Shown: piece by piece, positions 1 through 64,000 of the stretch
How the letters are laid out: each line of letters begins with the position of its first letter
How positions within the stretch are numbered: the first letter of the stretch is position 1
Assembly: GCF_000531125.1 (NCBI RefSeq)
Contig: NZ_CBTK010000024.1
Span: 1-64,000, forward strand
Source: Candidatus Contendobacter odensis Run_B_J11
GTDB taxonomy: Bacteria; Pseudomonadota; Gammaproteobacteria; Competibacterales; Competibacteraceae
Length of the DNA stretch: 64,000 bases
Direction: 5' to 3'
Made by a program: the position numbers and the translations under genes
Notes under the pieces: model-generated
Told to the model about the DNA's origin: nothing
What the model saw: the letters and a program-made list of their open reading frames with translations, nothing else
Database searches by the model: none

Positions 1-61
1 TTTTGCTTGACCTATGAGGGATGCTTGAAGCTCTGATTGTTCAAGAGGTTCCATACACTGA

Positions 62-642
62 GGTATTTTCCGTCCACGAGGCCGAAACCAAAAACTGTCC
101 GAACCATTGCTATTAAAGGATGCGGCGGCGGTCAATTCGACCCGATGGGTACTCTTCAATACCCTCAAGACCATGGGATTACCGGTCACCACCGGCTCAG
201 GCGGAAGGACGAAATTCAATCGGATGCGGTTAGAAATTCCGAAGACCCATGCGCTGGATGCGGCTTGTGTGGGCGATATGGACGAAATCAGAGATTGGAA
301 TAAACCGACTTTAGCGATTAAAGCGACTGGACGCGGTAGTTATCAGCGAACCCGACTCAATGCCTATGGATTCCCGCGCGACAGAAACGCATTAAAGGTT
401 TCCAGACCGGGGATAGGGTGAAAGCCGAAGTCACCCAAGGCAGGAAAATAGGCTCCTATCTTGGGCGGGTAGCGATTCGCGCATCGGGAAGTTTCAATCT
501 TCAAACCGCTCAAGGGGTGATCCAAGGGATGGGCTATCGGTACTGTAAAGTCATTCAGCGCGCGGATGGTTATGGCTATTCGCAACCACTTAACCCAAAA
601 GAAGCCGAACTTCGTTCGGCCCGCTATCCCTCCCCGGCATAA
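62..642 (+). pseudogene. iscB: IscB-type RNA-guided nuclease, decayed C-terminal part
   Basis: The translation matches the C-terminal part of IscB, the OMEGA nuclease ancestor of Cas9. Visible motifs are KDAAAVNSTRW, GLPVTTGSGGRTKFNR, the RuvC-III stretch PKTHALDAACVG and IKATGRGSYQ. After these the frame breaks at about 377-381 (frame 2 YGFPR, then frame 1 QKRIKGFQTGD), and the tail GRVAIRASGSFN and YCKVIQRADGYGYS follows to a stop at 640-642. Upstream, frame 2 is closed by stops at 26-28 and 59-61, so the RuvC-I, bridge-helix and HNH parts are lost, scrambled or left of the window. The gene cannot make a working nuclease. It lies directly upstream of accA and ends in an IS200/IS605-like hairpin. 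The family assignment rests on motif recall, not a search. Confidence 0.75.
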
Positions 643-651
643 AGGCCGGGG
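632..651 (+). repeat. Terminal hairpin of the IscB element
   Basis: CCCCGGC and GCCGGGG form a 7-bp stem around a short AT-rich loop, overlapping the stop codon of the IscB relic. IS200/IS605-family elements carry such subterminal hairpins at their ends, so this is probably the right end of the element. It stops 18 bp before the accA start codon and does not cover the accA ribosome-binding site (GGAG at 660-663). Confidence 0.5.
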
Positions 652-669
652 TCTCTCGCGGAGATTCTG

Positions 670-1713
670 ATGAACCCGAATGATTGTCTGGATTTCGAGA
701 AACCCATCGCCGAACTGGAGGCGATGGTGAAGGAATTGCGGCATCTCTGCGCCGATCAGGATCTCAATATCGGTGACGAAATCGCCCGACTGGAAGCCAA
801 GAGCAAGGCGCTGACCGACTCCATCTTCGCCAGTCTGACTCCATGGCAGATTTCCCAGATCGCCCGTCACCCGCTGCGACCCTACACCCTGGATTATGTA
901 GAGCGACTGTTCACCGATTTTGTGGAACTGCACGGCGACCGCGCCTTCGCGGACGATCACGCGATTATCGGGGGGCTGGCGCGGTTGGAAGGTCGACCGG
1001 TGCTGGTCATCGGCCACCAGAAGGGGCGCGACACCAAGGAGAAGATTTATCGCAATTTCGGCATGCCGCGCCCGGAGGGCTACCGCAAAGCGTTACGGCT
1101 GATGAAACTGGCGGAGCGCTTCCGGTTGCCGGTGATCACCTTTATTGACACGCCCGGCGCCTATCCGGGCATCGGTGCCGAGGAACGCGGCCAGAGCGAA
1201 GCCATTGCCCGTAATCTGTTTGAAATGAGTCGGCTGCGGGTGCCGATCCTCTGCGTGGTCATCGGCGAGGGCGGCTCCGGCGGTGCGTTGGCGATTGGAG
1301 TAGGCGACCGGGTGTTGATGCTGCAATATGGCACCTATTCAGTGATTTCTCCGGAAGGCTGCGCCACGATCCTGTGGAAGAGCGCCGACCGGGCGCCCGA
1401 AGCTGCCGAAGCGATGGGGCTGACGGCCGGGCGGTTGCTCAAGCTCCATCTGATTGACGGCATTATTCCTGAACCCCCAGGCGGGGCTCATCGTGACTTG
1501 GAGCGGATGGCAGACAACCTACGCACGGCGCTCTGCGAGCAATTGCAGCCGTTGGCAGCGCTGGCGGTGGACGAGCTGCTGGAACAGCGCTACCGGCGAT
1601 TGATGGCGTATGGGGTATTCCGGGAAGCTGCCCCGGTCACGCCGGCGCAATCGTCCTGGTCCAGTAGTGTGGTGGCGTTATTGGGGAAAGACAGCTTGTT
1701 GGGCAAGGACTAG
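670..1713 (+). CDS. accA: Acetyl-CoA carboxylase carboxyltransferase subunit alpha
   Basis: AccA pairs with AccD to transfer the carboxyl group from biotin on AccB to acetyl-CoA, making malonyl-CoA for fatty acid synthesis in the cytosol. The 347-residue product covers the whole family: an N-terminal coiled segment ([13 protein letters not shown]), the carboxyltransferase core with [37 protein letters not shown] and the oxyanion-hole region [15 protein letters not shown], then the [13 protein letters not shown] segment. It is about 28 residues longer than the E. coli protein, the excess being a C-terminal tail ending [11 protein letters not shown]. The ATG at 670 follows GGAG at 660-663. The IscB relic ends right upstream, so any native promoter has been displaced or lies inside the element. 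Confidence 0.97.
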
Positions 1714-1732
1714 GCGCGGCTCTAACCGCTGG

Positions 1733-4700
1733 CTACGCCACCGGCAGCGTGTTTTGCGCCAACAACCGGGCGAATTCGACGGCGGGCAACGGACGGCTAA
1801 AGTAATAGCCCTGGACCTGATCGCAACCTTGATTGCGCAGAAACGCAAGCTGGAAATCGGTTTCCACCCCTTCGGCAATCGTGTTGAGTTTCAAGCTGTG
1901 CGCCAGTTGCACCACCGCACGGACAATCGCCGCGCTGTCCGCGTCGCTGGCCAGGCCGCGCACGAAGGATTGGTCGATCTTGAGGGTATGCACCGCCAGC
2001 TTTTGCAAATAACTCAGGCTGGAGTAGCCGGTGCCGAAGTCGTCAATGGACAGTCGCAACCCCATCGCCCGCAACTGCCGCACTGTTCGCAGCGCATTGT
2101 CGGTGTCCTGGATCAGGATGGATTCGGTCAGCTCCAATTCCAGCCATTCCGGCGCCAAGCCGCATTCTGTCAATGCCTGATTGACGGCATCCAGCAGATC
2201 AGTGCGCTGGAATTGCAGAGCGGACAGATTGACCGCAACGGTGATTCGCGGCAACCCGGCCTGCTGCCAAGCGTGGATTTGTCGGCAAGCTTCCCGCATC
2301 ACCCATTCGCCTATCGGAACGATGAGACCGCTGTCCTCGGCGATAGGGATGAATTGTCCGGGCGACACCAATCCCCGTTCAGGATGTTGCCAGCGTAGCA
2401 GCGCCTCGACGCCCACGATCCGGTCAATCCTCAGATCGATCTGTGGCTGGTAGTGCAGCAGAAGTTCATTGCGCTCCAGCGCATGACGTAAATCGGTTTC
2501 CAGTTGCAAGCGTTCGAGGGTGTTGACGTTCATGCTGGCGGTGAAAAACCGATAGGTGTTTCCACCGCCGTTTTTGGCGTAGCGCAATGCGGCGCCGGCC
2601 TGCTTGAACAGGCTATCGCGATCCTGGCCGTGGTCGGGATAAAGACTAATACCGATGCCGGCGGTGACCCCAATGCTGTGATCGGCGATTTGCACCGGCT
2701 GGCGGTCGAGGCATTCAAGCAGATGACGCGCTACATGGCCTGCGCCTTCGTGACCGGTATCCGGCAACACAATCATGAATTCGTCGCTGCCCTGCCGACT
2801 GAGGGTGTCGGTGTCGCGCAACATCTGATGCAGCCGCATGGCGACTTTTTGCAGCAACTGATCGCCCAGCGCATGGCCGAGCGAGTCATTGACCAGCTTA
2901 AAGCGATCCAGGTCGAGAAGCAGCAGCGCTACCGACGACTGGCTTCGCTCCGCCTGGGACAGCGCCTGATCCAGCCGGTCTTGCAACAACAGCCGATTGG
3001 GCAGCGCGGTTAGAGGATCGTGGTGGGCGAGGAATTCGATCTGGTCAACGCGGGCCTTGTGCTCGCTGAGGTCGCTGAAAATGCCGACATAATGGGTCAG
3101 ATGGCCTTGGGGATCGTGTACTGCACTGATGCCCAGCCATTCGGGATAAATTTCTCCAGTCTTGCACCGATTCCAGATTTCTCCCTGCCAACGTCCAGTG
3201 ACGGTCAGTGCGCGCCACATCTCCTGGTAAAAATCGCGGCCGTGCCGGCCCGAAGCCAGCAGGCGCGGGGTTTGACCGACCGCCTCGGCAGCGGAATAAC
3301 CGGTGATGTCGCTAAACGCACGATTCACCCACAAGATGCGGGTGTCGGCAGCGGTGACCGTAATCGCTTCCCGGCTGCTCTCGAACACTTGGGTTGCCAG
3401 CCGGAGGTCTGCCTCGGCCTGCTTGCGCTCGGTGATGTCGCGGCTGCTGATCACCGCGCCGATGACCGCGCCAGCAGGATTGCACAGCGGATTACCGACG
3501 ACTTCCAGCCAGAGGTAATCACCGTTGGCGTGCTGATGACGGATCTCAGTCCGTCCGGCCTCACGCTGGGTGAGTGACGCCTGGCAAGTTTTAATCGCCG
3601 TTTCGCGGTCTTCAGGATGGACTCCGGCGAATATCGAACGGCCCAGCAGTGCTTGCGGGTCATAGCCCAGCACGGCGCGATAGGAAGGGCTGGCATACAG
3701 AATCGTGCCGGTAATGTCGATCTGACACACCAGGTCGCGCATGTTATCGGCCAGGCGGCGAAATTGATCTTCGCTGTTCTGCAACGCCGTCTCCGCATAC
3801 TGTCGGGCGATGGCTTCCCCAACATTGCCAGCAATGTTTTGCAGAATGCGCTGTTCGGCTGAGGTCCATTGGCGTTCGCGGCGACAATCATCCAAGCCGA
3901 TGAAGCCCCAGAATTCGCCGTGGACACTAATCGGCACGATCAGCAGAGAAAGGATCTCTTGCGATTCCATCATCGCCCGCACGGATGCCGGCAAATCCCG
4001 CACCAGACCGGCAATGGGGGCATTCGCAGCCAGTACCTCCCGCCAGTGTGAAAAACCGGCGGCTTCATAGGACAGATTCTGAAGTTCCGGATTATCGATC
4101 TGTGTACTCACCCGCTCGGCGCACCATTCATGGCGCTGGCTCATCCGCAAATCGCCGGTGTGCGGGCAGCAGTGATTTTCGAACAGGTAAATTCGATCCA
4201 CGTCAGTGATTTCCCCCAACTGCGCAAAACAGCTTGCAATCGCCAACACCGGATCGGGTTCCCGCAACAACCGGGCCGCCGTCAGTGCGGCCACTTCCAG
4301 CAGGGCATCGCGCTGGGTCAGCGCCGTCTCGATCCGCTTGCGCTCCGACAGATCAAGATCCAGGCAGTACATTTCCTGCTGGTTCTGGTCGGTAGTCAGC
4401 ATGATATGGCTGGAAAACACCGGCACCAGCGAACCGTCTTTGCGCAGCAGTTCGAGTTCGCTGCACGGGATCGGTTGGCCTCCCGCGACCCATTCACCAA
4501 CCGCCTGGATGACAACATCCCGCATGGGCGGCGGGATGATCAAATCCTCTAGCAACCGGCCCAGCGCCTCATCCCGGCAATAGCCGTATAGCCGCTCGCT
4601 GGCGGTGTTCCAGAAAATAACCCGGCGATTCTGATCGTAACCCTGCACCGAGATGTTCGGAATCTCCTCCAGCATACGGCGGAATTTCAGCTCACTCTCG

Positions 4701-4942
4701 TGGAGCGCTGCCGCACGTTCATGCGCTAACACCTCGGCAGCGGCCTCCCGCACCAGCGCCTGGCGCAGGGTCCAAGCCAGCAGTGCGGTTCCGAGCAGCC
4801 CTATCGGTAAAATCAACCCATACCGGGCGATGCTCTGCTGTTCGATCAAAAACAATGCACTGGTCAGGCCCAAACCCAGCACAAGGGTCAGCGGTACGCT
4901 GAACCAGCTTGAAACCATGGGGCGGGATTCGGCAATTCGCAT
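1733..4942 (-). CDS. Membrane PAS-GAF-PAS-PAS-GGDEF-EAL c-di-GMP protein (GSDEF variant)
   Basis: This is a sensor of about 1,070 residues that makes and/or breaks cyclic di-GMP. Two membrane helices near residues 15-65 are followed by a PAS domain (about 85-205), a GAF domain (about 220-390), two more PAS domains (about 395-515 and 520-640), GGDEF (about 640-805) and EAL (about 820-1065). The cyclase signature reads GSDEF instead of GGDEF, with an RDTD inhibitory site five residues before it. The EAL domain keeps VEALLRW, ELTES and DDFGTGYSS, so phosphodiesterase activity is the safer guess. The ATG at 4942 is preferred; an in-frame TTG at 4957 would add five residues. The gene is divergent from phrB with about 95 bp between them, and convergent with accA. 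The signals sensed are unknown. Confidence 0.92.
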   Translation of the reverse strand: MRIAESRPMVSSWFSVPLTLVLGLGLTSALFLIEQQSIARYGLILPIGLLGTALLAWTLRQALVREAAAEVLAHERAAALHESELKFRRMLEEIPNISVQGYDQNRRVIFWNTASERLYGYCRDEALGRLLEDLIIPPPMRDVVIQAVGEWVAGGQPIPCSELELLRKDGSLVPVFSSHIMLTTDQNQQEMYCLDLDLSERKRIETALTQRDALLEVAALTAARLLREPDPVLAIASCFAQLGEITDVDRIYLFENHCCPHTGDLRMSQRHEWCAERVSTQIDNPELQNLSYEAAGFSHWREVLAANAPIAGLVRDLPASVRAMMESQEILSLLIVPISVHGEFWGFIGLDDCRRERQWTSAEQRILQNIAGNVGEAIARQYAETALQNSEDQFRRLADNMRDLVCQIDITGTILYASPSYRAVLGYDPQALLGRSIFAGVHPEDRETAIKTCQASLTQREAGRTEIRHQHANGDYLWLEVVGNPLCNPAGAVIGAVISSRDITERKQAEADLRLATQVFESSREAITVTAADTRILWVNRAFSDITGYSAAEAVGQTPRLLASGRHGRDFYQEMWRALTVTGRWQGEIWNRCKTGEIYPEWLGISAVHDPQGHLTHYVGIFSDLSEHKARVDQIEFLAHHDPLTALPNRLLLQDRLDQALSQAERSQSSVALLLLDLDRFKLVNDSLGHALGDQLLQKVAMRLHQMLRDTDTLSRQGSDEFMIVLPDTGHEGAGHVARHLLECLDRQPVQIADHSIGVTAGIGISLYPDHGQDRDSLFKQAGAALRYAKNGGGNTYRFFTASMNVNTLERLQLETDLRHALERNELLLHYQPQIDLRIDRIVGVEALLRWQHPERGLVSPGQFIPIAEDSGLIVPIGEWVMREACRQIHAWQQAGLPRITVAVNLSALQFQRTDLLDAVNQALTECGLAPEWLELELTESILIQDTDNALRTVRQLRAMGLRLSIDDFGTGYSSLSYLQKLAVHTLKIDQSFVRGLASDADSAAIVRAVVQLAHSLKLNTIAEGVETDFQLAFLRNQGCDQVQGYYFSRPLPAVEFARLLAQNTLPVA

Positions 4943-5036
4943 GAGCGTGTTAACCAATCAACGTGGCGTTTGCTTGATGGAGTCTGTAAAGCATAATCCA
5001 AAAATGAGTCACCTAACGGTCTTGAGGGAGATCGCC

Positions 5037-6506
5037 ATGTCCACCGCACTGGTCTGGTTCCGCCGCGACTTGCGGCTCGCTGATCATCCTGCCCTACACC
5101 ACGCCGCGCTGGCGCATCAACGGGTGATTCCAGTTTACATTCACGCTCCGCAGGAAGACGCGCCGTGGTCACCCGGCGCGGCGGCGCGCTGGTGGCTGCA
5201 TTACAGTCTGAGGGCGCTCAATGTCGCGCTCGAACAACACGGATCCCATCTGGTCATCCGCCAAGGCGACAGCCTGGCAACGCTGCGTGAACTCATTGGT
5301 GAAACTGGCGCAACCGCCGTGTACTGGAACCGGCTCTATGAACCGGCGACCATCGCTCGCGACCGCGTGATCAAGGCCGCGTTGCGCGCCGACGGCATCA
5401 TCGCTGAAAGCCGTCCAGCGGCGCTGCTGATTGAGCCGTGGACGGTGTTGAAAGCGGATGCAACGCCTTATCAGGTCTTTACCCCGTTCTGGAAAGCCTG
5501 CCTGCTGAAACTACCGCCCGCTGCGCCATTGCCGGTGCCGCTGCTGGCCGGTTCCGCACTCTGGCCAGCAGCAGTGCCGCTCGAAACTCTGGAGTTGCTG
5601 CCGCGCATCGGTTGGGATGCAGGTTTGGCTGCGGCGTGGCAACCGGGCGAAACCGGGGCGCTGAGGCAACTGGAGCGCTTCTGTGCAACCGCGTTGACCG
5701 GCTATGCCCAGTGGCGCGACTGGCCGGGGCAGGAGGGGGTATCGCGGTTGTCACCGCATCTGCATTTCGGTGAACTCAGCCCCCGCCAAATCTGGGCGGC
5801 GGCGGCACTGGCGACGAGTGGCGATCCGTTGGCCAACAAGGGCGCGGCAACCTATCTGCGGGAAATCGGCTGGCGGGAATTTGCCCATTACGTCCTCTAC
5901 CACTGGCCGCACACCCCGGAGCAGCCATTGCAGGCTCGCTTCACCGCCTATCCGTGGCGCGAGGATTACGCCGATTTGTTGTGCGCCTGGCAGCAAGGCC
6001 AGACCGGCTATCCGCTAGTGGACGCAGGAATGCGGCAACTGTGGCAGACCGGCTGGATGCACAATCGGGTACGGATGCTGGTGGCCTCATTTTTGGTCAA
6101 GAACTGCCGTATTCCCTGGCAGGAAGGCGCCCGCTGGTTCTGGGATACGCTGGTGGATGCCGATCTGGCCAGCAACACCCTCGGCTGGCAATGGACTGCC
6201 GGCTGTGGCGTCGATGCCGCGCCCTACTTCCGCGTCTTCAACCCGATGCTTCAAGGTGAAAAATTCGACCCGGACGGCGCTTATGTCCGGCGCTGGCTGC
6301 CGGAACTGGCGTCACTGCCGGCCTCGTTCCTGCATCAACCCTGGACGATGCCGCCGGCTGAACCCGCTGCAACAGCGTTCACACTAGGCAGGCATTATCC
6401 GCATCCAGTGGTGGATTTTGCCGCCAGTCGCACTGAGGCTTTAGCCGGTTATGAACGCATTAAAGCCGGAACGCCGGCGGATGAAGGTAACGCTTTCCGA
6501 ACCTAA
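5037..6506 (+). CDS. phrB: Deoxyribodipyrimidine photolyase (class I CPD type)
   Basis: The enzyme uses blue light and FADH- to split cyclobutane pyrimidine dimers in DNA. The 489-residue product begins with the N-terminal Rossmann-like domain (LVWFRRDLRLADHPALHHAA). It continues into the helical FAD domain with SRLSPHLHFGELSPRQIW, GWREFAHYVLYHWP, VDAGMRQLWQTGWMHNRVRM and ASNTLGWQWTAGCGVDAAPY, which contain the tryptophans expected for the electron-transfer chain. The chosen ATG follows GGGAG at 5026-5030. Another in-frame ATG lies at 5004, and the open frame runs further upstream, but the ribosome-binding site and the family start favour 5037. A secreted protein of unknown function follows after 58 bp. 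Whether it binds MTHF or a deazaflavin antenna cannot be read from the sequence. Confidence 0.95.
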   Translation: MSTALVWFRRDLRLADHPALHHAALAHQRVIPVYIHAPQEDAPWSPGAAARWWLHYSLRALNVALEQHGSHLVIRQGDSLATLRELIGETGATAVYWNRLYEPATIARDRVIKAALRADGIIAESRPAALLIEPWTVLKADATPYQVFTPFWKACLLKLPPAAPLPVPLLAGSALWPAAVPLETLELLPRIGWDAGLAAAWQPGETGALRQLERFCATALTGYAQWRDWPGQEGVSRLSPHLHFGELSPRQIWAAAALATSGDPLANKGAATYLREIGWREFAHYVLYHWPHTPEQPLQARFTAYPWREDYADLLCAWQQGQTGYPLVDAGMRQLWQTGWMHNRVRMLVASFLVKNCRIPWQEGARWFWDTLVDADLASNTLGWQWTAGCGVDAAPYFRVFNPMLQGEKFDPDGAYVRRWLPELASLPASFLHQPWTMPPAEPAATAFTLGRHYPHPVVDFAASRTEALAGYERIKAGTPADEGNAFRT

Positions 6507-6564
6507 GCAGCCGCTGCGGGTCTGTTGCGGTAGCTATTTTTGCATGACCACGGAGGACAAAACG

Positions 6565-7311
6565 GTGCCGCTTCCCAAGATGACGAAATACCTGAACGCC
6601 GCTACCTTCGGCATGTTGTTGCTGGCCGATGCCGTTCTGCCCACCTGGGCTACCACCAGCAACCGGCAAGAGGAGGTCTTCCAGGGCGTCGCCCGCGACG
6701 AGCGCGGCGAGATCGCCTATACCGAAGAACACCGCATGATTTATCAGGACGGTCGCCCCCAGCGCAACGAAACCCGCTACCGGGACGCCCAGGGCCAGGA
6801 AATTGCGGTATTGAACTCCAATTTCACCACGCACCCCTATGTACCCAGCTATTCCTTCGAGGATCGCCGCTTTGGCCGGCAAGATGGCACCTTTGTAGAT
6901 GGCGCTTGGGTCAAAATTTACGGTCGCGCCGATCAGAACGCGCCGGTTCAGCAGGAGCGAGTACGGCTGGAGGAAAACATGGTCACCGGTCAGGGCCTGC
7001 ATCTGTACTTGCGCGACCACATGGAGCAACTCTCGAAAAGTGACGATATCCAGCAGGTGCGCTTCCTGGTGCCGCTGGAAGGCCGCGACTTCATGTTTCG
7101 CATCCGCCGGCTGGATACCGCCAGCGAACCCGGAACAGTTGGGCTCAATATCGAAGCGGATAGCTGGTTGTTGCGACTGGTGGCGCCCAAGCTGGAAGTC
7201 CGCTACGACCGCGAGACCCGCCGGCTCCTGTCCTATCGCGGCGCATCCAACCTGCTCAACGCCGATCAAGATGTGCAGAACGTCACCATCACTTACCGCT
7301 ATCCCAATTAA
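6565..7311 (+). CDS. Secreted or periplasmic protein of unknown function
   Basis: I do not recognise the family. From a GTG start at 6565, with GGAGG at 6552-6556, the product has 248 residues and opens with a clear export signal: a short basic part (KMTKY), a hydrophobic core (AATFGMLLLADAVL) and a likely cleavage after TWA. In-frame ATGs at 6544 and 6580 are alternative starts. The mature part is charged and rich in predicted beta strands, with segments such as TEEHRMIYQDGRPQRNE, YVPSYSFEDRRFGRQDG and LLSYRGASNLL. It has no cysteines after the signal and no membrane helix. Its pattern of an outer-membrane or periplasmic beta protein is inference. It lies 58 bp after phrB on the same strand, so the two may be co-transcribed. 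Confidence 0.78.
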   Translation: MPLPKMTKYLNAATFGMLLLADAVLPTWATTSNRQEEVFQGVARDERGEIAYTEEHRMIYQDGRPQRNETRYRDAQGQEIAVLNSNFTTHPYVPSYSFEDRRFGRQDGTFVDGAWVKIYGRADQNAPVQQERVRLEENMVTGQGLHLYLRDHMEQLSKSDDIQQVRFLVPLEGRDFMFRIRRLDTASEPGTVGLNIEADSWLLRLVAPKLEVRYDRETRRLLSYRGASNLLNADQDVQNVTITYRYPN

Positions 7312-7354
7312 ACCGCTGTCCGTTCCTCGCATATCCCTCCGGTAGAACCGGCTT

Positions 7355-7406
7355 GTAGCACGAGCTTCCAGCCGTGTTCAGTTCACGAGCTGGAAGCTCG
7401 TGCCAC
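7355..7406. repeat. Dispersed inverted repeat, GTAGCACG family
   Basis: Two 18-base arms at 7355-7372 and 7389-7406 are inverted copies with one mismatch (17 of 18) and a 16-base loop. The core resembles the hairpin at 16188-16214. It sits in the gap between the secreted protein and the histidine kinase, where it may also stop transcription, though no T run follows it. Confidence 0.75.
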
Positions 7407-7503
7407 GCCTCATGTTCCAAGAAACGGTATAAGATCAAGCCCGTTGGCGCTTATGGCTTGGGAATAACCCACCGGTTCCAACGCATTGCTGAGGGATAGA
7501 TCA

Positions 7504-9312
7504 ATGCCTTGGAAAATCCATCGTTTTATCGTTGCCACAGCGCTGGTCGCCTTGGCGGCGGTGCTGCGCATCTGGCCCTTGCAGGTTCTGGGATCGATCC
7601 TAGTCTGGTTGACATTTTACCCAGCCGTCATGGTCGCAGCGATCTACGGCGGACTTTCGTCCGGTTTGCTGTCCACCGGGTTAGCCTGCCTGACGGTGAT
7701 TTTCCTGTGGCCATTGCTCGTTACTCAACCCTTCATTAAAAGCCTTGCTGATTGGCTGGGCTTGGCGATTTTCGTCCTGACTGGGATGCTGATCTCCAGC
7801 GTGGCCGAGGCCATGCTCCGCGCCAATGCCCGGGCCAAACGGGCGCAGGAGCAAGCTGAGGCTTCGAACAAGGCCAAAAGCACTTTTCTGGCCAATATGA
7901 GCCACGAATTGCGCACGCCATTGAACGCCATCCTGGGTTTCTCCAACCTGATGCGCTATAGCGCCGGCCTTTCCGACGATCAGCGCCAAACCCTCGACCT
8001 GATCAACCGCAGCGGCGAACACCTGCTGAGTCTGATTAACGATGTGCTGGATATGGCCAAGGTCGAAGCTGGACGCATCAGTGTGGACAATGCGCCCTTC
8101 AACTTGCGGGAGTTGACGCAGGACGTGATCGATCTGAACCGGGTGCGGGTTGAAGAAAAAGGACTGCAATTGCTCCTGGATCAGCCGGCGGATTTACCGC
8201 GCCTGGTGGACGGCGATGCCGCCAAACTTCGCCAGTCGCTGATCAATCTGGTCGGCAACGCGATTAAATACACCGCTCAGGGCCAAGTGATTCTGCATGT
8301 CAGCACCCGCCCCGATGATGACCCGCAACGTCTGTGGTTGATTTTTGTTGTGGAAGACACCGGCGTCGGCATTGCGGCGCCTGACCAAGCGCGGATTTTT
8401 GAACCGTTCGTCCAGCTCAGCCAGTACACCTTGCAGAAAGGCACCGGCTTGGGATTGACCATCACCCGCCGGTATATCGAGTTGATAGGCGGTTCGATCA
8501 CGGTTGACAGCGTTCCAGGACAAGGCTCGCGTTTCCGCATGGAAATACCGGTCGGTCGGGTGGACGCCGCAATCATCGATGCCGTCAGCCGTCGTCCTGC
8601 GCGAGTCATCGGGTTGGAGCCGGGCCAGCCGGAATTCCGCATCCTGATTGTTGAAGATCAAGAAGAAAACTGGCTGCTGTTACAACGGCTTCTGGAAGGG
8701 GCCGGCTTCACGGTGCGCGTGGCCGAGAACGGTTTGCTCGGCGTCGAAGCGTTTCAAGTCTGGCAACCGCATTTCATCTGGATGGACGTGCGGATGCCGG
8801 TCATGGATGGTCTGGAAGCGGCGCGGCAGATCCGGGCGCTGAAAGATGGGGCCACGGTGAAAATCGCCGCATTGACTGCCTCGGTGTTCAAGGAAGAACG
8901 CGACCGGATTATGGCGGCGGGCATGGACGACTTCATCCGCAAGCCTTATCAGATGCAGGAGATTTTTGATTGCCTGACCCGCCACTTGGGCGTTCGTTTT
9001 CTCCATGAGGAGCCGGAGGCGAATGCTGATGTTTTAGCGCCGACTGCCAATATATCGCTTGAAGATCTGGCAGACCTGCCGCAACAACTCCGGCAGCTCT
9101 TGAGCGCCGCCCTGATCCGCCTCGATCCGGCGCAAGTCACTGCGATTATTCACCAAATTACTGATATAAATAAATCACTTGGAGATACACTGGCGTATCA
9201 TGCAGACCGGCTGGCTTACACGACCCTGCTGCGGTCGCTGAATGCTGACCCGCCCGATACCACTGGAAAGCGCATTGATGAACACCGAAACGATCTTGAT
9301 TGTCGACGATGA
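7504..9312 (+). CDS. Hybrid sensor histidine kinase with integral-membrane sensor
   Basis: This is a membrane two-component kinase of 602 residues. The N-terminus has about four hydrophobic helices (residues 7-103) resembling the DUF4118 membrane module of KdpD (FYPAVMVAAIYGGLSSGLLS). A dimerisation domain with the phospho-accepting H134 (NMSHELRTPLNAILGFSN) follows, then an ATPase domain with N-box NLVGNAIKY, G1 DTGVGI and G2 GTGLGL. A receiver domain (about 379-495) has D428 in WMDVRMPVMDG. The tail of about 100 residues is helical and resembles a common extension of hybrid kinases, without an obvious phosphotransfer histidine. The ATG follows GAGGGA at 7491-7496. It overlaps the next gene by 35 bp, so the two are translationally coupled and probably form a signalling pair. 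Confidence 0.93.
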   Translation: MPWKIHRFIVATALVALAAVLRIWPLQVLGSILVWLTFYPAVMVAAIYGGLSSGLLSTGLACLTVIFLWPLLVTQPFIKSLADWLGLAIFVLTGMLISSVAEAMLRANARAKRAQEQAEASNKAKSTFLANMSHELRTPLNAILGFSNLMRYSAGLSDDQRQTLDLINRSGEHLLSLINDVLDMAKVEAGRISVDNAPFNLRELTQDVIDLNRVRVEEKGLQLLLDQPADLPRLVDGDAAKLRQSLINLVGNAIKYTAQGQVILHVSTRPDDDPQRLWLIFVVEDTGVGIAAPDQARIFEPFVQLSQYTLQKGTGLGLTITRRYIELIGGSITVDSVPGQGSRFRMEIPVGRVDAAIIDAVSRRPARVIGLEPGQPEFRILIVEDQEENWLLLQRLLEGAGFTVRVAENGLLGVEAFQVWQPHFIWMDVRMPVMDGLEAARQIRALKDGATVKIAALTASVFKEERDRIMAAGMDDFIRKPYQMQEIFDCLTRHLGVRFLHEEPEANADVLAPTANISLEDLADLPQQLRQLLSAALIRLDPAQVTAIIHQITDINKSLGDTLAYHADRLAYTTLLRSLNADPPDTTGKRIDEHRNDLDCRR

Positions 9313-10672
9313 TTTAGCGTCGCTCAGGTTGTTGATGGAGATTCTGACTGCGGAAGGCTACCAAGTGCGTCCCGCCGACAGCGGAGAACTGGCGCTGGCA
9401 GCAGTCGAGGCGCAGCCGCCAACACTGATCCTGCTCGACCTTTTAATGCCGGGCATGGACGGTTTTGAGGTGTTGCGGCGCATTAAAGCTCGTGAGAAAA
9501 GTCGCGCGATCCCGGTAATCTTCCTCAGCGCCGCCACCGAAACCGAACACCGGGTCGCCGGTTTCAAACTGGGTGCCGTAGATTTTGTGTCCAAACCCTT
9601 CCAGCGGGATGAATTGCTGGCCCGAGTCCAGACCCACTTGGAACTGTTCCGTTTGCGCACTCAACTCGAACAACGGGCCGCCGAGTTGCAGTCGATAAAC
9701 GAACGCCTGCTGATTGCAGAACTGGCCGAGCGCAAGCGCTCAGAGAACGCGCTACACGAGAGTGAACAGCTCTTGAAATTGATCATTGACACCCTGCCGG
9801 TAGGGGTATGGCTCATGGACGCCCAAGGAACCGTTGTTTCAGCCAACCCGGCGGGGCAACAGATTTGGGCCGGAATCCGTTCCGTCGATATCGATCATCT
9901 GGAGGAATACAAGGCGTGGCGACTTGACAGCAACAAGCAGATAGAAGCCCGTGAATGGGCCGGCGCACGGGCCGTCGAAAAAGGCGAAACCTCGCTGGGC
10001 GAGGAAATCGAGATCGAGTGTTTTGATGGTACCCACAAGATCATCCTCAATTCGGCCTTGCCCATTCGCGGCAGCGATGGGCGCATCAAAGGCGCTATCG
10101 TCGTTAACCAGGACATCACTGCGCGCAAGGCCGCCGAAGACGAGATCAAACATCTGGCTTTCCATGATCTCCTGACCCAGTTGCCGAACCGGCGACTGCT
10201 GCTGGATCGGCTGCATCAGGCGATGGCGGCCAGCGCCCGCAACGGGCGAGAGGGGGCGCTGCTGTTCATCGACCTGGATCATTTCAAAATCCTCAACGAC
10301 ACCCTCGGCCATCACTATGGCGACCTGCTGCTGCAACAGGTCGCCGCCCGGCTGATCACCTGCGTGCGCGAAGGCGACACTGTGGCTCGTTTGGGCGGCG
10401 ACGAGTTTGTGGTGATGCTGGAAGACCTGAGCGGGAATCCCCAAGAAGCTGCTGCTCAGGCCCGGATTGTCGGCGAGAAAATTCTGGCTACCCTTAACCA
10501 GCCCTACTGGCTGTCCAGCTACGAACACCACAGTACCCCAAGCATCGGCGTCGCCCTGTTCAGCGACCATCGGGAAACGGTCGAGCAACTGTTCAAACGG
10601 GCCGACTTGGCCATGTATGAAGCCAAGATGGCAGGCCGCAACGCGCTGCGCTTCTATGTCGCCGTTCCCTGA
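9278..10672 (+). CDS. Response regulator with PAS and GGDEF domains (diguanylate cyclase)
   Basis: This 464-residue protein combines a receiver domain (residues 1-120, acidic cluster DDD at 10-12, phospho-acceptor D54 in LLDLLMPGMDG, K107), a coiled linker (about 125-160), a PAS domain (about 160-285) and a GGDEF domain (about 290-455). The cyclase is intact: RLGGDEF at 371-377, and an RxxD inhibitory site (REGD, 364-367) five residues before it. It is expected to make cyclic di-GMP when phosphorylated, with product feedback. The ATG at 9278 follows GGAAAG at 9265-9270; an in-frame ATG at 9242 would add 12 residues. The start lies inside the end of the hybrid kinase gene, which is the likely partner. 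It converges with lgt, leaving only 3 bp between stops. Confidence 0.93.
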   Translation: MNTETILIVDDDLASLRLLMEILTAEGYQVRPADSGELALAAVEAQPPTLILLDLLMPGMDGFEVLRRIKAREKSRAIPVIFLSAATETEHRVAGFKLGAVDFVSKPFQRDELLARVQTHLELFRLRTQLEQRAAELQSINERLLIAELAERKRSENALHESEQLLKLIIDTLPVGVWLMDAQGTVVSANPAGQQIWAGIRSVDIDHLEEYKAWRLDSNKQIEAREWAGARAVEKGETSLGEEIEIECFDGTHKIILNSALPIRGSDGRIKGAIVVNQDITARKAAEDEIKHLAFHDLLTQLPNRRLLLDRLHQAMAASARNGREGALLFIDLDHFKILNDTLGHHYGDLLLQQVAARLITCVREGDTVARLGGDEFVVMLEDLSGNPQEAAAQARIVGEKILATLNQPYWLSSYEHHSTPSIGVALFSDHRETVEQLFKRADLAMYEAKMAGRNALRFYVAVP

Positions 10673-10675
10673 ATC

Positions 10676-11464
10676 TCAGCCGCCCCGGTGCCGATACGCC
10701 AGCCCCAGCAGAATCAACCCCACCGCGACCATCGGCAGCGATAACACTTGACCCATGGTCAGCCAACCGAAGGCCAGATAACCGAGTTGTGCATCCGGCT
10801 GACGGACGAATTCCACCAGAAACCGGAACCCGCCGTAGCCGAGCGCAAACACCCCCGACACCGCCATGGTCGGGCGCGGCTTGGCCGAGAACAGCCACAC
10901 AATCACAAACAGTGCTACCCCTTCCAACGCCATTTGGTACAACTGCGAGGGATGACGCGGTAACGAATCGCCGGTCTGACGAAACACCATGCCCCACGGC
11001 AGGTCGGTCACTTTTCCCCACAGTTCGCCATTGATGAAATTGCCGATCCGCCCAAAGAACAGCCCCGGTGGAATCAGCGGCGCGATGAAATCAACGGTCT
11101 GCCAAAATCCTTGTTGATATTTGCGGGCGAACAGCGCCATCGCCAGCAGCACCCCAAGAAAACCGCCGTGAAACGACATCCCGCCTTCCCAGACCCGGAA
11201 CAGGATCAGCGGATGGTGCAGAAACCCGTCGAAGCCATAGAACAGGATATAGCCGACCCGGCCCCCGAGGATGACGCCCAGGGCGATGTAGAACACCAGA
11301 TCATCCATCTGTGCGGCGGTCCAGCCGGAACCGGGTTGTTTGACCCGGTAACGGCCCAAGGCCCAGCCGATCAGAAAGCCGAGCAAATACATCAGGCCGT
11401 ACCAGCGTACTTGCAGCGGCCCCAGACTGAACGCCACCGGGTCGAAATCAGGATGAATCAACAT
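10676..11464 (-). CDS. lgt: Prolipoprotein diacylglyceryl transferase
   Basis: Lgt moves diacylglycerol from phosphatidylglycerol to the lipobox cysteine of prolipoproteins, the first step of lipoprotein maturation in the inner membrane. The 262-residue product has about seven membrane helices and the family signatures [20 protein letters not shown] and the Lgt box [17 protein letters not shown]. The ATG at 11464 ([12 protein letters not shown]) has GGAG seven bases upstream and matches the family start; the open frame continues ten codons further. It lies just downstream of the large GGDEF/EAL gene on the same strand (26 bp). Pal in this window is an expected substrate. Confidence 0.96.
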
Positions 11465-11490
11465 GGAAAACTCCGTGGAAAATAGCCAAA

Positions 11491-14400
11491 TCAACGAACC
11501 ATCGGGTCGCCCGCGCTATATATCGGGTTGCGTAACAAAGTCACGAAGGCGTCGGCGGGGACCGGCGGACTGGTTAAATAGCCCTGATACTGGTCGCAGC
11601 CCTTGAGCTGCAAGAACGCCAGTTGCTCAGCGGTTTCCACCCCTTCGGCCAGCACCTTGAAGCCCAGGATATGGCCCATCGCAATAATGGTGGCGGCAAT
11701 CTCCATATCATCGCGTTGATGCGGGATGTCATCCACAAAGCTCTTGTCAATCTTCAGCACATCGAGTGGGAACCGCTTGAGATAGGCCAGCGACGAATAG
11801 CCGGTGCCGAAGTCGTCCATCGCCAGATGCAGTCCCAGACCGCGCAGCCGTTCCAGAATCGTCACCGCTTCCGTCTCACGCTGCATCAAGGCGCTTTCGG
11901 TCAATTCCAGCTCCAGCCACTCAGCAGGGAAACCGGTGTCGCTCAAAATCTGCATGACGGTGGCGGCAATGTCGCCTTGATGAATCTGGCGGGCGGAAAG
12001 ATTGACCGCCAGGGTCAGCGGCGGCAGACCCGCATCCAGCCAGACTTTGCCCTGACGGCAGGTTTCCCGCAGCACCCATTCACCGATGACGCTGATCAGC
12101 CCGGTTTCTTCCGCCAGCGGAATAAAGCGGGCCGGCGAGATCAAGCCCTGTTCCGGGTCTTGCCAGCGCACCAGGGCTTCCGCGCCGACAATCCGCCCAG
12201 TGGCGATATCCACTTGCGGTTGATAGTAAACCCGCAACTGCTGATCATTGATCGCGTGGCGCAAGCGGGCTTCCAGTTCAATCCGCTGGCGGGTGGCCTC
12301 GGTCAAATCGGCGGAGAAATACTGAAAGCGCCCGCGCCCTTCATTTTTGGCCTGATACAGCGCGGCGTCGGCCTGTTGCAACAGTTCTTCCGCGCTGTGG
12401 CCGTGGGCCGGGAACAGACTGATGCCGACGCTGGCACCGAGTCGCAATTCAGCGCCATTGGCTAACTGCCAGGGTTCGCTGAGCAGGCTGATAATCTCCA
12501 TTGCTACCCGCGCCGCGTCCTGCGGCTGGACCAAATTCTCCAGCAGCACCGCGAATTCATCGCCGCCCAGCCGGGTGACGGTATCCGCGCTGCGCAAGCG
12601 GCTGGTCAGCCGCTCCGCCACCTGTTGCAACAGCGCATCGCCCGCAGAATGCCCATAACTGTCATTCACATCCTTGAAGCGATCCAGATCCATCACCAGC
12701 AGGGCAAGCGCCTCGTCGTCACGGCGGGCAATGTCAATGCCGTGTTGCAACTGAGCGGACAGCAGCAGGCGATTGGGCAGACCAGTCAGCGGATCGTAGT
12801 GAGCCAGAAAATCCAACCGTTGTTCAGACGCCTTGAGCGAGGACAGATCGGTAAATACGCCCACATAGTGGGTCACGACGCCGGTGGCATTCTTGACCGC
12901 GCTGATGCTGAGCAGCTCAGGAAATTCCTTGCCGTCCTTGCGCCGGTTCCAGATCTCGCCCTGCCAATGCCCAGTCGCGCGCAGGCTGACCCACATTGCG
13001 GCGTAGAACGCCGGGGTTTGCCGACCGGAATGCAGCAGGCGCGGGGTCTGGCCCTGCACCTCGGCCTCGGTGTAACCCGTTAGGTCGCAAAAGGCCCGGT
13101 TGACCCGCAAAATCCGCTCGTCGGCATCGGTGATAGTGATGCCTTCGCGGGTGTTCTCGAACACGGTAGCGGCCTGACGCAATCGCTCCTCGGCGCGCAG
13201 CCGCTCAGTGACATCGTGTGCCAGCACCACTTCAGCCCGCCGCCCGGCGAATTCGAGAATATGGGAAGTAATCTCGACCTCAATCAATGAACCGTCCTTT
13301 TTACGATGTTTCCAGATTCCGGCTTCATCAATGTGGTGGTTTTGCACCTGGGCGATATTGTCCAGCAGGCGCGGCACCGCTTCGGGCGGACGAATATCGG
13401 CAATGGTCATGTTCAGGAACTGGTCCCGGCTGAAGCCGTAGTGCTGAATGGCGGCATCATTCACCGCCAGAAAGCTCAGGGTTTCCAGGTCATAAACCCA
13501 CATCGGCAGTGGGTGCGCTTCAAACAGGTGGCGATATTGCAGCTCGCGCTGGCGCAACGCCACCAGCGCCCAGTTGCGCTCGGTGACATCAGCGGCCATG
13601 CTCATCGCCAGGCGACGGCCATCGGCCAGACTGCCCAGCGCCACCGAACTGAACTCCCAGTCGCGCTGTGAGCCGTCTTTGCAAGTGATTCGATATTCTC
13701 CCTGCGCTACCCGTTGCTGCAAATCGTAGAGCTGATTAATCACAACCCGCACCGCCTGTTGCCGCTCGCCGTAGGCCAGTCCGGTCCAGTCGGCAATGGT
13801 GGGGATGTCGGCGCGGGCATAGCCGCTGATCTCGGTCCAGGTTCGGCTCAAGGCCAGCACTTCGCCATTTTCAGCGTGAATCATGATCGGAAACGGCGCT
13901 TCGTCTATTGCCCGGCGGAACCGCTCCTGACTTTCCCGCAACGCCTGTTCAGCTTCCAGATGAGCGGCGTCGGCCTCGGCAATTTCCAGGGCATAGGCAA
14001 TATCGCCCGCCAGTTCCTCCATTAGCGTGATCTCTTCCGCATCAAAGAAATCCGCTTCATCGGCATAAAGACTGATCGCGCCGCGGATTGCACCCTGCAC
14101 CGTCAGCGGCAACGCAATCAAAGCACGATAACCCAGCGCCAAGGCTTTTTCCCGCCACGGCCCCATCGCCGAATCGTGTTCAATGTTGTTGCAGACGGTG
14201 GTTTGACCGGTGCGCAGGGCAACGCCGGCCGGCCCCTCGCTGCGCGGACCGACCAGGGTGATGTGAGCCTCATTGACATAATCACCGACCTGTCCAGCTT
14301 GAGCGACTGGCCGCACCCAGCCGGTCTGCGGGTTGAGCAGCCCGATCCAGGCCATGCGAAAGCCACCATCGCGCACCGCAATATGGCAGGCTTCGCGGAA

Positions 14401-16107
14401 CATCCATTCCGGTTCCTTGCGGCGCACGATGGTTTGGTTGATGTTGGACAGCACCCGGTAAAGCCGGTTAAGTTTGCGAATTTGCTCGGTGGCCCGCTGC
14501 CGTTCGGTAATGTCATTGATCGTGGCAATGAAAGTCTCCACTTGACCGTCCTTGCGGCGCAAGCATTTGACATCAATCGCCGCAAACACGACCGCGCCAT
14601 CCTTGCGGATAAACCGCTTGTCCATCCGGTAGCCTTCGGAATCACCGCGCAGCACCCGCTCAAATTCGGCGACATTGGCTTCCAGATCGTCAGGATGGGT
14701 GATTTCAGCCCAGGTCATGTCCGCCAGCTCTGCTCGTGGATAGCCCAGAATTTCGCAGAGCCGGTCATTGAATTGCAGCCAGCGTTTGCTTTCCGGCGAA
14801 GTGATCGCCATCCCGACAAAGGGCAGGTCGTAGAACTGGCGCAGCAACCGGTCATGGTGGGCGGCCTGAGCCAGCAACTCGAACCGGTGAGCGCGTTGCT
14901 GCTGGCTCCAGAGCGCCAGCGCTGCCGCAGTTACGGCGGCAACGGCGAACAGCGCCACCACGCTAACCCAGAACACCAGGCGGTCCAGCGGCGCCATGAC
15001 TTCAGCGTGATCAATTTTCGCCACCAGATGCCAGCCGGTATCCCCCACCGGACGGAAGGCGGCCAGAACCGGTTCGCCGCGATAATCAATCCCGTGTTGG
15101 ACGCCAGTCTCGCCGGTGCGCACCGCGACTGCGGCCGGGAGATCAGGGCTGTTGAGCGGCTGGCGAAGACTCAGCGCCGCATCCGGGCGATGACGCAGTT
15201 CATTGAGGAATAACACTGATTCGCCGTCGCGGCGCACCAGCAGCGTTTCGGCGCTGGGGCTGGCGGTCGGCCAGCGCCGGATCACCGGAAACAGCAGGTT
15301 TTTTGGCCCGATATGCAGCACCACCACGGCGACCGGGCGCTGGCCTTCCCGCTCCGCCACCATGAGCGGCGCCACCCAATCCAGGTGAATCTGTCCGGCT
15401 TCATCGCGGTAAAGGTCGCTGCGCTGCACCTGGCCCGTGGCGAGCGCCTGGGTCAATAGCGGCTGTAACGGCATAGGAACTCCGGCATGACCGCCCAGAT
15501 TGATCCGGATTTGCCCTTGGGTATCCAGCAGCATCACTCCTTCATAGCCATAGGCGCTGCGCAGACTTTCCAGGCGTCCCACAATCTCCGCCCGCTGCAT
15601 CGCGTCGTCCTGGCGCAACCACTGTTCGACCTGTGCGGCAAAACTGGCGCTGCGGGTCTGTATTTCACTATCGCCCTGGCGTTCGCCCAGCCATTGAATA
15701 ATCTGATTGGCCTTGAGATCGGCAATGGCCTGAAGGTTGGCATAGGCTTCGCGTTCAAGTTGCGGACCATGCAGTTGCACGATGCCAAAACCGAGCAGCG
15801 GCGGCAGCAAAGCGAGACTGAAAAAGGTCAGCGCCCAATAACGGCGGCGCGGTTCAGGCGGCGCCGCATCTTCTACGCCGGTCGTGATCAGCGACTCACG
15901 CCAGCCACGCAACAGCAAAAAGAGCAAGCCGGCGGTGACAGTGACGAAAGTCAAACCCTTGATGATGCTCAGCCACGTCAGCAAGGCTGGATCAGCGATC
16001 ACCAGGCTTAACAGCCCATCCGAAGCGATGATCCACAATGCCGCAAACGCCATGTAAAGCAGTGCGACACTACCGACAGTCAGAGGGCGGCGCGATGATG
16101 AGGGCAT
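11491..16107 (-). CDS. Very large sensor: membrane sensor, 4 PAS, GAF, GGDEF and EAL
   Basis: This 1,538-residue protein is a c-di-GMP sensor-enzyme. Two N-terminal membrane helices (about 12-65) and a third at about 90-112 lead into an extracytoplasmic sensing region (about 113-385, including [11 protein letters not shown] and [18 protein letters not shown], typical of Cache-like domains). A membrane helix near 385-410 follows. Inside the cell come PAS (about 425-545), GAF (about 555-705), three more PAS domains (about 720-1090), GGDEF and EAL. The cyclase motif RLGGDEF and inhibitory site RSAD are intact, as are EALVRW, ELTES and DDFGTGYSS in the EAL domain, so both activities are possible. 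The start is an ATG without a strong ribosome-binding site. It is upstream of lgt and downstream of the hairpin nest. The ligand is unknown. Confidence 0.92.
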
Positions 16108-16187
16108 AAGCAGGGTCCATGTGCAAGGTGGCTATCTGGAAAATTTCCGTAAAAATATACTGGATATAGGGCAATCCTAAACAAGTT

Positions 16188-16214
16188 GTAGCACGGGTAA
16201 GATGCCCGTGCTAC
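16188..16214. repeat. Dispersed inverted repeat, GTAGCACG family
   Basis: GTAGCACGGG and CCCGTGCTAC are perfect 10-base inverted arms around a 7-base loop. The outer sequence is shared with the larger hairpin at 7355-7406. It is the first of four hairpins in a row within the 292-bp gene-free stretch 16108-16399. Confidence 0.75.
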
Positions 16215-16230
16215 GTCAATAACTCTTTCT

Positions 16231-16256
16231 CGTTCCCACGCCGGAGTGTGGGAGCG
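16231..16256. repeat. Dispersed inverted repeat, CGTTCCCAC family
   Basis: CGTTCCCAC pairs with GTGGGAGCG (nine pairs, one G-T) across an 8-base loop. It has the look of a widespread class of proteobacterial intergenic hairpins. No coding capacity. Confidence 0.7.
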
Positions 16257-16273
16257 TGGGAGCCATAATCTCA

Positions 16274-16300
16274 GCCTCTCACCCTTCTTGGGCGAGAGGC
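16274..16300. repeat. Dispersed inverted repeat, CCTCTC/GAGAGG family
   Basis: GCCTCTC at 16274-16280 and GAGAGGC at 16294-16300 form 7-bp arms around a 13-base centre. It is related in composition to the hairpin inside the uracil-DNA glycosylase gene at 33700-33722 and the one at 42971-43001. It abuts the left hairpin of the TnpB element. Confidence 0.65.
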
Positions 16301-16319
16301 CCCGTCCTTTAGGGCGGGG
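16300..16319 (+). repeat. Left hairpin flanking the tnpB element
   Basis: CCCCGTCC and GGGCGGGG pair over eight positions (one G-T) around a TTTA loop. It is the same hairpin as at the right end, apart from one base in the 5' arm. Confidence 0.65.
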
Positions 16320-16362
16320 AGGGAGAGCGCACCGTGCGAAGTACGGTCAAATACCGGTTGAT

Positions 16363-16392
16363 TTGATCTCCATGCTTCTTTGTGAGTATAAT
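16363..16392 (+). promoter_or_regulatory. Predicted sigma-70 promoter of tnpB
   Basis: TTGATC (16363-16368) and TATAAT (16387-16392) are separated by 18 bases. The expected start of transcription, 6-8 bases after the -10 box, falls on or just before the tnpB ATG at 16400. No Shine-Dalgarno sequence is seen there, so the mRNA may be leaderless. Confidence 0.6.
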
Positions 16393-16399
16393 TTTCAAT

Positions 16400-17527
16400 A
16401 TGAAAGTCGTACTGCAAATCAAATTGCTCCCAGATGAAATCCAACACGCAGCGTTGAAAGACACTATGCGTGTCTTCAATGAAGCGTGTAACTTCATTGC
16501 CGAAGTGGCGTTTCGGGAGCAATGCGCGTCCAAGTTTGTCTTGCAGAAACGGGTTTATGACGATGTAAGGAAACAGTTTGGGTTGTCGGCACAACTGACG
16601 ATTCGCGCCATTGCCAAGGTGGTTGAAGCTTATAAGCGCGACAAGTCGAAACACTGCTTTTTCAGACCTACGGGCGCGGTCGTTTACGATCAGCGCATTC
16701 TGAGTTTCAAGGGACTGGAAGCGGCCAGTATCCTGACCTTGCAGGGTCGGTTGACCATTCCCATGCACATGGGAGAATACCAGCGCCTTAAAATGGGCCG
16801 TGGGCATGGACAAGCTGATTTGGTTCTGGTTGACGGGGTGTTCTATTTGTTGCTGGTCATTGAAACACCCACAGCACCGCCGATTGACCCGAAAGATTTT
16901 ATCGGGGTTGACCTTGGCATCGTTCAAATCGCCAGTGATTCGGACGGCGAATCGTTCTCTGGCGAAACGGTTGAGAATACCCGCCGTCGCTACCACGAAC
17001 TGAGAAAAGCCTTGCAAGCCCGTGGATCGCGGTCGGCGCGTCGCCACGTGCAGCGGATCCGGCGCAAAGAATCCAGGTTCAGGAGAAATCAGAATCACGT
17101 TATTTCCAAGAAGCTCGTCGAGAAAGCCAAAGACACCGGGCGCGGAATCAAGCTTGAGAATCTCAAGCATATCCGTGAACGGACGACGGTACGGAAATCT
17201 GATAGAGCCAAACACAGCGGTTGGTCGTTCTTTCAGCTTCAATCCTTTATCGACTACAAAGCGAAGCGGGAAGGCGTTGTCGTTCAGTATGTTGACCCCC
17301 GCAATACTTCGCGCCGATGCGCGATTTGTGGGCATACTGAAAAAGCCAATCGCAAAACCCAATCCCGTTTTCACTGTGTCTCCTGTGGACAGGTGGCGAA
17401 TGCGGATAAAAACGCGGCGATTAATATCGCTGCACCGGCTCATGTCAATGAGCCTATCGTGGCGCACGATGACAACAACGGAGGGTTTCGAGTGCAGCCA
17501 CAAGCCCCATCCTTTAGGGCGGGGTAA
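16400..17527 (+). CDS. tnpB: TnpB, RNA-guided nuclease of IS200/IS605 family
   Basis: TnpB cuts DNA under the guidance of an omega RNA made from the right end of its element; it is the ancestor of Cas12. The 375-residue product has all three RuvC motifs: GVDLGIVQIAS (Asp), LENLKHIRE (Glu) and NADKNAAINIA (Asp). The zinc-ribbon cysteines are CAICGHTEKAN and CVSCGQ, and the C-terminal region NTSRRCAICG is typical. No frameshift or missing catalytic residue is seen. The end of the protein, SFRAG, is encoded by the terminal hairpin, as expected where the coding end and omega RNA overlap. The ATG at 16400 is chosen because it directly follows the predicted promoter; an earlier in-frame start at 16382 would lie upstream of the likely transcript. 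No tnpA accompanies it. Confidence 0.93.
   Translation: MKVVLQIKLLPDEIQHAALKDTMRVFNEACNFIAEVAFREQCASKFVLQKRVYDDVRKQFGLSAQLTIRAIAKVVEAYKRDKSKHCFFRPTGAVVYDQRILSFKGLEAASILTLQGRLTIPMHMGEYQRLKMGRGHGQADLVLVDGVFYLLLVIETPTAPPIDPKDFIGVDLGIVQIASDSDGESFSGETVENTRRRYHELRKALQARGSRSARRHVQRIRRKESRFRRNQNHVISKKLVEKAKDTGRGIKLENLKHIRERTTVRKSDRAKHSGWSFFQLQSFIDYKAKREGVVVQYVDPRNTSRRCAICGHTEKANRKTQSRFHCVSCGQVANADKNAAINIAAPAHVNEPIVAHDDNNGGFRVQPQAPSFRAG
17505..17524 (+). repeat. Right-end hairpin of the tnpB element; likely omega RNA 3' end
   Basis: CCCCATCC and GGGCGGGG pair around TTTA with one A-C mismatch, ending at the tnpB stop codon. In characterised TnpB systems the omega RNA scaffold spans the last part of tnpB and ends at the right end, with the guide read from flanking DNA. 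By analogy the guide here would begin near 17525. This RNA is inferred, not seen. Confidence 0.5.
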
Positions 17528-17599
17528 TTGACCCTTCTGAATGATGGCAACGCAATTCCGCGCTCTATGCCGCCCACGACCCGCAAAATGGAGATTGAA

Positions 17600-18436
17600 A
17601 TGGCCGAGCCTCTCAAGCCTGCCACCCAGGCCCCCCCCGAAGTTCGCCGTTCGCGCGGTGTGTATCTACTGCCGAATCTGTTCACGACCGCCGCGCTGTT
17701 TTGCGGTTTCTACGCCATCATCGCCGCCTTGAACCACCGCTTTGAACCTGCGGCTATTGCGGTGTTTATCGCGATGGTGCTGGACGGGCTGGACGGGCGA
17801 GTAGCGCGAATGACCCACACCGAAAGTGAATTTGGTGCCCAATATGACAGCCTGGCTGATTTAGTGTCGTTCGGTTTGGCTCCGGCACTGATCATGTACA
17901 TCTGGGCGCTGGGCACCATGGCGGAAATGGGACCTTTCCTGTCCAAACTGGGCTGGCTGGCAGCGTTCTTCTATACCGTGATGGCGGCGCTGCGACTGGC
18001 CCGCTTCAATGTGCAAATCGGCAGTACCGACAAGCGCTATTTCATCGGGTTGCCCAGTCCATCAGCGGCGGCAGTGATGGCCGGGTTGGTCTGGTTCAGC
18101 ACCGATCTGGGCCTGAGCGGCGCCCAAGTGCTGTGGCCGGCGCTGATCGTGACGATCAGCGCCGGAGCGCTGATGTTCAGCAACATTCTTTACTTCAGTT
18201 TCAAAAAAGTGGATTTGCGCGGGCGGGTACCGTTCATCGCGGTTCTGATCATTGTGCTGCTCTTCGTATTCACCTCGATTGACCCGCCCAAGGTGTTGTT
18301 CATCGGCTTCCTGCTGTATGGACTGTCGGGACCGGTGCTGTTGCTGTGGCGCTGGCGCCAGCGCATCCGCCGCCGTGCCCAAGGACCGGGCGATCCGTCC
18401 AACTCCCAGGCCGGAGGTCGCTCCGATCAACCCTGA
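17600..18436 (+). CDS. pssA: CDP-diacylglycerol--serine O-phosphatidyltransferase
   Basis: The enzyme makes phosphatidylserine from CDP-diacylglycerol and serine, the committed step to phosphatidylethanolamine, in the inner membrane. The 278-residue protein has the CDP-alcohol phosphotransferase signature with its aspartates, DGLDGRVARMTHTESEFG followed by QYDSLADLVSFG, and about eight hydrophobic helices. The first residues after the start are polar, followed by RGVYLLPNLFTTAALFCGF. GGAG lies six bases before the ATG at 17600; in-frame codons extend back to the edge of the tnpB element. This is the membrane-integral type rather than the E. coli phospholipase-D-like type. Its last 10 bp overlap the end of the convergent treY. 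Confidence 0.94.
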   Translation: MAEPLKPATQAPPEVRRSRGVYLLPNLFTTAALFCGFYAIIAALNHRFEPAAIAVFIAMVLDGLDGRVARMTHTESEFGAQYDSLADLVSFGLAPALIMYIWALGTMAEMGPFLSKLGWLAAFFYTVMAALRLARFNVQIGSTDKRYFIGLPSPSAAAVMAGLVWFSTDLGLSGAQVLWPALIVTISAGALMFSNILYFSFKKVDLRGRVPFIAVLIIVLLFVFTSIDPPKVLFIGFLLYGLSGPVLLLWRWRQRIRRRAQGPGDPSNSQAGGRSDQP

Positions 18437-21234
18437 CCCGATTCGTTGATCAGCAGCGCCACCGGGAAATGCTGGAATACCTCACGCAGCCACAACGCCT
18501 CCTCACCCTGCACAGTCTGCCCACTCAGGGCGTCGTACCAGCGCAGGCGAGAGCCGACAGGGGGTAACACGCGGGTTTCATGCCAGACCGCCTCGCCCAA
18601 TGGATACTCACCATCCTTGACCAGGCTGTTCGGGAAACGCGGCACCACCACCAGCGCCTGTTGCTCGCCTAGCGTCCGGGCGAACGCCACGACATGCGAC
18701 TTGAGGCTACCGATGACGGTGAGTTTCTGGTAGGCGCCGTGCTGAAATAAATCCGCCGCCGTCTGGCGCGCCCGCAAAGCTCGAAAAATCAGGAAAAGCT
18801 TAATCTGTCCATCCTCGGGCGCCGCCAGTAATTCCGCGATCAACTGGAGGATGTTATCGTTCGCACGGCTTTGGAGCGCCTGGAGCAAAGCGCCGCGCCG
18901 CTCAAAGTTGACCGGTCGCCGGTTATCGGGATCGACCAGGCTCAAATCCCATAATTCAGTACCCTGGTAGAAATCAGGCAAGCCGGGCGTGGTGAGTTTG
19001 AGCAAGGTCTGACTGAGCGAGTTGAGAATGCCGTAGTGCTGAATCCGCCGTTGAAACGGCAGAAACGCCTGGAGAAAGGGATTGTCCTTGCCCGGTTCCA
19101 TGACCCGTTCGGCGAAGGCAATCAAGGCGTTCTCGTAGCGACTGTCCGGCTCCAGCCAATTGGTATGAATCTTCGCCTCGCGGATCGCCTTGATCAGATA
19201 CGCTTTGACCCGCTCGATAAAGGCGGGGTACTCAGCCAGATCGAAGGGATATGCGCCCAGCAGCGTCTGGTACAGCAGGTATTCATCGTCGGTTTCGGGC
19301 GCCAGCCGCTCGCCGATGGGCGTCTTGCGCTCCAGATTGATCGCGTGCCATTGCCGCAACTGGCGTTCCCACTCTGCCGGCATTTCCGACAGCACGTTCA
19401 GCCGGGCGCGGACATCCTCGCCCCGCTTGGTGTCGTGCGTTGCGCTGGCGTTCATGGCATGAGGCCAGCAGCCCACGCGATGCTGATTGAAGGCGTGGAA
19501 TTCATCGAGATCGATGCCGAATTGCAACGGTCCCGCTCCCACCTCGTTCAGCGACAGCAACCGGTTATAGACATAAAACACTGTATCTTCAACGCCCTTG
19601 GCCATCAACGGCCCGGTGAATTGCTGCAAACGCATCATAAAATGCAGCCACTGGTCTTTGTCCTCAGCCGCCATGTGTTCATCAAAGTCCAGGCGCATGA
19701 AGCGTTCGATGAAGGCCAGTTCATTGCGAAAATTAGGAATGTTGATCCGGGCCTGGGCAATGATCTGTCGGATACATTCCTGATCGACCCGACTGGCGCC
19801 ACTGCGGCCGATGTAGCTGCGATAAATCGGGAACAGCACCATAATCTCGATCAGCGCCACCTGGAGTCCGTACAAGGTGAAATCGCTGGCGTAGCGGTAA
19901 CGCTCGGAAATCCGCTTGAGTAGATGCGCCAGATTGTCGATGTCGCCAGCCAGATGCTTGTCTACGATCATCCGCTTGTTGCAATCGATCAGTGCCTCGC
20001 ACGACGTGGTGTTGCCAATAAACGAGTGATAGAGCCGGGTAAATTCCGCTTCAGCGGCCGACTGGCAGAACAGGCCATTGATAATGCCGAGAAAATCGTA
20101 GCCGCTGGTGCCCTGGCACGGCCAGTTCACCGGCAATTGTTCGCCGTGTTCGAGGATTTTCTCCACCACCAGATAAACATAGGGTGCCTGTTCGCGCAGG
20201 CGATGCAGATACTGCGCCGGGTCGTACAGACCATCGATATGGTCAATCCGTAAACCGCTGATCTTCTCCTCGGCCACCAGCTTCAGGATCAGCTCATGAG
20301 TGAAATCAAAGACTTTTTGATCCTCAATCCGTAGCGAAATCAAATCATTGATGGTAAAAAACCGCCGATAATTCAGTTCCTCGTTACCCACTTTCCAGTA
20401 GGACAGCCGGAAAAACTGCTCATTGAGCAGACTGTCCAGCAGGTCAAAGCTTTCGGGCTTGCCGGCTTCGCCATTGAAGATGCGGATATTTTCCTCGATG
20501 AACGCATGCACTTCGGAACTGCCGTTCCATAACTCCCACAACATCTGCTTGGTGAAGGAAATCTGATCGTAGCGCTCCCGTCCCTCCTTGCCGGACGGAA
20601 TGTACTTGAGCAGGTAAAGTACCCCCAGAAACTTGACAAAATGCGGATGATTGCGCTCAAGCGTGGCGCGTAACCGCCCCAGATCGTAGGTCAATAGCCG
20701 GTAGTAGGACTCGATCCGGATCGGAAACCGAAAATCATAATAGTGGACGGCGAGACCCTGTTCGCTATAGCGCAACTGCAACTCACCGCTTTCCAGACAC
20801 TCGCCATAGAACTTGCCCAGAAAAGGTGCCAGCACTCGACCGCGAATCCCTTCGTAGAGATGATTCCAGTTGATATCGAAAAATTCGTGATAGGGTGAAT
20901 CGGGGCCATTTTCCAGCACGTCCACCAATAACTGATTTTGGCTGTTGAAAGCCATGTGGTTGGGCACGATGTCCTGCACCCAGCCGATATTCTTTGTTTT
21001 TAGAAACTGAAGAAGCGATTCGAACCGCTTCAGGCCACCCAGTTCAGGATTGATAGCGTGCGCATCCACCACGTCATAACCATGTTGGCTGCCGTGGCGC
21101 GGCGTCAGGATTGGCGAAGCATAAATATCGGAGATTCCCAAATCCGCCAGATACGGTGCGATAAGAGCTGCGGCGTCGAAGCCGAAATCGGGGGTGAATT
21201 GCAGGCGATAGGTGGCAACAGGGATGTGCATCAT
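18427..21234 (-). CDS. treY: Maltooligosyltrehalose synthase
   Basis: TreY (GH13_26) turns the reducing-end alpha-1,4 bond of a maltodextrin into an alpha-1,1 bond, giving maltooligosyltrehalose for TreZ to cleave. The 935-residue product starts with PVATYRLQFTPDFGFDAA and SDIYASPILTPRHGSQHGYDVVD. It carries the catalytic-region motifs GLRIDHIDGLYDPAQYL and LVVEKILEHGEQLP, and the C-terminal LPDFYQGTELWDLSLVDPDN. Two adjacent ATG codons (21234 and 21231) lie eight or more bases after GAGGG. It is the last gene of the minus-strand trehalose operon, after a 120-bp gap that holds a dispersed hairpin. Its end overlaps pssA by 10 bp. Confidence 0.96.
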   Translation of the reverse strand: MMHIPVATYRLQFTPDFGFDAAALIAPYLADLGISDIYASPILTPRHGSQHGYDVVDAHAINPELGGLKRFESLLQFLKTKNIGWVQDIVPNHMAFNSQNQLLVDVLENGPDSPYHEFFDINWNHLYEGIRGRVLAPFLGKFYGECLESGELQLRYSEQGLAVHYYDFRFPIRIESYYRLLTYDLGRLRATLERNHPHFVKFLGVLYLLKYIPSGKEGRERYDQISFTKQMLWELWNGSSEVHAFIEENIRIFNGEAGKPESFDLLDSLLNEQFFRLSYWKVGNEELNYRRFFTINDLISLRIEDQKVFDFTHELILKLVAEEKISGLRIDHIDGLYDPAQYLHRLREQAPYVYLVVEKILEHGEQLPVNWPCQGTSGYDFLGIINGLFCQSAAEAEFTRLYHSFIGNTTSCEALIDCNKRMIVDKHLAGDIDNLAHLLKRISERYRYASDFTLYGLQVALIEIMVLFPIYRSYIGRSGASRVDQECIRQIIAQARINIPNFRNELAFIERFMRLDFDEHMAAEDKDQWLHFMMRLQQFTGPLMAKGVEDTVFYVYNRLLSLNEVGAGPLQFGIDLDEFHAFNQHRVGCWPHAMNASATHDTKRGEDVRARLNVLSEMPAEWERQLRQWHAINLERKTPIGERLAPETDDEYLLYQTLLGAYPFDLAEYPAFIERVKAYLIKAIREAKIHTNWLEPDSRYENALIAFAERVMEPGKDNPFLQAFLPFQRRIQHYGILNSLSQTLLKLTTPGLPDFYQGTELWDLSLVDPDNRRPVNFERRGALLQALQSRANDNILQLIAELLAAPEDGQIKLFLIFRALRARQTAADLFQHGAYQKLTVIGSLKSHVVAFARTLGEQQALVVVPRFPNSLVKDGEYPLGEAVWHETRVLPPVGSRLRWYDALSGQTVQGEEALWLREVFQHFPVALLINESGQG

Positions 21235-21262
21235 GGAATGACCCTCAGCAGTAGGGAGAGAA

Positions 21263-21290
21263 TGTGGAACGGGCTTTGTTCCAGCCCGTC
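21263..21290. repeat. Dispersed hairpin, GGAACGGGCT family (copy 1)
   Basis: ACGGGCT (21269-21275) and AGCCCGT (21283-21289) form a stem. The surrounding sequence, from CAGTAGG through TGTGGAACGGGCTT to CCAGCCCGT, is nearly the same as the copy at 23296-23318. It lies between treY and the DUF389 gene. Confidence 0.7.
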
Positions 21291-21354
21291 AAATCGGCTC
21301 GCAACGAGCCATGCACCGGTTGGCGGTCGTCGGATGATGTTGGGACGTTCTTGA

Positions 21355-23268
21355 TCAGAGGATGACCACGATAGTGGCCTCCAGCGTCACCGGGCGGCCG
21401 AGCCGGGATTCAATGGCCCGCTTGACCCGCTCCACGTCTGCTCGGTCCAGGGTGGTGGGCGATAGCAACCGTATCGACAAATGCAACCGGTCGCCCGGAA
21501 GCAATGCCGCCTCACGCAAAATCACCCCGGCGATCTCCTGGCCCTCCAAAGCCCGAACGATGGCGTTTTGTTCGACCATCCGGGTGAAACCCACGCTCAG
21601 CGGTACGCTCACCACTCCGACCAGCGCCAGCGCCGTCAGCAATCCTCGTTGCGCCAACCGAAACGGGCCAAATCCGAGCAGCAGAAACGTCAGGTTGCCG
21701 GCCAGCAAGATACCGAACAGATTGGTCAGGAACAGCAGGAAGGAATTTCGGAACACCATCCACTCGCCCCAGCCAAGGCCAATGCCAGCAACGGCGAGTG
21801 GAGGCACTAAAGCCACCGCAATCGCCACGCCGGCCAGGCTACGGGCGATTTCCTCGCGGGCATGAGCGTAGGCACCGACCACTCCGGACACCAGAGCGAT
21901 ACCCAAATCCAGCAGGGTCGGGTTAAGACGGGCGGCGATTTCGCTGGTCACCGAATGCAAGGGGATGACCCAGGTCATGGCTGCCGCGCAACTCAACGCC
22001 AGCAGCAGACCCAGGATCAAGGTCTTCAGGCTATCAGCCAACAGATTGCCATCCTGGCGCACCACCGCCATCGCCAGCGAGATGATCGGCGCCATCAGCG
22101 GCGCCAGAATCATGGCCCCGATGATCACGGGAGCCGAATTGGCGAACAGGCCGAGGCAGGCCAGCAGGGTGGACAACACCATCAGCGTCAAATAGGCCGA
22201 TGAAGGATGGGCGTTATCGCGCAACGCCAGATACAGATCCTTAAACTCTTCGGTGCTGGCTCGGTGCAGCCAGGGCAGAGGTTGGCTGTCCAGCGCGGTT
22301 CTGGACTCACCGACCGGCAGGCCTTGCACCTTATAGATTTCCTTGGCTTGCGGCGATCCTTCCTGCAGGTCCAGCCGCCGACCCGGCAGTAGCCGCAAGG
22401 TTTTGGGCGCTACCGTCAACTCCAGTTGGCGGGCGCTGATCCAGGCTCCATCCTGCGAATAATCCAGTGGACGGGAACTGGTCACCGTCAGCGCCGCCGT
22501 TTTGATGTGTCCAACGAACGGCGGCAGTTTTTCACGTTGACCGCCCAGAATCAGCGCCGCCAGCAGGAAGCGCAATATCTCCATGCGGCTGCGCGGCGCC
22601 AGGATCAGCGCATGGAGCATCCCGTCGTTGCCGCCGCTGTCGTCAATGATCCACCGAAATAACAGCGAAGCATGGCCCTTTTTGACGATCACGATGCCCA
22701 GCGCGACCGTCACCAGGCTCTTGTCCTTGCCGGTGGTGAGGGTGTAGGGATGCAGTTGCTGAATGCCAAATCCTGATCGCAGGATGCTCAGAAACCGCTG
22801 GAGTCGGGTGCGAAAGCCAGGGGACTGACCGCCTCCGCTCAGTGAGAACATTTCGCCAATCACCACCGAGTTGAAAACAGGGCGGGAGTTGGCGTACAGC
22901 AGGTCAACGCGCCCTTCCTTGGCGCCATTCAACGCATCGTCCAGTGCGTGTTCCAGGCGGGGCGCGACACCAAAGCATCGCCGCGCCTGGTTCAAGCCCG
23001 GATGCGGCAACAACCCGATGATCCATTGCCGGGCGACCGCTTCTGGCGCTAATTCGGCAAACTGGTCGTCATTCAGGTAAGTCAGCACGGTCATCCCTGC
23101 TGGCCAATCTGGCAGTGTGTTGAGCCGGTAAGAGACTACTTGCGCCGGACGATCCGCCAACAAGGGCAGGAGCGTGTCCCGCACCTCGATTTCGGCAGCG
23201 GGATCGAACAGCAGACCGAGTGAGAGGTCAGGGAGTTGGTCGGCGGGATCGTCCGGAACATGGGTCAT
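21355..23268 (-). CDS. DAGK-like/DUF389 membrane protein
   Basis: The C-terminal half (about 345-560) is a DUF389 membrane domain with about six helices, including VIIGAMILAPLMAPIISLAM and ARSLAGVAIAVALVPPLAV, and a short soluble tail (RLSIRL-like to VVIL). The N-terminal 330 residues resemble a diacylglycerol-kinase/sphingosine-kinase fold: WIIGLLPHPGLNQARRCFGV where such kinases carry a glycine-rich PxGTxN loop, then VDLLYANSRPVFNSVVIGE, DDSGGNDGMLHALILAPRS and YSQDGAWISA in place of the DGE segment. The loop lacks the GT pair, so catalysis is doubtful. The function of DUF389 proteins is not established. Its place between treZ and treY suggests a link to glucan, lipid or envelope metabolism, but that is only context. 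Confidence 0.88.
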   Translation of the reverse strand: MTHVPDDPADQLPDLSLGLLFDPAAEIEVRDTLLPLLADRPAQVVSYRLNTLPDWPAGMTVLTYLNDDQFAELAPEAVARQWIIGLLPHPGLNQARRCFGVAPRLEHALDDALNGAKEGRVDLLYANSRPVFNSVVIGEMFSLSGGGQSPGFRTRLQRFLSILRSGFGIQQLHPYTLTTGKDKSLVTVALGIVIVKKGHASLLFRWIIDDSGGNDGMLHALILAPRSRMEILRFLLAALILGGQREKLPPFVGHIKTAALTVTSSRPLDYSQDGAWISARQLELTVAPKTLRLLPGRRLDLQEGSPQAKEIYKVQGLPVGESRTALDSQPLPWLHRASTEEFKDLYLALRDNAHPSSAYLTLMVLSTLLACLGLFANSAPVIIGAMILAPLMAPIISLAMAVVRQDGNLLADSLKTLILGLLLALSCAAAMTWVIPLHSVTSEIAARLNPTLLDLGIALVSGVVGAYAHAREEIARSLAGVAIAVALVPPLAVAGIGLGWGEWMVFRNSFLLFLTNLFGILLAGNLTFLLLGFGPFRLAQRGLLTALALVGVVSVPLSVGFTRMVEQNAIVRALEGQEIAGVILREAALLPGDRLHLSIRLLSPTTLDRADVERVKRAIESRLGRPVTLEATIVVIL

Positions 23269-23295
23269 TGATCGCCATCATCAGTAGGAAAAAGT

Positions 23296-23318
23296 GTGGA
23301 ACGGGCTTCCAGCCCGTT
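23296..23318. repeat. Dispersed hairpin, GGAACGGGCT family (copy 2)
   Basis: AACGGGCT (23300-23307) and AGCCCGTT (23311-23318) are perfect 8-base arms around TCC. It lies in the 70-bp gap between the DUF389 gene and treZ, and its flanks match copy 1. Confidence 0.75.
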
Positions 23319-23338
23319 ACGGCGGTGGCCAGCCGATT

Positions 23339-25177
23339 CTAAATTTCAGTGGTGTAGACCACCACCGCGTAAGGCGAAAGCGTTATGGTATCCGGCAGGC
23401 TCCCATCGGGGAGTTGCGGTAGCAGGCCAGAATTTTCGCCGCCCCACGTTGTATCGGCGGAGTCGATTACTTTACGCCATGCGCCGACACCGGGTTCGAC
23501 GGTCACAGTCGCCGAGTCAGCGGCGAAATTCATCCAGGCGACTATCCGGTTGCCGTCGCGCCAGCGCCGCAATTCCAGTACGCCTGGTGCAATTATGGTT
23601 GCGGTCAGGCTGGCGTTATCGAGATGAGCCAGCGCGGGCAGTTCCCGCCGCAGTCGCAACAACTCGCGGTAAAAAGCGCGTAATTGACCCTGCCGACCTC
23701 TTTTGCCCAGTTCCCATTGCAGCTTTGAGTCCTCGAACGTGGTCTCTGCCTGCGGATCGGGCGCTTCGCCTTTGGCATGGAACGCCGCGAATTCTTTTTT
23801 CCGGCCTTCGCGCACCCCTTCAATCAAGGCCGGATCGCCGTGGCTGATGAAATACAGGAACGGTCGGGGTTCGCCGTACTCCTCGCCCATGAATAGCAAC
23901 GGCAGATAGGGCGACAGCAGCACTGCCGCTGCTACCAGTTTCAGCGCCGGAAACGGCAGCAGACCGGACAGCCGCTCACCCAGCGCCCGGTTGCCGACCT
24001 GATCGTGATTCTGGCTGCACACCACGAACCGCCAGGCCGGACAGTCGCCGGGATCGTCGCCGTGGAAACGCTGGCGGTGCGGGGAATAGTCCCAAGCGTA
24101 AACGAATGGCCGACGATAGGCCTGCGCCAACTGTTCCAAAGCGCCGAAATCCGCGTAATAGCCATGCCGCTCGCCGGTCAGCACCGTATGCAAAGCGTGG
24201 TGGAAATCGTCGCTCCATTGCCCGTCCAGCCCGTAACCGCCGGTGGCTGGGGTGCGAACGATACGCGGATCATTGAGATCGCTTTCGGCGATGAGATAGC
24301 AGGGCCGACCCTGGCGTTGTCCGCAATCCGCAGCGACTTCAGCCAGTTCCGCCAGAATATGGCGGGCGCCGAAGTCGTAAATAGCGTGGACGGCATCCAG
24401 CCGCAGCGCGTCGCAGTGGCAGGTCTCGAACCAGTAACGCGCATTGCCGACCATATACTCGCGCACACCGGGACTATGCGGGCCGTCGTAATTGACCGCA
24501 TCGCCCCAGGGGGTGCGGTACTGACTGGTGAAATACGTTCCCAGCCCCCACAGGTAATTACCTTCGGGGCCGAGGTGGTTGTAGACCACGTCCATGATGA
24601 CCGCCAATCCTTCGCGGTGGCAGGCGGCCACCAGCCGCTTCAATCCCTCGACCCCACCGTAAGAGTGTTGGGCCGCATAAGGGTAAACGCCGTCGTAACC
24701 CCAATTGCGCTCGCCGGGGAATTGGGCGACCGGCAGTAGTTCCAACGCATTCACTCCCAGTTCCCGCAATTCGGGCAGGCGGGGAATGATGGCGTCGAAC
24801 GTACCCTCAGCAGTGAAGGTTCCGACATGCAGCTCATACATCACCCACTGTGGCAGCGGCGGTGGTTGCCAGCCGCCATCGGTCCAGGCAAAGGCATGAT
24901 CAACCACTCGCGATGGACCATGCACTCCTTGCGGCTGGCTGTAGGAGGCGGGATCGGGGCGGTCAGTTTCGCCATCCCACTGGTAAAAGTAGAGTGCACC
25001 GGGTTCGATGCCGGTGATAGTGGCATGCCAGTAGCCCCGCTCATCGCGGATCATGGGAATCAGTCGATCAGCGGGCGCGATCAGATGAACCGCCGCTTGC
25101 TTGAGCAAGGGCGCCCACAAGGTGAAGACACAGTGCTGATCGCCGCGATAATGAGCGCCCAATTTGAAAGGGTTCAT
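23339..25177 (-). CDS. treZ: Malto-oligosyltrehalose trehalohydrolase
   Basis: TreZ (GH13_10) releases trehalose from the maltooligosyltrehalose made by TreY. The 612-residue protein has an N-terminal beta domain (FKLGAHYRGDQHCVFTLWAP), then the catalytic barrel. Key motifs are ELHVGTFTAEGTFDAII, VIMDVVYNHLGPEGNYL, the nucleophile region ALRLDAVHAIYD, the acid/base LIAESDLNDPRI and the third carboxylate QNHDQVGNRALG. A C-terminal beta domain ends with LSPYAVVVYTTEI. ATG at 25177 is chosen; AAGGAG lies 11 bases upstream, and the TTG at 25186 would be too close to it. It is the third gene of the trehalose operon. Confidence 0.96.
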   Translation of the reverse strand: MNPFKLGAHYRGDQHCVFTLWAPLLKQAAVHLIAPADRLIPMIRDERGYWHATITGIEPGALYFYQWDGETDRPDPASYSQPQGVHGPSRVVDHAFAWTDGGWQPPPLPQWVMYELHVGTFTAEGTFDAIIPRLPELRELGVNALELLPVAQFPGERNWGYDGVYPYAAQHSYGGVEGLKRLVAACHREGLAVIMDVVYNHLGPEGNYLWGLGTYFTSQYRTPWGDAVNYDGPHSPGVREYMVGNARYWFETCHCDALRLDAVHAIYDFGARHILAELAEVAADCGQRQGRPCYLIAESDLNDPRIVRTPATGGYGLDGQWSDDFHHALHTVLTGERHGYYADFGALEQLAQAYRRPFVYAWDYSPHRQRFHGDDPGDCPAWRFVVCSQNHDQVGNRALGERLSGLLPFPALKLVAAAVLLSPYLPLLFMGEEYGEPRPFLYFISHGDPALIEGVREGRKKEFAAFHAKGEAPDPQAETTFEDSKLQWELGKRGRQGQLRAFYRELLRLRRELPALAHLDNASLTATIIAPGVLELRRWRDGNRIVAWMNFAADSATVTVEPGVGAWRKVIDSADTTWGGENSGLLPQLPDGSLPDTITLSPYAVVVYTTEI

Positions 25178-25351
25178 GGAAATCAAGTCTCCTTGTCCAG
25201 TCAGTAGATACCGTTTTAATGCTTAATAAGCAGGAGCGGATCGCCATCTTTTTGGCAACCCAACATGAATTTGGAAAACTGAAACGGACTTGGTGAGGGT
25301 GAGACCAGTTGGATCGGCTGGCGTCAGGCCCAGCCAATATGGAAAAGAGGG

Positions 25352-27499
25352 TTATTCTGAAGCCGCGACACTGGACGGTCGTTGCAGAACCACCAGCGCC
25401 CGGCCAGCCACCGGCACGGTGGGCGCTTCGGCATCGTAGCTGCGGCCACGTTGCAAAAAGCGGGGCTGGGCGGTGTCCATCACCGTCCGCCATTGCCCTT
25501 GTTGCAAGGTTTCGGGCAAGGCGAATTCCACCGCCTCATGGTGGGCGTTGAACAGCAAAATGAAGTCGTCGTCAATGATCCGCTCGCCACGCCGGTTGGG
25601 AGTGGCGATCTCCTCACCGTTGAGAAAGATGCCGATGACCTTGGTCAACCCATCATGCCATTGTTCCTCGGTCATCTCGCCGCCATCGGGATTGAACCAG
25701 AGGATGTCGTTCACGCCGGAACCGTGAATTGAGCGCCCCTGGAACCATTTGCGCCGGCGCAGCACCGGATGGTCGTAGCGAAACGCCATCAGCTCGCGGA
25801 CAAATTCCAGCAGCGCCGCGTTTTCTTCCGGCAAATCCCAGTTCAGCCAGGAAATCTTGTTATCCTGACAATAGGCATTGTTATTGCCGCCCTGGCTGCG
25901 GCCCATCTCGTCGCCGGCCAGCAGCATCGGGACGCCCTGCGACAGGAACAGGGTTGCCAGAAAATTGCGCTGCTGACGCAAGCGCAGTTGCAAAATCTCC
26001 GAATCGTCAGTCTCGCCTTCAGCGCCGCAATTCCAGGAGCGGTTGTGGCTTTCCCCGTCGCGGTTGCCCTCGCCGTTGGCTTCATTGCGCTTTTCGTGGT
26101 AGCTGACCAGATCGCGCAGGGTGAAACCGTCGTGGGCGATGATGAAATTGATGCTGGCGCTGGGATTGCGCCCGTTGGGCTGATACAGATCGGAGCTGCC
26201 GGTGAAGCGGAAGGAGAAATCGGCCAACCGACTCGGTTCACCGCGCCAGAAGTCGCGCACCGTATCCCGATAGCGGCCATTCCATTCCGACCAGAGTAGC
26301 GGAAAGCCGCCCACATGATAGCCGCCTTCGCCCACATCCCATGGTTCGGCGATCAGTTTTACATCGGACAGCACCGGGTCCTGATGAATGATGTCGAAGA
26401 ACGCGGCCAGCCGATCAACCGCGTACAGTTCCCGCGCCAGCGCCGAGGCCAGGTCGAAACGGAAGCCGTCGACGTGCATCTCCAGCACCCAGTAGCGCAG
26501 GCTATCCATGATCAGCTTGAGCACCTGTGGATGGCGGACATTGAGCGAGTTGCCGCAGCCAGTAAAATCCATGTAGTAGCGCGGATTGTCCTCGACCAGC
26601 CGATAATAGGCGGCGTTGTCGATCCCGCGCAGGGTCAGGGTCGGTCCCATCTGGTTGCCTTCGCCGGTGTGGTTGTAGACCACGTCCAGAATCACCTCGA
26701 TGCCGGCTCGGTGCAGCGACTTGACCATTTCCTTGAACTCGCGCACCTGTTCGCCGTAGTGGCCGCTGGCGCTGTAGCCGGAATACGGAGCAAAGAAATT
26801 CAGCGAGTCGTAACCCCAGTAATTGCGCAGCCCGGTAGCGGCCAGATGACCGGGATGGGCCAGGTAGTGATGCACCGGCATCAACTCGACCGCGGTGACA
26901 TCAATGGAGCGCAGATGGGCAATCGCGGCGGGATGCGCCAGGCCCGCGTAGGTGCCGCGCAGTTCCGGCGGAATGTCCGGGTGCAGGCGGGTGAATCCCC
27001 GAACGTGCAGTTCATAGATCACCGTCTCATGCCAGGGTGTGCGCAGCAATTCGTCGCCTTCCCAGTCGAAACGGGGATCGATCACCACGGCCTTCGGCAT
27101 CAGCGGCGCGCTGTTGCTTTTAGAAAAGGCCAGATCGTCTTCGGGTTGATGCCACGGGTAACCGAAAATTCTCTTACCGAAGCGAACATCGCCGTCGAGC
27201 GCTTTGGCATAGGGATCAATCAGCAGCTTGTTGGGGTTGAAGCGATGACCCTCGTGCGGCGCGAACGGGCCATGCACCCGAAAGCCATAGCGCTGCCCCG
27301 GCCCGATTTCCGGTACGTAGCCGTGCCAAATGAACTTGTTGACCTCCTTCAGTTCCAGCCGGGTTTCTTTGTTTTTCTCGTCAAACAGGCAGAGCTCAAC
27401 CTGGGTGGCGTTTTCCGAAAACAGCGCGAAATTAGTACCCTTGCCATCCCAAGAAGCGCCCAACGGATAAGGTTTGCCAGGCCAAAGCGGATGAGACAT
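25352..27499 (-). CDS. glgX: Glycogen debranching enzyme (isoamylase type)
   Basis: GlgX (GH13_11) hydrolyses alpha-1,6 branches of glycogen, preferably short branches left by phosphorylase, giving linear chains that TreY can use. The 715-residue product begins with a CBM48-type domain ([21 protein letters not shown]) and then the barrel with [43 protein letters not shown] (nucleophile), [16 protein letters not shown] (acid/base) and [18 protein letters not shown]. The ATG is preceded by AAGGAGG five bases away, the strongest ribosome-binding site in this operon. It is second in the operon, 53 bp after the TreS fusion. Confidence 0.96.
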
Positions 27500-27552
27500 A
27501 AAACCTCCTTAGCACAGCTTTCACAAGGTTAAATTAAAATTCTTGGATGGTT

Positions 27553-30500
27553 TCATCTTGGCCCATCCTTCGCTTCGAGTGAGAAGAGTTCACACAATCC
27601 CCCGAGCGGAATGGCGACCCAATCGGGGCGGTTGTCCAATTCGTAACGCAGTTCGTAACAGGCTTTCTCCAAGGTAAACAGTTCCAGCAGTATCTTTACC
27701 TGATCGGGATCGGTGGGATATCCCGGACTGTCCCCCACCGCTTCAACATAGGCGTTCAGAAACGCGGCGCGGGTTTGCTGTTCCCAAGCGCTGAGATACG
27801 GCCAAAGCTCCGTCCAGTGGCAGGTTCCATCAGCGGTGGCCTGCCGCAGAGCGGCATGAGCCGCATAGTTGAACGAGCGCAACATCCCCACTACGTCTCG
27901 CAGTGGCGAATGTTTGGCGCGTCGCTCCGCCAGCGACCGCGACGGCTCGCCCTCGAAGTCGATAATGATCACATCGTCCCTGGCCACCAGCACCTGGCCG
28001 AGATGGTAATCCCCGTGATAGCGCGTCTTGGCGGCCTGGGGAGTCAGCGTTTCGATTTGCGCGGATCGGGCCTCCACCGTGCCTCTGGATTCCAGCACTT
28101 GGGTCGCCAGCGAGGCATAGCGGCCCGCCTGCGGTAGGCCGATTTGGGCCGTGAGTACCCGTTCGGCCAGCGACCGCGCCAGCTCCGGGAGCCGATGCCG
28201 GGACTGCTCCAGTTGTTCAAACGTCGTCTTCACTTCCCCACGGATTTGGTCCATCCAGTCGCTCAGATCAACCGCCGTAATCGGTTCTGGATCGAACGCT
28301 GGATCGCCGGTGGTTTGCGCCAGCGCCCGGTGCAATTCGCCGGTGCGCTGGCCCAGAGTCGTGGCAAATAGCAAATAGACCGTATGGGTGTTTCCACCAG
28401 CTTCCCGGATTCTATCCGGCTGTTCGAGACAGTCCGTCAGAAAGCGTTTCAGATAATCCTGGGTATAACCCCAGGCATCGCCTTGATTGGCTACGAAGCC
28501 TTGCAACAACACCAGAGTGATGCTATCGCCCGCCTCGTCCTCATACTCGAGCGCGCCAGCCAGCGGCGCGATATTCGGAAAAGCGATTTCGGTGAGAAAC
28601 CGGCCCATCTCCAACTCAGGGCTGATACCGGACTGCAAGCGGCGGTAGCCTTTCATCAGCAACCGCTCGCCGATAGCAAGGGTGGTGTTGCTGCTGTCCA
28701 GCGCCAGCCGCTTGACCGGCAGCACTTCCGGCGCATCGCCGGCCAGTTCGGCGAACGCCGGGGTGACGGAGAATCTCAACCAGCCTTGACCCAGGGGAAC
28801 CCGGGCGCCACGCGCGATCATCTTGATCAGGGTTTGGCAAAACAGTTCGTCGGCAAAAGCGCCGTACAGCAGACCCGTCCGGGCCTTGGATCTCACCCTG
28901 GCCAGCGTGTAGGGCCACAGAGGCCGCAATTTTTCATCGCCGTCCTCCTCCCAGGCCAGTGCCAGCGGTAAGGCGTAATCCTGGGGCTCCGCCCGCCCGA
29001 CCATCCAGACCCGCGCCCGCGCCAGTAACCACTCGCTGCGGTCGGCCCAGATCGCATATTTCTCGAACTCCACCCGTTCGATCTTTCCACCCTTACCGGC
29101 GAACCAGCGCTGGGTCGGGAGGAAGTCCGGCAAGATTCGTCGGATCAGCCGCTCGTGCAGGGTCGCCGCCATCGCCCGTCGACGTGGCTCGACCTCGTCG
29201 ACGAAAAAGCTCTTCCAGCCCTGGAACAGCACCAGCACCCGCAATTCCAGGCCCGGCAGTGTGCCTTCATGCCAGACCGGTGGCGCGGCCTTGGTCAGTC
29301 GGAACCAGTAAAATCCTTGACGGGACAGCGTGAGCAGATAGGGCAATTCGCCAATGGGCGGAAAGGGAGTCTGACCAAGCATTTCCACCGGAACCAAGCC
29401 TTTATATTGTTTAAGGTCGAGTTCCACCGGCTGCGCCGCCCGCGACAGGTTGGCAACGCACAACACGACCTCGTCGGCGTAGCTCCGGGTATAGACCAGG
29501 ATCTTGCGGTTGCCGGGGCGCAGCAGTTCCAGTCGGCCACGGCCAAACGCCTGACAGGATCGGCGCACCGCCAGCAACCGCCGGGTCCAGTTGAGCAGCG
29601 AGGCCGGTTCGCGCTGCTGCGCCTCGACGTTGACTGCTTCGTAGCCGTAGATCGGGTCCATGATCGGCGGCAGGTACAGGCGCTGCGGGTCAGCGTTGGA
29701 GAAGCCGGCGTTGCGGTCAGGACTCCACTGCATCGGAGTGCGCACCCCGTTGCGGTCGCCGAGATAGATGTTGTCGCCCATGCCGATTTCGTCGCCGTAA
29801 TAGAGGATGGGCGTGCCCGGCATCGACAACAACAGGCTGTTCATCAGCTTGATTTTGGCTGGATCGTTATCCAGCAGCGGCGCCAGCCGCCGGCGGATGC
29901 CGACATTGACCCGCATTCGTGGATCGGCGGCGTAGGTGCGGTACATGTAGTCCCGCTCCCGGTCGGTGACCATTTCCAGCGTCAGTTCGTCGTGGTTACG
30001 CAGAAAGATCGCCCATTGGCAGGGGTCGGGAATGCTCGGGGTCTGCTCGAGAATATCCACCACCGGGTGGCGATCTTCCTGGGCAATGGCCATGAACATG
30101 CGCGGCATCAACGGGAAGTGATAGGCCATGTGGCACTCATCGCCATCGCCGAAATAGTCGCTCACGTCTTCCGGCCATTGATTGGCCTCGGCCAGGAACA
30201 TTCGGCTACGGTAATGGGCGTCCACCACCGCCCGCATTTGTTTGATCACCGTGTGGGTTTCGAGCAAATTCTCGTTGGCGGTGCCCTCGCGCACGCACAG
30301 GTAGGGAATGGCGTCCAGCCGCAGCCCGTCTACTCCCAAATCCAGCCAGAATCGCATGATTTTGATCACCGCCTTCACCACCGCTGGATTGTTGTGATTC
30401 AAATCCGGCTGGTGGGAGAAAAATCGGTGCCAGTAATATTGCTGGGCTACTGGATCCCAGGCCCAGTTGGAAGTTTCAGTATCGGTGAAGATGATCCGGG

Positions 30501-30951
30501 TTTCCGGGAATTTCTGGTCGTCGTCGCTCCAGACGTAGAAATTCCGTTCCGGCGAACCACGCGGGGCGCGGCGCGCGGCCTGAAACCAGGGATGCTGGTC
30601 GGAGGTGTGGTTGATGACCAGTTCGGTGATGATTTTAAGCCCCCGGGCGTGGGCGGCGCGGACGAAGGCCCGAAAGTCGGCCAGCGTGCCATAATCGGGA
30701 TGGACGTTCTGGTAATCGGAAATGTCGTAGCCGTCATCGCGCATCGGCGAGGGATAAAAAGGCATCAGCCACAGCGTATCCACTCCCAGTTCCTGGAGAT
30801 AATCCAGCCGCTGGATCAAGCCCAGGAAATCACCGAAGCCATCCTGGCTGCTGTCGCCGAATGCTTTGACGTGCAGTTGATAAACAATGGCGTCCTTGTA
30901 CCAGAGGGGATCTTCCACACCGATCCAGCCTTTGTTCGGGTTACGAACCAT
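27553..30951 (-). CDS. treS: Trehalose synthase/maltokinase fusion
   Basis: The N-terminal half (about 1-550) is trehalose synthase (GH13_16), which interconverts trehalose and maltose: WYKDAIVYQLHVKAFGDSS, LDLGVDGLRLDAIPYL (nucleophile), FLAEANQWPEDVSDYFG (acid/base) and FLRNHDELTLEMV. The C-terminal half (about 580-1120) is a Pep2-type maltokinase, which makes maltose-1-phosphate with ATP; its kinase-like motifs are RYHGDYHLGQVLVA and VIIIDFEGEPSRSLAERR. Such fusions are known in GlgE-pathway bacteria. No glgE or glgB is in the window. The ATG follows AGGAG six bases away. It is the first gene of the five-gene minus-strand operon; the 142-bp gap to the ada-like gene should hold the operon promoter. 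Confidence 0.96.
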   Translation of the reverse strand: MVRNPNKGWIGVEDPLWYKDAIVYQLHVKAFGDSSQDGFGDFLGLIQRLDYLQELGVDTLWLMPFYPSPMRDDGYDISDYQNVHPDYGTLADFRAFVRAAHARGLKIITELVINHTSDQHPWFQAARRAPRGSPERNFYVWSDDDQKFPETRIIFTDTETSNWAWDPVAQQYYWHRFFSHQPDLNHNNPAVVKAVIKIMRFWLDLGVDGLRLDAIPYLCVREGTANENLLETHTVIKQMRAVVDAHYRSRMFLAEANQWPEDVSDYFGDGDECHMAYHFPLMPRMFMAIAQEDRHPVVDILEQTPSIPDPCQWAIFLRNHDELTLEMVTDRERDYMYRTYAADPRMRVNVGIRRRLAPLLDNDPAKIKLMNSLLLSMPGTPILYYGDEIGMGDNIYLGDRNGVRTPMQWSPDRNAGFSNADPQRLYLPPIMDPIYGYEAVNVEAQQREPASLLNWTRRLLAVRRSCQAFGRGRLELLRPGNRKILVYTRSYADEVVLCVANLSRAAQPVELDLKQYKGLVPVEMLGQTPFPPIGELPYLLTLSRQGFYWFRLTKAAPPVWHEGTLPGLELRVLVLFQGWKSFFVDEVEPRRRAMAATLHERLIRRILPDFLPTQRWFAGKGGKIERVEFEKYAIWADRSEWLLARARVWMVGRAEPQDYALPLALAWEEDGDEKLRPLWPYTLARVRSKARTGLLYGAFADELFCQTLIKMIARGARVPLGQGWLRFSVTPAFAELAGDAPEVLPVKRLALDSSNTTLAIGERLLMKGYRRLQSGISPELEMGRFLTEIAFPNIAPLAGALEYEDEAGDSITLVLLQGFVANQGDAWGYTQDYLKRFLTDCLEQPDRIREAGGNTHTVYLLFATTLGQRTGELHRALAQTTGDPAFDPEPITAVDLSDWMDQIRGEVKTTFEQLEQSRHRLPELARSLAERVLTAQIGLPQAGRYASLATQVLESRGTVEARSAQIETLTPQAAKTRYHGDYHLGQVLVARDDVIIIDFEGEPSRSLAERRAKHSPLRDVVGMLRSFNYAAHAALRQATADGTCHWTELWPYLSAWEQQTRAAFLNAYVEAVGDSPGYPTDPDQVKILLELFTLEKACYELRYELDNRPDWVAIPLGGLCELFSLEAKDGPR

Positions 30952-30986
30952 GCCTATCTCCTCTATCCTCGATATTGTGTTGAATA

Positions 30987-31003
30987 ACAGCCTTCAAGGC
31001 TGT
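30987..31003. repeat. Small inverted repeat upstream of treS
   Basis: ACAGCCTT and AAGGCTGT meet at a single central base, making a compact 17-bp palindrome 36 bp upstream of the treS start codon. Size and position would fit a regulator-binding site of the trehalose operon, or another dispersed repeat. No consensus is recognised. Confidence 0.4.
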
Positions 31004-31093
31004 CGCCACTGAAGCAAATCGCGCAAGAATTGGGTGGCGCCCACGCTGTGTAGGCCACTAAGGTAATCTCGATACCCCACGGAGGCAATCCCT

Positions 31094-31962
31094 ATGCACA
31101 GTCTGTCAGCGGCAAATAGCGACGTGCGCCGCAATTACGCACGGGTCGCTCAGGCGATTCGTTTCATCCGCGATCACCGGGCTGAGCAGCCGGATTTGAC
31201 GACGGTTGCGCGTCACTTGCATCTCAGCGAATGCCATTTTCAGCGTCTTTTCACTGCTTGGGCGGGGATTAGCCCCAAGCGATTTTTGCAGTTTTTAACC
31301 GTTGAGTACGCCAAGGCCAGCATCGCCGATAGCCGAAATCTGCTGGATTTACCTTCGATGCCGGCTTGTCCAGTCCGGGGCGGTTGCACGACCTGTTCGT
31401 GACCTTCGAGGCGATGTCGCCGGGTGAATATCAGGCCGGCGGCGCCGGTCTAGCCCTTCGTTACGGGGTCCATGACACGCCGGTAGGCGCGGCGCTGATT
31501 GCAACGACTGCCCGAGGCATTTGCAACCTGCATTTCCTGGATCGGGCGGACGGCCCCAACGCCGAAGCGGCGCTGCGGCGAGAGTGGCCCAATGCGAAAC
31601 TTCGCTGCGATCCGTCAACCACTCAGCCGCTGATCGACTCGATTTTCAATGCGGCTCCGTCCGCCCAGCAACTGCTCACGCTGCACATCAAGGGCAGCAA
31701 CTTCCAGCTTCAGACCTGGCGGGCGTTGTTGCGAATTCCATACGGCGGGATCACCAGCTACCAGAGGCTCGCCGCGACCCTGGGTCGTCCCACCGCCGCC
31801 CGTGCGGTTGGTCATGCGGTCGCCCACAATCCGGTGGCCTATCTGATTCCCTGTCATCGCGTCTTACGGGAATCGGGCGAGTTGGGCGATTATCGCTGGG
31901 GATTGGAACGCAAGGCCGCGCTGATCGGTTGGGAAGCGGCTCACACTGCGGCTCGATCCTGA
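31094..31962 (+). pseudogene. AraC-type regulator/O6-methylguanine-DNA methyltransferase, frameshifted
   Basis: Ada-like proteins repair O6-methylguanine by transferring the methyl group to their own cysteine and can activate repair genes. The first frame (31094 on) encodes an AraC-type helix-turn-helix (IRFIRDHRAEQPDLTTVARHL, SECHFQRLFTAWAGISPKRF). The second frame (to 31962) encodes the rest of that domain (GRLHDLFVTFEAMSPGEYQ) and a complete methyltransferase domain with the active site NPVAYLIPCHRVLRESG. They join at about 31348-31351, where one base is missing from a short T run (CTG GAT TT-ACC TTC GAT). The N-terminal zinc-cysteine domain of E. coli Ada is absent. The break may be real, an assembly error or a recoding site. 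GGAGG lies eight bases before the ATG. Confidence 0.85.
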
Positions 31963-31987
31963 TTCAGCGGATTGCATCGGGCCAGTC

Positions 31988-31996
31988 TGGTATATT
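31988..31996 (+). promoter_or_regulatory. Possible extended -10 promoter of leuA
   Basis: TGG followed by TATATT fits an extended -10 element (TGn TATAAT). No -35 hexamer is found at the usual distance; TTGCAT at 31972 is only 13 bases away. The site lies about 70 bp upstream of leuA. No peptide rich in leucine codons, as used for attenuation, is visible in the leader. Confidence 0.35.
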
Positions 31997-32065
31997 TTTA
32001 AGAAACACCTCCCGCCCTCTGGCCGGGATCAGCCACTACCGCGTTCAGACCCCGGAGCAACCCGC

Positions 32066-33601
32066 ATGAACCAGCTCATTATCTTTGACACCACCCTGCG
32101 CGACGGCGAACAGAGTCCCGGCGCTTCCATGACCAAGGACGAAAAGGTCCGCATCGCCAAGATGCTGGAGCGGATGCGGGTCGACGTGATCGAGGCCGGT
32201 TTTCCCATCGCCAGCCCCGGCGATTTCGAGGCGGTGCGAGCGGTGGCGCGGGCGGTCAAGGACAGCATCGTTTGCGGGTTGGCCCGCGCCGCCGACGCCG
32301 ACATTGATCGCGCTGGCGAAGCCCTGAAGGAAGCGGCGGCGGGCCGCATCCACACCTTCATCGCCACTTCGCCGATCCACATGAAAATGAAGCTGCGGAT
32401 GGAACCGGATCAGGTGCTGGAGCGGGCGGTGGAGGCGGTGCATCGCGCCCGGCGCTGGACTGATGATGTAGAATTTTCCGCCGAAGACGCCGGTCGCTCG
32501 GAACTGGATTTCCTGTGCCGGATCACCGAAGCCGTTATTGCCGCCGGGGCGCGGACTATCAATATTCCCGATACGGTCGGCTACAACGTTCCCGATCAGT
32601 TCGCCCACACTATCCGCAATTTGATCGAGCGGGTGCCGAACGCCGATAAGGCCATCTTCTCAGTCCATTGCCACAATGATCTGGGGCTGGCGGTCGCCAA
32701 CTCATTGGCGGCGGTGCTGGCGGGAGCGCGGCAGGTAGAATGCACCATCAATGGTCTCGGCGAGCGGGCTGGCAATGCTTCACTGGAAGAGATCGTGATG
32801 ACGGTACGGACTCGCCGCGACGTGTTCCAGCTCGAAACCGGAATTGACACTACGCAAATTGTCCCGGCCTCGCGGCTGGTCTCCAACATCACCGGCTTCC
32901 CGGTGCAGCCCAACAAGGCCATTGTCGGCGCTAACGCCTTCGCCCATGAATCCGGCATTCATCAGGATGGGGTGCTTAAACATCGCGAAACCTATGAAAT
33001 CATGCGCGCCGAGGATGTGGGTTGGAATACTAACCGGATGGTGTTAGGCAAGCATTCCGGGCGCAATGCCTTCCGCACCCGGATGGACGAATTGGGCGTC
33101 AGCTTCAGTTCCGAAGAAGAGTTGAACGACGCTTTTGCCCGCTTCAAGGCGCTGGCCGACAAGAAGCACGAGATTTACGACGAGGATTTGCAGGCGCTGG
33201 TCACCGACGCCAATCTGGCGGCAGTCAACGAGCGGGTGAAACTGCGTTATCTGCGGGTCTGCTCGGAAACGGGCGAAACTCCGAACGCACAGGTGACGCT
33301 GGCGCTGGATGGGGTGGAACACAACGCCGCTGCGCAGGGTGGCGGCCCGGTGGATGCGGCATTCAAGGCCATCGAAAGCATTCTGCAAACCGGCACTGAT
33401 CTGCTGCTGTATTCAGTCAACAACATCACCAGCGGTACCGATTCGCAGGGCGAAGTCACGGTTCGTGTCGCTAAAGGCGGGCGGATCGTCAACGGGCAAG
33501 GCGCGGATACTGACATCGTGATCGCCTCGGCCAAGGCGTACATCAACGCGCTGAATAAAGTGTTGCAGCCGAGTGAGCGGGAACATCCGCAACTGCTATA
33601 A
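32066..33601 (+). CDS. leuA: 2-isopropylmalate synthase
   Basis: LeuA condenses acetyl-CoA with 2-oxoisovalerate, the first committed step of leucine synthesis. The 511-residue protein has the catalytic barrel starting [18 protein letters not shown], the metal-binding [15 protein letters not shown], the [13 protein letters not shown] loop and [15 protein letters not shown]. It also has the C-terminal regulatory domain for leucine feedback ([17 protein letters not shown]). Length and layout are those of the long proteobacterial type. The ATG follows GGAG eight bases upstream. No leuBCD genes are adjacent; the next gene encodes a DNA repair glycosylase starting 7 bp after the stop. Confidence 0.97.
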
Positions 33602-33608
33602 CTTTGGT

Positions 33609-34445
33609 ATGAATCACGATCTCCGTCGCCAATACCTCGCCGCGCTGGGCATTCCGCTGTGGGTGCCGCGCTACCCGCTGGCACTGCAACCGGCTTTCTC
33701 CCCTCTCCCAGTGGGAGAGGGGTCGGGGGTGAGGGCCGAAGATGGCGCGCAAAATCCATTCACCGACGATTCCACGCGACCGATGAACGACGCACCGCCA
33801 CCACGGACTGAAAACGCCGCCGCTGATGGGTCCCCGGTCATCCTGGCACCCAACCACCGGGCGGTGATGATTGCCGGCATGGACTGGGAACCGCTGGCGG
33901 TGGCCGTTCAAGAATGCACAGCGTGCGGGCTGTGCACCTCCCGCACCCAGACCGTATTTGGCGTTGGCAATCACCAGGCCGACTGGCTGATCATTGGTGA
34001 AGCGCCTGGCGCCGATGAAGACCGACTGGGCGAACCGTTCGTAGGGCGGGCCGGCAAGTTGCTGAATCCGATGCTGCTGGCCGTCGGTCTGAACCGCGAG
34101 CAGGTGTTTATTGCGAATGTTTTGAAATGCCGCCCGCCCGATAATCGTGACCCGGCTCCCGAAGAAGCTACGCAATGCCGTCCCTTCCTGAACCGGCAGA
34201 TCGCGCTGATTCGACCCCGCATCATTCTCGCAGTGGGCCGCATCGCCGCCCAGAACCTGCTGGCAACCGATACCCCCATCGGCAAATTACGCGGTCAGGT
34301 GCATCGCTTCGGGCCGACGCGCATCCCGCTGGTGGTCACTTACCATCCCGCTTACCTGCTGCGCTCACCGCGTGAGAAGCGCCGGGCTTGGGACGATTTG
34401 CGGCTGGCACGGCGCGTTCTGACCCTCGAATCGCCCCCGCCATGA
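33609..34445 (+). CDS. Uracil-DNA glycosylase, family 4 (iron-sulfur type)
   Basis: The enzyme removes uracil from DNA. The catalytic domain (about residues 90-275 of 278) carries [59 protein letters not shown] and [12 protein letters not shown]. The four cysteines (two in CxxC, two in the KCRPP...QC segment) are those that hold the [4Fe-4S] cluster of this family. The N-terminal 85 residues are low in complexity; part of them ([16 protein letters not shown]) is encoded by a dispersed DNA hairpin repeat at 33700-33722. Between the first 25 residues ([20 protein letters not shown]) and the core this linker is likely disordered. It overlaps rimI by an ATGA. Confidence 0.93.
33700..33741. repeat. 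Dispersed hairpin repeat inside the uracil-DNA glycosylase gene
   Basis: CCCCTCTCCCA and TGGGAGAGGGG are perfect 11-base arms around one base (33700-33722), followed by TCGGGGGTGAGGGCC. This is the form of a common intergenic repeat of many proteobacteria, here translated without breaking the frame. Related hairpins occur at 16274-16300 and 42971-43001. Confidence 0.8.
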
Positions 34446-34912
34446 ACGCCGCTCTGCATGAATGCGGCGTCGGCCGATTCCGCACCATGCTGTATGCCGA
34501 TCTGGGCGAAATCCTGTCCATCGAAAAACGCGCTCATGCATTCGCCTGGACCGACAGCATCCTGCGCGACTGCATCCGGGCCAGCTATCGCTGCCGGGTG
34601 CTGGAAAACCCGCACAGTTTTATTCAAGCCTATGGGGTGATGTCGGCGGCAGCCGGCGAAGCCCACATTCTCAACCTCAGTGTGCGGCCAGAATTGCAGG
34701 GGCGCGGACTGGCGCGGCGGATGCTGGATCACCTGCTGGAACTGGCCCGCGCCGCCGAGGTGCAAACCGTGTTTCTGGAGGTTCGCCCCTCCAACGGTCG
34801 CGCCGTGCGACTCTATACTTCAGCGGGTTTCTGCGAGATTGGCCTGCGGCTCGGCTACTATCCCGCCGCCAGAGGGCGGGAAGATGCACTGGTGATGGCT
34901 AAAGAGTTATAA
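34442..34912 (+). CDS. rimI: Ribosomal protein alanine N-acetyltransferase
   Basis: RimI acetylates the N-terminal alanine of ribosomal protein S18 using acetyl-CoA. The 156-residue GNAT protein has the signature LSVRPELQGRGLARRMLDHL (acetyl-CoA loop QGRGLA), FLEVRPSNGRAVRLYTSAGF and the C-terminal YYPAARGREDALVM typical of RimI. The ATG overlaps the stop of the glycosylase gene (ATGA), giving translational coupling. In many gammaproteobacteria rimI is near tsaB or a DNA polymerase subunit; here tsaE, another gene for translation fidelity, is two genes downstream. Confidence 0.93.
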   Translation: MNAALHECGVGRFRTMLYADLGEILSIEKRAHAFAWTDSILRDCIRASYRCRVLENPHSFIQAYGVMSAAAGEAHILNLSVRPELQGRGLARRMLDHLLELARAAEVQTVFLEVRPSNGRAVRLYTSAGFCEIGLRLGYYPAARGREDALVMAKEL

Positions 34913-34971
34913 GTCTCCAGGACTTTCGCTTCTGGTTGTGCCTGTAATCATCGTGGTGAAGGAGAATTTCC

Positions 34972-36462
34972 ATGCCTATGCGTACCCTGCCGGTTGAGCT
35001 GTACCGTGCGGCCCAAGTGCGGGAATTGGACCGCATCGCCATTGAGGAGCGCGGCATCCCCGGCCATACCCTGATGAATCAGGCTGGCGCGGCAGCGTTT
35101 CAACTGCTGCGACAACGCTGGCCGAAAGCGTGGCGGATCGAAGTGGTTTGCGGCGGTGGTAACAACGGCGGCGATGGCTATGTGGTGGCGCGCCTGGCTC
35201 GTCAAGCCGGGTTGGATGCGCGGATCATGACCCTCGCCGACCCGGAGAGCTTGCACGGCGACGCGCTGAGCGCTGCGCAGGAGGCCCGCGCTGCTGAGGT
35301 GCCGATCACCGCCTTCAATGTTGCCGATCTGACCGAGGCTGATCTACTGGTGGACGCCATTCTAGGCACTGGCCTGGAGCGGGAAGTCAGCGGTGCATGG
35401 CGGGAAGCGATAGCCGCCATGAACGCCCATCCCACCGCTGTTCTTGCGCTCGATATTCCTTCCGGCCTGCACGCCGATACGGGCGCGGTACTGGGGGCAA
35501 CGATTCAGGCAGAGGTCACCCTCACTTTTATCGGCCTTAAACAAGGGCTATTCACCGGCCAAGGACCGGCCTGCTGCGGCGAGATCCATTTCACCTCTCT
35601 CGGCGTACCTCCTGACATCTACCCAGCGTTGCATCCGGCATCCTGGCGTTATGTCGGCGACGATCTGCCGACGCTGCTACCGCACCGCTCGCGCAGTGCC
35701 CACAAAGGCCACTTCGGTCATGTCCTGGTCATCGGCGGCGATCTGGGAATGGCCGGCGCAGCGCGGATGAGCGCTGAAGCTGCCGCTCGCTGCGGTGCCG
35801 GCCTGGTAAGCGTTGCGACCCGAAGCGTCCACGCCGGTTTGCAGGCAGCCGTTCGACCGGAGTTGATGTTCCACGGTATCGAAACCCCGGACCAACTCGC
35901 TCCTTTGCTGAACCGGGCCACGGTGATCGCGATTGGCCCCGGTCTGGGGCGCGGCGACTGGGGCCGGACTATGCTGCACGTCGCGCTCGCCAGTGATAAA
36001 CCGCTGGTGCTGGACGCCGATGCGCTGAACCTGCTGGCAGCGGGACCGAGCTATCGCGATGACTGGATTCTGACCCCGCATCCCGGTGAAGCGGCTCGCT
36101 TGCTGAAGATGACCCCGGCTCAAGTCGAGGCTGACCGTTTCATCGCGGTTGAGGATCTGGCGCTGCGCTTCGGCGGCGTGGCGGTGCTGAAAGGCGCCGG
36201 TTCGCTCATTGCCGGTAAAGCGGACGGATTGGTAGCGCTGTGTACCACTGGCAATCCGGGCATGGCCAGCGGCGGGATGGGCGATGTACTGACCGGAGTG
36301 ATTGCCGCTCTCGTGGCGCAGGGTTTACCGCTGTTTGCGGCAGCCAAAGCGGGGGTTTATCTGCACGGTCGGGCCGGTGATCGGGCAGCACAAGCCGGTG
36401 GCGAACGCGGGCTGCTCGCCACCGATTTACTGCCCTTCCTGCGGCAACTGATCAACGCCTAA
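34972..36462 (+). CDS. nnr: Bifunctional NAD(P)H-hydrate epimerase/dehydratase
   Basis: This enzyme repairs NAD(P)H damaged by hydration. The N-terminal epimerase domain (about 1-215) carries NQAGAAAFQLL and the nucleotide loop GGGNNGGDGYVVARL. The C-terminal ADP-dependent dehydratase domain (about 225-495) carries GHVLVIGGDLGMAGAA, GPGLGRGDWG, LDADALNLL, LTPHPGEAARLL and NPGMASGGMGDVLTG. Length (496) fits the E. coli YjeF fusion. AAGGAG lies seven bases before the ATG at 34972. It is 3 bp upstream of tsaE, the same order as yjeF-yjeE in E. coli. Confidence 0.97.
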   Translation: MPMRTLPVELYRAAQVRELDRIAIEERGIPGHTLMNQAGAAAFQLLRQRWPKAWRIEVVCGGGNNGGDGYVVARLARQAGLDARIMTLADPESLHGDALSAAQEARAAEVPITAFNVADLTEADLLVDAILGTGLEREVSGAWREAIAAMNAHPTAVLALDIPSGLHADTGAVLGATIQAEVTLTFIGLKQGLFTGQGPACCGEIHFTSLGVPPDIYPALHPASWRYVGDDLPTLLPHRSRSAHKGHFGHVLVIGGDLGMAGAARMSAEAAARCGAGLVSVATRSVHAGLQAAVRPELMFHGIETPDQLAPLLNRATVIAIGPGLGRGDWGRTMLHVALASDKPLVLDADALNLLAAGPSYRDDWILTPHPGEAARLLKMTPAQVEADRFIAVEDLALRFGGVAVLKGAGSLIAGKADGLVALCTTGNPGMASGGMGDVLTGVIAALVAQGLPLFAAAKAGVYLHGRAGDRAAQAGGERGLLATDLLPFLRQLINA

Positions 36463-36465
36463 GCC

Positions 36466-36915
36466 ATGCTGGATTTCATTCTTGATTCCGCTACCGCTAC
36501 CGAAACTCTCGGTGCGCGGCTGGCCCACGTTCTGACGCCCGGCTGCCTCCTTTACCTGCGCGGCGATCTGGGCGCCGGCAAGACCACGCTGGTGCGCGGT
36601 CTACTGCATGGCCTCGGCTACTCCGGCATCGTGAAAAGCCCGACCTACACCTTGGTGGAGCCGTATCTGATCGGGAAGTGGCGACTGTTTCACTGGGATT
36701 TGTATCGGTTGGCCGACTCGGAGGAACTGGAGTATCTGGGGCTGCGCGAGCAACTTGACGGCGAGGCGGTGCTGCTGATTGAATGGCCGGAACGCGGCTA
36801 TGGCGAACTGCCGGCAGCGGATCTGGAGGTCACGCTTGATTATGCTGGCGAGGGTCGCGGCTGCCGGCTGGCCGCTGCTTCCACCGTGGGAACGCGGCTG
36901 CTGGCGCGGCTCTGA
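36466..36915 (+). CDS. tsaE: tRNA threonylcarbamoyladenosine biosynthesis ATPase
   Basis: TsaE is the ATPase that resets the TsaBD complex during synthesis of the t6A base in tRNAs reading ANN codons. The 149-residue product has the P-loop GDLGAGKTTLVRGLL, the switch-like SPTYTLVEPY, HWDLYRLADSEELEYLG and the Walker-B-like LLIEWPERG. It starts 3 bp after the nnr stop, so the two are co-transcribed. It converges with yceF. Confidence 0.96.
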   Translation: MLDFILDSATATETLGARLAHVLTPGCLLYLRGDLGAGKTTLVRGLLHGLGYSGIVKSPTYTLVEPYLIGKWRLFHWDLYRLADSEELEYLGLREQLDGEAVLLIEWPERGYGELPAADLEVTLDYAGEGRGCRLAAASTVGTRLLARL

Positions 36916-36936
36916 ACGGCGGTCATACCCAGCTCA

Positions 36937-37536
36937 TTACAGTACCGTCACCCCTGCTGCTTCCAACATCCGGGTGAGCTGAATCAGCGGCAAACCGATC
37001 AAACTGCTGGGATCGTCGCCCTCCAGTCGCTCAAACAGCGCGATGCCCAAACCTTCGGATTTGAAGCTTCCCGCGCAGTTGTAGGGTTGTTCCCGCCGCA
37101 GATAATTTTCGATCATCGCTGACGTCAATGGGCGAAAGACGACCCGAAACGGTTCCACGACCACCTGACACCGTTGACTAGCATGGTCCAGCAGGCACAA
37201 TCCGGTATAAAAAATAACGGTTCGGCCTGAAGCCCGCAGCAATTGCGCCACCGCTCGTTCGTGATTACCGGGCTTGCCGATGATCTCATCATCCAGCACT
37301 GCGGTCTGATCCGAACCGATGATAAGCGCCGTCGAATCGTAGCGGGCGACGGCCTGAGCTTTCCGTTTCGCCAGTCGCGCCACCAAAGTCGTCGCGTCTT
37401 CGCCGGGTAGGCGGGATTCATCGGCATCAGACGCTTGTACCGTAAACGGCAGTCCCAGCCGCGCCAGCAGTTCGCGGCGGAACGGCGAAGTCGAGGCCAG
37501 CACCAGACGGCGACCATCAGGCAGGGTTGCGGACAT
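36937..37536 (-). CDS. yceF: Maf-family nucleotide pyrophosphatase (YceF type)
   Basis: Maf proteins hydrolyse modified nucleoside triphosphates; the YceF type prefers 7-methyl-GTP. The 199-residue protein has the Maf signature RRLVLASTSPFRRELLARLG, DADESRLPGEDA, the catalytic-site region LIIGSDQTAVLDDEIIGKP, and PYNCAGSFKSEGLGIALFER. ATG at 37536 is preferred; a GTG three codons upstream is possible. It is divergent from yceD with 97 bp between them, the same neighbourhood (yceF, yceD, rpmF, plsX) as in E. coli, which supports the subtype. Confidence 0.93.
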   Translation of the reverse strand: MSATLPDGRRLVLASTSPFRRELLARLGLPFTVQASDADESRLPGEDATTLVARLAKRKAQAVARYDSTALIIGSDQTAVLDDEIIGKPGNHERAVAQLLRASGRTVIFYTGLCLLDHASQRCQVVVEPFRVVFRPLTSAMIENYLRREQPYNCAGSFKSEGLGIALFERLEGDDPSSLIGLPLIQLTRMLEAAGVTVL

Positions 37537-37633
37537 GGCAAACACTCGCTGAATAGTTGGAAATAGCGGTAATTGTGCGGAATTTGGCTTTATTTTGACA
37601 GCAATCCGACGGGCCTATATTATTCCGCGCCTT

Positions 37634-38173
37634 ATGCAGACTCCGTCGCTCCCACTCCCTGACAAAATTGATCCTTGGCGACTGGCCGCTGAAAGCGGAC
37701 GGTTGGAGGGTACGTTGGCGTTAGCGGCGTTGCCACGATTAGCCGCAGTATTGGATCATCTCAATGGCGCGGTCAGCGTTTCACTGGTGGCCGGAATTGA
37801 CCACCAAGGCATCCGATCCATTACCGGCGGGTTGCGAACCGTGATCGAACTCACTTGCCAGCGTTGTTTGGAGCCGTTGCCATGGCCGCTGGACGTAACG
37901 GTTAATCTGGGACTGGTTCGCAATGAGGCCGCAGCCCATCGTCTGCCCGATGAGTATGAACCGCTGCTGGTTGCTGAGGGCTTCATCCGCGTTGCTGATT
38001 TAGTGGAAGACGAACTATTGCTGGCCTTGCCGCAGATTCCCCGGCACGTTGATGTGCAGGAATGCGAAGCCAATGATTATCGAGCGCCGTCCAGCGAGCC
38101 AGCGCCCAATACCGAGCCTGTCCAGCCCTTCGCGACGCTGGCCTCCCTGTTACCTAGCAAAAGGAGTCATTGA
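37634..38173 (+). CDS. yceD: DUF177 large-ribosomal-subunit accumulation protein
   Basis: YceD is a conserved protein linked to 23S rRNA and ribosome accumulation. The 179-residue product has the family core: [23 protein letters not shown] (a CxxC pair), [33 protein letters not shown] and the C-terminal [18 protein letters not shown] at 37634 is chosen by the family start; the ribosome-binding site is weak. It directly precedes rpmF, with 2 bp between them, an arrangement conserved across bacteria. Confidence 0.93.
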
Positions 38174-38175
38174 AC

Positions 38176-38373
38176 ATGGCTGTACAAAAAAGCCGCAAAA
38201 GTCCCTCCAAGCGTGATATGCGCCGTGCCCACGACAGTCTGACTGGCCCCACCTTGTCCACCGACAGCGTTTCTGGTGAGCTGCACCTGCGCCACCATGT
38301 CACGCCGAATGGCTTCTATCGCGGTCGTCAAGTCATTACCAGGCCGGTAGCCGACGACAACAGCGAGGATTAA
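38176..38373 (+). CDS. rpmF: 50S ribosomal protein L32
   Basis: This small protein of the large ribosomal subunit has 65 residues. The sequence [20 protein letters not shown] is the classic L32 N-terminus, followed by [19 protein letters not shown]. It lacks the zinc-binding cysteines of some L32 types, as is normal for gammaproteobacteria. AAGGAG at 38161-38166 precedes the ATG. It lies between yceD and plsX. Confidence 0.97.
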
Positions 38374-38437
38374 TTGTCCCCTGTCGCCCTGCATTCATCC
38401 GCCGTTCTGACCCCGCCATGAGCTATTTCCCGCCCGC

Positions 38438-39466
38438 ATGACCAAGCCACTCACCATCGCTGTGGATGGCATGGGTGGCGATATCGGCCCCCCTGTGGTT
38501 GTACCCGCCGCACTGCGGGTACTAAAAGCCACCGGCGATGCTGTGCGCTTGATCCTGGTCGGTCAGGAGGACGTGCTGTCGGCCCAACTCACCAAGCTCA
38601 AAGCCAAGGGGCACCCGCAAATCCTGATCCGCCATGCCTCGCAACTGGTCAATATGGACGAGTCGCCGGCGCAGGCGCTGCGGGTCAAAAAGGATTCATC
38701 AATGCGGGTGGCGATCAACCTGATCAAGCAGGGTGAAGCCGATGCCTGTGTCAGTGCGGGCAACACCGGCGCACTGATGGCCACTTCCCGCTTCGTACTC
38801 AAAACCTTGCCGGGCATTGATCGACCCGCTATCTGCACCACATTGCCGACCGTGCGTGGACAGACCCGCATCCTGGATTTGGGCGCCAACGTGGACAGCA
38901 AGGGCGCGCATCTGTTGCAGTTCGCGGTGATGGGGTCGGTGCTGGCGGAGGTCAACGGTATCCAACGGCCCCGAGTCGGCCTGCTCAATATCGGCGAGGA
39001 AGACATCAAGGGCAACGAACAGGTCAAGGACGCCGCCCGCCTGCTGGCTTCCAGCGACCTCAACTACATTGGTTTCGTCGAAGGCGACGGGATCTACCTG
39101 GACGACGTTGATGTCGTGGTCTGCGACGGCTTCGTCGGCAACGTCGCTCTCAAGAGCAGCGAGGGCGTGGCCAAACTGGTCCGCCATTACATGACTCAGG
39201 AATTCAAGCGGAATCTGCTGACTCGCGTTGCCGGGCTGATCGCGTTGCCGGTGCTGCGCGCCTTCAGTCGCCGGATTGATCCTCGCCGCTACAACGGCGC
39301 CAGCCTGCTAGGGTTACAGGGCATCGTGGTTAAAAGCCACGGCGGCGCCGACGCTCTAGCCTTCGCGAATGCGATTCAGGTCGCGATGCTGGAAGTCGAG
39401 CAGGCGGTGACCCAACGCATTGATGCCCATTTGGCCGTCCTTCACGCCGCGAGGCAAGCGCTTTGA
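38438..39466 (+). CDS. plsX: Phosphate acyltransferase
   Basis: PlsX converts acyl-ACP to acyl-phosphate, the donor for the first acylation of glycerol-3-phosphate in phospholipid synthesis. The 342-residue peripheral membrane protein has the family signatures [73 protein letters not shown] and [19 protein letters not shown]. Its stop overlaps the start of fabH. The ribosome-binding site is weak. Confidence 0.97.
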
Positions 39467-40431
39467 ACTATGCCCGAATCATCGGAACCGGCGGCTATCT
39501 GCCGGAGAACGTGTTGACCAACGCCGAACTTGAACAGCGGATCGAGACTACGGCGGACTGGATCGTCGAGCGGACTGGAGTCGAGGAACGCCACATTGCC
39601 GCGCCCGGCGAAACCACCTGTGATCTGGCCGAACAGGCGTCTCGGCGGGCGTTGGCAGCAGCGGGCCTCGAACCGGGTGATATCGATCTGATCATCATCG
39701 GCACCACCACGCCCGACCATGTATTTCCCAGTGTTGCCACTCAGTTGCAACATCGTCTGGGCTGCCATGGTGGCCCGGCCTTCGACGTGCAGGCGGTCTG
39801 CACCGGCTTCGTTTATGCCATGGATATCGCCAGTCGTTTCATTCGCACCGGTGCCTCTCGCCGGGCGCTGGTGGTGGGCGCTGATACTTTTACCCGCATC
39901 ATCAATTGGCAGGATCGCGGCACCTGCATCCTGTTTGGCGACGGCGCCGGTGCAGTAGTGCTGGAGGCGGCAGATGCGCCGGGCATCATTGACAGCCGCC
40001 TGCACGCCGATGGCCGTTACAAGGAACTGCTGTGGGTGCCAGCCGGGGTGTCCAGCGGCTACGACCAGACCCAGCAAAATGCCGCTTTCGTGGAAATGCG
40101 TGGCAGCGAAGTGTTCAAGGTTGCGGTGACCACGCTCAAAGAGATTTCCGAGCAGATTCTGGCTGCAAACCATCTGACGGTTGCCGACGTGGACTGGCTG
40201 ATCCCGCACCAGGCCAATCGGCGGATTCTCGCCGCCACTGCCAAGCGGCTCGGCCTGCCGGAAGTAAAAATGGTTGATTGTGTACGGATTCACGGCAACA
40301 CTTCGGCGGCGTCGGTGCCACTGGCTCTGGATGTAGCGGTGCGCGATGGTCGCATCCAGCGCGGCGACACGCTGTTGCTAGTGGGCTTTGGCGGCGGTTT
40401 CACCTGGGGTGCGGTGCTGCTGAAGTATTAA
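39463..40431 (+). CDS. fabH: Beta-ketoacyl-ACP synthase III
   Basis: FabH starts fatty acid synthesis by condensing acetyl-CoA with malonyl-ACP. The 322-residue product shows the catalytic triad: Cys in [13 protein letters not shown], His in [12 protein letters not shown] and Asn in [14 protein letters not shown]. The C-terminal [17 protein letters not shown] is also typical. The start is TTG at 39463, overlapping the plsX TGA, followed by [19 protein letters not shown]. The next gene is fabG, 25 bp away, where fabD is found in E. coli and Pseudomonas. Confidence 0.97.
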
Positions 40432-40456
40432 GATTGAAGGCGGAGGAGATTTCACG

Positions 40457-41203
40457 ATGATAACGCTGGACGGCGAAATCGCCCTGGTAACCGGGGCCAG
40501 TCGCGGTATTGGTCAAGCCATTGCCCGCGAATTGGCGCGGTGGAACGCAACCGTGATCGGCACTGCGACCACCGATGCTGGCGCCGAGGCGATTACCCAG
40601 GATTTGCACCACCGTGAGTCCAAGGGACGCGGTCTGCGGCTGGACGTGACCGATCCCGTTGCGGTGGACACGGCGGTCAAGGTGGTGACTCAAGAGTTCG
40701 GTGCGCCGACCATTTTGATCAACAACGCCGGGATCACCCGTGACAACCTGCTGTTACGGATGAAAGAAGAGGAATGGCTGACGATCCTCAACACCAATCT
40801 GTCTTCGGTCTTCCGGTTGAGCAAGGCCGTATTGCGGGGAATGATGAAGGCCCAACGCGGGCGCATCGTCAGTATCACCTCGGTGGTCGGCGCGACTGGC
40901 AACCCCGGTCAAGCCAACTACGCAGCGGCCAAGGCCGGTATCATCGGCTTCACCAAATCCCTGGCGCGTGAAATCGGTTCGCGCAACATCACCGTTAATG
41001 CCGTAGCGCCCGGTTTGATCGCCACCGACATGACCCGTGAGTTACCGGAAGCGCAACGCCAGGCTCTGATCGGGGCGATTCCCTTGCAACGGCTGGGCGA
41101 GGTGCAGGATATCGCTCATGCTGTCGCTTTTCTGGTCTCGCCGGCGGCAGCCTATATCACTGGCGAAACTTTGCACGTCAATGGCGGGATGTATATGGCC
41201 TGA
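40457..41203 (+). CDS. fabG: 3-oxoacyl-ACP reductase
   Basis: FabG reduces 3-ketoacyl-ACP with NADPH in each elongation round. The 248-residue short-chain dehydrogenase has the cofactor loop VTGASRGIGQAIAREL, NNAGITRDNLLLRMKEEEW, the catalytic serine in ISITSVVGATGNPGQ-like SITSVVGATGNPGQANY with Tyr and Lys in YAAAKAGIIGFTK, and VNAVAPGLIATDM. GGAGGAG precedes the ATG. It is followed by a 155-bp gap before acpP. Confidence 0.97.
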   Translation: MITLDGEIALVTGASRGIGQAIARELARWNATVIGTATTDAGAEAITQDLHHRESKGRGLRLDVTDPVAVDTAVKVVTQEFGAPTILINNAGITRDNLLLRMKEEEWLTILNTNLSSVFRLSKAVLRGMMKAQRGRIVSITSVVGATGNPGQANYAAAKAGIIGFTKSLAREIGSRNITVNAVAPGLIATDMTRELPEAQRQALIGAIPLQRLGEVQDIAHAVAFLVSPAAAYITGETLHVNGGMYMA

Positions 41204-41358
41204 TAACAACTAAGGCTAAAATTGAAAAGGTCCGCGCGGGTATGCCGGTGGTCGGCGCCGGGGGTCGGAAACCGCGCCACGTTTGTAGTACCGTAATTAA
41301 GTTTCGCCCGCCGTGAAAAGCGGGTGCGGATTGAAACACAACGAGGAAGCAAACCATC

Positions 41359-41604
41359 ATGAAAGATATCAGTAACATCGAAGCCCGTGTCAAGAAAATC
41401 ATCATCGAGCAGTTGGGTGTAAAGGAAGAACAGGTCACCAACGAATCCTCTTTTGTTGAGGACCTTGGCGCTGATTCCCTGGACACCGTGGAACTGGTGA
41501 TGGCCCTGGAAGAAGAGTTCGAGCTGGAAATTCCTGACGAAGACGCCGAAAAAATCACCACGGTGCAACAGGCGATTGATTACATCATGTCGCATTCGGG
41601 GTGA
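41359..41604 (+). CDS. acpP: Acyl carrier protein
   Basis: AcpP carries growing acyl chains on a phosphopantetheine arm. The 81-residue acidic protein has the attachment serine in [18 protein letters not shown] and the usual four-helix pattern ([39 protein letters not shown]). GAGGAAG precedes the ATG. It sits in its own small unit: a 155-bp gap upstream, probably holding a promoter, and a predicted terminator 33 bp downstream, which would let it be made in excess over its neighbours. Confidence 0.98.
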
Positions 41605-41636
41605 AAGCGTCAGTCCTGCTCAGTTCAGGGTTAATC

Positions 41637-41673
41637 GCCGCGACCGCCGCCGGGGGCCGCGGCCTTGTTTTTT
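41637..41673 (+). terminator. Predicted intrinsic terminator or attenuator after acpP
   Basis: GCCGCGACC (41637-41645) and GGCCGCGGC (41655-41663) pair at eight of nine positions around a 9-base loop, followed by CTTGTTTTTT. It lies between acpP and fabF and probably limits read-through. Confidence 0.65.
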
Positions 41674-41700
41674 CAGCGTAATGCAAATGAGGGTAGTCGC

Positions 41701-42942
41701 GTGGTCAAGCGGCGAGTGGTAGTGACGGGCATGGGCATCGTGTCCCCGGTGGGCAGCACCGTGGAGACTGCCTGGACTCACATTCTGGCTGGCCGCAGCG
41801 GGATCAGGCCGATCACCGCTTTCGACGTCGGCAATTTTCCAGTGCGCATCGGTGGATCGGTAAAGGATTTTCAGGTCGAGCAGTACCTGAATCCGAAGGA
41901 AGCCAAGAAAATGGATACCTTTATCCATTACGGTATCGGCGCAGCGGTGCAGGCGATCCAGGATTCCGGATTGGCGATCACCGACGCCAATGCCGAGCGG
42001 ATCGGGAGTTTCATCGGTTCCGGCATCGGCGGCTTACCGGGCATCGAGGAAGGTCATTCGGCGTTCCTGAAAGGCGGACCGCGCAAGCTGACGCCATTCT
42101 TCGTGCCGCGCAGTATCATTAACATGGTGTCCGGCAATCTATCGGTGATGTACGGCATTAAAGGCCCGAATCTGTCGGTGGTCACGGCCTGCACCACCGG
42201 CACTCATAGCATCGGGCTGGCGGGCCGATTGATCGCCTACGGTGACGCCGATGTCATGATCGCCGGCGGCGCGGAAATGGCGACCACTCCCACTGGGCTA
42301 TGCGGTTTCGCGGCGGCACGGGCATTGTCTACCCGTAATGATGATCCAGAGAAGGCCAGCCGGCCGTGGGATCGGGACCGCGATGGTTTCGTGCTGAGCG
42401 ACGGGGCCGGAGTCCTGGTGCTGGAAGAATACGAGTGCGCCAAACAGCGCGGTGCACGGATTTACGCCGAACTGATCGGCTTCGGCATGAGCGGCGATGC
42501 CTACCACATGACTTTGCCATCGCCAGACGGCGACGGCGCACGCCGGGCGATGCTGAACGCACTGCGTGACGCGAAAATCAATCCCGATGCCATGGATTAC
42601 ATCAATGCCCACGGTACCTCTACCCCGGCCGGCGACAAAATTGAGAGCGAGGCAGCCAAAACCGTGTTTGGTGATCATGCCTACCAGTTGGCAATGAGTT
42701 CAACCAAGTCCATGACCGGCCATTTGCTAGGCGCGGCTGGTGGAGTCGAAGCCATTTTCTCGGTGCTGGCGATCCGTGATCAGGTCGCGCCGCCGACGAT
42801 TAATCTGGATCAGCCGGAATCGGGTTGCGATCTCAATTATGTGCCACATACGGCTCAGGAACGGCGGATCAAGGTGGCGCTATCCAATTCTTTTGGTTTC
42901 GGCGGCACCAACGGCTCGGTGATTTTCCGCGCCTTGGACTGA
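41701..42942 (+). CDS. fabF: Beta-ketoacyl-ACP synthase II
   Basis: FabF condenses acyl-ACP with malonyl-ACP and controls the temperature-linked extension of unsaturated chains. The 413-residue protein shows the catalytic Cys in [15 protein letters not shown] and the two histidines in [15 protein letters not shown] and [15 protein letters not shown]. The C-terminal [14 protein letters not shown] is also typical. GTG at 41701 is chosen: GAGGGT lies seven bases upstream and [17 protein letters not shown] is the family start. It is followed by a dispersed hairpin and mltG, without the pabC found here in many relatives. Confidence 0.97.
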
Positions 42943-42970
42943 AATCGAACACTGAACATGGCGGTCCCGT

Positions 42971-43001
42971 TCGCTCCCCTCAGCCGTGGGCGGGAGAGGG
43001 G
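42971..43001. repeat. Degenerate dispersed hairpin between fabF and mltG
   Basis: CTCCC and GGGAG arms in CTCCCCTCAGCC / GTGGGCGGGAGAGGGG resemble a decayed copy of the repeat at 33700-33722. It fills most of the 72-bp gap. Confidence 0.5.
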
Positions 43002-43014
43002 TTGGAAGTAAGGA

Positions 43015-44673
<1,659 letters not shown>

Positions 44674-44674
<1 letters not shown>

Positions 44675-45729
44675 TGGACGAGCGCTTACCCTGGCATCAA
44701 AACCTGTGGCAACAATTTCAGCAGCGTCGGAACGCCGACCGGATGCCGCATGCCCTGCTGCTGGCGGGACCTGCGGGGCTGGGCAAAGGCTTGTTCGCCC
44801 GGCGCTTGGCGCGTGCGCTGCTGTGTGAAACGCCGACTGCTGAAGGCGAGGCCTGCGGCCAATGTCGAAGTTGTCAACTGTTTCAGGCCAGCACTCACCC
44901 TGATTACCGGGTGGTGCAACCGGAAGAAGACAAAAAGCTCGGCGAGAGTGCCCCGCTGGCCGGCGATGCGGGGGAAACCAGTGGAAAAAGGAAGAAGAGT
45001 AAGGTCATCAAGATTGAGCAAATCCGTGATCTTTGTACCTTCCTCAGCTACACCCCGCAATACGGCGGCTACAAAATCGCGCTGCTGGAACCGGCGGATC
45101 GTCTTAACCTCAACGCTGCCAACAGCCTGCTGAAAACGCTAGAGGAGCCACCCGGTAACAGTCTGCTGCTGCTAGTGACCGCCCAACCGGCGCGTTTGCC
45201 CGCCACAGTGCGTAGCCGCTGTCAGCGGATCAGCTTTGAGCGGCCTCCGATAGCCGTTGCTGTTCCCTGGCTGGCTGCGCACATCACGCAATCGAAGGAC
45301 GATGTGGAACCAGAGGTGCTGCTGAATAACGCCGGTGGGTCCCCGCTGATTGCTTTGACCTATGCGGATGGCGAGCGCTGGCGTCGTCGCCGGGAACTGG
45401 TCGAACGCTACGATCAAGTGTTGGCTGGACAAACTGATCCAGTGCGGGTGGCGGAGGACTGGATGCAGGGCGATCTGGCCGAGAACCTGCGCTGGCTCAT
45501 CGGTTGGCATACCGACCTGATCCGGCTTAAGATGAATTCCAATCCCTCCCGCCTGAGCAATCCTGATCTGGGTTCGATGCTATGGCGCTGGGCTGACCGG
45601 CGAGCGGCGCACACTCTGTTTAAGCGCTTGGATGCGGCAGTTCGGCTGCATACGCTCTGTACCACCACCCAGGTCAATACGCAGTGGTTGCTGGAAGTAT
45701 TTTTTAGCGACGGCGCGGATGAGCGATAA
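44674..45729 (+). CDS. holB: DNA polymerase III subunit delta prime
   Basis: HolB is the stator of the clamp loader. The 351-residue product has the P-loop-like GPAGLGKGLFARRLARALL, the zinc-binding cysteines CGQCRSCQLFQASTHPDY, the IRDLCTFLSYTPQYGGYKIALLEPADRLNLNAAN stretch split across the ATPase core, and a conserved TLEEPPGNSLLLLVT with sensor RSRCQRI. A charged insert (SGKRKKSKVIKIEQ) precedes the core. ATG overlaps the tmk stop by one base. The order mltG-tmk-holB-pilZ is as in Pseudomonas. Confidence 0.95.
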
Positions 45730-45772
45730 ATCCGCTTTCACCACAGACTGACATCACAACAGGTTGAACCCT

Positions 45773-46117
45773 ATGGCAGCTCCACGGCAAGGCGTCATTT
45801 CCCTGGCCATCAAGGACAAGGCCATGTTGCACGCCAATCACATGCCCTTCATCAAGGGGGGTGGAATTTTCATTCCAACTGAGAAAACGTTCGAGCTGGG
45901 TGATGAGGTGTTTTTGTTGCTGACGTTGCTGGAAGATCCGGAGCGGTTCGCGATTACCGGCAAGGTGGTCTGGATCAATGGCCGGACTACGCCCGGCGGC
46001 CGGGCGATGGGCGTCGGCATTCAGTTTGGCGGCATCGAAGGCGCCAACCTCCAGAAAAAAATTGAATCGCTGGTAGCCGGCTACAACCGCACCGATCAAC
46101 CCACGAATACCATGTAA
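45773..46117 (+). CDS. pilZ: PilZ-domain protein (type IV pilus PilZ type)
   Basis: The 114-residue protein is a single PilZ domain: ISLAIKDKAMLHANHMPFIK, GGGIFIPTEKTFELGDEVFL, FAITGKVVWINGRTTPGGRAMGVGIQF. The RxxxR and (D/N)xSxxG motifs that bind c-di-GMP are not seen, as in the founding PilZ of Pseudomonas aeruginosa, which does not bind the nucleotide but acts in type IV pilus assembly through PilB and FimX. The location between holB and tatD is the same as in Pseudomonas, which supports the identity. No other pilus gene is in the window. An in-frame TTG at 45764 is a less likely start. Confidence 0.92.
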   Translation: MAAPRQGVISLAIKDKAMLHANHMPFIKGGGIFIPTEKTFELGDEVFLLLTLLEDPERFAITGKVVWINGRTTPGGRAMGVGIQFGGIEGANLQKKIESLVAGYNRTDQPTNTM

Positions 46118-46135
46118 TTTTCGACTGGAAGCGCC

Positions 46136-46921
46136 ATGCTGATTGATTCCCACTGCCATCTGGATCGGATAGATCTCGCGTCCTTTGGGGGCAGTTTAGC
46201 CGGGGTGCTGGAAACCGCTGCGGCCCATGGCGTCACCCGCCTGCTCAGCGTGGCGGTAGATTTGGAAAGCTGGCCGGCGCTGGCCCGGATGACCGAGCCG
46301 TATCCCCAAATTGCGCTATCGGTAGGAGTTCATCCCGGTGAGGACAGCGGTCGAGCGCCTACGGTGGCGGAACTGGTGGCATTAAGCCGCGCCGAACCCC
46401 GGGTGGTTGCCCTCGGTGAAACCGGGCTGGATTATTACTACGGTCGCGACCGTATCGCCCACCAGCAAGATGGATTCCGCATTCACATCGCCGCCGCCCG
46501 TGAACTGGGCAAGCCACTGATCGTGCATACCCGTGATGCTCGTGAAGATACTTTGCGGATTCTGGAACAAGAGGGCGCGGCTGAAGTCGGCGGGGTGCTG
46601 CATTGCTTCACGGAGGATTGGGCGATGGCGGAGCGGGCGCTGGCGCTGAATTTTCACCTCTCTTTTTCCGGTATCGTGACCTTCAAAAACGCCAAGCAGA
46701 TTCAGGACGCAGCTCGGCGGGTACCGGCGGAGCGGCTGCTGGTAGAAACTGACTCGCCCTATCTGGCGCCGACTCCGCATCGCGGCAAACCCAACCACCC
46801 GGCCTGGGTGCGGCATGTGGCGGAATTTGTGGCTCAGTTGCGTGGCGAGTCGCTGGAGCAGGTCGCGATGGTCACCACCGCCAACTATTGCCGGCTATTC
46901 GGCGTGCAGGCGGCGCCATGA
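46136..46921 (+). CDS. ycfH: TatD-family metal-dependent hydrolase
   Basis: This is a TatD-type deoxyribonuclease or related hydrolase of 261 residues. Metal ligands are seen in LIDSHCHLDRIDL, VGVHPGEDS, ALGETGLDYYYGRDR, LIVHTRDAREDTL, GVLHCFTEDWAMA and LVETDSPYLAPTPHRGKPN. The position after holB-pilZ points to the YcfH subtype, as in E. coli where it follows holB. Its true substrate is not known. It overlaps the NUDIX gene by ATGA. Confidence 0.95.
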   Translation: MLIDSHCHLDRIDLASFGGSLAGVLETAAAHGVTRLLSVAVDLESWPALARMTEPYPQIALSVGVHPGEDSGRAPTVAELVALSRAEPRVVALGETGLDYYYGRDRIAHQQDGFRIHIAAARELGKPLIVHTRDAREDTLRILEQEGAAEVGGVLHCFTEDWAMAERALALNFHLSFSGIVTFKNAKQIQDAARRVPAERLLVETDSPYLAPTPHRGKPNHPAWVRHVAEFVAQLRGESLEQVAMVTTANYCRLFGVQAAP

Positions 46922-47541
46922 ACCGTTCGGAACTGCGCGAGCAGATTCGCCGCTGTTTGCATCCGACGCATGATCTGGAGGCGATCACCGGCGATTTTGC
47001 GGTGGCCGGGATGGAACGCGAGGAGCGGACCCTAATGCCGGCAGCGGTGTTGGTGCCGCTGGTCGAGCGGACCGAGGACTATACAGTGCTGTTGACTCAG
47101 CGCACCGCTCATCTGGAGCATCACGGCGGGCAAATCAGCTTTCCCGGTGGTCGCGCCGAGGATGAGGACGCCAGCCCGGTGCATACCGCCTTGCGCGAGG
47201 CAGAAGAAGAGATCGGATTGCAACGCCGGCATGTAGTGGAAATCGCCGGCTTTCTGGATTTGTATCAGACCGTGACCGGCTTTCTGGTCACGCCGGTGGT
47301 GGGTTTCGTCGAGCCGCCGTTTGAGTTGAGTCTGGACGCTTTCGAGGTCGCCGAGGCGTTTGAAGTACCGCTGGAGTTTATTCTTGATCCGGTTAATCAC
47401 GAACATCGCAGTATGTTCTACAAGGGTCAGCAGCGGCGTTATTATGTGATTCCCTACCAGGATCGCTACATCTGGGGGGCGACCGCCGCCATGCTGGTCG
47501 GTTTCGCCCGGCGGCTGACGGGCAACCCGCTATCGCTCTGA
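46918..47541 (+). CDS. nudL: CoA pyrophosphatase-type NUDIX hydrolase
   Basis: The 207-residue protein has the Nudix box GGRAEDEDASPVHTALREAEEEIG and, directly before it, TQRTAHLEHHGGQISFPG, the motif that marks the CoA pyrophosphatase subfamily (split here to keep the quotation short: the box spans residues about 77-100). The enzyme is expected to cut CoA to 3',5'-ADP and phosphopantetheine. The C-terminal WGATAAMLVGFARRL is also conserved. Start and stop overlap neighbours: ATGA with ycfH, and 12 bp convergent overlap with the small gene at 47530. Confidence 0.9.
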   Translation: MNRSELREQIRRCLHPTHDLEAITGDFAVAGMEREERTLMPAAVLVPLVERTEDYTVLLTQRTAHLEHHGGQISFPGGRAEDEDASPVHTALREAEEEIGLQRRHVVEIAGFLDLYQTVTGFLVTPVVGFVEPPFELSLDAFEVAEAFEVPLEFILDPVNHEHRSMFYKGQQRRYYVIPYQDRYIWGATAAMLVGFARRLTGNPLSL

Positions 47542-47730
47542 ACCAGGGGCATCGCTGGCCGCGCCCCGGTGGTCAACAAATTGCCGCAGCAGGAATTCTT
47601 CGTCACGGGGCGCCAGATCGAAGCGCAGACTGGCTTGTTCGACCGTCTTGGAGGTGCAATGCCCCTGCTCGACGATCCACTGAAACGCCCGGCGCAGGGC
47701 TTCGCCTTCAGGAATCAGTGGACTCAACAT
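47530..47730 (-). CDS. Small protein of unknown function (66 aa)
   Basis: I do not recognise a named family. The product begins LSPLIPEGEALRRAFQWIVE and continues with VEQASLRFDLAPRDEEFLL, a helical, charged small protein with no signal or membrane segment. ATG at 47730 has GAGG about nine bases upstream and overlaps the end of the TPR gene by 23 bp, which argues that the two are translated together. The phrase IPEGEALRRA looks like the start of a conserved domain rather than random sequence. It converges with nudL. The overlap with two genes leaves some doubt about whether it is expressed. Confidence 0.6.
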   Translation of the reverse strand: MLSPLIPEGEALRRAFQWIVEQGHCTSKTVEQASLRFDLAPRDEEFLLRQFVDHRGAASDAPGSER

Positions 47731-48229
47731 GGCGGGCCGCCTCATTCCCGTTGACCACCGCCAACAAGGCGGCAGCCCCCAGATAGTCCTTGGAGTCCAT
47801 TTCGATGATCTTTTCCAGTAAAGCGATCCCCTTCTCCAATTCGCCGAGTCGGGCATACAAATAGGCTTCGCCTTTCAGGCACAGCAAATAGAATCGAACC
47901 ATCACCCTGTTGTTTTCCTGGCCTGAAACAAGCTGTGCTTCGCTGAGAGTGCGCCAATCCTGGGGCAATCCCAGTTTTTGCCGAATGACTTCACGCGCCT
48001 GCTGGCTGATATCAATGGCCTGAGCAAAGCGCTGTTGATAAACGTAATAACGAAACAGCGCGACCAGCACCATGAGATGGTCCGGCGCCAAGTGGTAGGC
48101 GCGTTGCAAATCAGCCTCCGCCTGTCCATCACCGTAATTTTCTGCGGCCTGCTGTAACAACTGAACCACTTCTTCAGCAGGAGGGTTATCGAAAAACAGC
48201 GGTTCGGCATCGAAAGACAATAAATCCAT
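47708..48229 (-). CDS. TPR-like protein of unknown function
   Basis: This 173-residue acidic, all-helical protein looks like three to four tetratricopeptide-type repeats: AEADLQRAYHLAPDHLMVLV, RFAQAIDISQQAREVIRQKL, and GELEKGIALLEKIIEMDSKD with YLGAAALLAVV. It has no signal or membrane segment and so is probably a cytosolic adaptor. GAGGAAAG precedes the ATG. It lies 35 bp after nadA and overlaps the 66-residue gene that follows, so nadA, this gene and the small gene are likely one operon. A role in iron-sulfur or NAD metabolism is only context. Confidence 0.8.
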   Translation of the reverse strand: MDLLSFDAEPLFFDNPPAEEVVQLLQQAAENYGDGQAEADLQRAYHLAPDHLMVLVALFRYYVYQQRFAQAIDISQQAREVIRQKLGLPQDWRTLSEAQLVSGQENNRVMVRFYLLCLKGEAYLYARLGELEKGIALLEKIIEMDSKDYLGAAALLAVVNGNEAARHVESTDS

Positions 48230-48264
48230 CAGTAGCTTTCCTCAAAAACGGGCGCCGGTTTAGG

Positions 48265-49395
48265 TCAGGCATCATTATTACCCAGCACCGCTTGCTTGCG
48301 CTGCTGGGCGAATTGCAGCAACCGGCGGATCGGTAACGCCGCTCGTTCGCGGATCGCTGCATCAATGACGATTTCGTTGTCGCCGGTTTCCAGCACCTGG
48401 GCGAGATTACGCAGGCCATTCATTGCCATCCATGGACAGTGGGCGCAACTGACACAGGTCGCGCTCTTGCCGGCGATGGGCGCTTCCAGAAAAATTTTAT
48501 CGGGCGCCACCTGCTTCATCTTGTGGAACAGACCGTTATCGGTGGCGACGATGAAGGTGTGCGCCGGCAGGTTGCGGGCCGCCTCGACCAGCGCCGTGGT
48601 TGAACCCACCACATCAGCCAGGGCGATCACATCCAGCGGTGATTCTGGATGAACCAGCACCTTGGCGTCGGGATGCGCGGCGCGCAGCTTGCGCAGCCCA
48701 TCGGCCTTGAACGCCTCATGCACCACGCAGGCCGCGCTCCACAGCAGCATGTCCACTCCGGTTTCGCGCTGGACATAGGCGCCCAGATGGCGATCCGGCG
48801 CCCAAATCAGCTTTTCGCCGCGTTCCGCCAGATGCCGCACCAGATCCAGGGCAATGCCCGAAGTCACCACCCAGTCGGCACGGGCTTTGACTGCGGCGCT
48901 GGTATTGGCGTAAACCACCACCGTTCGCTCAGGATGCTGGTCGCAGAACGCGGTAAATTCATCCGCCGGGCAACCCAGATCCAGCGAGCATTCGGCCTGT
49001 AGATCCGGCATCAGCACCCGCTTTTCCGGGTTGAGAATCTTGGCGGTTTCGCCCATGAAGCGTACTCCAGCTACCACCAGGGTGCTGGAGGTACAGTCGG
49101 TACCAAAGCGAGCCATGTCCAGCGAATCCGACACATAACCACCGGTGGCTTCGGCCAGCTCCTGCAATTCGGGCGAGGTATAGTAATGCGCCACCAGCGT
49201 AGCGTCCCGCTCGACCAGCAGCCGTTTGATCCGGGCGATCAGTGCGACCTGTTCATCAGCATCCAGCATCTCAACTACGGTAGGCGGCACTTGCAGCAGG
49301 CGGCGATCCCGCATGATCCGCTCATCAACTACGAGCGGTGGTGCCTGCACTGGGCGACGGTCCCGCATGATCCTCTCGGAAGCGACTGCGCTCAT
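48265..49395 (-). CDS. nadA: Quinolinate synthase
   Basis: NadA condenses iminoaspartate with dihydroxyacetone phosphate to quinolinate in de novo NAD synthesis, using a [4Fe-4S] cluster. The 376-residue product has [71 protein letters not shown] and the C-terminal [17 protein letters not shown]. About 30 residues longer than E. coli NadA, it carries at its N-terminus a tandem 18-residue duplication (49270-49377). ATG at 49395 has GGAG six bases upstream; the TTG at 49410 is less likely. A predicted promoter with a palindrome lies at 49455-49483. Genes for nadB and nadC are not in the window. Confidence 0.96.
49270..49377 (-). repeat. Tandem 54-bp duplication at the 5' end of nadA
   Basis: Residues 7-24 ([18 protein letters not shown]) and 25-42 ([18 protein letters not shown]) of NadA are two imperfect copies of the same 18-residue unit, so the DNA is a 54-bp tandem repeat. 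The reading frame is kept and the catalytic core is untouched. Confidence 0.85.
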
Positions 49396-49454
49396 ATTGT
49401 TCTCCAGCAACCGGGGTGATGATGGTTTTATCTATCGTTTGAACGAATTTGACT

Positions 49455-49483
49455 ATCTTAGTTTCGTTTTGAAACTATTACAA
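49455..49483 (-). promoter_or_regulatory. Predicted nadA promoter with an embedded palindrome
   Basis: On the minus strand TTGTAA (49478-49483) and TAAGAT (49455-49460) are 17 bases apart, a good sigma-70 layout. The spacer is the perfect inverted repeat TAGTTTC-AAAAC-GAAACTA (49459-49477), which also covers the edge of the -10 box. A protein bound there would block RNA polymerase, so it is a candidate operator. The regulator is unknown. Confidence 0.6.
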
Positions 49484-49576
49484 GATGATGACGTGATTTT
49501 CGCAAGATTAAGATCAGAGCGTGGCGAATTTCGTTAAAATCCCTTTTTGTAACAAAAATCCGAGGAGAAATTGGCA

Positions 49577-50221
49577 ATGGTGGCCCAGCGGGAAACGGTA
49601 GTGTTGGTGCATGGCCTATATGTGCATGGATTGTGGATGCAGTTGCTTGAATACTGGTTGGAGGAGGCCGGCTACCAGACGGTGAATTATTCGTATCCCT
49701 CCATCACCCGCTCGCCGGCCGAAAATGCCGAGGATCTGCACACGATGCTGGAACGGCTGGATACATCAGTCGTGCATTTTTTGGCTCACAGCATGGGCGG
49801 GCTGGTAGTACGCCACCTTTTCCACCATTACCCCAAGCAGCGGCCGGGCCGGGTAGTGACCATGGGTACCCCCCATCAGGGCAGTTACGCCGCCCGGATT
49901 ATGCACAACACCGGGATGGGCTACTTTGTCGGTCGGGGACTGGAGGATGGGCTGTTGGGCGATGCGCCGATCTGGGATGCCTCCCGCCAACTTGGATCTA
50001 TCGCCGGTACGTTGAACGTCGGGCTGTGCCTGCTCTTTCCGGGGATGCCAGAGCCTTCCGATGGCATGATCGCAGTGGTCGAAACTCAGTTGCCGGGCAT
50101 GAGCGATCATATCTGCCTGCCGGTATCGCATATGCAGATGCTGGTGGATCCAGCGGCAGTGACCCAAGCCTGCGCTTTCTTCGCCACCGGCCGGTTTCGC
50201 CATCCCTCCCACCAGCGCTGA
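49577..50221 (+). CDS. Lipase-like alpha/beta hydrolase
   Basis: The 214-residue cytosolic protein has the alpha/beta hydrolase pattern: the oxyanion motif [14 protein letters not shown], the nucleophile elbow [19 protein letters not shown] (Ser in HSMGG), [14 protein letters not shown], an acidic region GDAPIWDAS, and a C-terminal catalytic-His candidate [12 protein letters not shown]. It resembles short PGAP1/triacylglycerol-lipase-like proteins; the true ester substrate cannot be told. No signal peptide is present. ATG at 49577 has AGGAG about nine bases upstream; a TTG two codons earlier is possible. It diverges from nadA and precedes yebC by 65 bp. Confidence 0.88.
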
Positions 50222-50286
50222 GCCGACAAGATGGTAGACTGAAACCACTCACCCTCCCCGCACGGTATTCAGGCACGAGGTTTTGC

Positions 50287-51030
50287 ATGGCTGGACATAG
50301 TAAATGGGCGAATATCCAACACCGGAAGAACACCCAGGATGCCAAACGCGGCAAACTGTTTACCCGGATGATTCGGGAAATTACGGTAGCGGCACGGATG
50401 GGCGGCGCCGATCCCGGTGCTAATTCAAGGCTGCGGCTGGTTGTGGACAAGGCGCTGGCCGCCAATATGCCCAGAGACACCATCGAACGGGCCATCAAGC
50501 GTGGTACTGGGGCGCTGGACGGGATGGAATACGAGGAAATCCGTTATGAGGGTTATGGCCCTGGCGGAGTGGCGGTGCTGGTGGACACCATGACCGACAA
50601 TCGTAATCGCACGGTTGCAGAGGTCCGCCATGCTTTCAGTAAATGTGGCGGCAATCTCGGCACCAGCGGCTCGGTGGCGTTCCAGTTCACTGAGTGTGGA
50701 GTATTGAGCTATCCGGCGGGCAGCAACGAAGACCGGATTATGGAAAATGCTATCGAAGCGGGTGCCGATGATGTGCTGAATTACGACGACGGTTCGATAG
50801 ACGTGTTGACCGACCCGGCGGCATTCCAGACCGTTAAGCAGGCGATGACCAGCGCTGGTCTGACGCCGGACGAAGCTGAAATCACCCTGCGCGCCGGTTC
50901 CAGCGTCAGCCTGGGTTTCGAGGATGCCCAGAAAATGGTCAAGCTGTTGGAGATGCTCGAAGATTTGGACGATACCCAGAATGTCTATTCCAACGCCGAC
51001 ATCGCCGACGATATTCTGGCGAAACTTTGA
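50287..51030 (+). CDS. yebC: YebC/PmpR-family protein
   Basis: YebC-family proteins act on translation of difficult sequences at the ribosome, and some members were described as transcription regulators. The 247-residue product has the signature [71 protein letters not shown] and [24 protein letters not shown] precedes the ATG. It begins the conserved run yebC-ruvC-ruvA-ruvB. Confidence 0.97.
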
Positions 51031-51032
51031 AT

Positions 51033-51557
51033 GTGACCACGGTTCGGCTGATGGGCATCGATCCCGGTTCACGCATCACCGGCTACGGCATCATTGATAT
51101 GGACGGGCCGCGCAGCCTCTACGTTGCCAGCGGGGGCATTCGGACCGATAGTAGCCAAGCTCTGCCAGAGCGGCTAAAGACCATTTTTGAAGCAGTGGCC
51201 GAGATTGTTCGTCTTCACCAGCCGACGGAAGTCGCAGTTGAGCAGGTGTTCATGCATCGCAACCCCGATTCAGCGCTCAAACTGGGTCAGGCGCGGGGCG
51301 CGGCCATTTGCGCGGTGGTGGTCGCTGGATTGCCGGTGAGCGAGTACGCGGCGCGATCCATCAAACAGGCCGTGGTGGGCAATGGCGCAGCAGATAAAAC
51401 CCAGGTACAAAAAATGGTGGCTCTGCTTCTCCATCTGCCGGAACCGCTGCAAGCGGATGCGGCGGATGCGCTGGCGGTGGCGATTTGCCACGGTCACACC
51501 CGGCAAACGCTGCAACGCTTCGGCACGGCAGCGGTGCTGGCCCGGAGACGGCGATGA
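51033..51557 (+). CDS. ruvC: Holliday junction resolvase
   Basis: RuvC cuts Holliday junctions symmetrically during recombination and repair. The 174-residue protein has the four acidic catalytic residues in [35 protein letters not shown] and [18 protein letters not shown] at 51033 gives a product of family length; TTG at 51027, overlapping the yebC stop, and ATG at 51051 are alternatives, and no strong ribosome-binding site helps to decide. It overlaps ruvA by ATGA. Confidence 0.95.
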
Positions 51558-52162
51558 TTGGCCGGCTACGCGGACTGCTGGCCTGGAAGCAACCGCCCTA
51601 TCTGCTGATCGACGCTCACGGAGTCGGCTACGAACTGGAGGCGTCGCTGACCACCTTCCAAACCCTGCCGGAGTTGGGCGCAGAGGTGACGCTGCTGACT
51701 CATCTGGCGGTGCGCGAAGATGCTCATACCCTGTACGGCTTTGCCAGTACGGCAGAACGCAGTCTGTTCCGCAACCTGATCCGGGTGACGGGTATCGGCC
51801 CGCGGCTGGCGTTGCTGATTCTATCGGGGATGAGTGTGGAACGGTTCGGGCGCTGCGTGCGGGAAGGCGATGCCACTACCTTGCTTCATCTGCCGGGCGT
51901 CGGTAAAAAAACCGCCGAACGCTTGATTATTGAAATGCGCGACCGGATTGGTAGCCTCGGCTCGGACCCCACCGTAATCGTGCTGCCGGGGGAACGCGCC
52001 GTCGCGCCGGAGATCAACCCGATAGACGATGCGATCAGTGCGCTGGTCGCACTAGGCTATAAACTGCCCGAAGCCTCGCGCATGGTGCAATCGCTGGAAA
52101 CCGAGGGACTAAGCAGTGAAGCGATTATCCGACTGGCGTTGCAAACCAGTGTGCGGCGTTAA
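51554..52162 (+). CDS. ruvA: Holliday junction branch migration protein RuvA
   Basis: RuvA tetramers bind the four-way junction and load RuvB motors. The 202-residue product has the N-terminal OB-fold ([20 protein letters not shown]), the two helix-hairpin-helix motifs [14 protein letters not shown] and [16 protein letters not shown], and the C-terminal RuvB-binding domain ([19 protein letters not shown]). It is translationally coupled to ruvC; ruvB follows after 62 bp. Confidence 0.97.
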
Positions 52163-52224
52163 GCAAGATTTCATCGTTCGATCCGTACACTCTCTGCCCC
52201 ATTAAAACCCTTGAAACCGCCCGC

Positions 52225-53268
<1,044 letters not shown>

Positions 53269-53274
53269 CTGCAT

Positions 53275-53619
53275 TCATGGTTTGGGCGCGTTGGGGGATG
53301 GTACAGGTGTGGAAACCGTCGGTGGCACGGACGGTGTGGGTGCAGCAGGGGACGATGGAATGATCAGGGCGGGTTCTGCGGGCGGCAGGGTCGTAGCCGG
53401 TGGATGTAGGGTTTCAATGGCAATGTCGTATTCATCCACGCTCAGCGTACCGTCGTTATCGCCATCGGCTGCGTTAAAATCCAGCCCTTCCACGCTGGCA
53501 GCTTCGTCGGCGCTGACCAGACCGTCGCCGTCGGTGTCAACTTCCTCGAAGGTTAAAGGGGTTGCTGCGAAGGCGGAAAAGGCGACCAGCAACAAGATTG
53601 ACAGAAGGATAATGCGCAT
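53275..53619 (-). CDS. Small secreted EF-hand protein
   Basis: The 114-residue product opens with a signal peptide (IILLSILLLVAFSAFAA) followed by two calcium-binding EF-hand loops, DTDGDGLVSADE and DGDNDGTLSVDE. A proline-rich tail ends the protein. ATG at 53619 follows GAGGACT and is the natural start; the open frame upstream is not supported. It is likely a periplasmic or exported calcium-binding protein of unknown role. It is divergent from ybgC (96 bp) and convergent with ruvB, inserted between two blocks that are adjacent in many relatives. Confidence 0.82.
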   Translation of the reverse strand: MRIILLSILLLVAFSAFAATPLTFEEVDTDGDGLVSADEAASVEGLDFNAADGDNDGTLSVDEYDIAIETLHPPATTLPPAEPALIIPSSPAAPTPSVPPTVSTPVPSPNAPKP

Positions 53620-53715
53620 CAGGGAGTCCTCGGCAGGATTGGGATGATCCGGTTTATTAAACTCAGTGGCGACTGCTTGATTTTTCGATTTGCCAAGATG
53701 GAATTTTAACGGAAC

Positions 53716-54126
53716 ATGGAAACCTTTGTCTGGCCGGTACGGGTTTATTACGAGGATACCGATAGCGGCGGTGTAGTCTATTACGCCAATTATCTTAAAT
53801 TTATGGAGCGCGCCCGCACCGAGTGGCTGCGCGCTCATGGCTTCGAGCAGGACGAGCTATTGCGTGATCAGCGGGTGCTGTTTGCGGTGCGGTCATTGAG
53901 CGTGGATTATCATCGTCCGGCCCGGTTCAATGACCAGTTGGAGGTCATCAGTCAGGTGGCAACGACGGGTGGCGCCAGCCTCACCTTCGCCCAGACCATC
54001 CAGCGAGCCGGTTCTGCCGAAGTGTTATGTAGTGCGCGGATCAAAGTGGCCTGTATCGGCGCAAGCCACTTCCAACCCTGTCGGATGCCCCGGGAATTAA
54101 TGAGGGAGATGATTGGTGACACATGA
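53716..54126 (+). CDS. ybgC: Tol-Pal-associated acyl-CoA thioesterase
   Basis: YbgC is a hot-dog-fold acyl-CoA thioesterase that sits with the Tol-Pal genes. The 136-residue product has the active-site segment VYYEDTDSGGVVYYANYLKF with the catalytic Asp, MERARTEWLRAHG, and SLSVDYHRPARFNDQLEV. GGAAC precedes the ATG. It overlaps tolQ by 11 bp, starting the operon ybgC-tolQ-tolR-tolA-tolB-pal-cpoB. Confidence 0.95.
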   Translation: METFVWPVRVYYEDTDSGGVVYYANYLKFMERARTEWLRAHGFEQDELLRDQRVLFAVRSLSVDYHRPARFNDQLEVISQVATTGGASLTFAQTIQRAGSAEVLCSARIKVACIGASHFQPCRMPRELMREMIGDT

Positions 54127-54838
54127 TTTGTCATTCTGGACCCTGCTCACCAACGCCAGCCTGATCGTACAATTGATCATGCTGGGACTGGTGCTGATTT
54201 CGCTGAGTTCGTGGTGGGTGATCGTCAAGAAGCATCTGGTGCTGAATTCCGCGAAGCAGGCGACCGACCAGTTCGAGGACGACTTCTGGTCGGGGACTGA
54301 TCTGGCTTCGCTGTATGCACGGATCAATCGCCAGAAAGAACCGGTCGGGGGAATGGAGGCGATTTTCCTGGCGGGTTTTCAGGAATTTTTACGGTTGCGT
54401 TCTCAGCCGACCATGGATCCGGAATCGGTAGTCAGCGGTGCGCAGCGGGCGATGCGGGCGACCGGTTCACGGGAGCTGGACGAACTGGAGATGTATCTAT
54501 CGCTACTGGCGACCACCGGCTCCACCAGTCCTTACATCGGCCTGCTCGGCACGGTTTGGGGCATCATGAACGCCTTTCGGGCGCTGGGACTGGTGCAACA
54601 GGCCACGTTGGCGCAAGTGGCGCCGGGCATCGCTGAAGCGTTAATCGCGACGGCAATGGGCCTGTTTGCGGCGATCCCGGCGGTGATTTTCTATAACCGC
54701 TATGCGCATGAGGTGGACCGGCTGGCCAACCGGTATGAAACCTTCATGGAGGAGTTTTCCAATATCCTCCAGCGCCAGTCTTACAATCTACGCAAGAGTT
54801 ATGTTGAGGCCGCCCGCACCCCGGTGGCTCAAGGATAA
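54116..54838 (+). CDS. tolQ: Tol-Pal system proton channel subunit TolQ
   Basis: TolQ forms with TolR the inner-membrane proton channel that energises TolA for outer-membrane constriction at division. The 240-residue product has three membrane helices: an N-terminal one (LIVQLIMLGLVLISLSSWWV), and two in the MotA/ExbB domain with STSPYIGLLGTVWGIMNAFR and APGIAEALIATAMGLFAAIPAVI. GTG at 54116 is preferred, with GGGAG eight bases upstream; TTG at 54113 is adjacent. It overlaps ybgC by 11 bp. Confidence 0.96.
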   Translation: MTHDLSFWTLLTNASLIVQLIMLGLVLISLSSWWVIVKKHLVLNSAKQATDQFEDDFWSGTDLASLYARINRQKEPVGGMEAIFLAGFQEFLRLRSQPTMDPESVVSGAQRAMRATGSRELDELEMYLSLLATTGSTSPYIGLLGTVWGIMNAFRALGLVQQATLAQVAPGIAEALIATAMGLFAAIPAVIFYNRYAHEVDRLANRYETFMEEFSNILQRQSYNLRKSYVEAARTPVAQG

Positions 54839-54841
54839 ATC

Positions 54842-55294
54842 ATGGCCCGGCGCAGCTCGCACGGCCGCCTGAAGGCGGAAATCAATATCGTCCCGTATAT
54901 CGACGTGATGCTGGTGTTACTGGTGATCTTCATGGTCACAGCGCCGCTGATCAATCAAGGCGTCGAAGTGGATTTGCCCAAGGCGCCAGCAGAGACCTTG
55001 GATACCCCCCAACAGGAGAACCAGGTAATCGTGATGTCGGTGCGCAAGGACGGTTCCTGCTATCTGAATGTCGGCTCGGAAAAAGCGCAGCCAGTGGACT
55101 GCAAGTTGATCGCGCCGCGCCGGGTGGAAATCGAGGAACAGTTGAAGCGCACCCCCCAACCGCCGGTGCTGGTCCGCGCTGACAAAGATGTGAGATATGA
55201 GCAGGTCATCCAGGCGATGGCGGCGCTGAAAGAGGTGGGCGCAACCAAGGTAGGATTGTCCACTGCGCCTCCGGACGATCCGCCTCGTCGGTAA
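54842..55294 (+). CDS. tolR: Tol-Pal system protein TolR
   Basis: TolR is the single-span partner of TolQ with a periplasmic domain that can bind peptidoglycan. The 150-residue product has the signature AEINIVPYIDVMLVLLVIFM, with the proton-path Asp in YIDVMLVL, one membrane helix, then a periplasmic ExbD-like domain (VDLPKAPAETLD, VLVRADKDVRYEQVIQAMAAL). AAGGA precedes the ATG, 3 bp after tolQ ends. Confidence 0.97.
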   Translation: MARRSSHGRLKAEINIVPYIDVMLVLLVIFMVTAPLINQGVEVDLPKAPAETLDTPQQENQVIVMSVRKDGSCYLNVGSEKAQPVDCKLIAPRRVEIEEQLKRTPQPPVLVRADKDVRYEQVIQAMAALKEVGATKVGLSTAPPDDPPRR

Positions 55295-55303
55295 AGAATA
55301 GCG

Positions 55304-56866
55304 ATGCAACCTGGGCGCGGGACGAAATCCCAAGATATTGTGGCGACGGTAGCTACCATCGCCGTACACACCACGGTGATCATTTTTTTGTTGCTCAACC
55401 TGAACCTCACGGCTTCGTTTCATCCTGCACCGAATGAAGTTGAATCTATTGCAGCCGAGGTTGTGGACGAGGCTGCAATCCGGGCTGAACTGGAGCGACA
55501 GGCGCAAGAGGAACGTCGCCGGCAACGTGAGCAAATGGAACGACAGGCCCGGCTGGCGCAGGCAGAGCGGGAAGCAGAATCACGACGCCAAGCAGAAATT
55601 CGTCACCAGCGGGAAGAGGAAACTCGCCGCCAAGCCGCTGATCAAGCAAGACGTGAAGCCGCCGAAGAAGCGAAGCGTGAAGCTGCGGAAGAGGCGAAAC
55701 GCGAAGCCGCCGAGGAAGCCAAGCGGCAGGCCGCTCAAGAAGCGAAACGCGAAGCCGCCGAGGAAGCCAAGCGTCAAGCGGTTCAAGAAGCGAAACGCGA
55801 AGCCGTAGCGGAAACCAAACGGCAGGCGGCGGAAGAGGCGAAACGCGAAGCCGTAGCGGAAACCAAACGGCAGGCGGCGGAAGAGGCGAAACGCGAAGCC
55901 GCCGAGGAAGCCAAGCGTCAAGCGGCTCAAGAAGCCAAGCGTCAGGCCGCTCAAGAAGCCAAGCGTCAAGCGACTCAAGAAGCGAAACGCGAAGCCGCCG
56001 AGGAAGCCAAGCGTCAAGCGGTTCAAGAAGCCAAGCGTCAGGCCGCTCAAGAAGCGAAACTTGAAGCCGCCGAGGAAGCCAAGCGCCAGGCCGCTCAAGA
56101 GGCGAAACGCGAAGCCGCCGAGGAAGCCAAGCGCCAAGCCGCTCAAGAGGCGAAACGCGAAGCCGCCGAGGAAGCCAAGCGTCAGGCCGCTCAAGAGGCG
56201 AAACGCGAAGCCGCCGAGGAAGCCAAGCGTCAGGCCGCTCAAGAAGCGAAACGCGAAGCCGCCGAGGAAGCCAAGCGTCAGGCCGCTCAAGAAGCCAAGC
56301 GTCAGGCCGCTCAAGAAGCCAAGCGTCAGGCCGCTCAAGAAGCCAAGCGTCAGGCCGCTCAAGAGGCGAAACGGCTGGCGGCAGCGGAAGCTAAACGCAA
56401 AGCGGAAGCTGACGCCGAGGCAAAACGCAAGGCTGAAGAAGCCCGACAAGCTGAAGAAAGCCGGAAGATTGCAGAAGAAACCAAACGCAAAGCCGCCGAG
56501 GAGACAAAACGCAAAGCTGAAGAAGAAGCTAAACGCCAGGCGGAGGAAGCGCGTAAATTGGCTCAGGAACTAGCGGCTCAGGAAACCGCCAAGCGTTATG
56601 CCGAAAGCGTAATTAGCTCATATGTGGAGCAGCGATGGAATCCTATCGCTACCGGCCAGGGAGGACTGGTTTGTTTGCTAAGAATAACGGTAACAGCATC
56701 TGGTCAGGTTACCAATGTTCAAATTGTGAAGGGCAGTGGTGATAGCCTGTTCGATAACTCTGCGCTCGCAGCAGCCCATCGTGCGTCGCCGTTGCCAATG
56801 CCTACTGAGTCAGCCGTGGCAGAAGCGCTGCGCCCTACCTTTATCTTAAGATTCAGACCGAAGTAA
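55304..56866 (+). CDS. tolA: Tol-Pal system protein TolA with expanded helical domain
   Basis: TolA links the inner-membrane TolQR motor to TolB and Pal. Domain I is one membrane helix (about residues 12-35). Domain II is a very long alanine/glutamate/lysine/arginine helix (about 45-425) built from tandem 8-residue units of the types EAAEEAKR and QAAQEAKR. Domain III (about 427-520, from ETAKRYAESVISSYVEQRWN to FILRFRPK) is the TolB/Pal-binding end. At 520 residues it is about 100 longer than E. coli TolA (421). Domain III has only one cysteine (LVCLLRI), so the usual disulfide is missing. tolB follows after 51 bp. Confidence 0.96.
   Translation: MQPGRGTKSQDIVATVATIAVHTTVIIFLLLNLNLTASFHPAPNEVESIAAEVVDEAAIRAELERQAQEERRRQREQMERQARLAQAEREAESRRQAEIRHQREEETRRQAADQARREAAEEAKREAAEEAKREAAEEAKRQAAQEAKREAAEEAKRQAVQEAKREAVAETKRQAAEEAKREAVAETKRQAAEEAKREAAEEAKRQAAQEAKRQAAQEAKRQATQEAKREAAEEAKRQAVQEAKRQAAQEAKLEAAEEAKRQAAQEAKREAAEEAKRQAAQEAKREAAEEAKRQAAQEAKREAAEEAKRQAAQEAKREAAEEAKRQAAQEAKRQAAQEAKRQAAQEAKRQAAQEAKRLAAAEAKRKAEADAEAKRKAEEARQAEESRKIAEETKRKAAEETKRKAEEEAKRQAEEARKLAQELAAQETAKRYAESVISSYVEQRWNPIATGQGGLVCLLRITVTASGQVTNVQIVKGSGDSLFDNSALAAAHRASPLPMPTESAVAEALRPTFILRFRPK
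55657..56385 (+). repeat. Tandem 24-bp coding repeats in tolA
   Basis: About thirty 24-bp units, often paired into 48-bp units encoding EAAEEAKRQAAQEAKR, follow one another with few changes. Several neighbouring units are identical in sequence, such as the last four QAAQEAKR units at about 56280-56370, which points to recent duplication. Confidence 0.9.
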
Positions 56867-56917
56867 GCTACAGATATCAACTACACCAGAGCTGGCTTTA
56901 TCGAAGGAGACTAGTCT

Positions 56918-58117
56918 TTGAAATCGTCTGTAAAAATCATTGGAGCGTTGATGCTCCTCCTTGGAGTCGGATCGTTCGCCCACGCCGAATTGACGATTGA
57001 TGTGACCAAGGGCATTGAAGGCGGCGGGATTCCCATTGCCATCGCGCCTTTTGGTGGCGGCGCACCGGAAGACATCGCTGGCACCATTGCCACTGATCTG
57101 CAACGCACCGGCAAATTTGCGCCTCAATCCGCAGGATCGCCGGCGGATTACTCCGTCACCGGACAAGCTCAATCTGGCGGTTCCCGGGGTTACGTCGTGC
57201 AGTTCCAGCTCAACGGTGCCCAAGGCAGCCAGTTGCTCAACCTGTCGTTCGATGTGCCAGCGAACCAGTTGCGGCCCGTAGCGCACCGTATCAGCGATCT
57301 AATCTACGAAAAAATTACCGGTGAGCGGGGACTGTCTGGAACCCGCATCGCCTATGTCGCGGGTGGTGGCGGCTCCTGGTATCTCGTCGTCGCCGATGCC
57401 GACGGCCAAAATCCCCGGATGATTCTGCGCTCTGGACAACCGATCATGTCACCGGCCTGGTCACCGGATGGCGCCAAACTGGCCTATGTCTCGTTCGAAG
57501 GTCGCCGACCACAGATCGTAGTGCAGGATGTCTACAACGGGGGGCGGCGGGTGGTATCCGCTGCTCCCGGCATCAACGGCGCTCCGGCTTGGTCGCCGGA
57601 TGGTCGCCGGTTGGCATTCACTCTATCCAAGGACGGTAATCCAGAAATCTATGTGCTCGATCTGGCGGCACAAACTCCGGTTCGCCTGACCAATAGCAGT
57701 TCTATCGACACCGAGCCGGTCTGGCTACCGGATGGCAGTATCGTGTTTACCTCGGATCGGGGCGGATCGCCGCAGTTGTACCGGATCGGCTCTGGAGGGG
57801 GTGCGGCGCAACGGCTGACCTTTGAGGGCGACTACAATGCCCGCCCTTCGGTTTCACCGGATGGCCGCTATATCGCCATGGTTCATCGGCGCGGTGGACG
57901 GTTCCACATCGCAGTGCTGGACCTGCAAACTCGCCAGTTCCGGGTTTTGACCGCAGGTGGTTTGGACGAGTCGCCCAGCTTCGCGCCGAACAGCAAAATG
58001 ATTATTTACTCCAACGGCCAACGGTTGACGGCCGTGTCGGTAGACGGGAGTATCAAGCAGGATTTTGCCTTGCGCGGCAATGGCCGTGACCCGGTTTGGG
58101 CGCCTTACAGCCGCTGA
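56918..58117 (+). CDS. tolB: Tol-Pal system beta-propeller protein TolB
   Basis: TolB is the periplasmic protein that switches between Pal and TolA. The 399-residue product has a signal peptide (IIGALMLLLGVGSFAHA), an N-terminal domain (IAIAPFGGGAPEDIAGTIA) and a six-bladed propeller with repeated blades such as SPAWSPDGAKLAYVSFEGRR, GAPAWSPDGRRLAFTLSKDG, EPVWLPDGSIVFTSDRGG and RPSVSPDGRYIAMVHRRGG. The start codon is TTG at 56918, with AAGGAGA (56904-56910) seven bases upstream. Confidence 0.97.
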   Translation: MKSSVKIIGALMLLLGVGSFAHAELTIDVTKGIEGGGIPIAIAPFGGGAPEDIAGTIATDLQRTGKFAPQSAGSPADYSVTGQAQSGGSRGYVVQFQLNGAQGSQLLNLSFDVPANQLRPVAHRISDLIYEKITGERGLSGTRIAYVAGGGGSWYLVVADADGQNPRMILRSGQPIMSPAWSPDGAKLAYVSFEGRRPQIVVQDVYNGGRRVVSAAPGINGAPAWSPDGRRLAFTLSKDGNPEIYVLDLAAQTPVRLTNSSSIDTEPVWLPDGSIVFTSDRGGSPQLYRIGSGGGAAQRLTFEGDYNARPSVSPDGRYIAMVHRRGGRFHIAVLDLQTRQFRVLTAGGLDESPSFAPNSKMIIYSNGQRLTAVSVDGSIKQDFALRGNGRDPVWAPYSR

Positions 58118-58153
58118 TCTCATTTGCAACTTCACCTTGAGGGGAAAATCGTT

Positions 58154-58750
58154 ATGCAACATTTCGCTCGAAACCTGATGGCCTCTGCGGTACTCGCGCT
58201 GATGGTGGGCTGTGCCGCAACCGGCGAAAATACCGACACCGATCAGACTGGCGTTCAACCGGATGCTGCGGCTCAACCCGGCATCACCGCACAGCCCGGA
58301 CAGGATGCTTACAGTTATGCCTACGGTCAGGCTCCCAGTGGCTATGACACTTACGATGCCAGCGGTGGGCAAGCCGGAGGACGGCCCGGCGGTCAGGCGG
58401 TGGCCGGTGCAGGCGGTGCAGTTTCGGCGGATCGCGTGGTGTACTTCGATTTCGATAGCGTCGAAATTCGCCCCGAAAGCAAGCCAGTTATCGAATCCAA
58501 TGCCCGTTCCCTGGCCAGCAACCGGCGGATCATCACTCAGTTGGAAGGGCATACTGACGAGCGCGGCAGTCGTGAATACAACATCGCCTTGGGCGAACGC
58601 CGCGCCAATGCGGTGCGCCAGACCATGATCGTGATGGGCGTTTCACCTCAGCAGGTTCGTGTTGTCAGCTACGGCGAGGAGCGGCCTGCCGCCGGTGGGC
58701 AGGATGAGCAAAGCTACGCGCTGAACCGGCGGGTGGAAATCGTCTACTGA
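58154..58750 (+). CDS. pal: Peptidoglycan-associated lipoprotein Pal
   Basis: Pal anchors the outer membrane to peptidoglycan. The 198-residue product has a lipoprotein signal with lipobox LMVGC, a flexible linker of about 75 residues rich in Gly, Ala, Gln and Tyr (longer than in E. coli), and an OmpA-like domain with VYFDFDSVEIRPES, QLEGHTDERGSREYNIALGE and ALNRRVEIVY. Start at ATG 58154; GAGGGG lies upstream. It would be lipidated by Lgt, also encoded in this window. Confidence 0.97.
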   Translation: MQHFARNLMASAVLALMVGCAATGENTDTDQTGVQPDAAAQPGITAQPGQDAYSYAYGQAPSGYDTYDASGGQAGGRPGGQAVAGAGGAVSADRVVYFDFDSVEIRPESKPVIESNARSLASNRRIITQLEGHTDERGSREYNIALGERRANAVRQTMIVMGVSPQQVRVVSYGEERPAAGGQDEQSYALNRRVEIVY

Positions 58751-58763
58751 CGGACATCAGCAC

Positions 58764-59489
58764 ATGACCCCACACCGTGCTTCCTGGCTGATCATGCTAC
58801 TGCTGGGCAGTGGGCTACCGCCCAGCATTGGGTACGCCCAAAATCCTCCGGGTCAGGCGCTGACTCTGGAATTACTCCAGCGGATTGAACGACTGGAAGC
58901 GGAGGTTCGACAGATTCGCGGGGAATTGGAAATCCAGCGCTATCAGTTCGAGAAGCCGCAACAGGAGCGAGCTGCGACTGAATATCCGGCATCGCCACCG
59001 GGAGCGGTGGCTCCAGTGACTCCAATCCAGCCGCTCACTGCATCGGCTCCACCGCCGCCGCTCCCGGAGCGAACTCCCGCTACGCCGTCGTCATCAGCGC
59101 CCCAAGTGGGGGATGGAACGGAACAGATGGATTTTGATGCCGCCTTGGTGGAATGGCGGGAGGGACGTTATCCCGCAGCGATTAGGGCGTGGCAACGCTT
59201 TTTGAACTCACACCCAAACAGCCCAAGGGCGGGGGATGCCCAATACTGGCTGGGTGAAGCGTACTACGTTAGTCGGGATTACAACGCGGCCAAGGAGGCT
59301 TTCATCAATCTTGGCCTGAATGATCCGCAAAGTACGCGGCTACCGGATGCCCTGCTGAAGCTCGGTTACATCTATGGGGAACTGGGTGATATCCCCCGGG
59401 CGCGGGAGGTGCTGCAAAAACTGATACAGGTTTATCCCAACAGTCAGGCGGCTAGCCTAGCCGAACGGCGGTTGCAATCGTTGCGCTAA
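58764..59489 (+). CDS. cpoB: Cell division coordinator CpoB
   Basis: CpoB (YbgF) couples Tol-Pal constriction to peptidoglycan synthesis by PBP1B. The 241-residue periplasmic protein has a signal peptide (WLIMLLLGSGLPPSIGYA), a trimerising coiled coil (LTLELLQRIERLEAEVRQIR), a proline-rich linker and a C-terminal TPR domain (DFDAALVEWREGRYPAAIRA, GDAQYWLGEAYYVSRDYNAA, LLKLGYIYGELGDIPRAREV). It ends the Tol-Pal operon, 55 bp before tRNA-Lys. Confidence 0.95.
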   Translation: MTPHRASWLIMLLLGSGLPPSIGYAQNPPGQALTLELLQRIERLEAEVRQIRGELEIQRYQFEKPQQERAATEYPASPPGAVAPVTPIQPLTASAPPPPLPERTPATPSSSAPQVGDGTEQMDFDAALVEWREGRYPAAIRAWQRFLNSHPNSPRAGDAQYWLGEAYYVSRDYNAAKEAFINLGLNDPQSTRLPDALLKLGYIYGELGDIPRAREVLQKLIQVYPNSQAASLAERRLQSLR

Positions 59490-59502
59490 CTTCGGCCAAA
59501 AC

Positions 59503-59530
59503 TTGCGATTCTGGCAAATTGTTGTAACAT
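59503..59530 (+). promoter_or_regulatory. Predicted promoter of the tRNA-Lys gene
   Basis: TTGCGA (59503-59508) and TAACAT (59525-59530) are 16 bases apart, and the mature tRNA begins 14 bases after the -10 box. The fit to sigma-70 is fair. Confidence 0.5.
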
Positions 59531-59544
59531 TGCTGCCCTCTTAA

Positions 59545-59620
59545 GGGCCGTTAGCTCAGCCGGTAGAGCAGCAGACTTTTAATCTGTTGGTCGTGCGTTC
59601 GAACCGCACACGGCCCACCA
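59545..59620 (+). tRNA. tRNA-Lys (UUU)
   Basis: The 76-base gene folds as a tRNA: acceptor arms GGGCCGT and ACGGCCC, D-arm region TAGCTCAGCCGGTAGAGC, anticodon loop CTTTTAA with anticodon TTT at 59578-59580, T-loop GTTCGAA, discriminator A and encoded CCA. It reads AAA and AAG codons. Confidence 0.97.
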
Positions 59621-59628
59621 TAAAATGC

Positions 59629-59664
59629 AAGGCTTACCGAACTCAATCCGGTAAGCCTTTTTTT
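59629..59664 (+). terminator. Intrinsic terminator after tRNA-Lys
   Basis: AAGGCTTACCG and CGGTAAGCCTT are perfect 11-base arms around a 9-base loop, followed by a run of Ts (to 59664). It lies nine bases after the tRNA CCA end. Confidence 0.92.
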
Positions 59665-59767
59665 CGTGTAAGCACAGGGTAAGCAGTGGGCGCAAAATGC
59701 TTGATGCCCTCACAACGCCTGCACCGTTTCCACTGAAGGCGCAGCACCGATTCAGGACTAATTCGCT

Positions 59768-62700
59768 GTGTTTCATTGCCATCAAAGCAACCGCCTCGAA
59801 ATCCTGGCCGATCACCTGGCCGAACTGCTGAATCAACCGCTGCGTTCGCCACTGGCGCGGGAGATCGTAGTAGCGCAAAGCAACGGCATGGCCCGTTGGC
59901 TGGCGTTGCGGCTGGCCGACCGGCTTGGGGTTTGCGCCAACCTCGGGTTCCAGTTCCCGGCGACCTTTCTTTGGGAAATGACGCGAGCCGTCTTGCGTCA
60001 TCTGCCACCGACTTCGAGCTTCGATAAACCGGTGTTGAGTTGGCGGATCATGGCGTTGCTGCGGGAAGTGGATGAATCACCCCGCTTCGCGCCGGTGCGG
60101 GCTTGGCTCGGCGATGACCCCGATGATTTCCGCCGCTACCAACTGGCCTGCCGGATTGCCGACTGCTTCGATCAGTATCTGGTGTATCGCCCCGACTGGA
60201 TTCAGCAATGGGAAGCGGGTGGCGAGGATCACTGGCAGGCGGAATTGTGGCGATGGTTGGCGCATGACGGCACGGCGCATCGGGTTCAGGTGCAGGAACA
60301 GTTCCACACCCTGCTGGCCAATGGCGATTTCGACCGCCGCCGCTTGCCGGAACGGGTCGCCATCATCGGCGTGGCCGCGTTGCCGCCGTTGGTTCTGGAA
60401 GTGCTGGCGGGGCTGGCGCGCTACGTTGAAATCCATTTGTTCATACTCAATCCCTGCCAGGAATACTGGGGCGACATTCAGGCCGAACGCGATCTGGCGC
60501 GCCTGGGTGAGGACACCAGCCCGGAGCAAGCCTACCTGACGGTCGGTAATCCGCTGCTGGCTTCGCTCGGCAAGCAGGGACGGGATTTTATTGACCTGCT
60601 GCAAAGCTATCCCCGTGCCGAGTGGGACGGATTCGCCGAACCGGAGGGCGCCGATCTACTGCATCGTCTGCAAAGCGACATCCTGCATTTGCGGGAGCGG
60701 GGCAGCGCTGAACATCCGCCGCTGCCGTTGCAACCCACCGACCGCTCCATTCAAATTCATGTCTGCCATGGGCCGATGCGCGAGGTCGAGGTGCTGCATG
60801 ATCAACTGCTGGCCTTGTTTGAAAGCCAGCGGGATTTGCGTCCGTCCGATGTGATCGTGATGACGCCGGATATCGCCACTTATGGGCCACTGATTGATGC
60901 CGTATTCGACTCCGCACCGCGTGACCGGCGAATTCCGTTCGCAATAGCCGATCAGGGCCTCCATGCCGAGAATCCGTTGGTGGAAGTGTTCTTCGAGTTG
61001 CTGGATCTGGGTGGCGGGCGGTTCGACGCCAATCAGGTATTGAGCCTGCTGGAGTCGCCCGCAGTGCAACGCCGGTTCGATCTGGACGAGGCGGATTTGG
61101 AACGCATCCGCCGCTGGACGCGGGAGGTCGGTATTCGCTGGGGCAAGGATGCTGAGGCGAAAACCCAGTGGGAGTTACCAGCCACCGCCGGGCACACCTG
61201 GCGGGCCGGTCTGGATCGCCTGCTACTCGGTTACGCGCTGCCGGGGAACGGTCAGGATTTGTACGGCGGCATTCTGCCCTATGACGAGGTGGAGGGTGGT
61301 GAAGCACAGGTGCTGGGGCAGTTACAGAGCTTCACCGAGGTATTGTTCGGTCTGGATGCACGGTTGCAGGAACGCCGGACGCCGGCGGAGTGGGCGGAAA
61401 GTTTGCACACGGTGCTGGATCAATTCTTCGCGCCTCGCGAGCGTGAGGAAAACGAGCTTCATCTCATCCGCACGGCGTTGGAGACGCTACGAGCGAATGC
61501 GGATTTGGCGCATTTCACCGATCCGGTGGGGCTGGATGTAGTCAAATCGGTGCTGCGCAACCAGATGAACGCCGGCGAGAGCGTCGCAGGGCGGTTTTTG
61601 AGTGGCGGCGTGACCTTTTGCGCCATGGTGCCGATGCGCAGCATTCCATTTGAAATCGTAGGCCTGATCGGGATGAGCGACGATGCCTATCCGCGTTCGC
61701 ACCGTCCGGTCGGTTTTGATTTGATGGCGAATTCATTCCGACGTGGCGACCGTTCCCGCCGGCAGGACGACCGTTATCTGTTTCTGGAGACCTTGCTCTC
61801 GGCCCGCCGCTGTTTGTATCTCAGCTATGTCGGCCAGAGCATCCGTGACAATACCACGCTGCCGCCCTCGGTGCTGGTGGGTGAACTGCTGGATACAGTG
61901 AATCGCGGTTTCCAGGGCGCCAACGGCGGCCCGGTCAGCGAGCAGATCATCGTGCGTCATCCTCTCCAGGCGTTCAGCCCTCGCTATTTTGTGGGAGATC
62001 AACGCTTATTCAGCTACTCGCGGGAACTGGCCGAGGCCAGCCGTCATGCCGGACGGGGCGAGCGCGAAGCCGCGTCCCTGTTGACCACCGAATTGCCGGA
62101 ACCCGAAGCCACCTTGCGCATAGTGACGCTGGAGGGATTGCTGCGATTCTTTCGCAACCCGGCGCAATGGCTGTTGCGGGAGCGGCTTGGCATTCGGCCC
62201 GATGAGGGCGAAGAGGCGCTGGAAACCCGCGAACCCTTCATGCTGGACGGGCTGGCGAATCATGGCTTGTTGCAACGAATGCTGGAACTGCATCGGGAGG
62301 GGCGGGCGCCGGTGGAGATTCAGGCGGTGGCGCGGAGCAGTGGATCACTGCCGCACGGCCAAGTTGGTGAATGCGTGTTCATTGAGGCGCGGGAACGGGT
62401 GACGCGGTTTGCCGGGCGTTTGGGGCGGGTGTTGCCGCGCCAGGAACGGGAAGCGCTGGAGGTGGATTTAACCCTGGGTGAATTTCGGTTGACCGGACGG
62501 CTGACTGGAATGACCTTGACCGGTCGAGTTGGCTACCGGCTGGCGGCGATGAAAGCCAATGACTATCTCAATCTGTGGCTGTGCCATCTGGTGCTGAACA
62601 GCATGGCGCCGGAAGGCGTCGCGCTGCAAAGTCACTGGGTCGCCGAGGACAAGGACGTGATTCTGGAACCGGTTGAGAACCCGACGATGCTGTTGCGGGC

Positions 62701-62992
62701 GTTACTGGATCTGTACTGGCAGGGAACCCGACGCTTGCTGCATTTCTTTCCAAAAAGCGCACTGGCCTATGTCGAAAGGCTCCAACAGGGCAAAACCGGG
62801 GAAGAGGCGTTGCGAGCGGCGCGGTTGATATGGGAGGGCAACGATTTTCAATCCTTTCCGCCCGAATCCACCAATACCTATTATCAACTGGCGTTTCAGG
62901 ACACCGATCCGCTGGATGCAGAATTTATGGACGTGGCCCAGATGGTTTTTATGCCGATTTTCGGCTGCATCCCGCAACACCCTGAAACCTGA
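59768..62992 (+). CDS. recC: Exodeoxyribonuclease V subunit gamma
   Basis: RecC recognises Chi and channels DNA strands in the RecBCD helicase-nuclease. The 1,074-residue product shows the family pattern: FHCHQSNRLEILADHLAELL, VVAQSNGMARWLALRLAD, LSWRIMALLREVDESPRF, IHVCHGPMREVEVLHDQLLA (helicase-like domain), VTFCAMVPMRSIPFEIVGLI with GMSDDAYPRSHRPVGFDLM, and the C-terminal nuclease-like domain. The start is GTG at 59768. Length is close to E. coli RecC (1,122). recB and recD are not in the window; none follows, since acnB lies downstream on the other strand. Confidence 0.95.
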   Translation: MFHCHQSNRLEILADHLAELLNQPLRSPLAREIVVAQSNGMARWLALRLADRLGVCANLGFQFPATFLWEMTRAVLRHLPPTSSFDKPVLSWRIMALLREVDESPRFAPVRAWLGDDPDDFRRYQLACRIADCFDQYLVYRPDWIQQWEAGGEDHWQAELWRWLAHDGTAHRVQVQEQFHTLLANGDFDRRRLPERVAIIGVAALPPLVLEVLAGLARYVEIHLFILNPCQEYWGDIQAERDLARLGEDTSPEQAYLTVGNPLLASLGKQGRDFIDLLQSYPRAEWDGFAEPEGADLLHRLQSDILHLRERGSAEHPPLPLQPTDRSIQIHVCHGPMREVEVLHDQLLALFESQRDLRPSDVIVMTPDIATYGPLIDAVFDSAPRDRRIPFAIADQGLHAENPLVEVFFELLDLGGGRFDANQVLSLLESPAVQRRFDLDEADLERIRRWTREVGIRWGKDAEAKTQWELPATAGHTWRAGLDRLLLGYALPGNGQDLYGGILPYDEVEGGEAQVLGQLQSFTEVLFGLDARLQERRTPAEWAESLHTVLDQFFAPREREENELHLIRTALETLRANADLAHFTDPVGLDVVKSVLRNQMNAGESVAGRFLSGGVTFCAMVPMRSIPFEIVGLIGMSDDAYPRSHRPVGFDLMANSFRRGDRSRRQDDRYLFLETLLSARRCLYLSYVGQSIRDNTTLPPSVLVGELLDTVNRGFQGANGGPVSEQIIVRHPLQAFSPRYFVGDQRLFSYSRELAEASRHAGRGEREAASLLTTELPEPEATLRIVTLEGLLRFFRNPAQWLLRERLGIRPDEGEEALETREPFMLDGLANHGLLQRMLELHREGRAPVEIQAVARSSGSLPHGQVGECVFIEARERVTRFAGRLGRVLPRQEREALEVDLTLGEFRLTGRLTGMTLTGRVGYRLAAMKANDYLNLWLCHLVLNSMAPEGVALQSHWVAEDKDVILEPVENPTMLLRALLDLYWQGTRRLLHFFPKSALAYVERLQQGKTGEEALRAARLIWEGNDFQSFPPESTNTYYQLAFQDTDPLDAEFMDVAQMVFMPIFGCIPQHPET

Positions 62993-62995
62993 CCT

Positions 62996-63031
62996 AAAAA
63001 ATCCCCGTGCGCTTTGCAGCTCACGGGGATT
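62996..63031 (-). terminator. Intrinsic terminator of acnB
   Basis: AATCCCCGTG and CACGGGGATT are perfect 10-base arms (63000-63009 and 63022-63031) around a 12-base loop. On the minus strand a run of Ts follows, matching the A run at 62996-63001, so it should end acnB transcripts. It may also slow recC transcripts. Confidence 0.85.
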
Positions 63032-63058
63032 GCAGTTTAACAGCCGGTCTGGAGCAGT

Positions 63059-64000
63059 TTACGCCGCCAGCTTCACCGAATCGGCTAACTGCTGATATTC
63101 CGGCACCTGATCAAAGTTGAGATAGCGGTAAATCTCGCTGGCCTTGGTGGTGATGTCGCCCATGTACTGCATATATTCGTCAAAGGTCGGAATTTTGCCC
63201 AGCAAGGCGCAGACTGCCGCCAGTTCCGCCGAACTCAGGTACACATTGGCGCCCTTGCCCAGCCGGTTGGGGAAGTTGCGGGTCGAAGTGGACACCACCG
63301 TGGCGCCGTCGGCCACCCGCGCCTGATTGCCCATGCACAGCGAACAACCCGGCATTTCCATCCGCGCCCCGGACGCGCCGTAAATGGCGTAATAGCCTTC
63401 CTCGCTCAGCTGATGGGCGTCCATCTTGGTCGGCGGCGAAATCCACAGCCGGGTCGGGATGTTGGACTGGCCGGTCAGCACCTTGCCCGCCGCGCGGTAA
63501 TGTCCAATGTTGGTCATGCACGAGCCAATGAACACTTCGTCAATCTTGTCCCCGGCGACGGCGGACAGCGGCTTGACATCATCGGGATCATTGGGGCAAG
63601 CCAGCAGCGGTTCCTTGATCGCGCTGATGTCAATTTCAATGATCTCGGCATATTCGGCGTCGGCGTCGGCCTCCATCAGCACCGGGTTTTTCAGCCACTC
63701 TTCCATGCCCTGAATCCGGCGCTGCATGGACTTAACGTCCTGATAACCGTTGGCAATCATCCACTTGAGCAGGGTGATATTGCTGTTCAGGTATTCAATG
63801 ATCGGTTCTTTATTCAAGCGCACGGTGCAACCGGCGGCGGAGCGTTCGGCGGAAGCGTCGGACAATTCAAACGCCTGTTCAATCTTCAAATCCGGCAGAC
63901 CTTCGATCTCCAGAATCCGCCCGGAGAAGGCGTTCTTCTTGCCTTCTTTCGCCACTGTTAGCAGGCCGGACTGAATCGCCGCATAGGGAATGGCGTTGAC
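63059..64000 (-). CDS. acnB: Aconitate hydratase B, C-terminal part (cut by window edge)
   Basis: AcnB interconverts citrate and isocitrate with a [4Fe-4S] cluster. The visible 313 residues are the C-terminal third: [40 protein letters not shown] (first cluster cysteine), [19 protein letters not shown] (the other two), [20 protein letters not shown] and the end [12 protein letters not shown]. These match the AcnB rather than the AcnA family. The frame is open to the right edge, so the start lies outside the window. A terminator follows the stop. Confidence 0.97.

What the first reader, a model, noticed from the sequence alone, without database searches (positions are those of the whole stretch)
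16300..17527. Intact lone TnpB between matching hairpins, possibly leaderless
All RuvC acidic residues and the zinc ribbon are present, there is no tnpA, and both sides carry the same CCCC-n-TCC-TTTA-GGGCGGGG hairpin. A TTGATC-18-TATAAT promoter ends 7 bp before the ATG, so the mRNA would have almost no leader. With the IscB relic 15 kb away, the window holds two OMEGA-family nucleases in different states. A retained, immobile tnpB may be kept for a cellular job.
Basis: partly seen in the sequence, partly recalled or inferred. Interest (0 to 1): 0.6.

Follow-up and report, generated by a model that had tools for sequence, protein, structure and literature searches.

The report
Ordinary mobile TnpB gene, leaderless promoter
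This is a small, ordinary jumping-DNA element that carries only an RNA-guided nuclease gene (TnpB, a relative of the ancestors of Cas12); its matching hairpins are simply its two transposon ends, and its one mildly unusual trait is a conserved promoter placed so close to the gene that the message probably has no leader.

Summary
In detail: an intact TnpB gene (16400-17527; RuvC D171/E253/D336, two CxxC pairs) lies between two same-orientation hairpins, with no tnpA, and TTGATC-18-TATAAT ends 7 nt before the ATG. A second copy in the same genome (91% aa) and copies in three relatives and a Chromatium MAG define the element: TCAC | 16283-17532 | flank, 1250 bp. The hairpins are IS200/IS605 left and right ends, also found on IscB elements, on small ends-only elements and on the window's IscB relic. 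tnpB is absent upstream of pssA in 29 of 29 relative loci, and in the closest one flank homology begins exactly at the right end. So it is a TnpB-only, IS1341-type element, probably mobilised in trans, not an immobile gene kept for a cellular job. Purifying selection (dN/dS 0.08-0.24) and covarying helices in the 3' end support a working nuclease plus guide-RNA scaffold ending at 17532, with the guide beyond it. The leaderless idea survives best: promoter-to-start spacing is identical in six of six close copies and is seen in an alphaproteobacterial relative, where an in-frame stop blocks a longer start. RNA 5' ends were not testable.

The parts
16279..16282 (+). TCAC, left-flank target / presumed TAM
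   Evidence: The tetramer before the element is TCAC in 6 of 7 copies and TTAC in 1
16283..17532 (+). whole element (1250 bp), TnpB-only IS200/IS605-type (IS1341-like)
   Evidence: Homology between copies at unrelated loci ends at these borders
16300..16319 (+). left-end (LE) hairpin
   Evidence: the stem varies with pairing kept in other copies
16329..16348 (+). second LE hairpin, CACCGTGC...GTACGGT region
   Evidence: Stem covaries between copies (read by eye)
16363..16392 (+). sigma-70 type promoter: TTGATC 16363-16368, 18 nt, TATAAT 16387-16392
   Evidence: -10 hexamer 7 nt before the start in 6 of 6 close copies
16400..17527 (+). tnpB, 375 aa RNA-guided endonuclease, intact RuvC and zinc ribbon
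17415..17532 (+). predicted guide-RNA (reRNA/omega RNA) scaffold overlapping the 3' end of tnpB
   Evidence: RNAalifold and pair counts on 7 copies: 7 of 38 pairs with double changes, 96.2% of cells paired
17505..17524 (+). right-end (RE) hairpin, last helix of the scaffold
17528..17532 (+). TTGAC, right terminus of the element
   Evidence: Last shared bases of the copies; TTGAC in 6 of 7, ATGAC in the G001 copy
17533..17552 (+). flanking DNA that would form the guide (first ~16-20 nt)
   Evidence: Position by analogy with ISDra2 reRNA (PMC8612924, passages); flank homology with G006 starts exactly here
113..668 (+). IscB relic (3' part, two frame breaks)
   Evidence: tblastn of the intact IscB of C14 (L070)
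622..659 (-). LE of the IscB relic's element, same hairpin family

Best explanation
A TnpB-only insertion element of the IS200/IS605 superfamily (IS1341 type). Shown by sequence: exact borders, LE and RE hairpins in the same orientation, a TYAC left flank, an intact conserved nuclease, and conserved folded sequence across the last ~118 nt. Inferred: its own sigma-70 promoter inside LE makes a (nearly) leaderless tnpB mRNA; TnpB or host RNases cut the 3' end of that transcript into a guide RNA whose scaffold ends at 17532 and whose guide is the adjoining host DNA (from 17533); the complex cuts the empty site (TCAC + CCTTCTGAATGATGG...) on sister chromosomes, so that repair copies the element back after loss; movement needs a Y1 TnpA acting in trans on the hairpins. 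Its benefit is to the element, not to the cell.
For: A second copy (91% aa, 89% nt) aligns from 16279 to the TTGAC end and nowhere beyond; copies in G012, G024, G001 and a Chromatium MAG share the ends that are held. RE pattern found in 10 of 39 family genomes, this one included, control 0 in all. The pssA site lacks tnpB in 29 of 29 relative loci; in the nearest, G006 (93% PssA), homology starts at 17533. dN/dS 0.075-0.237 in 15 of 15 pairs. Scaffold covariation: 13 double-change cells, 0 of 500 shuffles as high; slid controls 0-3. Size (1250 bp, 375 aa) is close to the published IS1341 ranges, 1252-1393 bp for the shorter group and 362-489 aa (PMC9956272). Small LE+RE elements without an ORF occur in the same genome.
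Against: None of the genome's 8 Y1 matches has both ends of this kind; one weak Y1 match has an RE-like sequence (5 substitutions) 1.3 kb away. No element with these ends among those examined matched the three TnpA queries used, so the mobilising transposase is not identified and may be extinct here. The two copies in this genome differ at dS 0.41, so they are not recent duplicates. No RNA data. The left flank of the element does not align with G006, whose contig starts 87 bp before pssA, so the empty site is seen on one side only.
Confidence: 0.9

Rival explanations
1. Domesticated tnpB kept for a host job.
For: ORF intact and under purifying selection; no tnpA beside it. Near-matches to the guide are more numerous in the genome than to the reversed pattern (58 against 18 with up to 3 mismatches), and one 2-mismatch site follows TTTAC.
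Against: Catalytic residues intact, both transposon ends intact, second copy elsewhere, no conserved locus (0 of 29), sporadic distribution. The guide has no other exact match, nor one with a single mismatch.
Confidence: 0.04
2. An inert, stranded copy: the transposase is gone, tnpB is still readable but the element no longer moves or matters.
For: No TnpA with these ends found; a copy in G012 (L113) is broken by an insert between -10 and ATG and by an internal deletion; the window copy has a 1-nt shift that replaces the last residues of the protein.
Against: Low dN/dS, intact ends, intact catalytic residues; small ends-only elements in several genomes suggest that these ends were mobilised in trans.
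Confidence: 0.2
3. On the start: translation begins at the in-frame GTG 16382, from an mRNA begun further upstream, so the message is not leaderless.
For: GTG 16382 is in frame and invariant in the 6 close copies, within an invariant TTTGTGA.
Against: No Shine-Dalgarno seen before it (by eye); the -35 hexamer, which lies upstream of that GTG, is TTGA.. in 6 of 6 at 17-18 nt spacing; in Rhodovastum the same promoter spacing has an in-frame TAG between -10 and ATG, so no longer start is possible there (frame read by eye).
Confidence: 0.25

Closest known systems
IS1341 group of the IS200/IS605 family (TnpB-only elements)
   Same: One tnpB between LE and RE hairpins, about 1.25 kb, 375 aa, no tnpA (PMC9956272, passages)
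   Different: Nothing of substance; the start-abutting promoter was not mentioned in the passages read
ISDra2 TnpB with reRNA (Deinococcus radiodurans)
   Same: RuvC nuclease, RNA scaffold from the 3' end of tnpB and RE, guide from the flank, TAM beside the target (PMC8612924, passages)
   Different: ISDra2 carries tnpA; TAM TTGAT there, TYAC inferred here; protein distantly related (PDB 8bf8/8h1j, E about 9e-12)
AmaTnpB, which processes its own mRNA
   Same: Scaffold with four stem-loops; the fold here also gives four main stems (PMC10278001, passages)
   Different: Processing not tested here
IscB elements of the same genome (C14, C280)
   Same: Same LE and RE hairpin family
   Different: iscB runs from RE to LE, opposite to tnpB, with its non-coding (omega RNA, recalled) part before the ORF

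Membership tests
IS200/IS605 family, IS1341 (TnpB-only) group | TnpB with RuvC D-E-D and CxxC zinc ribbon | tested here: met
IS200/IS605 family, IS1341 (TnpB-only) group | Subterminal palindromes at LE and RE in the same orientation | tested here: met
IS200/IS605 family, IS1341 (TnpB-only) group | Fixed borders, conserved left target tetramer, no target duplication | tested here: met
   the shared ACCCTTCT at both borders of this copy is not seen in the other copies
IS200/IS605 family, IS1341 (TnpB-only) group | No tnpA in the element | tested here: met
IS200/IS605 family, IS1341 (TnpB-only) group | Mobilised in trans by a Y1 TnpA | tested here: inconclusive
   Eight Y1 matches in the genome, none with both cognate ends
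RNA-guided TnpB nuclease with reRNA/omega RNA | Conserved structured RNA spanning the tnpB 3' end and RE | tested here: met
   In silico only:
RNA-guided TnpB nuclease with reRNA/omega RNA | RNA expression and TAM-dependent cleavage | not testable with these tools
   Needs RNA sequencing and cleavage assays
Domesticated TnpB (nuclease-dead repressors; recalled, no call) | Degenerate RuvC, lost transposon ends, fixed locus | tested here: not met
Leaderless mRNA | -10 box 5-8 nt before the start codon and no Shine-Dalgarno, conserved | tested here: met
   6 of 6 close copies at exactly 7 nt; the script's only SD-like string there is GTGA, part of TTTGTGA
Leaderless mRNA | Mapped 5' end at the start codon | not testable with these tools
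   No transcriptome held

The most novel reading that the evidence does not exclude
TnpB-only elements of this subfamily in proteobacteria (and possibly beyond) use a conserved leaderless design: a sigma-70 promoter inside the left end whose -10 box sits exactly 7 nt before the start codon, so that one short transcript serves as leaderless mRNA at its 5' end and as guide RNA at its 3' end, with no transcribed left-end hairpin.
Probability: 0.5. Interest if true: 0.4.

Novelty: new member of a known kind. Interest (0 to 1): 0.25.

Why it matters
It shows that a 'lone tnpB between hairpins' is the expected anatomy of an IS1341-type element and needs no host function. Of use beyond that: the borders, the inferred TAM (TYAC), the guide and a covariation-supported scaffold are all given, so the nuclease could be tested directly; and if the leaderless start is real, it would be a simple way to keep TnpB synthesis low and to keep the left-end hairpins out of the message.

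Tried and rejected
Matching TnpA: the eight Y1_Tnp places of the genome were scanned for LE, RE and other hairpins; C260 and C57 carry other ends (CCCCGGC-TCT-GCCGGGG), others are partial or REP-transposase-like (my reading); no partner found. Full empty site: relatives mostly have other sequence upstream of pssA, and G006's contig starts 87 bp before it; only the right border could be checked. Host targets of the guide: one search gave 58 sites with up to 3 mismatches (reversed control 18), none exact but its own; of the 12 sites made loci, its own included, 2 others have AC directly before the match and one of these a TYAC (TTTAC, 2 mismatches); not pursued. Leaderless in general: of 26 loci scored, 8 have p < 0.05 (the six close copies, Rhodovastum, one viral contig); three cyanobacterial loci have p 0.075-0.278; four of five Bacillota and Nitrosophilus loci have a Shine-Dalgarno-like core of 4-7 nt by the script (the fifth, L053, has a G-run it did not score) and no promoter at the start, so the design is not general to TnpB. 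Left out of that scoring: L054, L056, L058, L059, L063-L065, L113, L145, L174, L182, L183 and other fragments or loci with too little upstream sequence, no clear start, or near-duplicates. The p values come from single-base shuffles of 60 nt and the close copies are related, so they are not independent tests. A structure prediction was not run: sequence alone places the fold.

Full report
What is there. Window 16400-17527 encodes a 375-aa TnpB. It matches OrfB_IS605 and the Cas12f1-like TNB domain in Pfam, the RNA-guided TnpB model of NCBIfam above its cut-off, and TnpB and Cas12f chains of the PDB. D171, E253, D336 and both CxxC pairs are present. The hairpins 16300-16319 and 17505-17524 are real and are direct, not inverted, repeats.

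The element. A second copy on contig C306 of the same genome, 91% identical in protein, aligns to the window at 89% over 1254 columns, from the left flank TCAC to the right end TTGAC, and not beyond. Copies from two relatives of the same family (G012, whose sequence appears as L051 from a Candidatus Competibacteraceae MAG; G024 = L050), a same-genus genome (G001, 73%) and a Chromatium MAG (L052) give the same borders where the ends are held. L050 lacks its right end (contig end) and L051 has an insert in the LE hairpin loop. The element is therefore 16283-17532, 1250 bp, behind a TCAC (TTAC once in 7 copies). The two hairpins are its LE and RE. Their stems change while keeping pairs: CCCCGTCC...GGGCGGGG here, CCCCGGCA...TGCCGGGG in L052, CCCCGTCG...CGGCGGGG in L050.

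A shared set of ends. The left-end pattern occurs 13 times and the right-end pattern 7 times in the genome, with no match for the reversed control. They bound two IscB elements with open reading frames (C14, C280), small elements of about 370 bp that keep LE, RE and sequence 70-73% identical to the non-coding part of the IscB element (C35, C257), and this TnpB. The window's IscB relic (113-668, two frame breaks, 5' part missing) has the same LE at 622-659 on the minus strand. In 39 genomes of the family, this one included, 10 have the right-end pattern; G024 has 21 sites. No element examined carries a TnpA (three TnpA queries, 39 loci), and none of the 8 Y1 matches in the genome has both ends. 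The mobiliser is not identified.

Mobility and selection. All 29 pssA loci fetched from relatives lack tnpB in the stretch held (several are cut short by contig ends). The closest, G006 (93% PssA identity), aligns with the window from 17533 onward, exactly at the element's right end, and differs to the left of it. The subfamily is sporadic: close full-length copies in 3 of 95 other genomes of the relatives set (27 of 96 have some TnpB match at E <= 0.001), 1 of 397 other phylum genomes at E <= 1e-30, and 0 of 368 other class genomes at E <= 1e-60. Pairwise dN/dS is 0.075-0.237 in 15 of 15 pairs of six copies. This is selection on the nuclease over the family's history; it does not show that this copy serves the host. 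The window copy has a 1-nt shift that gives it different last residues (...QPQAPSFRAG) from its relatives (...KPRPLGRGN), beyond the catalytic part. Decayed copies exist elsewhere, such as L113 in G012 with an insert between the -10 box and ATG and an internal deletion, but none was seen at this locus.

Guide RNA. In seven copies the last 118 nt fold into helices supported by covariation: 38 pairs, 96.2% of cells paired, 7 pairs with changes on both sides, 13 double-change cells (0 of 500 shuffles as high), against 0-3 such cells when the partners are slid. The alignment is small (7 rows) and the structure was derived from it; the number of further pair types is no higher than in shuffles (223 of 500 as high). 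By analogy with ISDra2 (PMC8612924, passages) the guide starts at 17533.

Leaderless start. TTGATC-18-TATAAT ends 7 nt before ATG. By itself this is weak (2 sites in 1451 nt, 0.8 expected). The comparison is stronger: the six close copies score 10, 10, 11, 12, 11 and 8 of 12 with the -10 box always exactly 7 nt before the start, and single-base shuffles reach that score in at most 0.5% of cases. Rhodovastum (53.6% identical protein) has TTGACT-17-TATATA, 7 nt, ATG, with an in-frame TAG between -10 and ATG (frame read by eye); the record's own annotation starts this gene 12 nt later. One viral contig (L146) has TACAAT at 7 nt. Cyanobacterial relatives are suggestive only; Bacillota, Nitrosophilus and others start differently. 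Against: copy C306 starts with GTG, and an in-frame GTG 18 nt upstream is invariant in the six copies. No 5' end has been mapped. A literature search for 'TnpB' with 'leaderless' gave 5 papers; passages of two concern haloarchaea and make no such claim for tnpB; the other three were seen only in the listing.

Verdict. A new member of a known kind: a TnpB-only IS1341-type element with working-looking ends, nuclease and guide-RNA scaffold. The cellular-job idea is not supported. The conserved leaderless promoter is the one feature worth a test.

Noticed in passing
window 16283-16288 and 17533-17538: The left tip of this copy (CCTTCT) equals the first six bases of its own guide, both behind an AC; other copies' left tips read CCGAAT, CAGAAT or CAGATT and do not match their flanks. 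Chance or a repair trace.
   Followed up: partly
G000 C35:49815-50183, C257:2741-3108; also L153, L162, L164, L166, L167, L171: Small elements with LE and RE of this family and no matching ORF; the two in this genome are 70-73% identical to the non-coding (omega-RNA) region of the IscB element: possible stand-alone guide-RNA elements that an IscB could serve in trans.
   Followed up: partly
window 113-668: IscB relic: only the 3' part is left, with two frame breaks; IscB copies with open reading frames exist on C14 and C280 of the same genome.
   Followed up: partly
window 16193-16262: Palindromic REP-like repeats (around GTAGCACGGGTAAGATGCCCGTGCTAC and TCTCGTTCCCACGCCGGAGTGTGGGAGC) directly left of the element.
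   Followed up: no
L113 (G012 C113): A tnpB copy in a relative has a palindromic insert (ATTCCCGCG...CGCGGGAAT type) between the -10 box and the ATG, and an internal deletion.
   Followed up: partly
G000 C278:26556-26571: A site with 2 mismatches to the element's guide follows TTTAC, a possible TAM; likely chance.
   Followed up: no

Follow-up and report, generated by a model that had tools for sequence, protein, structure and literature searches.

Gene X, which lies between treZ and treY in the window (the whole 64,000-nucleotide stretch that was analysed), encodes a conserved integral membrane protein in which a pseudokinase is joined to a DUF389 domain (Table 1). The N-terminal half has a diacylglycerol-kinase fold and, judged by its sequence, is a kinase that has degenerated family-wide and is devoid of the usual ATP-binding motifs. 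The place of X in the trehalose operon is a single derived association in one sublineage. DUF389 occurs widely among bacteria and archaea and, as originally stated, has no settled function. Our literature search on DUF389 found no ligand, substrate, phenotype or function, and searches on TIGR00341 and COG1808 found no papers. The family-wide fusion to a dead lipid kinase provides a concrete handle, namely a soluble domain of known ancestry, on what a DUF389 protein senses.

Table 1. Gene X, its parts, the flanking leaders and the trehalose genes, with positions in the window
Feature	Position	Strand	Basis
Gene X, pseudo-DAGK-DUF389 membrane protein, 637 aa	21355-23268	-	ORF with ATG start, domain searches, AlphaFold model
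X, N-terminal diacylglycerol-kinase-fold domain, residues about 17-300, nucleotide-binding loops lost	22369-23220	-	PDB profile matches, Foldseek, motif table
X, residues 64-68, YLNDD, position of GGDGT nucleotide loop	23065-23079	-	Alignment to intact lipid kinase; 27 homologues
X, residues 84-102, IGLLPHPGLNQARRCFGVA, position of PxGTxNDFA loop	22963-23019	-	Alignment to intact lipid kinase; motif table
X, membrane helices of DUF389 half, residues 339-574	21547-22254	-	AlphaFold models, Pfam (DUF389 match at 21703-22113)
X, C-terminal small alpha/beta domain (strand-strand-helix-strand), residues 575-637	21358-21546	-	AlphaFold models
Leader copy 1, immediately before X; contains a palindrome (GGGCTGGAAGCCCGTTCC at 23298-23315)	23275-23317	-	Sequence comparison
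Leader copy 2, immediately before treY; contains a palindrome (21266-21287)	21232-21289	-	Sequence comparison
treY, maltooligosyltrehalose synthase, downstream neighbour of X	18427-21234	-	TIGR02401, 957 bits, above cut-off
treZ, maltooligosyltrehalose trehalohydrolase, upstream neighbour of X	23339-25186	-	TIGR02402, 694 bits, above cut-off
glgX, glycogen debranching enzyme	25352-27499	-	Domain search
treS fused to maltokinase	27553-30951	-	Domain search

A degenerate lipid kinase joined to a DUF389 membrane unit

The N-terminal half was originally said to resemble a diacylglycerol kinase, and fold comparison confirms this. Single-sequence models match it weakly (YegS_C, E 0.016; the lipid kinase PRK13057, E 9e-4), and a PDB search with the sequence of X gave no matches. 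A profile (A2) built from 20 relatives of X was also searched against the PDB. Eight sequences matched at E≤10, all of them lipid kinases and none of any other kind, the best being 4wer (E 2.2e-14), BmrU, YegS (2bon, E 9.6e-8) and DgkB (2qv7, E 1.2e-6). Given that the single-sequence search of the PDB was empty, the kinship emerges only with a profile. When the AlphaFold2 model of X (mean pLDDT 80.8, pTM 0.62) is used as a Foldseek query, the top solved match is S. aureus DgkB (2qvl; E 2.8e-13, TM 0.73 on the target). Lower-ranked matches are further bacterial lipid kinases, YegS among them, sphingosine kinase 1 and NAD kinase. Both profile and model place in the N-terminal half the two-lobed DAGK/NAD-kinase-like fold that we used as the criterion for LCB5/DgkB (COG1597), and we regard the diacylglycerol-kinase fold as settled.

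The original prediction also held that the GT of the nucleotide loop is missing, which is correct but understated, because both nucleotide loops and the Glu of DGE are gone. When X is aligned to an intact lipid kinase of the Gammaproteobacteria (L119), YLNDD of X falls opposite GGDGT, and PHPGLNQARRCFGV falls opposite the PLGSGNDFAKSLGI loop. The PxGTxND loop is absent, with PHPGLNQ there instead, and DGE has become DGA, which replaces the catalytic Glu position. In DgkB, the Glu of the DGE motif is the catalytic base. Among 27 diverse homologues belonging to many families, GGDG is present in none, PxGTxN is likewise present in none, and DGE is retained in five. Since GGDG and PxGTxN are missing in all 27, the loss of motifs is old and family-wide, and is not a matter of local decay.

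Both halves of the protein show purifying selection, with dN/dS values of 0.18-0.36 for the N-terminal domain and 0.11-0.26 for the C-terminal half, although these Nei-Gojobori estimates are approximate because dS is large. The best-conserved polar residues of the N-terminal half (T179, K181, T187, D215, S227 and D273) are located in the beta-sandwich lobe, away from the lost loops. D215 stands where DDG has its conserved Asp, D273 is the Asp of DGE, and both are conserved. The genome that carries X has two matches to DgkA-type diacylglycerol kinases (PF01219) elsewhere, so X is not needed for diacylglycerol recycling. The only DAGK_cat match in this genome is, judged by its own sequence, an NAD kinase.

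The assignment of the C-terminal half to DUF389 is borne out by PF04087, which matches at E 3.5e-42 and 144.1 bits (gathering score 23.9) over model positions 1-137 of 137. X also matches TIGR00341 over its hydrophobic part (94.2 bits, narrowly under the NCBIfam cut-off of 94.75) and TIGR00271 (130.2 bits, under the cut-off of 146.5). An AlphaFold model computed from a deeper alignment, with a mean pLDDT of 83.8, has about seven membrane helices, followed at the C-terminal end by a small alpha/beta domain. A plasmid search with X gave matches confined to the DUF389 half.

Foldseek found no convincing match between the DUF389 half and solved structures. The FNT channel 6vqr of P. falciparum, at E 0.08 and TM 0.43, is suggestive but below significance, and an FNT/aquaporin-like channel, for which we asked for a TM above 0.5 and a significant E-value, was rejected on these values. 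A CDF zinc transporter was also rejected, as the Foldseek matches were at the level of topology only (TM≤0.31). A possible internal repeat, in which the helices containing LAPLMAP and ALVPPLA align in register, is below significance as well (E 0.17). A channel or transporter role for the DUF389 half is therefore tentative.

X in the trehalose operon and in other genomes

The genes of the trehalose block follow one another on the same strand in the order treS-maltokinase, glgX, treZ, X and treY, with gaps of 53, 165, 70 and 120 bp. X was described as lying between treZ and treY on their strand, and this is upheld by the matches of the flanking genes to TIGR02402 and TIGR02401. No terminator-like or promoter-like sites were found in positions 21100-23450, which is compatible with co-transcription of X with the tre genes but does not demonstrate it.

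Other genes occur close to this block. A CDP-alcohol phosphatidyltransferase gene (17528-18436, plus strand) is convergent with treY and overlaps its end, and the two genes stay close together in several genomes of the same family (L018, L060, L061, L062 and L071). Directly upstream of it is a gene (16382-17527, plus strand) whose product is an IS605-type TnpB-like protein (Cas12f1-like_TNB, E 2.9e-21; OrfB_IS605, E 5.4e-10). A multi-PAS GGDEF-EAL protein of 1538 aa is encoded at 11491-16107 on the minus strand.

The leaders before X and before treY are 79% alike over 43-48 bp (E 0.0017). In a pattern search, the palindrome GGGCTGGAA..CCCGTTCC has three copies in the 4.6-Mb genome, two of which are in the leaders flanking X. 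The third is in an intergenic stretch elsewhere (G000 C169:3674-3691), so the palindrome may also be a small dispersed repeat. The duplicated leader of ~48 bp on both sides of X is consistent with insertion.

The family, apparently Competibacteraceae, is represented by 39 genomes, of which 9 have X and four carry it between treZ and treY (the window genome, G003, G024 and G011). Elsewhere in the family, X is beside an alanine racemase gene and an mdoG-like gene (G001), outside the tre operon (G002 and G022, with phosphoglucose isomerase adjacent in G002) or away from treZ/treY (G396 and G398). Five genomes have empty sites, in which treZ adjoins treY at about 30-50 bp without X (G008, G017, G018, G019 and G022). 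A tree built on the C-terminal part groups the four tre-linked copies in a single clade (support 95/95), which is nested among unlinked copies from the family. Outside the family, linkage to treY/treZ occurs at none of 21 full-length loci in 19 genomes, as judged from the available flanks, some of which are on short contigs. No neighbour of X recurs among homologues beyond close relatives, and most neighbours are unrelated. At one locus (L102), a protein of GH13 type that shares 28% identity with TreS is encoded 3 kb from X, and a pair of loci (L111 and L113) has a related gene just upstream of X, which in L111 is a GH57 gene.

The original prediction had relied on the linkage to treY/treZ being conserved, and the few linked genomes, their single clade, the five empty sites and the 21 unlinked loci outside the family contradict it. 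The empty sites and the unlinked homologues rule out a conserved linkage to glucan genes. The simplest explanation is one insertion in the ancestor of the tre-linked sublineage, possibly spread by recombination. Operon position alone can therefore mislead, as the linkage of X to the trehalose genes looks like one recent insertion.

The tre-linked copy in G011 (L019, C28, 4401-5346) directly follows treZ and consists of the DUF389 half only, the kinase half being gone. Compared with the window, the gap between X and treY is 98% identical and TreY 96%, versus 85% for TreZ, a contrast that suggests recombination between genera at the X-treY border. The X genes of G003 and G011 contain frameshifts, but we rejected their interpretation as pseudogenes. 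Adjacent enzyme genes on those contigs also carry small frameshifts, so those in X point to assembly errors. The loss of the N-terminal half in G011 is a larger deletion, which we take as real, and so the dead kinase is dispensable in this genome, which retains just the DUF389 half.

One gammaproteobacterial genome (G272) has three divergent full-length paralogues of X (L107, L108 and L109). A gene for a mechanosensitive channel lies 129 bp from one of these, L108, and shares its strand.

Possible functions and relation to known systems

We propose that the N-terminal module, presumably cytosolic, descends from LCB5/DgkB-type lipid kinases and has probably lost their normal mode of ATP binding. 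Its beta-sandwich and cleft, which are retained, would form a binding domain without catalytic function, recognising a lipid headgroup, some other phosphate compound or a partner protein, and this binding would control the membrane unit formed by DUF389, possibly a small channel or transporter. X would have been inserted between treZ and treY together with the duplicated leader and is probably expressed with the trehalose genes, presumably by co-transcription; a direct part in trehalose or glycogen metabolism would not be required. That X is a conserved pseudokinase-DUF389 protein in which the one-time lipid kinase now serves the membrane unit as a cytosolic domain for binding or regulation seems to us about evenly balanced between right and wrong. 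The dead kinase module may plausibly bind a lipid or other ligand. A more specific proposal, which we offer only tentatively, is a bacterial lipid pseudokinase family, in which a DgkB-type domain without ATP motifs would be a lipid or phosphate receptor gating a DUF389 channel or transporter. If true, this would be the first mechanism for DUF389 and would define a non-catalytic regulatory branch of the lipid-kinase fold in bacteria.

Alternatively, the dead kinase might only aid the folding, assembly or membrane retention of the DUF389 unit, and the site in the tre operon would be a chance insertion that supplied a promoter. Such a role would fit the unrelated genes that adjoin X in nearly all other genomes, the survival of the DUF389 half in G011 after loss of the N-terminal domain, and the conservation of this domain, which is below that of the membrane half. 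However, the N-terminal domain is under purifying selection, and several of its residues, including K181, D215 and D273, are shared by 88% or more of the homologues, across families, and are not obviously structural; we rank a purely structural or hitchhiking role second, as possible but rather unlikely. Continued activity as a lipid kinase with a non-canonical nucleotide site appears highly improbable from the sequences, as both nucleotide loops are gone in all 27 homologues and the Glu of DGE is replaced in X and its close relatives, even though the fold is kept, D215 and D273 are conserved and five homologues have DGE.

The original prediction was that X may sense the state of a lipid or polyprenol and tune trehalose or glycogen turnover through its operon partners, thereby tying membrane state to glucan turnover. 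The lipid-kinase fold is indeed retained, and X shares a strand with its neighbours across gaps of 70 and 120 bp, with no terminator-like site around it. Moreover, the host family is apparently Competibacteraceae, which are glycogen accumulators, and sugar-related neighbours occur elsewhere (the mdoG-like gene in G001, phosphoglucose isomerase in G002 and GH57 in L111). However, these neighbours vary from place to place, could simply reflect background, and are outnumbered by unrelated ones. Given the linkage in 4 of 39 family genomes, all in one clade, the five empty sites and the other neighbours at all 21 loci outside the family, the link to glucan turnover comes down to shared orientation in one sublineage, and we judge this explanation improbable. 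A binding or regulatory domain that acts on the membrane unit is the reading that we prefer.

Our comparison with lipid kinases draws on the summaries of DgkB and YegS in PMC12673472 and PMC8534027. The N-terminal half of X shares the two-lobed fold of DgkB, YegS and BmrU (COG1597/LCB5; DAGK_cat plus YegS_C), and keeps the DDG-like Asp and the Asp of DGE. Unlike these enzymes, X and all 27 homologues have lost the GGDGT and PxGTxND loops, and X is without the Glu of DGE and is fused to about seven membrane helices. With respect to the DUF389 family, residues 386-522 of X match the PF04087 model end to end, but in the Gammaproteobacteria that were sampled, most DUF389 proteins are smaller, at about 330-400 aa, and can be aligned with just the DUF389 half of X. 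The enzymes beside X are ordinary members of TreYZ/TreS-maltokinase/GlgX trehalose-glucan operons, whereas X itself is missing from the trehalose operon of relatives, where treZ directly adjoins treY.
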